Shown here in pieces: positions 1-23,885 of a stretch of DNA of 23,885 bases; the stretch's first letter is position 1, and every line of letters starts with the position of its first letter. Location of the stretch: positions 1 through 23,885 of the IMG/VR virus record IMGVR_UViG_3300044641_007819; one strand, 5' to 3'. Source of the stretch: a virus. The notes beneath the pieces were generated by a model, which worked only from the letters and a program-made list of their open reading frames with translations, was not told where the DNA came from and made no database searches. The position numbers and the translations under genes were made by a program.

Positions 1-1
1 A

Positions 2-316
2 ATTCACGACGAATTCTTTGCTAATACGGCAGATATGCTTAAAGCTAGAAGCGCATTAAGACAAATTTACTCTGAAATGCTTAATAACAATGTTATTATA
101 ATGACATTAGATGAGATGAAAGCAAGAGGGCTTCCTAAAGAATTGTATGATAAGTATTTAAATGAAGCTATTGATATTGGATTAATCCCTATTGCTGGTA
201 GATCCAGGATTGGTGGCAAGGTTATAAAAGAAACTGACATTCTCAATAAAGATGATATACTCAAAGAAATTCCTAAGGGATTTTCTAATGATTATGGATG
301 GTATGGGGTAGGCTAA
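2..316 (+). CDS. C-terminal part of an unidentified phage protein (5' end outside the window)
   Basis: The frame is open from base 2 with no stop, so the gene probably begins upstream. An internal ATG at 35 has no ribosome binding site, and I do not take it as the start. The visible 104 residues are mostly helical and charged, then carry a short basic, glycine-containing stretch (GRSRIGGK) and end in an aromatic tail (YGWYGVG). It sits directly upstream of the scaffolding gene, where portal, protease or minor head proteins are usual, so a head role is likely from position only. I recognise no family motif. Confidence 0.6.
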   Translation: MHDEFFANTADMLKARSALRQIYSEMLNNNVIIMTLDEMKARGLPKELYDKYLNEAIDIGLIPIAGRSRIGGKVIKETDILNKDDILKEIPKGFSNDYGWYGVG

Positions 317-335
317 TCCCAACCCGTTAAATAAA

Positions 336-1013
336 ATGCCTGATACTGAAAATCAAGATATCGATCAGTCTGTTGAAGTTACAGATTCAAAAACGGAACC
401 TGTAAAAGAAACAAGTGATCAATCAAATGAAGATCCTGTTCAAAAGCTTGTTAAAGAAAAAGTAGCCGAAGCAATCAAGGATATCAAAAGTAAACTTGAT
501 AATGCTTATAGCGCAAGAGATGATGCTCTTCGTAAGGTTGCTGAAGCTGAACAAGCTAAGAAAGAGGCCGAAATTAAACGGCTTCAAGAAGAGGGTAAGC
601 ATAAAGAAGCTTTAGAGATTCAATTAGCAGAAGAAAGAGCCAAGAGAGAAACACTCGAAAAACGCACTATTGAACTTACGAGGGATTTAGAGCTTCGAAA
701 CACTCTTTCTAGTTACAACTTCAGAAATGATAATGCTACTGAAATGGCTTATCGTGAAATTGTAACACAACTTGTTCAAAACGAACAAGGTGTATGGGTT
801 CATAAATCTGGAATCCCTGTCAGGGATTTTGTAAAGCAATTTACAGAGAATGAAGAGAATTCATTCTTATTGAAACCTAAAGTTTCTAATGGTTCAGGCA
901 GCTCAAGTGTAAAGGCAGGCGATATTTCTAGTAGAGAACCTAAGTCTCTCTTTGGAATGTCCCAAGAAGATGTTTTAAAATTAGCTAGGGAAGGCAAACT
1001 TCCCCGAAAATAA
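336..1013 (+). CDS. Capsid scaffolding protein
   Basis: A 225-residue protein with the usual layout of a phage scaffold. Residues 1-35 are acidic and disordered. Residues about 40-125 form a long Lys/Glu/Ala-rich coiled coil. A linker rich in Ser and Gly follows, then a basic C-terminal helix (LKLAREGKLPRK), which in known scaffolds contacts the coat protein. It lies 10 bases upstream of the major capsid gene, the normal position. The role is to guide procapsid assembly and then leave or be degraded; no protease motif is visible in it. The ATG at 336 has no clear Shine-Dalgarno sequence, unlike most genes here. The call rests on architecture and context. Confidence 0.8.
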   Translation: MPDTENQDIDQSVEVTDSKTEPVKETSDQSNEDPVQKLVKEKVAEAIKDIKSKLDNAYSARDDALRKVAEAEQAKKEAEIKRLQEEGKHKEALEIQLAEERAKRETLEKRTIELTRDLELRNTLSSYNFRNDNATEMAYREIVTQLVQNEQGVWVHKSGIPVRDFVKQFTENEENSFLLKPKVSNGSGSSSVKAGDISSREPKSLFGMSQEDVLKLAREGKLPRK

Positions 1014-1023
1014 AGGAATTTAA

Positions 1024-2208
1024 ATGACTGTTAAGACAAACCTGGCTGGTGCCGATAACTTCGTTCTTCAAGACGCTATTAGCGCTTATTCTGACGAAGC
1101 CTACACCACCGCTCGTAAGCTCTCGGGCACTGGAATTGTTGGCTCTAATCCGCTTATCGACACTTCGACCGAGACCTTTGTTGGTCAAGTTCGTTGGTTT
1201 AAGCCGCTGAACCCTACTATCAACATTGCATCTTTAACTGATGCTGCTGATGGTACACCTACAACCTACAGCTCTGACTATGTGTCGTATATTAAGACCG
1301 TTCGTACGCATGGTGCTACTAAAGTTAACATGCAGCAAGTGGTTACACAGCAAGACGGTTTAGCTAAGATTGGTCGTGACTTTGGCGAAACGCGTGCTCA
1401 AGACGAGCACAACGCTATTCTGGCAATCCTTCGTGGTGTTGCTTTATCTGAAGCGTTGAACGGTGCTGCTACTGGCTCTGGTGCTACTGGTCTTGGTGGT
1501 CAAACGTTTGACAATGACCCGACCGATCGAAAGTATGGCTTCTATGTTGACTTGGGTGCATCTAAAGCAATTGTTGACGCTACTGCAAGTATTCAAGGTG
1601 CGGCTCGTGCTGAAGGGTTCTTAAAAGCTTTTGGTCAAGCTTATAAGGATTATGAGCCTGAGTATGCCTACCTTGTTTGCTCGCCTGAAGTTGTAGCGTC
1701 ACTGCGTTCAGCTAATCTGGTTGATCAGATGACGGTTAGTGAAGCTAATGTCACTTTTAGTACTATTTTTGGTGGCAAATTTAGACTGATTCAAACTCGT
1801 GCTTCGCAAGGCTTTAGTACCGCTGATTTGACAAAGATCAACACTGGTGCTGGTGTTGATATTGTTGGTGCTAAAACATCCTTTATCGTTCTTCCCGGCG
1901 CACTTGCCATGGAAGCGCTGATGGTTCCTGAGTCGGTTGAAATTGAGCGTAAGGCTGCTGCTTACAAAGGTGGTGGTACTACCTCCGTTTGGTATCGTTG
2001 GGGTTACGTGATGCATCCGGCTGGCTACAACTGGAACGGTCTTGACAGTGCCTTCCCGTCTGATGCTGACTACCTTGCCGTCAGAGCAGGTACAGCGAAT
2101 CCTACGACATTGACCGCAGCTACGATCGGTACTACTTCAACCGGTGTTTGGACGAGAAAAGCAACATCTGCTCTTAGCCTGGGCATTCTGCCAGTTTTCC
2201 ACTCGTAA
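1024..2208 (+). CDS. Major capsid protein
   Basis: This 394-residue protein follows the scaffold and precedes the head-tail adaptor, the standard place of an HK97-fold coat protein. Its length fits. A good site (AAAGGA) precedes the ATG. It starts with an extended polar N-arm, followed by mixed alpha/beta sequence containing LAKIGRDFGETRAQDEHNA, which looks like a spine-helix region, and ends with a Thr/Ala/Gly-rich tail. Codon use stands out: most Arg codons are CGT, while neighbouring genes use mainly AGA, and local GC is higher. This is what a very abundant protein tuned to host tRNAs would show. No long N-terminal delta domain is visible, which agrees with the separate scaffold. The exact capsid subfamily is not determined. 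Confidence 0.85.
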   Translation: MTVKTNLAGADNFVLQDAISAYSDEAYTTARKLSGTGIVGSNPLIDTSTETFVGQVRWFKPLNPTINIASLTDAADGTPTTYSSDYVSYIKTVRTHGATKVNMQQVVTQQDGLAKIGRDFGETRAQDEHNAILAILRGVALSEALNGAATGSGATGLGGQTFDNDPTDRKYGFYVDLGASKAIVDATASIQGAARAEGFLKAFGQAYKDYEPEYAYLVCSPEVVASLRSANLVDQMTVSEANVTFSTIFGGKFRLIQTRASQGFSTADLTKINTGAGVDIVGAKTSFIVLPGALAMEALMVPESVEIERKAAAYKGGGTTSVWYRWGYVMHPAGYNWNGLDSAFPSDADYLAVRAGTANPTTLTAATIGTTSTGVWTRKATSALSLGILPVFHS

Positions 2209-2224
2209 TTGATAAGGGACACTT

Positions 2225-2704
2225 ATGGCACTCGTCAAAGGTACAAGCTCTTATGCGACTGTTGCTGAAGCTGACGCATACTTTGAAGATCGTCTGGATG
2301 TGGCTGCATGGGTTAGTGCTTCCTCTACACAAAAGGCTCAGGCACTAATTACTGCTACCAAGTTTTTGGATGAATTCGAATGGACGGGTATTGCTGTAAG
2401 TGAATCCCAAGCTCTCGCTTTTCCAAGAATTGGTACGTATTTTGATCCTAGAATAGGCTATGAAATAGACTTAGACTCTACGACAACGCCTACAAGGATT
2501 GTTACGGCTACTTATGAACTTGCTTATCATTTAATTAATAATGATGGCTTGTTAGATGATACAGGTTCGGTTAAGAGTCTTAGTATTGGTAGCATAAATT
2601 TACAGGTAGTCTTACCAGCAAATAAAATTCCAGGAAATGTCAAAAGAATTATTAAACCTCTTTTGGTAAATTCTGGAACTAATCCTTGGTGGAGAGCTAA
2701 CTAA
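2225..2704 (+). CDS. Head-tail connector (adaptor), DnaT-like family
   Basis: A 159-residue protein resembling the DnaT_2 / putative DnaT-like ssDNA-binding family, which in siphophages is the adaptor ring bound under the portal. The N-terminal half holds the typical pattern: a Y-x-T-V-A-E-A-D-A-Y-F start (residues about 10-20), then AAW, a helix with ATKFLDE (about 45-51), and the QALAFPR stretch. A second helix (ATYELAYHLINN) follows. Despite the family name, its position right after the capsid gene argues for a structural role. The ribosome binding site is AAGGGA. Its stop overlaps the next start (TAATG), suggesting coupled translation. Confidence 0.75.
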   Translation: MALVKGTSSYATVAEADAYFEDRLDVAAWVSASSTQKAQALITATKFLDEFEWTGIAVSESQALAFPRIGTYFDPRIGYEIDLDSTTTPTRIVTATYELAYHLINNDGLLDDTGSVKSLSIGSINLQVVLPANKIPGNVKRIIKPLLVNSGTNPWWRAN

Positions 2705-3057
2705 TGTCCTATCAAGCTTTAATAGATAGTAATCTGGTTAGAGCTTTCAACTTGATAAAAGATTTAGCTGTAGATGTGGTACTAATTAAGAAACCAAATC
2801 CAGCATTTGATTTTGGAACTGGTACCGCATCTTTCAGCGCATCTCAAACTATTACTACAAAAGCTGTAGTGATAGACATTAAGAAGAAGGCTGAAGACAG
2901 AAACACAATTGAAAAACAATTGATGTTGAAAGCTAAGGATGTTGGTGATATTACTAGATATGCTACTGTACAAATAGATTCTCAAACGTGGACTGTTGGT
3001 GATATTCCTAAGAATGACGGTTTCATCTTCTTAGTAAATATCTATAGAGAGGCATAG
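2704..3057 (+). CDS. Putative head-closure (stopper) protein
   Basis: A 117-residue protein whose ATG overlaps the adaptor stop codon. The predicted mostly-beta core (VVLIKKPNP, TKAVVIDIKKK, RYATVQIDSQTWTVGDI, FIFLVNIYREA) and the small size fit stopper proteins, which sit between the adaptor and the tail terminator and close the channel after DNA packaging. The segment with an oxidised-residue-like surface test of the form 'IDSQTWTVGDI' is typical of beta-barrel neck proteins, though not diagnostic. Position between adaptor and terminator is the main evidence; no family-specific motif is claimed. Confidence 0.55.
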   Translation: MSYQALIDSNLVRAFNLIKDLAVDVVLIKKPNPAFDFGTGTASFSASQTITTKAVVIDIKKKAEDRNTIEKQLMLKAKDVGDITRYATVQIDSQTWTVGDIPKNDGFIFLVNIYREA

Positions 3058-3058
3058 C

Positions 3059-3469
3059 ATGGGTAAGTATATTGGCTTACAAGATGATGTCTTTTCTATT
3101 TTCAATAGTGCTACTTGGAAAGCAGAACAAATAAAGACATATCCGTCCAACTTTGTAGCAGTTGCGGCTGGGAATGAATTTATTAGAGTTTCGATTATTG
3201 CAAGCGGATCTGGTCTTAATTTAAAGTCAGTATCTGGTGTACTTATAATAGATATATTTACATCTGCAGGAAATGGGCCCAGGCAAGCGTTTCTTATTGC
3301 AGACAAGATAGATCAATACCTTGTTGGAAAGAGTGTTACAACCACATCAGGTTATAAAACACAATTCTCTAATAGCTCTTTAGATATTCGAGGGTTAGAT
3401 AGAGACAATCCTTCACTGTCTAGGTCTATTTACACAATTCCGTTCAATTACTTTGGAGTTAACACGTAA
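3059..3469 (+). CDS. Tail terminator protein (gpU / DUF4128-like)
   Basis: A 136-residue protein, one base after the preceding stop codon, whose own stop overlaps the major tail protein start (TAATG). It follows the pattern of lambda gpU and DUF4128 proteins: an N-terminal helix, then a strand with a proline near YPSNF, a central beta pair with a glycine turn (GVLIIDIFTSAGNGP), a long helix (RQAFLIADKIDQYLVG) and a beta C-terminus. In this family the protein forms a hexameric ring that stops tail-tube growth and joins tail to head. The order adaptor, stopper, terminator, tube supports the call. Confidence 0.65.
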   Translation: MGKYIGLQDDVFSIFNSATWKAEQIKTYPSNFVAVAAGNEFIRVSIIASGSGLNLKSVSGVLIIDIFTSAGNGPRQAFLIADKIDQYLVGKSVTTTSGYKTQFSNSSLDIRGLDRDNPSLSRSIYTIPFNYFGVNT

Positions 3470-4050
3470 TGGCCCACCTTACAACAATCGGTGCTGGTAT
3501 GTTTTCGGATTTGTCCGTTTGTACGGATATGACCGCTTCAACTGGCGCTAACGTAGTTGCTATAGCAACCCCTACAGAAGCAAACTTAAAAGCATGTTTT
3601 GCAGCTGGTAAATATACACGTATTAGAAATGTTCGTGAATTTCCTTCAGTTGGAACTCCTGCTAATATTGTTAACGTTCCCGCTTACGGTCAGAAGACTT
3701 CTAGCCAGGTTCAAGGACAGGCGGACTCTCCTACTCTTGAGATGACGCTTAACTATGTTGCAAACGACTGGAGTTCTACTAGCACATTAGGCTTAATGGT
3801 TGGTGATCAAGTTCAAAGAGTGTTTCGTTTTACAGTACTTAATGAGCTTCCTGGTGGCTTTGACTCATCAAATACTAACACCGCTAACTCAATTGCTGGC
3901 ATGACTGCTAACCCTGTTGAAAATACTAGTTACTACTTTATTGGTAAAGTTGAAGCCCTTTTGATTAATCCTCAATTAACCGATGCCAATACAGCTACTT
4001 TAACATTGTCGGTTCAATCTGACTTCTTCGGCGCGTACACGATTACCTGA
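3469..4050 (+). CDS. Major tail (tube) protein
   Basis: A 193-residue protein rich in Thr, Asn, Ala and small beta-forming residues, placed just upstream of the tail assembly chaperones, as major tail proteins nearly always are. The segment around residues 49-58 (YTRIRNVREF), a loop with AYGQKTSSQVQGQ, then LEMTLNYV and a later strand (VQRVFRFTVL) match the beta-sandwich tube fold. The C-terminus, with ATLTLSVQSDFFG, would be the final strand pair. It would polymerise around the tape measure protein. No Ig-like extra domain is visible at the C-terminus. Confidence 0.75.
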   Translation: MAHLTTIGAGMFSDLSVCTDMTASTGANVVAIATPTEANLKACFAAGKYTRIRNVREFPSVGTPANIVNVPAYGQKTSSQVQGQADSPTLEMTLNYVANDWSSTSTLGLMVGDQVQRVFRFTVLNELPGGFDSSNTNTANSIAGMTANPVENTSYYFIGKVEALLINPQLTDANTATLTLSVQSDFFGAYTIT

Positions 4051-4096
4051 TCCTAAATTGATAGGGGTAATCCTTAATGAAGGTTACTTAAATAGG

Positions 4097-4124
4097 TTGT
4101 CATAAAATACAACTGCCCTATTAT
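4097..4124 (+). promoter_or_regulatory. Possible sigma70-type promoter with overlapping hairpin after the tube gene
   Basis: TTGTCA (4097-4102), a 16-base spacer and TATTAT (4119-4124) each match the sigma70 consensus at 5 of 6 positions. The same stretch can pair as a hairpin: AATAGGTTGT (4091-4100) with ACAAC and CTATT downstream, interrupted by a bulge. A weaker stem (GTAA/CC with GGTTAC) lies just before it, near 4069-4089, and could slow polymerase after the tube gene. This 93-base gap is the largest in the head-tail block. Promoter and hairpin are sequence readings only. Confidence 0.35.
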
Positions 4125-4143
4125 TAATAAAGTTGATTATAAG

Positions 4144-4371
4144 ATGGATCAAAAACCATTTAGCATGGGCTACGTCTTAAGGACTACGGCAAAGCACATG
4201 CGAAAGAGTATTGATATAAGTATTAGAAAGACATTTGAGAGAATTTCTGAGTTTGCAGATGATCAGGAAAAGTCTCAAGAAATTTTTAAAACACTTGCAG
4301 TATTACATACAATGAGGAAGCAATTAGATGACTTCCAAGCTAGTAATTCCGAAGATTTTAAAGGACAATAA
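4144..4371 (+). CDS. Small helical protein of unknown function
   Basis: A 75-residue reading frame, mostly alpha-helical and charged, with no Cys, signal peptide or membrane helix. It fills the space between the tube gene and the chaperone gene and ends one base before the latter's ATG. No convincing Shine-Dalgarno sequence precedes the ATG at 4144; internal ATGs at 4165 and 4198 are alternatives and are no better. Position suggests a tail-assembly helper, but I recognise no family. It might be a fast-evolving chaperone accessory, or not translated at all. Confidence 0.5.
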   Translation: MDQKPFSMGYVLRTTAKHMRKSIDISIRKTFERISEFADDQEKSQEIFKTLAVLHTMRKQLDDFQASNSEDFKGQ

Positions 4372-4372
4372 A

Positions 4373-4681
4373 ATGGCTGAAGGTATTAAAGCCCTAGTTG
4401 GTAAAAAGATGACCAAAAACGTTAAGTTTATTGGTGAAGACATCAAAATTACTAAACTGAGTGTCGCTGAAGTAATGGAAATCCAAGATCGTGCTAAAGC
4501 AATCAATGATGATCCGGATTCTGGATTTGACTTGCTTAAACGAATTATTAAGATGTCTGCGGAAGGTGCAGATGACCTTCAAGAAGAAGACTTTCAAAAC
4601 TTTCCAATGGATGAGTTATCAAAGCTTTCTAATGAAATTATGAAGTTTTCTGGTATTGCAGGTAACGAAGCGGGAAAGTAA
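4373..4681 (+). CDS. Tail assembly chaperone, short form (lambda gpG-like)
   Basis: A 102-residue protein starting at the ATG at 4373, behind AAAGGA. An in-frame upstream start at 4328 inside the previous gene lacks support. The protein begins with a beta-rich part (KNVKFIGEDIKITKLSV) and continues with acidic helices (VMEIQDRAKAI, GFDLLKRIIKMSAEGADDLQEEDF), as in tail chaperones that bind the tape measure protein during tail assembly. Its last codons are GGA AAG TAA, and the sequence G-GGA-AAG is the slippery heptamer used in lambda G/GT. The next reading frame, in -1 phase, continues without a stop, so this is the unshifted product. Confidence 0.8.
   Translation: MAEGIKALVGKKMTKNVKFIGEDIKITKLSVAEVMEIQDRAKAINDDPDSGFDLLKRIIKMSAEGADDLQEEDFQNFPMDELSKLSNEIMKFSGIAGNEAGK
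4672..4678 (+). promoter_or_regulatory. Programmed -1 ribosomal frameshift site GGGAAAG
   Basis: The heptamer G GGA AAG is in the correct phase (X XXY YYZ) of the short chaperone frame, directly before its TAA at 4679-4681. Slipping one base back gives GGG AAA and continues as GTA ACG CTA in the frame that runs to 5010. Lambda uses the same heptamer between G and T. Lambda also lacks a strong downstream pseudoknot, and I see none here. Confidence 0.85.
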
Positions 4682-5010
4682 CGCTATCTGATGAACAAGT
4701 TGTTTTGTTTGAGCTAGCCTATAATCTAAAAATGCCGGTTTATAAACTAGTAGAAGAAATGCCTTATGATGAGTTTTTGATGTGGGTTTCTTACTTTGAA
4801 AGTAGACCGATTGAGTGGCGGTCAGATTTAAGAGCTGCTTACCTTATGAATACATTTGGTGAGAAAAGAAAACCACAGGATATCTTTCCTAGTCTTGCTG
4901 TAATTTCTAAAGGCAGTAAGAAAAATCCTTTAGCAAATTCTCAAATGTTGAGAAAAATGTTAATGGCGACTGGTGGTGATAAATTAGAAATTCTAAAGGA
5001 TATTAAATGA
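4678..5010 (+). CDS. Tail assembly chaperone extension (gpT-like part of the GT fusion)
   Basis: This frame has no good start of its own: the first candidate is a TTG at 4705 without a ribosome binding site. It is open back to the slippery site, so it is best read as the 110-residue extension of the short chaperone, giving a fusion of about 212 residues (base 4678 read twice). The sequence VTLSDEQVVLFELAYNL followed by MPYDEFLMWVSYF and W-R-S-D-L-R-A-A matches the T-domain style of many siphophages (helical, with P-x-x-E-F-x-x-W and D-x-R-A). In lambda, the T part contacts the tube protein while G binds the tape measure. Its stop overlaps the next start (ATGA). Confidence 0.8.
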   Translation, partial: VTLSDEQVVLFELAYNLKMPVYKLVEEMPYDEFLMWVSYFESRPIEWRSDLRAAYLMNTFGEKRKPQDIFPSLAVISKGSKKNPLANSQMLRKMLMATGGDKLEILKDIK

Positions 5011-5336
5011 AGTTTAATATATCTGTAAAAGGAATTGAAAGAGAATTTGCTAAGTTATTACAATCAAGAGATTTTGAATCTAAGAAACAGGCAAGGATAG
5101 AAGTATCTAACATGGTTTCTGAATTAAGACAACAGACACCCGTTGACACAGGGCTAGCAAGAGCATCTTGGAAATCATCAGAATCTGACAAATACTTTTT
5201 AGTTGAGAATACTACTGACTATATTCAATACTTGAATGAGGGTTCGTCTAAACAGGCACCAGCCAGGTTTATAGAATCTACTGCATTAAAGTATGGAAAT
5301 CCTATTGGGACTATAGTTGATATAAAAGGCGAATAA
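5007..5336 (+). CDS. HK97-gp10-like tail completion / neck protein
   Basis: A 109-residue protein with the signature of the HK97 gp10 family: T-P-V-D-T-G at residues 44-49, followed by A-R-A-S-W, then a strand VENTTDYIQYLNEGSS (about 66-81) and AP-x-R-F-I. An N-terminal amphipathic helix precedes this. Family members usually act in the neck (tail completion; the SPP1/HK97 type). Here the gene is not in its usual place between stopper and tube protein but after the chaperones and just before the tape measure. It starts inside the ATGA overlap with the chaperone extension, so it is probably translationally coupled. Confidence 0.7.
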   Translation: MKFNISVKGIEREFAKLLQSRDFESKKQARIEVSNMVSELRQQTPVDTGLARASWKSSESDKYFLVENTTDYIQYLNEGSSKQAPARFIESTALKYGNPIGTIVDIKGE

Positions 5337-5342
5337 GCCCAT

Positions 5343-5372
5343 ACCCAGGATTTTATACTAATCCTGGGTTTT
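5343..5372 (+). terminator. Rho-independent-type hairpin upstream of the tape measure gene
   Basis: ACCCAGGATT (5343-5352) and AATCCTGGGT (5360-5369) form a perfect 10-bp stem with a 7-base loop, followed by TTT. It lies seven bases after the previous stop codon and 18 bases before the tape measure start. It could end or reduce transcription from the head and tube genes, or stabilise the upstream mRNA 3' end. The U run is short, so termination may be partial. Confidence 0.7.
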
Positions 5373-5390
5373 AAATTGAAAAGGAACCGT

Positions 5391-8300
5391 ATGGCAATAG
5401 TATTAAAAACCATATCGGATTCTAAAGACGCTCAAGCAGACCTTGCTAAGCTAAAAGAATCCGTAGGTAATATAGAAAGCAGTGCAAAAAGAGTATCAGA
5501 AACTTTTTCTAATTTTACCAAAGTACTTGCAAGTAGTGCTGGACTGATTGCGGGCGTTGTTGGCCTTACAAGAATGTCTGATGCTGTTACAAATTTAGAA
5601 TCTAAACTAAAAGTAGCTACAGACTCTCAATTAGAATTTAATATTGCCTTAAGAGAAACAAGAGAAATTGCAATAAGTTCACGAACAGATTTAAATTCTA
5701 TTACTAATTTATATAGTAAATTAAATCGTTCTGCAAAAGGATTTGGAGCATCGCAGTCCGAGGTTTCTCTAGCTACCTCATTGATAAGTAAATCAATTGC
5801 AACATCTGGTGCAAGTCTTCAGGAGTCTAACGCTGCTGTTCAGCAATTAGGGCAAGCACTGGCATCGGGAAAACTTGCTGGTGATGAGTTACGCTCTATT
5901 TTAGAAAATGCACCACCATTAGCCGGTGCAATTGCAGACGGATTAGGCGTTTCAATTGGAAAACTAAGAGAACTCGGTGAACAAGGGGTTCTTAGTTCTG
6001 CGAAAGTATTTAAAGCAATTTTAAGTCAACAGAAACAAATAGAATCTAGCTTTGCAAAAGTTGATATAACATTTGGACAAGCTTTTCAGAACTTAAGAAC
6101 CTCATTATTTGTATTAGCATCTGAGAGTAAAAGAGCAGTATTAGGGGCTACTGGTGGGTTAGCTAATGCGATTAATAACGCTGCTAAAGGAATATTTGAT
6201 TTTGCCTCTACTTTAGGTTTGACGTTTGCTTTAGCAAAACTTAAATTGTTTTTATTTGTAGCAGATGTTGAAATAGGTTTTGCTGAAATTAAAAGGTACT
6301 TATTTAAAGTATCAGATGAAATTTATGTCTTTGCACAAAATCTTTATAATGATTGGCAGCCAATTATTCAAGCTCTAATAAATGATCTTTTATTGTGGTC
6401 AAAAATTGCCTTAGCAAGCTCTATTGCAGTTGGCAAATCCTTATATGACTCTTTTTCTAAAACAAATATTGGCAAGTACTTAATTGACAATATAGAGTAC
6501 GCTATAGGAAAAATAAGCGTACTAGTAAATTCTGCATTCTCTTATCTTAAAGAAAAACTTCCAAAAATAGATATACTAAAAATTTTTCCTGGTTTACAGA
6601 AATCTTTAGAAATAGTAAAAAACTGGGCAATAAAAGTAGAAGGCTGGTTTGCCTGGCTTTATAATAAAATCATTGGAAATTCGTGGATACCTGATTTAGT
6701 TATTAAAACAACCGAATGGCTGTCAGAGCTATTAGGCAAGCCTCTAACTAGTGTTATTTCTTTTGTAAATAAGTCAAACGATATATTCTCTAAATTTGGA
6801 GGAGGCCTTCTTAAAAATATAATTAGTATATCAAAAGCTGCAATACTTGCTGCAACAGCATCGGTTTTAGCAATCCAATTTATTGTAAAACCTTTGTTAA
6901 ATAAAACAGGGTTTGGTGAAAGCGATGGTTTCAAATTTACAACGCCATTAGAAAGAATTGTTGAAGCAACTAAGCCAATATTTAAAAAGTTAACTGACAG
7001 ATACGAAGATTTATTTATAAAATTAAAAGAGATATTTTCTAACTTTAAAAATATTTTTAATTTCGAAAACAAAGTCAGCGATCTTTTACCATCTAGTTTA
7101 AAGCTTGGTTTAATTGCAGCGCTTACTGGCGTGTTTGCATTTGCAATTGTGTCAGCTACACAAGCTGGTATAGTAAGAACTGCATTAACGACATTACTGT
7201 CTCTTGGAGCAGGTGTTGTTGCTTATAAAACTGTTCCAAAAGCAGACATCTATGAAGTCGGTTTTTCTATAGGCTTTGCATTTTTAAGTGTAATAGAGAG
7301 AGGTATTACCGGTATTTTTAGTGGAAGTGTCCTCAATGATCCAACAAAGCTTTTTGCTACTTTGCTTAAGTTGGGTTTATTGTTTGAACAAGGAAGAAAA
7401 GTAATTGGAAATGCTGCACTTCAAATTGCTTCAGCACCTACTAGAGCAGCGCAGTCCGCATCTTCTGCATTAGAAGGCGCACTTCTCAGAAGAGATATTA
7501 GAAAGACAGACACAGAACTCGCAAAATTACCTACTAATTTAAACTCTGTATTAAGAACCAATAAAAACGCTCTCAATGCCACTGTTGCAAGACTTTCAAC
7601 ATTAACAGACTCTAGTGGAAACGCAATTGGAAATGCCGGTGCCAGAGCTGCAATTGCTTCTGGTAATCTAAACACATTTGGAACAGCTGCATCAAGAGCT
7701 GAAATTGCAAGAGGTGCTGCACAACAAGAAGCAGTAAATGCAGCCAGGAGCAATTTAAGTCAAATAAATAATCTGAGAACAGAATTAACTGAGAGTAGAG
7801 CTAGGTCAGCTGAAAGAGAAGAGGGCATAAGAAAAAGACTTGAAGAGCAAAGAGCTCAATTAAGACAAGGGACAATAAATGCAGCTGCAGGAGCTGGTGG
7901 TATATTGGGTGGCGTTGCCGGATTCCAAATAGGTACTGAAGTTGCAAGAGGTATGACTGATAGCCCTGCATGGGTTAAGGTCGGTACTGCAGTAGCTATT
8001 TCTTTTGTTGGTCAAGCAATTGGTGCTGGAATTGGTGCATTAATTGCTCAAGGTATTTTGGCAGCTTTAGGAGCTGGAATTACATTTGTTGGAACTCTTT
8101 TAGCAAGCCCTATTGTACTCGCTGGCTTAGCGATCGCGGCAGCAATAGCAGCTGTAATGAATTGGGAAAGTCTTGTAAAAGTCTTTGACAAAGTAAAGAA
8201 AGAGCTGCCTGAGTTTATTAGTAAAAGCTTTAATACCTTTATCGATTTCTGGAATAAAAAGGCAGAGCCTGCCTTAAAAACATTCATTACCGATTTCGAA

Positions 8301-10721
8301 AAAGCTATAAAGAATGCATTCGATTCGGCACTCCAGAGCTTTATGCAAGCTCGAGTCAAAGCTGCTGAATTACCGGTTGCAACAACGCCGGAGCAGGCAG
8401 CTGGTGCTCAATCAGCAAAAAGCTTTGGAGAAATTGCTGCAGAAAACTTTATTAAATATATTGTAAATAATATACCTGGACTTACTCCCTTAAGCCCCCA
8501 ACGAAAATCAACAGGTGGCGGTGTTTTCGGTCCAGGAACTGGTAAGTCTGACTCCATTCCCGCAATGTTGTCTAATGGTGAATTCGTTGTAAATGCTAAA
8601 GATGCTAAAGCTAATTGGGGACTTCTTACTGCAATTAACTCTGGATTTAAACCTGTAGGCTTTGCTGATGGTACTGCTAAAACAGAAACTGGCGTAGTTC
8701 AAGAGATTTATCAGAAGGTTACTGGTGTAATAAATAAGGTCTTTACTAAAGTAGAATCTTCTCCAGTATTTAATCGACCTAAGTTAAACCCACGTGGATC
8801 GACAAGCGGATCAACAGGTACAGAAACTGAGAATAGCATAGAAAGTCTTGTAGGTAGTGTAAAGACCATAGATGCGGGCCTTCAAAGAACTGCAGACTTA
8901 CTAAAAACAGCTGGTTTTGATCAGGTTGCAAATACCGGTGTTATAAAAGAGTTTGCATTATTAAAACCAGGTCAATTCTCTAAAGTTTCAAAAGCTTTAG
9001 ACGAAATTGGTAGAGCGAATGCTACGTTAAGCTCTCCAGATGTAAGTGAAATTACTAAGGCAAGAATTAGAGAACAAACTGCAATTGTTGCTAGAGAGAT
9101 TTCTAGTCTTGTCTCAGGATCTAATTTAGGCAGACCAGGTAAAAATATACAGGAAGCGGTCGCAGACGAAGATAAGAAGCCTACAAAAATTAATTTAGGT
9201 GATCAATTCAGACAAGTTCAAGAAGCCTTTCCAGAGCTAGGACTTACTTTAGAAGAATTCAATAAGATAAAGATACCTCAAAGAACGGGGCTATTGAAAA
9301 ACGCTCTTAATATTACTTCAGAGCTGAGAAAGATTTCCTCTATAGAGATTGGTACAGTTGAAGGTGGTTTAACAGCAACAACTGCTCAAATTGAAGAGCT
9401 TGTAAGGAAGCAAAATGAAATTGAAAAGAGACGTTTAGAACAAATACCTACTTTAAGAGCAAGCTTAAAACAATTTAGAACACCTTTTGCAGACTTTGAA
9501 CTAGATTTAAAAGATCTTGGGTTAAGTATTAGTAGAGAAGCTTTTAATAGTCTTGATGGTATTGATCTTTCTATAATAGAAGGATTAAAGAATCAGCTAA
9601 AAAGTGTAACAACTTCATTAAAAGATCCTAAACTTTTAGAAGACCCTAGAAGAAGACAAGCCTTAGAGGCCCTCTCTAAAACGTTAAACAAACAAATTAC
9701 TCAAGTTCTTACGGACTCTCAAACAAAACAAGGAAATCCTTTTGAGCAATTTAAGACTAGATTTGAAAAAAGTGGCGTTCAGATAGATGAAGCGGTTTTT
9801 AACTTATTAACACCGATAGAAAAAGCATTCCTAGACGGAGCAGCAAAACAAATACAAGAGAACAAGGCTAGAATAGCTACACTTCAAAATCAATCTTTTC
9901 TAGATCCAGATGGAGCTCTTGTTAATACTTTGCAAGCTGACATTTTTAGTGTTATTAAGAAAATACAAGAAGTGCTAAATAAAAAGTCGCCTTCGTATAA
10001 AACTAAAGCAATGTTAACCGGAGAAGCGTTGGCCTCAGAGACCGGTGAGGCTTTGAATAGCGGATTAAGTGAAGTACTTAAAGGTAAACTGAAGCCTAGC
10101 CAATTTGTTAAGAATATGGCTAATTCTTTTAGCTCTTCTGTAGTTAATTCATTTACAAAAGGTCTGCTAGACCCTCTTACTAGTGAAAATGGGATTCTTC
10201 AAAAGTTACTCAAGTCCCTCGGCAGCAGTCTCTTTAGTATGGGAGGCTCTTCTGGTACTGCTGCAGCTACAGGTTCTGCTGGTATAATTGCTAGAATGTT
10301 TGGTTTTGGTCGTAGTTCAACGCCTTCTATTGATGCTGAACTAGGGTTTGCTACAGGTGGATACGTTAGTGGACCTGGCACCGGAACATCTGATTCCATT
10401 GCAGCTAGATTATCCGATGGCGAATATGTTGTAAAAGCAAGCGCGGTTAAAGGTAATATAGATTTACTTAACTCAATAAACTCTGGTAGATTTAGTAAAT
10501 TTGCAGAAGGCGGTCTTGTAAGTACTTCGATGGCGGATACGCCTAATATTAGCAACCCTGATAATTCTAGTAATGCTGTAAAAACTTCTAATCAACAAGT
10601 TGTTAATATAAACATCACTGGTGACATTAGTCGACAAACTAAAGCTGAAATTTATCAAATGTTGCCTTCTATTGCAGAAGGTGTTAATTCACACAACAGA
10701 GAAAGAGGGTTTAGAGGATAA
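5391..10721 (+). CDS. Tape measure protein
   Basis: At 1776 residues this is one of the two longest genes. I start it at the ATG at 5391, which has AAGGAA in front; a TTG at 5376 lies at the edge of the terminator. Residues about 60-215 carry the tape-measure N-terminal domain (TIGR02675 type), with S-x-L-x-x-S-N-A-A-V-Q-Q-L-G-Q-A and LAGDELRSILENAP. Hydrophobic stretches lie near 567-612 and 831-923, fitting the later role in membrane passage of DNA. Long coiled-coil parts fill much of the rest. A GPGTG-x-SDSI-x-x-x-LS-x-GE-x-V motif occurs twice, near residues 1049-1070 and 1663-1684. Scaled from lambda (about 0.15 nm per residue), a tail of roughly 250-280 nm is expected. Confidence 0.95.
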   Translation: MAIVLKTISDSKDAQADLAKLKESVGNIESSAKRVSETFSNFTKVLASSAGLIAGVVGLTRMSDAVTNLESKLKVATDSQLEFNIALRETREIAISSRTDLNSITNLYSKLNRSAKGFGASQSEVSLATSLISKSIATSGASLQESNAAVQQLGQALASGKLAGDELRSILENAPPLAGAIADGLGVSIGKLRELGEQGVLSSAKVFKAILSQQKQIESSFAKVDITFGQAFQNLRTSLFVLASESKRAVLGATGGLANAINNAAKGIFDFASTLGLTFALAKLKLFLFVADVEIGFAEIKRYLFKVSDEIYVFAQNLYNDWQPIIQALINDLLLWSKIALASSIAVGKSLYDSFSKTNIGKYLIDNIEYAIGKISVLVNSAFSYLKEKLPKIDILKIFPGLQKSLEIVKNWAIKVEGWFAWLYNKIIGNSWIPDLVIKTTEWLSELLGKPLTSVISFVNKSNDIFSKFGGGLLKNIISISKAAILAATASVLAIQFIVKPLLNKTGFGESDGFKFTTPLERIVEATKPIFKKLTDRYEDLFIKLKEIFSNFKNIFNFENKVSDLLPSSLKLGLIAALTGVFAFAIVSATQAGIVRTALTTLLSLGAGVVAYKTVPKADIYEVGFSIGFAFLSVIERGITGIFSGSVLNDPTKLFATLLKLGLLFEQGRKVIGNAALQIASAPTRAAQSASSALEGALLRRDIRKTDTELAKLPTNLNSVLRTNKNALNATVARLSTLTDSSGNAIGNAGARAAIASGNLNTFGTAASRAEIARGAAQQEAVNAARSNLSQINNLRTELTESRARSAEREEGIRKRLEEQRAQLRQGTINAAAGAGGILGGVAGFQIGTEVARGMTDSPAWVKVGTAVAISFVGQAIGAGIGALIAQGILAALGAGITFVGTLLASPIVLAGLAIAAAIAAVMNWESLVKVFDKVKKELPEFISKSFNTFIDFWNKKAEPALKTFITDFEKAIKNAFDSALQSFMQARVKAAELPVATTPEQAAGAQSAKSFGEIAAENFIKYIVNNIPGLTPLSPQRKSTGGGVFGPGTGKSDSIPAMLSNGEFVVNAKDAKANWGLLTAINSGFKPVGFADGTAKTETGVVQEIYQKVTGVINKVFTKVESSPVFNRPKLNPRGSTSGSTGTETENSIESLVGSVKTIDAGLQRTADLLKTAGFDQVANTGVIKEFALLKPGQFSKVSKALDEIGRANATLSSPDVSEITKARIREQTAIVAREISSLVSGSNLGRPGKNIQEAVADEDKKPTKINLGDQFRQVQEAFPELGLTLEEFNKIKIPQRTGLLKNALNITSELRKISSIEIGTVEGGLTATTAQIEELVRKQNEIEKRRLEQIPTLRASLKQFRTPFADFELDLKDLGLSISREAFNSLDGIDLSIIEGLKNQLKSVTTSLKDPKLLEDPRRRQALEALSKTLNKQITQVLTDSQTKQGNPFEQFKTRFEKSGVQIDEAVFNLLTPIEKAFLDGAAKQIQENKARIATLQNQSFLDPDGALVNTLQADIFSVIKKIQEVLNKKSPSYKTKAMLTGEALASETGEALNSGLSEVLKGKLKPSQFVKNMANSFSSSVVNSFTKGLLDPLTSENGILQKLLKSLGSSLFSMGGSSGTAAATGSAGIIARMFGFGRSSTPSIDAELGFATGGYVSGPGTGTSDSIAARLSDGEYVVKASAVKGNIDLLNSINSGRFSKFAEGGLVSTSMADTPNISNPDNSSNAVKTSNQQVVNINITGDISRQTKAEIYQMLPSIAEGVNSHNRERGFRG

Positions 10722-10723
10722 CT

Positions 10724-11320
10724 ATGGCGTTATACGGTATCTATGAAGGCGGAAAGGTGATTGCTGGTTTTGCTAGTCCTATGACAGTAAAAAGCAATCA
10801 GCCAGTTTCTGTTTCAGATACCCTTTCTCTAAAAAGACAGATATCAAAAAGAGCGGTTCAAAGATGGGAGATTACAACAGCTCTCGAACCGCTTTCATAC
10901 GATTCTAATACATTATTTGTCAATTTAGTAACTAAGGGTTTTTCTGAGACGGTAAGTGTATTAATGCCTCAAAACTATGGGGCAAAATTAAAGCGTACAG
11001 CTACAGGTAACTTTACGGCTACTGGTGGTGTAAACGCTACTCAGTTAACTACTTCAGCTATTACTGGAATTATCCCTGCAGGTACGTTTATTAAGTTTGC
11101 AAATCATTCTAAAGTATATATGTTAACCGCTAATTTGACAAGTGCAGCTGTTCTAAATATATTTCCTAGTTTGATGACGGCAGTATCAGCTACAGCATTT
11201 ACGTATAAAGATGATGTAATAATGAGTGCGCTTTATGATACTGAAGTAACTAGAGGAATGGTATTCTCCGATGGCATTTTAATGGATATGGGCACTGTAA
11301 CGCTCATAGAAAAGCTATGA
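10724..11320 (+). CDS. Distal tail / tail tip protein
   Basis: A 198-residue beta-rich protein two bases after the tape measure stop codon, the usual position of the distal tail protein or gpM-like tip component. It has an N-terminal strand pair (YGIYEGGKVIAGF), a K-R-x-x-x-K-R-A-x-x-R-W-E-I-T-T-A-L-E-P stretch (about 40-56) that resembles Dit-like rings, a central TTSAITGIIPAGTFI segment that looks like a small inserted barrel, and a closing TVTLIEKL strand. Its stop and the next start overlap (ATGA). The role, joining the tube to the hub, is inferred from context; I did not see a catalytic motif. Confidence 0.6.
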   Translation: MALYGIYEGGKVIAGFASPMTVKSNQPVSVSDTLSLKRQISKRAVQRWEITTALEPLSYDSNTLFVNLVTKGFSETVSVLMPQNYGAKLKRTATGNFTATGGVNATQLTTSAITGIIPAGTFIKFANHSKVYMLTANLTSAAVLNIFPSLMTAVSATAFTYKDDVIMSALYDTEVTRGMVFSDGILMDMGTVTLIEKL

Positions 11321-11886
11321 TACAATTTAGCGCAACTATAATATCATTATTACAAGATCCTGTAATAAATGCCTTTTATATGGTAAAGATAGATACGTAT
11401 CTTAGTACAACACATATCTCAAATATTACACTTTCTAATGGTGAGACATATCTTGCTGATGGTAAGCTTTTAAATGTAGATACCCCTAGGCTATCTGCGA
11501 CAGTCGATAGAGAGCTATATAAAGTTATATTTGCAGATCCTGACTATGCAATTGGAAATGCCATGCAAACAGGAATTGTAGGCAAGAATTTTGAAGTAAG
11601 AATTGGATTTATAAATAACACTACTAATGAACCTTATAATAATATAAGCGATACAGTGCTTGCTTATAAAGGTAAAGTAGACAATATGTCTTACTCAATT
11701 GATAGTGGAGATGTTGGTGAAGTTGTTTTAGCAATAACAGGCGCTAGTCCAATGGCCGATTTAGATTCTACTAAGGCTTTTTATACTAGTAAAGAGTATA
11801 TAAGAGGACTTTATCCAACTGACTCATGTTTTGATCAGATATATGAAGGATCAGGCCCAATTAATTTGAAATGGGGTAAGGGGTAA
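11317..11886 (+). CDS. Tail tip / baseplate hub protein (gpL-like position)
   Basis: A 189-residue protein overlapping both neighbours (ATGA before, TAATG after), so the three tip genes are coupled. Beta-rich segments such as YMVKIDTYL, ITLSNGETYLADG and LAYKGKVDNMSYSI, and the end motif D-S-C-F-D-Q-I-Y-E-G then L-K-W-G-K-G, match the general style of DUF2163/DUF1833 and gpL-type hub proteins. Only one cysteine is present, so the four-cysteine iron-sulfur site of lambda gpL is absent. No NlpC/P60 (gpK) or gpI gene follows. Confidence 0.6.
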   Translation: MIQFSATIISLLQDPVINAFYMVKIDTYLSTTHISNITLSNGETYLADGKLLNVDTPRLSATVDRELYKVIFADPDYAIGNAMQTGIVGKNFEVRIGFINNTTNEPYNNISDTVLAYKGKVDNMSYSIDSGDVGEVVLAITGASPMADLDSTKAFYTSKEYIRGLYPTDSCFDQIYEGSGPINLKWGKG

Positions 11887-14800
11887 TGGCAGTTTTAACT
11901 ATATCTGGAGTTGTAATTGCTAGCCTTTCAACTTTAGCAACTATAGCTCAAACTACTATCTTTCTTGCATCTATGGCATATCAGCTTAGACAAGCAAGAA
12001 AAGCCAGAAAAGCTGCAAGAGAGGCTGCAGAAGCTAGAAAAGGTTTTCAATTAGTTTCAGAAGGTCAAGTAGAAACACTACCAATTGTTTATGGAAAAGC
12101 TTTAATAGGCGGTACTAGAGTCTATCATAATACTAGTAGTTCTTTTGTTTATGCCGATCCAAATGGACAGAAAGTGCTTTCAACAGGCAGATCTGCGACT
12201 CCTGGTGGAACATTAACATATCAATCGCCAGATGGCGGCAGCGTAACTGAAACATACGCGGGAACAGCAGCAGGCTCATTAAATCAAAATATTACTGGTT
12301 CAAAAAATGAATTTCTGTTTTTCCAACAAGCCTTATGTTTAGGACCAATTAACGCTGTTTATGATGTAGTAATCAATGAGAATACTTATATTGATGATCC
12401 TGCATTAGGCGATACGCACACGGAGGTTGTATTTAAGAATGGTGCATTTGTAAAAGATAGCTCTCCAAAAGCAGCTCTTAGATTTGACTTTCATTACAAC
12501 GGTGGTGCTGATTCAATCATGGCTGCTAATTTCAATGATAGGGCAGCTGCTGAATTCAATAATATTGCTTATTTATCTGCCGTTATTCGTTTAGATAGAG
12601 ATGAACCTCAATTTAATCAAATTCCTAATGTTCAGACATTTATTGAAGGTAGAAAAGTAAAAACAATAGATGCAGCCTATGCACTTAGTATTGTAAAAAC
12701 ATATTCAAATAATCCTGCGTATTGTTTATTAGATTATCTGTTAGATAATACTTCTGGAAAAGGGCTTACTGTTGATCAAATTGATTTAGTTAGCTTTAGA
12801 GCTGCTGCCCTAGTCTGTGATACAGTTGTTCAAAATAATGCGTATGTTGGTGGAAAGTTATATCAAACCACTGATAAACTTAGAAATACAACAGCTAGAA
12901 ACTTACCGTTATATGAATGCAATATTATTGTAGATGTAACAAAGCCCACAAGAGACAATGTTGAATCAATTCTTGCTACAATGGGTGATGCAAGACTTGT
13001 GTGGTCTCAAGGGAAATATAAGCTATTACTGCAATATCCTTCAAACAATGATAATATTGTATTAGCTGCTACATTGACCGATGATGACCTGGCACATGAT
13101 ACGCCAGTTGAGCTTTCATGGCCTACAGCGTCTGATAGGTTAAATCATTGTATTGTAAGATTTAGTAACGAGTCTGAAAATTTTAAAGAAGACTCTGTAT
13201 CTTGGCCACCTAAAACAAACAGACAAGAGAAACGTGGTATTGGTGGGAAAAGATACATTGCTGTGTCTGGTTGGGAAGCTGAAAAGGAAGGTGGTGCGTT
13301 TCTTAACAACTACGCAGTTTGGAGCGGAGGTACCGAAACTACAACACTAACGTGGAAAGTTATACCATCTGTAACAGGTGTTCATACTGTTAAATATACT
13401 GCTGATAGTACTGCTACTCTTAGTATATCTACATATAGTGGAACTCAATCAGATTGGAGATTTATCAAAACAGGTACAGTAAGCCTTACTGCTAATGTAG
13501 AGTATACAATCACAATTAATGCAAGTAATTCAGCTGCGCCTGATGGTAGAGGTGTTGCTGGAACTCTTACAGATCCTAGCTCAAATGTAATTTGGACTAC
13601 TAGAAGCGAATCTTATAGTTCATTTATTAATATTGCTCAGACAAATACTGTATATACTCAGATGCTAACTGAGGACAATAATGTCCAACTAGAAACAGAC
13701 ATTTTTGCAGAAGGTGTAACTGATTATTATCATGCTCTTGCTAAAGCAGAAGAATTAGTAAGAACAAGCAGAACAGCCACTGCTGTTACTTTTCAATATA
13801 TTGTAAAAAATAAATATCTAGAGCCTGGCGATATTATTAGAATTAATAGTAACGCGTTAAATCTAGGAGTTTCAAGTGCTCTATATGTAAAGATTGATGA
13901 AATAAAATTACAAGATGGAGCTATTGCAGAAGTAAAAGGGACAAGATTTGATTATACACAATTGGCTTGGTCTGTTAAAGACGATCAATATATTAAACCT
14001 GCCAATATTTATAATTTCTTTCTCAGTGCTCCGTCAGCGCTAATTTACACTCCTGGCAATAATGTACTAACTGGCTCTCCTGGAACTCTTACTTGGGGCT
14101 TATCGCCTGAGCCGAGTATAAGTGGTTATATTTTATACTTTCACGAAATAAATGATCTTGCTGCTAACGGTCAGCCAAATTTTGTAGAAATAGGAAGAGC
14201 CGCTGCACCACCTTTTTATGTGCCTGATTTAAAGTCTAAGGTTGGAATTTTTGGTATTCGTGCATTTACGAATAGTATAACTTCCGATATGACTGTTACT
14301 AGTACAACACAAGCTTTTCTTGTTGATGTAAACTTGACACCACCTACTGCAACTGGAGTTAGCAGTAGTAGATATGGCACGTATAATCAATCTCTAATTA
14401 TAAGTTGGACAATCCCAAGCAATCGTGCTGGTGGTTTGAATATACCATACGATGATCATTCTTTTGCTAGAGTATATAGAGCTGTGTACACAACAGGTGA
14501 ACCGACTTATACAGAAATCGGTACATCTAGAACAGGTTTCTTAATTGATTATACTCCTGTCTTTGGAACACTTAGATATAAAGTAAAGCTAGTAAGTTCT
14601 CGAGGTCTAGAAGGCGCTCTTTCTGCTGCTAGTACTGATATATCATATTCTTATAGTGACTTCACAAATACTGCTCAAGTAATTGCTTCGTTGTCTAATT
14701 CAATCACATCTACTCAATTAAATACAACTCTAAATAATAGAATTAATTTAATCGATACTCCAACAACTGGCCTGGTCACTAAAGTTGGCGACTTAGAAAC

Positions 14801-17690
14801 AACTTTCGGTTCTACAACATCAGCTGCTAATAGTGCGGCAGCGGCTTCTACGGCTGCTAATAACGCGAGTACAGCTTCTAATAACGCCTCTACGGCTGCT
14901 AGCAATGCTTCTAATGCCGCAACTAATGCATCTAATTTTGCTAATAACGCTTCGAATTCTGCAACTAATTCGCAGACTTTTGCTAATAGTGCTCAAGGCT
15001 ATTCTAATACTGCACAACAACATGCATCTAATTCTTTTTCGTATTCTAATTCTGCTGCTAACTCAGCTTCTAATGCTAATAGTGCAGCGTCCTCTGCAAA
15101 CTCTTTCTCAGTAGCTGCAACAAACGCTGCGACAAATGCTCAGAGTTATGCTAATAATGCACAAGGCTATTCTAATTCTGCACAACAACATGCAGCTAAT
15201 TCTTTATCGTTCTCCAATAATGCCTCTAACAGTGCAACTAATGCAACTCAGTCGGCATCTAATGCGTCTAATAGTGCAATCCTAGCTACTAATGCTGCAA
15301 CAAATGCTCAAGCTTATTCAAATAGCGCACAAGGATTTTCTAATACCGCGCAACAGCATTCGGCCAATGCTTTAACTCATTCTAATAATGCAGCTAATTC
15401 ATTTACTAATGCTAATAGCGCAGCATCTAATGCTTCCAATAGTGCAAGTTTAGCTACTAATGCCGCTAGTAATGCTCAAACTTATTCAAATAGCGCTCAG
15501 GGATTTTCTAATACCGCGCAACAGCACGCAACCAATTCTTTTACGTATTCTAATTCTGCTGCTAACTCAGCTTCTAATGCTAACGGTTCTGCTTCAGTTG
15601 CAACTACACAAGCTGGTATTTCAACTAATGCTGCCACTAACGCACAAACTTATGCTAATAGTGCTCAAGGGTTTTCTAATAGCGCATCTTCTTTTTCTAC
15701 AAATGCACAACAATACGCTCAAGCAGCTGCTAATTCGGCATCTAATGCAAATAGTGCAGCTTCAACTGCAAATACAGAAGCTGGTATAGCGACATCTGCA
15801 AGAAATGCTGCACAAGGTTTTTCTAATGCAGCTTCAACTAGTGCAGCTAGTGCAAGTAGCTTTGCTAACAACGCTTCGACATCTGCTAACTCTGCTTCTA
15901 ACTCAAGCACATCTGCTGCTACTTCTTCTAGTAGTGCATTGACCTACAGTCAAAATGCTTCTAATTCCGCTACGAGTGCTTCTGGCTTTGCTTCATCTGC
16001 TGCCAACTCATTTAATCAAATACAAGCCGTAGCTACTGGATTTGATTCCGCTGTAGCGTGGAACTTTGAAGAAGGCTTAGAAGGTTGGGTCACATCAGGT
16101 GCAAGTGCTACATATAACTCTGGCATAATACGTTTATCGAGCTCTGGAACTGATCCTATATTTCAATCTCCTAGTACTACTGTAAACGGTCAAAAGAGCA
16201 CTTTAGTTAGAGCAAGAGTAAAGCGTGTTGCAGGTTCTGGTTGGGATGGAACTTTATACTATAGCACATCATCTAGTGGCATTGCTCTTACGAGTTCAAT
16301 GTTTACTATTAGAGACCTTACTAATAATACTCTTGGAACAACTAGAAATGGACTAAGTATTGGTCTAGCTCAAGGAAGCTCTACATGGGCAATTTATCAA
16401 AACTTACCAAGCTATTTATTAAATAAGTTGTGTACAGTTTATATAAATGACACAAACTCTTCCACTTGGACTTTGCCGGCTTGTAGAGTCTACATGCTTA
16501 AACAACCAACAAACTGGGCACCTGTTGATACATCCGGCTGGACTTATTTAGAAAACGGCAATTATATTAATCAAGCAACTTCTACTGATGTGTTCTACAA
16601 AGATTTTACTGCTGGTAATCACACCTTTGACACATTTAGCGCCATGTATGTATTTGCGCCTTTGCCAAATAGTGCTGCTCATGGTTATAGCGCAAGTTAT
16701 CGTAAAGTTATCTCTGATACAACTAATACAACTGACTGGAAAATTCTTGAATGGGATATGTCGGCCTTAAGTGCAGGTGGAGCTGATTGGACAACTTCAA
16801 CAATTGAAACAATTCGAATAGATTTAGGCGCTAGTTCAAGTGATCAATTTGATATTGATTGGATTACAATTGGCAGATTAGCGCCACAAGCGTATAGTGC
16901 AGCTATTGCTCAAAAGATGGAAGTTCGTTCTGCATCTAATGGGGTATCAACGGCTGCTTATTCTTTGGTTGTAGACACTAACGGTCGTGTGTCTGGCTTT
17001 GGGTTAAGTTCAGAAACAGATACTACAACTGGTGCACAATCTTCTGCATTTATAGTTAATGCTGATAAATTTGCAATTACAAATTCCTCTAATCTTAATA
17101 ATGGTTCTAAAGTAATTCCTTTTATTGTAGCTAATAATACTGTCTATATAGACAATGCTATGATAAAGGATCTTACAGCTGATAAACTTGATACTAGAAA
17201 TTTAACTGTCAAAGATGGAAGTGGCAATATTATTCTTAGCTCCGGAAATGCGTTATCAACTACATATATTCAAGATGCTGCCGTAACTACTCTTAAAATT
17301 GCTGGTAATGCGGTTACTGTCGCTTCTACCGGAAGTGGAAATTCAACAGACAATTCTGGGTATGGCGTTTTACTATCTGTTAACGATTGTATAGCTGGAC
17401 AACCAGTTATCATTATGGCTACATTTAATGGACTTGGTTTTGTAAGTACCACAGAGGTCGGTATGGGCTACACTGTTTATATAAACAAAGGTAGCACCGA
17501 GCTTGGCTCAGCTGTGAGTTATGCATTACCAGCAGGAGGTGGGGCTTTAGTTCCCTCCGTTACCATAATTACTATCGATCAAAATGTGACTACCGGTACT
17601 AATAATTACTATGCAAAAGGTAGTTTTTATACTGGTTATGGATCTCCTGGATTTACAACTAGAGTTGTCGGATTTCAAGGCAAAAAATGA
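11886..17690 (+). CDS. J-like tail tip host-specificity protein with built-in fibre shaft
   Basis: A 1934-residue protein. Residues 1-35 are hydrophobic, then comes a basic helix (RQARKARKAAREAAEARK). LPIVYGKALIGGTRVY (65-80) is the start motif of gpJ-type hub proteins, and the hub runs to about 700 (EPGDIIRI near its end). A beta-sandwich of roughly 110 residues (about 463-575) appears inserted in the hub. Two FN3-like domains follow (about 714-920). Residues 979-1374 are an Ala/Ser/Asn/Thr shaft with 56-residue repeats. A carbohydrate-binding-like sandwich (W-N-F-E-E-G-L-E-G-W, from about 1386), a DUF1983-like gpJ C-terminal domain (about 1671-1795, with AFIVNADKFAI) and a glycine-rich tip domain complete it. 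Role: tail tip assembly and host receptor contact. It merges jobs lambda splits between J and Stf. Confidence 0.9.
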   Translation: MAVLTISGVVIASLSTLATIAQTTIFLASMAYQLRQARKARKAAREAAEARKGFQLVSEGQVETLPIVYGKALIGGTRVYHNTSSSFVYADPNGQKVLSTGRSATPGGTLTYQSPDGGSVTETYAGTAAGSLNQNITGSKNEFLFFQQALCLGPINAVYDVVINENTYIDDPALGDTHTEVVFKNGAFVKDSSPKAALRFDFHYNGGADSIMAANFNDRAAAEFNNIAYLSAVIRLDRDEPQFNQIPNVQTFIEGRKVKTIDAAYALSIVKTYSNNPAYCLLDYLLDNTSGKGLTVDQIDLVSFRAAALVCDTVVQNNAYVGGKLYQTTDKLRNTTARNLPLYECNIIVDVTKPTRDNVESILATMGDARLVWSQGKYKLLLQYPSNNDNIVLAATLTDDDLAHDTPVELSWPTASDRLNHCIVRFSNESENFKEDSVSWPPKTNRQEKRGIGGKRYIAVSGWEAEKEGGAFLNNYAVWSGGTETTTLTWKVIPSVTGVHTVKYTADSTATLSISTYSGTQSDWRFIKTGTVSLTANVEYTITINASNSAAPDGRGVAGTLTDPSSNVIWTTRSESYSSFINIAQTNTVYTQMLTEDNNVQLETDIFAEGVTDYYHALAKAEELVRTSRTATAVTFQYIVKNKYLEPGDIIRINSNALNLGVSSALYVKIDEIKLQDGAIAEVKGTRFDYTQLAWSVKDDQYIKPANIYNFFLSAPSALIYTPGNNVLTGSPGTLTWGLSPEPSISGYILYFHEINDLAANGQPNFVEIGRAAAPPFYVPDLKSKVGIFGIRAFTNSITSDMTVTSTTQAFLVDVNLTPPTATGVSSSRYGTYNQSLIISWTIPSNRAGGLNIPYDDHSFARVYRAVYTTGEPTYTEIGTSRTGFLIDYTPVFGTLRYKVKLVSSRGLEGALSAASTDISYSYSDFTNTAQVIASLSNSITSTQLNTTLNNRINLIDTPTTGLVTKVGDLETTFGSTTSAANSAAAASTAANNASTASNNASTAASNASNAATNASNFANNASNSATNSQTFANSAQGYSNTAQQHASNSFSYSNSAANSASNANSAASSANSFSVAATNAATNAQSYANNAQGYSNSAQQHAANSLSFSNNASNSATNATQSASNASNSAILATNAATNAQAYSNSAQGFSNTAQQHSANALTHSNNAANSFTNANSAASNASNSASLATNAASNAQTYSNSAQGFSNTAQQHATNSFTYSNSAANSASNANGSASVATTQAGISTNAATNAQTYANSAQGFSNSASSFSTNAQQYAQAAANSASNANSAASTANTEAGIATSARNAAQGFSNAASTSAASASSFANNASTSANSASNSSTSAATSSSSALTYSQNASNSATSASGFASSAANSFNQIQAVATGFDSAVAWNFEEGLEGWVTSGASATYNSGIIRLSSSGTDPIFQSPSTTVNGQKSTLVRARVKRVAGSGWDGTLYYSTSSSGIALTSSMFTIRDLTNNTLGTTRNGLSIGLAQGSSTWAIYQNLPSYLLNKLCTVYINDTNSSTWTLPACRVYMLKQPTNWAPVDTSGWTYLENGNYINQATSTDVFYKDFTAGNHTFDTFSAMYVFAPLPNSAAHGYSASYRKVISDTTNTTDWKILEWDMSALSAGGADWTTSTIETIRIDLGASSSDQFDIDWITIGRLAPQAYSAAIAQKMEVRSASNGVSTAAYSLVVDTNGRVSGFGLSSETDTTTGAQSSAFIVNADKFAITNSSNLNNGSKVIPFIVANNTVYIDNAMIKDLTADKLDTRNLTVKDGSGNIILSSGNALSTTYIQDAAVTTLKIAGNAVTVASTGSGNSTDNSGYGVLLSVNDCIAGQPVIIMATFNGLGFVSTTEVGMGYTVYINKGSTELGSAVSYALPAGGGALVPSVTIITIDQNVTTGTNNYYAKGSFYTGYGSPGFTTRVVGFQGKK
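14991..15830 (+). repeat. 168-bp (56-residue) in-gene tandem repeats of the fibre shaft
   Basis: The codons for A-Q-G (in N-A-Q-x-Y-x-N-S-A-Q-G-F/Y-S-N) start at 14991, 15159, 15327, 15495 and 15663, exactly 168 bases apart, and A-Q-Q-H codons start at 15012, 15180, 15348 and 15516. The fifth unit gains a short SASSFSTN-type insertion, and a sixth A-Q-G follows after 147 bases. Each unit keeps frame. DNA identity between units 3 and 4 is visibly highest, which suggests recent unit duplication or recombination. Confidence 0.85.
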
Positions 17691-18268
17691 TACACTTTAT
17701 AATATATAACACATCGACTGGAATTGCTTCGCAAAGTGGTTCAGCCGTAGAACTGCCAGATATATCGATTCCTGGTTTTGACATCTTACAAACAGAATTT
17801 GAATATGACTATAAAACATCTAGAGTTGTTGATGGGAATGTAATAACAATTCCAGAAAAACCTTCATACACATATGAATGGGTCGATGATCAATGGGTTG
17901 ATCAAACTTCGATATTACAATTAAAGACTATTTGTATTAAAGAAATTGATATAGAACGAGAAAAAAGAAATAATCTGCCAATTGAATATCTTCAAAATAC
18001 ATTTGATGCGGATTTTGTTGCCCAAAGGAATATTTCTGTATGGATGACTAATATAGCTAATGGACAAAATCCACCAACAGGATTTGTTTGGCGAGATTTT
18101 AACAATATAAATCATCCTGCTGATGCAAATTTTATTATTGGTCTTGGCAATGCAGTAATATTAAGGGGCACGCAACTCTATCAAAGCTCATGGATAAAGA
18201 AAGCAGAAGTTGAGGCCTTAACAACAGCAGAAGCAGTTAAGAACTATGATGTAACCACAGGCTGGTAG
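17687..18268 (+). CDS. Tail fibre accessory protein, DUF4376-type
   Basis: A 193-residue protein overlapping the J-like gene by ATGA. The N-terminal half is beta-rich, with a W-V-D-D-Q-W-V motif. The C-terminal half (about 90-193) follows the DUF4376 pattern: I-x-x-E-R-E-K-R-N-N-L-P, then F-D-A-D-F-V-A-Q-R-N-I, G-F-V-W-R-D-F-N-N and a final helix pair. Such proteins are commonly encoded next to tail fibres and are thought to be fibre-bound or fibre-assembly proteins. A capping or chaperone role for the J-like tip is inferred from overlap and position. Confidence 0.7.
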   Translation: MIHFIIYNTSTGIASQSGSAVELPDISIPGFDILQTEFEYDYKTSRVVDGNVITIPEKPSYTYEWVDDQWVDQTSILQLKTICIKEIDIEREKRNNLPIEYLQNTFDADFVAQRNISVWMTNIANGQNPPTGFVWRDFNNINHPADANFIIGLGNAVILRGTQLYQSSWIKKAEVEALTTAEAVKNYDVTTGW

Positions 18269-18270
18269 AT

Positions 18271-18738
18271 ATGAAAATTTCAGATATATCTACGAAAGAG
18301 GAAATAGAATTTTGTATAAACATGTATGCTAAACAAAATGATTTTTCTTTCCTAAATGTAGATAATAAGAAAGCATTTGATAACCTTAATTTAGCTATCA
18401 GAAGAAAAAAGTTTGTAAAGATATTAAAGAAAGATGATGAAATAGTTGCATGGATTTATGCAGATAATATGGCTTCATTGCATGTTTCAAATAAGGGTTT
18501 TCAACAATTGTACTATTGTTCTAATCTCTCTGGAAATGCAGCATACAGGGCTGTTAAGTTGCTTCATATAGAACTTTTAAATTACGCAATTGAAAACAAA
18601 TATGAACTTGTAGTATCTCCAGGAAGTCATTTAGATGAAAATAACATTTTTACAAAGATTCTTGAAAAGCTTGGATGGGAAAGAAGAGGCCATCTTGCTA
18701 TATACAAAACAAGGTATTACAATCAGTTGGTTAGGTAG
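18271..18738 (+). CDS. GNAT-like acetyltransferase domain protein
   Basis: A 155-residue soluble protein two bases after the previous stop codon. The order of elements is GNAT-like: an N-terminal helix pair, strands KFVKILKKDDEIVAWIYAD (about 48-65), a helix starting after S-G-N-A-A-Y-R (87-93) with A-V-K-L-L-H-I-E-L-L-N-Y-A (94-106), a strand YELVVSPGS (111-119), then N-N-I-F-T-K-I-L-E-K-L-G-W (124-136), the usual 'partner lags in the next helix, then GW or GF' ending. The classic R/Q-x-x-G-x-G/A acetyl-CoA loop is not clear, so it may be a GNAT fold without proven activity. Next to it are tail genes upstream and a glycosyltransferase downstream, suggesting virion or cell-surface modification. 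Confidence 0.5.
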   Translation: MKISDISTKEEIEFCINMYAKQNDFSFLNVDNKKAFDNLNLAIRRKKFVKILKKDDEIVAWIYADNMASLHVSNKGFQQLYYCSNLSGNAAYRAVKLLHIELLNYAIENKYELVVSPGSHLDENNIFTKILEKLGWERRGHLAIYKTRYYNQLVR

Positions 18739-18769
18739 TCGAAGTTAGTGTGTTGCTCTGCCTCAAAAA

Positions 18770-18863
18770 CGCCCAGGGAGGTGCCAGATTGCCCCGATAT
18801 GGCTGCGCTTCAAGTAGCGAATACCTGCATCATCCCTGGGTCGCGGAGTGACTCTCGAGCCCC
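18770..18863 (+). ncRNA. Candidate structured RNA in front of the glycosyltransferase gene
   Basis: The 184-base spacer has no ORF on either strand and is visibly richer in G+C than its surroundings. CCCAGGGA (18772-18779) pairs perfectly with TCCCTGGG (18833-18840). Inside are GGT/ACC (18780-18782 with 18823-18825), GCCA/TGGC (18783-18786 with 18800-18803) and CGCT/AGCG (18806-18809 with 18816-18819), giving a three-way-junction layout. A further hairpin (GGGTCG at 18838-18843 with CGA and CCC at 18856-18862, plus inner GAG/CTC) shares GGG with the long stem, so the two folds exclude each other. It could be a cis-regulatory leader or a small RNA. It matches no class I can name; it is not a tRNA. 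Confidence 0.5.
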
Positions 18864-18888
18864 ATAAATTCAATTATTTTCAACATGC

Positions 18889-18908
18889 TACATTCTATAA
18901 TGAATGTA
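18889..18908 (+). promoter_or_regulatory. TATAAT flanked by a 7-bp inverted repeat (possible promoter/operator)
   Basis: TACATTC (18889-18895), TATAAT (18896-18901) and GAATGTA (18902-18908) form a perfect inverted repeat with an ideal sigma70 -10 box as its centre, 14 bases before the glycosyltransferase start codon. No good -35 box lies 16-18 bases upstream. A transcript would begin within a few bases of the ribosome binding site (AAGGA at about 18913). The symmetry suggests a repressor site on a promoter, or a dyad with similar design to TATCTTATATGATA further downstream. Confidence 0.4.
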
Positions 18909-18922
18909 ATTAAGGATTATAA

Positions 18923-19672
18923 ATGGCAAGTATTGCAGTATGTACACCTATGTATGGCGGAATGTGTACTGGAGATTTTACTGAATCTCTGATTGATCTA
19001 AACCGCGTGTTAGCCGAAAATGGGCATGAATTTCATTTTATTTACTTAACGAATGAATCTTTAATTCAGCGCGGAAGAAACACTCTAGCTTGGTTTTTCT
19101 TGAATACAACTCAAGCTACTCATTTGCTTTTTATTGATGCTGATATTGGATTTAAAGCAACTGATGTGTTACAAATGATTGAGGCAGACAAGGGTATTAT
19201 TGCAGGTATTTACCCTAAGAAAGCCATTTCATGGGACACGGTAAAAGCTGCCTATAACAGAGATATTGAGAATCCAGAAAGATTCTCTGGAGTTTTTGTC
19301 TATGATTTAAAAGAAAAGCCCGATAGAATATTCTTTGATCAACCACTTTTATTGAAGAATGCTGGCACAGGCTTTATGCTTATTAAGAGAGAAGTATTTA
19401 AAGAGTTAGAAGAAACAGTAGGTTACTATATAAGCAATAATTACACTCAAGACCGTAATCAAAAAATATTTAATTACTTTCAAGTAACAGTAGAAGAAGA
19501 CACCCTATTATCAGAAGATTATTTCTTTTGCAGGGCTTACCAAAAGATTGGCGGCGAAGTGTACGGAGCACCTTGGTGTAACTTTAGACATTTAGGTACT
19601 TATCAGTTTAGTGGCTCATTTGTAGAGTCGCTAAAGTTACGTGATCCGAGCTTTTTTAATAACAAGAATTGA
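18923..19672 (+). CDS. Glycosyltransferase, GT-A fold
   Basis: A 249-residue soluble enzyme. An N-terminal strand (SIAVCTPMYGG, 3-13), a helix, and LLFIDADIGF (68-77) with the D-A-D metal/nucleotide-sugar motif (72-74) define a GT-A Rossmann-like domain. A-G-T-G-F-M-L-I-K-R (147-156) and L-S-E-D-Y-F-F-C (196-203) are the usual acceptor-side segments, with E198/D199 as the likely catalytic pair. No membrane helix is present. It should transfer a sugar from a nucleotide donor to an unknown acceptor: modified phage DNA, virion protein or host surface. It begins its own unit after the structured spacer and lies before the lysis genes. Confidence 0.8.
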   Translation: MASIAVCTPMYGGMCTGDFTESLIDLNRVLAENGHEFHFIYLTNESLIQRGRNTLAWFFLNTTQATHLLFIDADIGFKATDVLQMIEADKGIIAGIYPKKAISWDTVKAAYNRDIENPERFSGVFVYDLKEKPDRIFFDQPLLLKNAGTGFMLIKREVFKELEETVGYYISNNYTQDRNQKIFNYFQVTVEEDTLLSEDYFFCRAYQKIGGEVYGAPWCNFRHLGTYQFSGSFVESLKLRDPSFFNNKN

Positions 19673-19718
19673 AAGTTTTGTTTAGCCAACCCGTTAAATT
19701 AACCCAAGGACGTCCCCT

Positions 19719-19733
19719 CCTAATGAGATTAGG
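19719..19733 (+). terminator. Hairpin between glycosyltransferase and lysis genes
   Basis: CCTAAT (19719-19724), loop GAG and ATTAGG (19728-19733) form a perfect 6-bp stem, with a GGACGTCC palindrome immediately upstream (about 19707-19714). No U run follows, so it is a weak terminator candidate or an mRNA stabilising hairpin in the 90-base gap. The gap otherwise holds only the ribosome binding site of the next gene. Confidence 0.3.
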
Positions 19734-19762
19734 GTAGTGGTTGTCTATTATAAGGAGCTGAG

Positions 19763-19942
19763 ATGAAGCATAGGTTATGTATGTCCGTTTTCATTCTTTC
19801 ACTAGTAGGCTGTGGGGATCTAGAGCCTTTGCAAGTTGATCCCATTGAAATAAAAGTTACAGTAGAAGGCGGTAAACCAATTACTGTTGAAGCTGTTTCA
19901 ACTAGTAGGACAGCTGTTCTCAATGTTGTTGAAAAGCCATAA
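19763..19942 (+). CDS. Small lipoprotein next to holin (possible outer-membrane spanin)
   Basis: A 59-residue protein with a strong site (AAGGAG) 5 bases before the ATG. The N-terminus is a lipoprotein signal: M-K-H-R, hydrophobic SVFILSLVG, lipobox L-V-G-C with Cys17 as the lipidated residue, followed by G-D-L-E. The mature part is short, with IEIKVTVEGGKPITVEAVS in strand-like form. It directly precedes holin and endolysin, where spanin (Rz/Rz1) subunits are common. Unlike Rz1 it is not proline-rich, and no transmembrane segment follows, so it is not a unimolecular spanin. It could also be a host-exclusion lipoprotein. Confidence 0.7.
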   Translation: MKHRLCMSVFILSLVGCGDLEPLQVDPIEIKVTVEGGKPITVEAVSTSRTAVLNVVEKP

Positions 19943-19954
19943 TAAAGGAATAGT

Positions 19955-20503
19955 ATGTTAGAAATGGTCTCTGCTGCATTTGGATTCTTTGCTCCATTCG
20001 GTACTGAGCTATTTAAGTATTTTCAAAGAAAGCAAGACAATAGTCACGAGCTTGCAGTGATGACTATTCAGGCACAAATTAAAGCACAAGAACATACGTA
20101 TCGTATGGATGAAATTGGTGCTGCAACAGATGCTGAAGAAGTTAAGTTAATACATCAGCCAATGAGTTCCTTCGGTGTGCAACTATTAGATGCGGCTAAG
20201 GGACATAATATGAATCCTGTTGCGTTATGGCCTGCATTCTATGCCTTTGTACTTTTGGATTTTATTTCTAGCCTGGTACGTCCTTCTATAACCTATGCTG
20301 CATTTGCATTCTATGCTGCTGTAAAATGGGCTCAACTTAATGTAGCATTAGCAGATGAAGCTAACTGGGAACGAGCGGTTATATCAGTGTGGAATTCAGC
20401 TGATATGTCGATTGTTATTCTTGTATTATCATATTGGTTTGGTCAACGTGCTGTTAAGGCTGCATTTGGAGGCTCAGCTAATACTAGCTATAGAGGACAA
20501 TAA
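19955..20503 (+). CDS. Holin, three transmembrane helices (GTA-holin-like)
   Basis: A 182-residue protein. The N-terminal 90 residues are soluble and helical (with KLIHQPM at 64-70). Three membrane helices follow: about 89-107 (ALWPAFYAFVLLDFISSLV), 112-128 and 150-166. R-P at 109-110 sits in the first loop, a mark of the 3TM holin family (PF11351-type) that also serves gene transfer agents. It would form holes in the inner membrane at the lysis time and let the endolysin, which has no export signal, reach the wall. RBS AAAGGA. Its stop overlaps the endolysin start (TAATG). Confidence 0.75.
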   Translation: MLEMVSAAFGFFAPFGTELFKYFQRKQDNSHELAVMTIQAQIKAQEHTYRMDEIGAATDAEEVKLIHQPMSSFGVQLLDAAKGHNMNPVALWPAFYAFVLLDFISSLVRPSITYAAFAFYAAVKWAQLNVALADEANWERAVISVWNSADMSIVILVLSYWFGQRAVKAAFGGSANTSYRGQ

Positions 20504-21003
20504 TGAGTCCAGAAGTAGAGGAACTTGCTAGCTCCTTAGCAAAGCCATTCGAACGATTCTTTTCTAAAGCGTATTGGGATCCACATCCTGATGGTCTTCC
20601 AACACAAGGCTGGGGTAGATTGCTTTCTAGATATAGTCTTCGTAAACATCTAGAAGAAGGCAAAACAAGAGAGCAAGCCTATCAGTGGCTTCAACTTAGG
20701 TACCCTCCTATTGACCTTGAAATAGGAAATCTTTGGTTAGCTCAAGATTTAGCTGTTGCAAATAATGGAGTACGTAATTATGTTAAAGTCCCTCTTACAC
20801 CACAGCAAGAAGCTGCTCTTACTGATTTTGCTTTTAATCTTGGGGTGGGTAATCTTCAAATAAGCACTTTATTACGACTGCTAAATAGAGGCGATTATAT
20901 GGGTGCTGCCGGACAATTTAGAAGATGGAATCTAGCAGGTGGAAAAGTCCTTCCAGGTCTTACTCGAAGACGAGAAGCAGAACGTGTAATGTTTTTATCC
21001 TAG
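20503..21003 (+). CDS. Endolysin, T4-type lysozyme (GH24 muramidase)
   Basis: A 166-residue enzyme. E17, D26 and T34 match the E-x8-D-x5-T catalytic triad of T4 lysozyme, with two extra residues before the Thr, in F-E-R-F-F-S-K-A-Y-W-D and P-T-Q-G-W-G. The helical lobe holds LTPQQEAALTDFAFNLG (98-114), and the end R-R-E-A-E-R (157-162) is typical. There is no signal peptide or anchor, so it depends on the holin. It cleaves the beta-1,4 bond between MurNAc and GlcNAc. Translation is coupled to the holin, and a strong terminator follows at 21010. Confidence 0.92.
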   Translation: MSPEVEELASSLAKPFERFFSKAYWDPHPDGLPTQGWGRLLSRYSLRKHLEEGKTREQAYQWLQLRYPPIDLEIGNLWLAQDLAVANNGVRNYVKVPLTPQQEAALTDFAFNLGVGNLQISTLLRLLNRGDYMGAAGQFRRWNLAGGKVLPGLTRRREAERVMFLS

Positions 21004-21009
21004 CAGTAC

Positions 21010-21035
21010 AAAGCCCCGCTGAAAAGTGGGGCTTT
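21010..21035 (+). terminator. Strong terminator after the lysis cassette
   Basis: AAAGCCCCGCT (21010-21020) pairs with AGTGGGGCTTT (21025-21035) as an 11-bp stem with one G-U pair and a stable GAAA tetraloop. The stem ends in TTT, then AAATC. This is a classic intrinsic terminator, closing the lysis operon. The stem's A/T-rich base would let it work on the opposite strand too. Confidence 0.9.
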
Positions 21036-21053
21036 AAATCAAAGGAATTATTA

Positions 21054-21305
21054 ATGCCGTATGATAAGAATAGAAAACGAGATTATAAAAAAGAATATCA
21101 ACAAGATCTAAAAACAGGTAAGTCTGGACCTGGAAGTGATCAAAATGAACGTCAAAAAGCCAGACGAATGTACGACAGTATGGGGGTAGATAGATCCGGT
21201 AAACAAATTGACCATAAGACACCGATTCGAAATGGTGGAAAATCTACAAAATCAAACTTAAGATTAAGAGACCCCAAGAAGAATATGTCTGACAACGGAA
21301 AATAA
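21054..21305 (+). CDS. Small HNH-like protein
   Basis: An 83-residue basic protein. I start at the ATG at 21054, behind AAAGGA; a longer frame from 20925 overlaps the endolysin and crosses the terminator. Q-I-D-H-K-T-P-I-R-N-G-G-K (51-63) then S-N-L-R-L-R (67-72) and N77 follow the D-H-x-x-P-x-x-x-G-G ... N-L ... N outline of HNH/His-Me nucleases. The N-terminal half has a Lys/Arg-rich helix with D-x-K-x-x-x-x-E-Y. There is no zinc-binding CxxC, and the last metal ligand is Asn rather than His. Similar short proteins occur in many phages. A DNA-binding or nicking role is possible, but nuclease activity is unproven. Confidence 0.6.
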   Translation: MPYDKNRKRDYKKEYQQDLKTGKSGPGSDQNERQKARRMYDSMGVDRSGKQIDHKTPIRNGGKSTKSNLRLRDPKKNMSDNGK

Positions 21306-21319
21306 GTCAACGGGTGTCA

Positions 21320-21362
21320 AAATAAAACGCGGAAATAACGGTATCTTATATGATACGAAGAA
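21320..21362 (+). repeat. Promoter-like repeat, copy A
   Basis: The same sequence recurs at 21644-21686 with 3 mismatches in 43 bases, including a 31-base identical core (21325-21355) made of AAACGCGGAAATAACG then GTATCTTATATGATA. Copy A begins 14 bases after the HNH-like gene and lies about 50 bases before the ATG at 21411. GTATC and GATAC (21341-21345 with 21352-21356) form a dyad around TTATAT, and TATGAT resembles a -10 box. No sigma70 -35 is present upstream, so the core may be read by a phage polymerase or bound by a regulator. Confidence 0.65.
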
Positions 21363-21410
21363 GTACTACTTAACAATCCCGTTAAGTAGAAGTCCCCAAA
21401 GGAGGGCATG

Positions 21411-21611
21411 ATGGCACTCATTAGGCCAGGTGATACCAGATGTAGATGGGATTACATCTACATCACCGATGAAGTTAAACTTCATGTGGCTGGTCTTGGC
21501 GAATTTACGATATCCGATTTTTTGGATATTGTAAGAGCGTACAAGGAAGACTTCCCTGCTGATATCAAAGACAGACTCAATAAAGAGCTGCGTCTTTTGA
21601 TCGACAGGTAA
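21411..21611 (+). CDS. Small protein of unknown function
   Basis: A 66-residue protein. The start at 21411 has AAAGGAGG five bases upstream; the ATG at 21408 would leave only 2 bases and is less likely. The sequence starts with a compact beta-like part (WDYIYITDEVKLHVAGLGEFTI), then helices (SDFLDIVRAYKEDF, IKDRLNKELRLLID). No Cys pattern, signal or DNA-binding motif is clear. It follows repeat copy A and lies upstream of copy B, so it probably has its own transcript. Confidence 0.65.
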   Translation: MALIRPGDTRCRWDYIYITDEVKLHVAGLGEFTISDFLDIVRAYKEDFPADIKDRLNKELRLLIDR

Positions 21612-21643
21612 GTCTTAGACCTGGGCATGTCTTAAAAAGGCCC

Positions 21644-21695
21644 AAATTAAACGCGGAAATAACGGTATCTTATATGATAGAAAGAATCTATCATA
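21644..21695 (+). promoter_or_regulatory. Promoter-like repeat, copy B, with 5' leader hairpin
   Basis: The 43-base repeat (21644-21686) is followed by an overlapping 9-bp stem: TATGATAGA (21673-21681), loop AAGAA, TCTATCATA (21687-21695). This is 28 bases ahead of the start at 21723, with AAAGGAG between. If the element is a promoter, the hairpin would be near the 5' end of the mRNA and could protect it. A second weak hairpin (TGGGC at 21622-21626 with GCCCA at 21640-21644) lies upstream and might end the preceding transcript. Confidence 0.6.
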
Positions 21696-21722
21696 ACCTA
21701 ACTTGACCAAAGGAGTCTCAAA

Positions 21723-22253
21723 ATGAAGAACGCAATTATTAACGCTATTGTCGCATTTATCGCATTTCTGGTTATTTCAGTTTTGTTTATTTCATGCGCT
21801 AACGCACAAACGTTAGAAGAACGAATGAAAGAAAATACAAGTAAGATAATCAAGCATCAGACTTGTAGTGAAACAGCTTTGTCTCGTGGTGTGTTTTATA
21901 GTGCCGGAACTGGCGCTGTAATTCTTGGTACAGCAGGTGCAATTGCAATTGCTACTAGCCCGATTACGGTGCCTGCTAGTGTTATTGCAGGTTCGGCGGC
22001 AATCTATGGTGTTTCAGGTGCATTTGTTGGTAGTACAGCATCTCTCGTAACGCGTATTTCCGATGATAATTTTTTCAATACTAACGTGTTGAAACAGAAT
22101 TGTCAAATTAAATATGCAAAAGAGAGTGTGTCTAAGTTTGGAGATGCGGTTTCAAATATGGCTGATGCTGTTGGAGACGCTGCCTCTAAAGCTGGAGATG
22201 TGGCAGCTAAGACTGCAGAAGAAATGAAATCACGTATTAAGAATTTCTTTTGA
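21723..22253 (+). CDS. Exported glycine/alanine-rich membrane-associated protein, unknown function
   Basis: A 176-residue protein. Residues 1-28 are a signal peptide, with likely cleavage after A-N-A (26-28); a lipobox-like I-S-C at 23-25 is an alternative. The mature part has Cys47 and Cys121 or thereabouts, able to form a disulfide. A glycine/alanine-rich hydrophobic region (about 58-110) has small residues in GxxxG-like spacing and could insert as two helices. The C-terminal 50 residues form an amphipathic helix with repeats such as GDAVSNMADAVGDAASKAGD. It has its own repeat-associated promoter candidate and AAAGGAG site. An exclusion or envelope-altering protein is possible; I recognise no family. 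Confidence 0.65.
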   Translation: MKNAIINAIVAFIAFLVISVLFISCANAQTLEERMKENTSKIIKHQTCSETALSRGVFYSAGTGAVILGTAGAIAIATSPITVPASVIAGSAAIYGVSGAFVGSTASLVTRISDDNFFNTNVLKQNCQIKYAKESVSKFGDAVSNMADAVGDAASKAGDVAAKTAEEMKSRIKNFF

Positions 22254-22263
22254 TATACTGACC

Positions 22264-22286
22264 TGAACAAGTCATTAAACTGTTCA
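22264..22286 (+). terminator. Weak inverted repeat followed by a T-rich run
   Basis: TGAACA (22264-22269) pairs with TGTTCA (22281-22286) around an 11-base loop. About 25 bases later comes TTTATTTTTTT (22303-22313). It could be a weak terminator for the exported-protein gene, but loop and spacing are poor. The 74-base gap otherwise holds only the AAAGGA site of the next gene. Confidence 0.3.
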
Positions 22287-22327
22287 TTATTCAACAATTG
22301 TCATTTATTTTTTTCAAAGGACTTAAA

Positions 22328-22699
22328 ATGAAACTTCCGCAATTGTATTGTTTTCTTGCGCAAACATATGAATTATACACGGGTCACGCAATCAAACTTG
22401 AAGAAATACAGGAAGCGATTGTTGAGTACCATAGTGGTAATAAGGATATTGCAGCAATGAACCTTGGAGCTTGTCCTCCTCTTGAATTCAAAGGCAGTAT
22501 TGATGAGGGATTTTATAGATCTCTTCTTAGGACCAACGAGCATGTTGTAGTGGAAAATGGATACGTAAAGTTTTATGTATCCAAAGAAGAACATGAAATG
22601 TATCAGGCTGTAGATAAGTTCTTAAAACTTGCCAATAGCTTTTATAGTACTTGGCTTACGCGCAGAAAGGCCAACTGGCCTGGATATGAGTATCAATAA
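22328..22699 (+). CDS. Protein of unknown function
   Basis: A 123-residue soluble protein. I start at the ATG at 22328, behind AAAGGA; the TTG at 22298 lies in the T-rich leader. The N-terminus is helical (QLYCFLAQTYELYTG, then IKLEEIQEAIVEYHSG), the middle has an F-K-G-S-I-D-E-G-F turn region, and the C-terminus is a helix (EHEMYQAVDKFLKLANSFYSTW) with W-L-T-R-R-K-A-N-W. No known motif is seen. It is the first of a closely spaced run that continues to 23368. Confidence 0.6.
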   Translation: MKLPQLYCFLAQTYELYTGHAIKLEEIQEAIVEYHSGNKDIAAMNLGACPPLEFKGSIDEGFYRSLLRTNEHVVVENGYVKFYVSKEEHEMYQAVDKFLKLANSFYSTWLTRRKANWPGYEYQ

Positions 22700-22710
22700 G
22701 GAGTTTATAA

Positions 22711-22929
22711 ATGAAATTTTTTAAAATTTTTGAAAAACCTTCGGCACTAATGTTAGCTCAACAAGATCTTGAGGAATGTAAGAGACAGTATTTGGTTGCA
22801 AAGAAAGCCGAAGAGCATTATCGGCACGTTGCAAAGTCTTATGCAAAATCTATTAATAGATTAGAGAATTATATTGGAGTTGGAAATGCAATTTTACATA
22901 GGCCATCCAGCCTACAAACACCCGAATAA
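22711..22929 (+). CDS. Small coiled-coil protein of unknown function
   Basis: A 72-residue protein with AAGGAG site. Residues about 14-55 form one long charged helix (LAQQDLEECKRQYLVAKKAEEH onward) with coiled-coil character. The last 25 residues are polar and overlap the next gene by 44 bases, in another frame. No signal peptide. Function unknown; it might be a partner of the neighbouring small proteins. Confidence 0.6.
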   Translation: MKFFKIFEKPSALMLAQQDLEECKRQYLVAKKAEEHYRHVAKSYAKSINRLENYIGVGNAILHRPSSLQTPE

Positions 22930-23104
22930 CTTTGAAATAGCTTCTAGTAAATCAGAAGCTATTAAAATGCTTCGGGAAAGGGGTGTTACGAGAGATGCTG
23001 CTCGTAACACTCTTAGAAGAGCAGGGAAAGGAGAACACTCTTTTTGTTCTCCTAACTTATCAGAAGATATTATTGAAGTAATTTTAAGAAAGGATCTTAA
23101 ATGA
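22886..23104 (+). CDS. Small basic protein of unknown function
   Basis: A 72-residue protein that starts inside the preceding gene. I pick the ATG at 22886, which has GGAG six bases upstream; a TTG at 22874 is the longer choice. The middle (S-E-A-I-K-M-L-R-E-R-G-V-T-R-D-A-A-R-N-T-L-R-R-A-G) has a helix-turn-helix-like spacing with a glycine/valine turn, so DNA binding is possible but not shown. It overlaps the next start (ATGA). Confidence 0.5.
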   Translation: MQFYIGHPAYKHPNNFEIASSKSEAIKMLRERGVTRDAARNTLRRAGKGEHSFCSPNLSEDIIEVILRKDLK

Positions 23105-23196
23105 AGAAATTTGGAATTTACACATTTCAAGTGCTGCTAGGGTCTTTCCTTATTGGTGGACCTGTTTTGTTTTATCTTCTTTTTATGTTGAAATAA
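23101..23196 (+). CDS. 31-residue single-helix membrane peptide
   Basis: This very short gene begins in the ATGA overlap, with AAAGGA seven bases upstream. The sequence is M-K-K-F-G-I-Y-T-F-Q and then a hydrophobic helix (VLLGSFLIGGPVLFYLLFML) ending in Lys: one membrane span with a positive N-terminus. Such peptides in phages can be lysis regulators, host-inhibitors or exclusion factors. Translation looks coupled to the gene before it and to the next, which begins two bases after its stop. Confidence 0.5.
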   Translation: MKKFGIYTFQVLLGSFLIGGPVLFYLLFMLK

Positions 23197-23197
23197 T

Positions 23198-23368
23198 ATG
23201 TACATGATTAAAATACCATATAATAAAAAGAATATTGAAAGCAAAAGTGTTATACCCAAAATGGTTAAGGTCAAATCTTTACGTGGACCAGTTACGGAAA
23301 TTTCTTATATTAGATGGCAAGAAATATCCCGTCAGTACCCTGGGATATTTACTATCGTACAACAATGA
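23198..23368 (+). CDS. Small basic protein of unknown function
   Basis: A 56-residue frame, one base after the membrane peptide's stop; ATGs at 23198 and 23204 are both possible, and neither has a strong ribosome binding site, so coupling is likely. The sequence is Lys-rich in the first 30 residues and ends with an aromatic, strand-like part (RWQEISRQYPGIFTIVQQ). There is no known motif. The gene may be real, given its tight placement, but support is modest. Confidence 0.4.
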   Translation: MYMIKIPYNKKNIESKSVIPKMVKVKSLRGPVTEISYIRWQEISRQYPGIFTIVQQ

Positions 23369-23392
23369 CAGCTTATAATAGGACTCTTTAAA

Positions 23393-23545
23393 ATGAAATC
23401 TTTAATTGTTATTATTTCTATTCTTATATCTGGTTGTACAACTACATATACCGGCGGTGTTGTAGATACTAGTAAAATAATTTACACCACTAATAAATAT
23501 GGTGAAATTCAATATCACAAACCTGCATTAAAAGTAATGCGCTAG
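23393..23545 (+). CDS. 50-residue lipoprotein
   Basis: A short protein with lipoprotein signal: M-K, hydrophobic SLIVIISILI, and a lipobox ending S-G-C at Cys15, followed by T-T-T-Y-T-G-G. The mature part is only 36 residues. It lies 24 bases after the previous gene, with AGGA nine bases before the ATG. Its 3' coding end carries GCATTA-AAAG-TAATGC, a 6-bp hairpin. It directly precedes a protein with N-terminal membrane helix and coiled coil, so the two could be an outer- and inner-membrane spanin pair, or an exclusion pair. Confidence 0.6.
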   Translation: MKSLIVIISILISGCTTTYTGGVVDTSKIIYTTNKYGEIQYHKPALKVMR

Positions 23546-23552
23546 AGTTAAC

Positions 23553-23578
23553 ATCTTATATGATAGCGCAAGCTATTA
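23553..23578 (+). promoter_or_regulatory. Promoter-like element, diverged copy C, with GCAA-tetraloop hairpin
   Basis: ATCTTATATGATA (23553-23565) matches copies A and B over 13 bases; the part upstream has diverged (TTAAC in place of the AACGG step). It overlaps a 7-bp stem, 23561-23567 with 23572-23578, closed by a GCAA (GNRA) tetraloop. The next start lies at 23601, with AAAGGAAC between. Chance occurrence of this 13-mer once more in 24 kb is about one in a thousand. Confidence 0.55.
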
Positions 23579-23600
23579 ATCTTACTTTAAAGGAACTTAA

Positions 23601-23885
23601 ATGAACTCGACTATTAAACTTATCTTCTCATTAATGCTCGGTACAATAGTCTCATTTGTATTTATTACACTTACAGTTGGAGGCTCAGTACATTTTTACA
23701 TCACTCAATTAGAGAAAAAGAGTGCGCACCACGTAAATCTTGCAGATGCCTTATATATTCGTATGGAAAGTATTATACAAAACAATACTATTACAATTAA
23801 AAACAAAGACGAGGTGATTAAGAATAAAGACGAAAAGATTGCAAGTCTTACAAAGGATCTTATTAGATTGGAAAGTCAACTCGAA
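23601..23885 (+). CDS. Membrane-anchored coiled-coil protein, 3' end outside the window (possible inner-membrane spanin)
   Basis: The frame starts with ATG after AAAGGA and is still open at the last base, giving 95 residues. Residues about 5-32 form one membrane helix (KLIFSLMLGTIVSFVFITL), after which the chain is charged and helical: LEKKSAHHVNL, then N-K-D-E-V-I-K-N-K-D-E-K-I and L-T-K-D-L-I-R-L-E-S-Q-L-E, a heptad-like coiled coil. N-in anchor plus periplasmic coiled coil is the layout of Rz-type i-spanins, and a small lipoprotein gene lies just upstream. It could also be a different anchored coiled-coil protein; the missing end would decide. Confidence 0.6.
   Translation, partial: MNSTIKLIFSLMLGTIVSFVFITLTVGGSVHFYITQLEKKSAHHVNLADALYIRMESIIQNNTITIKNKDEVIKNKDEKIASLTKDLIRLESQLE

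Follow-up and report, generated by a model that had tools for sequence, protein, structure and literature searches.

A conserved 28-base element as a probable early promoter of phages encoding two single-subunit RNA polymerases

What is the function of a short DNA element that recurs in front of small genes near the right end of a viral genome fragment? The question is raised by positions 1 to 23,885 of the IMG/VR record IMGVR_UViG_3300044641_007819, the whole stretch of DNA analyzed here, which we call the window (23,885 nucleotides). An initial annotation, made from the sequence alone, proposed a phage-specific set of promoters or operators, each composed of a repeat, a 5' hairpin and a small gene. 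Its basic observation, three copies of a repeat on the same strand with a small gene after each, was confirmed by coordinates and by a mismatch search (Table 1). The 43-base repeat at 21320-21362 and 21644-21686 shows 93% identity, with 3 mismatches and an identical stretch of 31 bases. Its core, TATCTTATATGATA, occurs exactly at 21342-21355 and 21666-21679, and with one mismatch (CATCTTATATGATA) at 23552-23565, each time on the + strand. The search for this core with up to 2 mismatches, which had been recommended, gave 5 matches on both strands of the window, where 0.55 would be expected; this number was not attained in any of 100 shuffles. The distance from the core end to the start codon is 52 (ATG 21408), 43 (ATG 21723) and 35 bases (ATG 23601).

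Table 1. Positions of the element copies and of other features of the window
Feature	Position	Strand	Remarks
Giant fusion gene of minor head protein and RNA polymerase, C-terminal end	2-316	+	begins in catalytic motif IHDEF
Major capsid protein	1024-2208	+	52% identity to EBPR siphovirus 1, 41% to DSS3_VP1
Motif 2, ACCCGTTAAATTAACCC	19689-19705	+	upstream of lysis genes; second strand-specific motif of these phages
Endolysin	20503-21003	+	last late gene ahead of the promoter cluster
Inverted repeat AAAGCCCC...GGGGCTTT	21010-21035	+	after endolysin; terminator-like by eye, absent from terminator scan
Element copy A	21328-21355	+	CGCGGAAATAACGGTATCTTATATGATA; predicted +1 is G21352
Copy A leader hairpin	21366-21389	+	9-bp stem CTACTTAAC/GTTAAGTAG, 14 bases past predicted +1
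Small gene after copy A	21408-21611	+	67 aa; no match in Pfam and PHROG
Element copy B	21652-21679	+	all 28 bases as in copy A; predicted +1 is G21676
Copy B leader hairpin	21675-21693	+	7 bp from T-1, at predicted transcript start
Gene after copy B	21723-22253	+	176 aa; N-terminal signal-like segment; no family match
Element copy C	23538-23565	+	TGCGCTAGAGTTAACATCTTATATGATA; core and correctly spaced GCG box retained; predicted +1 is G23562
Copy C leader hairpin	23561-23578	+	7 bp, GCAA loop
Gene after copy C	23601-23885	+	truncated by window end

Although the repeat is real, its functional unit appears to be not the 14-base core but about 28 bases including an upstream GCG[G/C]AAA box. The core is part of a full element that reads YGCGSAAAWANNGG[T/C]ATCTTATAT, followed from the predicted start onwards by GAWA. 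The GCG box, missed by the initial annotation, precedes the core by 13 bases in each of the three copies and is kept even by the third one. The pattern GCG-N11-ATCTTATATGATA is present in the window three times on the + strand and never on the - strand, and it appeared in none of 200 simulated windows. An Rfam search of the window gave no match. The reported absence of a normal -35 box was borne out, as no listed TTGACA-N16-18-TATAAT site overlaps the element copies and the number of sigma-70-like sites in the region (16) is that of chance (14.4 expected).

The 5' hairpin was found to be a frequent option and not an invariant part of the unit, since stems of at least 6 bp from the predicted +1 occur at 22% of 171 element sites, compared with 3% in shuffles. 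At copy B, inclusion of bases preceding the predicted +1 lengthens the stem. A ribosome site and an ATG follow the predicted +1, at a median of 38 bases, at 111 of the 171 sites. No relatives of the 176-aa protein encoded after copy B were found in viral contigs.

The 28-base unit is conserved, has a fixed strand and position, and is tied to phages with two RNA polymerases. A single-subunit RNA polymerase (PF00940) is present in 80 of 84 viral records chosen by the element (35/38 and 45/46) and in 0 of 11 control records with the bare 16-mer; the phages compared are related, and this co-occurrence partly represents shared ancestry. Among 51 loci chosen by homology to the T7-like RNA polymerase only, independently of the element, it lies upstream on the coding strand at 50, with no occurrence of the reversed pattern or on the opposite strand. 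Gene order at 32 loci places 68 element sites upstream of the polymerase gene and none inside or after it, while motif 2 stands at the same loci after the polymerase gene or ahead of the whole cluster. Each genome has 2-5 copies of the element, which cluster ahead of the polymerase gene, and structural genes have none. In related genomes, 54 of 56 sites (up to 2 mismatches) fall outside long open reading frames, though such frames make up 76% of these genomes; the repeats are not scattered in genes, an outcome that would have spoken against the initial proposal. The element sequence is unchanged across phages of 34-66% G+C. Being conserved, asymmetric, and located ahead of genes on their coding strand, it has the properties of a promoter of about 20-28 bases. 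The notion of a phage-specific promoter set is therefore supported (50 of 51 polymerase loci, controls 0), and the phage RNA polymerase gene that the annotation suggested looking for does exist, its end lying in the window and its counterparts in the 80 of 84 records. Both this gene end at the left window edge (2-316) and motif 2 (19689-19705) had been overlooked. When 50,697 phage records were searched with the element by BLAST, the matches were at chance level only, so no isolate with its exact form was found; EBPR siphovirus 1, a capsid relative, is without it.

Of the two single-subunit RNA polymerases encoded by these phages, one is fused to a minor head protein (domains Phage_Mu_F and RNA_pol) and the other is T7-like, its gene coming after the promoter cluster. 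A model of the C-terminal part of the fusion had only single-subunit RNA polymerases among its 50 best matches, and Pfam PF00940 together with Foldseek matches indicates the T7/mitochondrial type, not the two-barrel type related to multisubunit enzymes. In the phage represented by the window, we infer from its relatives that the T7-like polymerase gene is present beyond the fragment. Comparison of polymerase alignment columns with the GCGG/GCGC promoter variants singled out neither enzyme.

We read the element as an early promoter served by an RNA polymerase of the phage itself, and that it belongs to a phage-encoded polymerase seems very probable. Transcription would most likely start at the G of TATATGA, as judged from the hairpins and the conserved GA at this place, and the transcript would lead to the small gene, often via a 5' hairpin. 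If the element is such a promoter, the virion polymerase is its more likely reader, with a somewhat better than even chance, and the T7-like enzyme accounts for about a third of the expectation. The virion polymerase, as a minor head protein fusion, would enter the cell along with the DNA, where it would transcribe the early region that runs into the T7-like polymerase gene. The latter polymerase would then use motif 2, a candidate promoter for this other enzyme, for the replication, structural and lysis genes.

The assignment could also be reversed, with the T7-like polymerase reading the element and driving its own gene, and the virion polymerase acting on motif 2 or on another sequence. The promoters recognized by T7-like polymerases are double-stranded and asymmetric, measure about 23 bases and have G at +1, a description that suits the element, and no hairpin precedes its start, unlike in the N4 virion-polymerase promoters. 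However, the element stands only before the polymerase gene, structural genes having motif 2 instead, and in Thermus phage P23-45 it is the virion polymerase that makes the transcript of the second one (PMC10770324); we regard the reversed assignment as possible but rather unlikely. It is a sub-variant of the preferred explanation, as the element would still be a phage polymerase promoter.

A promoter shared by phages and islands and read by the host RNA polymerase, alone or with a host activator, would account for the occurrence of the element in bacterial chromosomes devoid of any phage polymerase. Yet sigma-70 hexamers are missing, the motif is constant in phages of very different G+C, and in 131 Brevundimonas genomes the matches (up to 1 mismatch) are confined to islands or apparent island relatives, thus revealing no host regulon. 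A host sigma promoter was rejected on the lack of both hexamers and regulon, and we consider any host-read promoter very improbable. Brevundimonas sites of the GCGCAAAAGATATAATCTTATATCA type, with 2 mismatches and lying in genes of high G+C, were disregarded as unrelated. It is hardly to be expected, too, that the element is a repressor operator or an RNA-processing or stability element and not a promoter. The core is indeed an imperfect palindrome (TATC...GATA), some copies are followed by hairpins, and in many islands a divergent XRE repressor gene adjoins the element; but GAAA variants, which are common, disrupt the palindrome, no mirror half accompanies the GCG box, and a strong immediate hairpin is absent at most sites. 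The operator alternative of the initial annotation found no support.

The phage polymerase promoter reading extends to bacterial islands. Brevundimonas and sphingomonads without this polymerase carry a single copy of the element in mobile tRNA-Thr islands. About 7.5 chance matches are expected in the bacterial genome scan by our estimate, so single-genome matches were not trusted, and the claim relies on the recurrence of the island context and on a reverse test, in which 12 of 12 Brevundimonas genomes carrying the island gene had the element. An integrase is encoded in 9 of 10 islands, perfect tRNA-Thr repeats of 46-47 bases occur in 3, and VapE, primase-like or AAA genes are present; beside the element, many have the divergent XRE repressor gene. 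This points to satellite-like elements that the phage polymerase would trigger. A single phage promoter copy before the replication-integrase operon of these alphaproteobacterial islands would make satellite induction by promoter mimicry a reasonably probable mechanism, in which the polymerase of the incoming phage, perhaps already the virion-carried one, would directly transcribe and activate the island. Phage satellites (PICI, P4-like, PICMI; PMC10803314) likewise combine integrase, replication gene, regulator and defence cargo with attachment-site repeats at a tRNA gene, whereas the island operon here is headed by a copy of the promoter for a phage RNA polymerase. For PICMI, the parts of the report considered here describe helper-activated alpA and do not describe a shared promoter (PMC10803314).

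The element would provide a promoter code for a large clade of phages, most of them uncultured, that encode two single-subunit RNA polymerases, one being fused to a head protein, and could make early and late genes legible from sequence alone. How satellites sense an incoming virulent phage becomes a testable question; if the islands do answer to the phage polymerase, a 28-base promoter would itself contain the means of detecting infection. Use of the element as an orthogonal part for transcription is conceivable, too, and a relative in culture is available in DSS3_VP1.

The major capsid protein identities place the window's phage, with the other element-bearing phages, among relatives of DSS3_VP1. 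Naomviridae (DSS3_VP1, DSS3_PM1) share with them the gene order, both polymerases and a diverged double element copy at the same place, but are marine and differ in promoter sequence. Identity to DSS3_VP1 is 41% for the major capsid protein and 30-37% for the two polymerases (about 35% and 31%). This isolate has two identical 25-base copies of the diverged form, and a GATAGA/TCTATC hairpin comes after the second of them; the copies agree with the consensus at 15 of 23 positions, which alone is chance level. Motif 2 was not found in DSS3_VP1 and DSS3_PM1. The Naomviridae annotation does not note the second polymerase.

Promoters of T7, T3 and SP6 are short, asymmetric and highly conserved, and AT-rich beside the G start, as is the element beside its predicted one. 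Its sequence differs from theirs, however, its box lies about 22 bases upstream of the predicted start, and its 2-5 copies cluster before the polymerase gene instead of serving structural genes. Coliphage N4 similarly combines a single-subunit virion polymerase with a second single-subunit enzyme (RNA polymerase II), and N4 RNAP2 was the only, weak match (E 0.039) in a PDB sequence search with the fusion profile. In N4, the virion polymerase uses promoters formed by DNA hairpins ahead of the start, whereas no upstream hairpin exists at the element; an N4-like promoter hairpin was rejected, the TATC/GATA pairing being broken in GAAA variants and no other upstream consensus stem being present. 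The organization resembles that of P23-45, which has a virion-fused and a second phage RNA polymerase with two promoter motif classes in different genome regions, and in which the virion-protein-fused enzyme synthesizes the pre-early transcripts, among them the one for the second polymerase (PMC10770324). The P23-45 enzymes are of the two-barrel type and fused to tail tape, while here both are single-subunit polymerases of the T7 type and the fusion partner is a Mu F-like minor head protein.

The window, a virus record of 23,885 bases with siphovirus head, tail and lysis genes, carries the core repeat TATCTTATATGATA where the initial annotation had placed it, exact at 21342 and 21666 and with one mismatch at 23552, always on the + strand, while 0.55 matches are expected by chance over both strands together. 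The 43-base repeat with 3 mismatches, claimed for two of the copies, was also borne out. GCG stands 13 bases upstream of the core in all three copies, and the pattern GCG-N11-ATCTTATATGATA, present three times, occurred in none of 200 simulated windows. Sigma-70-like sites were detected only at chance level, and the search for a phage RNA polymerase, proposed as a check, found the end of such a gene in the window itself. The observation is real, and its interpretation as a phage-specific promoter set was right in substance.

Scanning of 2.9 million viral contigs for exact GGTATCTTATATGATA gave 82 stretches, which split into two groups, with and without the upstream box. The boxed group kept the composite [T/C]GCG[G/C]AAA[A/T]ANNGGTATCTTATATGATA constant in otherwise different surroundings, and the G+C content of the whole genomes fetched for it ranged from 34 to 66%. 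The boxless group looks like chance or coding matches, and it was used as a natural control. A second scan, with the composite GCGNAAANNNNNNTATCTTATATGA, yielded 109 stretches; after removal of near-duplicates, 171 sites were kept. In these sites the core begins with T, or in some with C (as in window copy C); GA comes after it, then in most cases A or T, and sometimes G.

Whole records were searched for PF00940, the family of single-subunit RNA polymerases. Of 38 records with the composite element, 35 contained it (the remaining three are fragments of 18, 24 and 27 kb), as did 45 of another 46 records taken from the second scan; none of 11 control records did. In the reverse test, 51 loci were chosen solely by a related T7-like polymerase gene with at least 4 kb upstream, with no selection for the motif; in 50 of them the element was present upstream on the coding strand when up to 3 mismatches were allowed (most had 0 or 1), and neither the reversed pattern nor the opposite strand gave any match in the 51 loci. 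Because the phages are related, such counts of records and loci are not independent trials; the strength of the proposed link to the polymerase is the conservation of 28 bases between differing flanks.

Stems of at least 6 bp starting at the G of TATAT|GA were found in 22% of sites vs 3% in shuffles, and a ribosome site with ATG follows within 60 bases in 111 of 171 sites (median 38 bases). Both sets of data fit a predicted transcription start at or near this G. Leader folds had been noted in the window for copies B and C and exist as described, but in copy A the strong hairpin begins only 14 bases past the predicted start. The leader hairpin is optional, not a constant part of the element.

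Related genomes share a common gene order: portal, giant gene, scaffold, capsid, tail, tail tip and lysis genes, then small genes with elements, the T7-like polymerase, and DNA polymerase, exonuclease and primase-helicase. The giant protein (about 1,545-1,880 aa) contains Phage_Mu_F (minor head protein) and RNA_pol domains, both past the Pfam cut-off, and its PHROG matches are to head morphogenesis and RNA polymerase. A structure model of its last 766 residues was of moderate confidence (mean pLDDT 62.5); the best 50 Foldseek matches listed for this model were all T7 or mitochondrial RNA polymerases. The window begins within this gene, at the part coding for the catalytic motif IHDEF and the residues after it, and therefore its phage carries that polymerase. 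The separate T7-like enzyme has about 745-785 aa and matches T7 RNA polymerase with E 1.6e-43; for the phage of the window, this gene is predicted to lie directly past the right end. In DSS3_VP1 (Naomviridae), an isolate relative, and in EBPR siphovirus 1 the fusion gene is annotated merely as minor head or hypothetical protein. Look-alikes of group I intron cores (GGTGCAACGACTA ... GATATAGTCTG) interrupt RNA polymerase, giant polymerase and terminase genes.

Features of the window and of related phage and bacterial loci
Feature	Location	Remarks
Element (motif 1), copies A, B and C	window 21328-21355, 21652-21679, 23538-23565	+ strand
Motif 2, ACCCGTTAAATTAACCC	window 19689-19705	sole occurrence in the window
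Giant Mu F-like minor-head-protein/single-subunit RNA polymerase fusion	phage locus L093, 6538-11172; window 2-316	Phage_Mu_F and RNA_pol domains
Glycosyltransferase by annotation of one relative (PHROG 1574)	window 18923-19672	between tail and lysis genes; relatives in cyanophages and rhizobial phages
Small HNH-endonuclease-like gene (PHROG 4590)	window 21054-21305	directly after endolysin; Pfam HNH slightly under cut-off
Lipoprotein-like gene, 50 aa	window 23393-23545	relatives near elements also in genome G025
Intron-core look-alikes	genomes G010, G016, G025, G031, G034 and others; EBPR siphovirus 1, 28997; DSS3_VP1, 5315-5397	by eye
Palindrome GAGTTGTACTC	9 related genomes, e.g. G023, 11259	adjoining or just 5' of scaffold-gene ribosome site
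Apparent tRNA-Leu gene	locus L187, near 12722-12746	minus strand; starts about 20 bases or less after one element
tRNA-Thr island family	loci L397-L415	Brevundimonas, sphingomonads; 15-17 kb

The exact element is absent from DSS3_VP1. Its genome contains GAGAAAACTAAGGCATCTATAATGA in two identical copies, at 35797 and 36244, with no third, both between the tape-measure gene and the RNA polymerase gene, and the second runs into GATAGA-ATGAAA-TCTATC, a hairpin much like that of window copy B. The agreement of GAGAAAACTAAGGCATCTATAATGA with the consensus, 15 of 23 positions, is at chance level by similarity alone; we take these copies as a diverged element because of their position, duplication and hairpin.

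When 84,980 bacterial and archaeal genomes were scanned for the element, 20 stretches were obtained, with about 7.5 expected by chance according to our own estimate. The polymerase was absent from 17 of the 18 genomes searched, the exception being a phage contig in a bin. Screening of 131 Brevundimonas genomes, and of 299 from the same family as the Erythrobacter match, added further sites, and the reversed pattern gave hardly any there. The sites lie in islands where the element, preceded in several by a divergent XRE repressor gene, is followed by one or two genes of F1, a small family with function not known, and by a VapE, primase-like or AAA gene. Of 10 islands examined, 9 have a tyrosine integrase 3.0-6.6 kb downstream, and most islands have a tRNA-Thr gene upstream; in three, the far side carries perfect repeats, 46-47 bases long, of the tRNA end, which puts their lengths at about 15-17 kb. 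The defence cargo, as read by eye, includes an RloC-like gene as well as type I restriction systems. In gammaproteobacterial genomes (loci L352, L353, L356, L357, L361, L423) the element is 5' of a different gene family, PHROG 28971, also with function not known, and a serine recombinase or terminase-small-subunit-like gene is nearby in some.

In the reverse test for the islands, F1 was found in 12 of 131 Brevundimonas genomes, and all 12 had the element (at most 2 mismatches) upstream on the same strand, while a second F1 locus in one genome (G121) had none upstream. Among the 119 genomes lacking F1, the element at no more than 1 mismatch occurred in just two, G051 and G220, and the G051 site lies in a reduced island whose neighbouring genes come from the same families. 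Since genomes without F1 are nearly devoid of the element, no element regulon is visible outside the islands in Brevundimonas hosts. The leader of the Brevundimonas islands likewise folds into a hairpin starting at the G of TATAT|GA, with changes that are paired, and stems of at least 6 bp were found at 6 of 25 sites vs 1.0 expected. In a comparison of ten islands with the phage genomes (E <=1e-3), the element alone was shared (36 bases, 92%, island genome G053 against phage genome G035), and motif 2 was absent from all ten island regions. The simplest reading would make the islands putative satellite-like elements, whose operon an infecting phage of this clade may transcribe with its polymerase. 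In the papers searched, we found no report of satellites using the promoter of a helper's single-subunit polymerase. According to the available text on PICMI satellites, virulent phages activate them through alpA, the trigger of which is not described there as a shared promoter (PMC10803314).

To learn which of the two enzymes reads the element, promoter variants were compared with residues of the polymerases, but neither enzyme was singled out. Among 32 loci reaching 7 kb to both sides of the T7-like polymerase gene, 68 elements precede the gene, and none is within or after it. Word counts in the non-coding parts detected a second, strand-specific motif, which most of these phages share, in each case on the coding strand; it stands upstream of the scaffold gene, of the lysis genes and of the gene following the T7-like polymerase. 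In the same 32 loci, 28 sites of this motif 2 are past the polymerase gene, and 25 of 26 upstream sites precede the promoter cluster. At some sites a CCC...GGG hairpin follows motif 2 (stems of at least 5 bp at 9 of 69 sites vs 2.0 expected). In Thermus phage P23-45, the virion polymerase, a fusion with the tail tape protein, reads an AT-rich motif before pre-early genes, which include the gene of a second polymerase, and the latter reads another motif (PMC10770324). By analogy with P23-45 we infer that motif 1 may be read by the virion polymerase and motif 2 by the T7-like one; the phages described here would then follow the same plan as P23-45, with unrelated enzymes.
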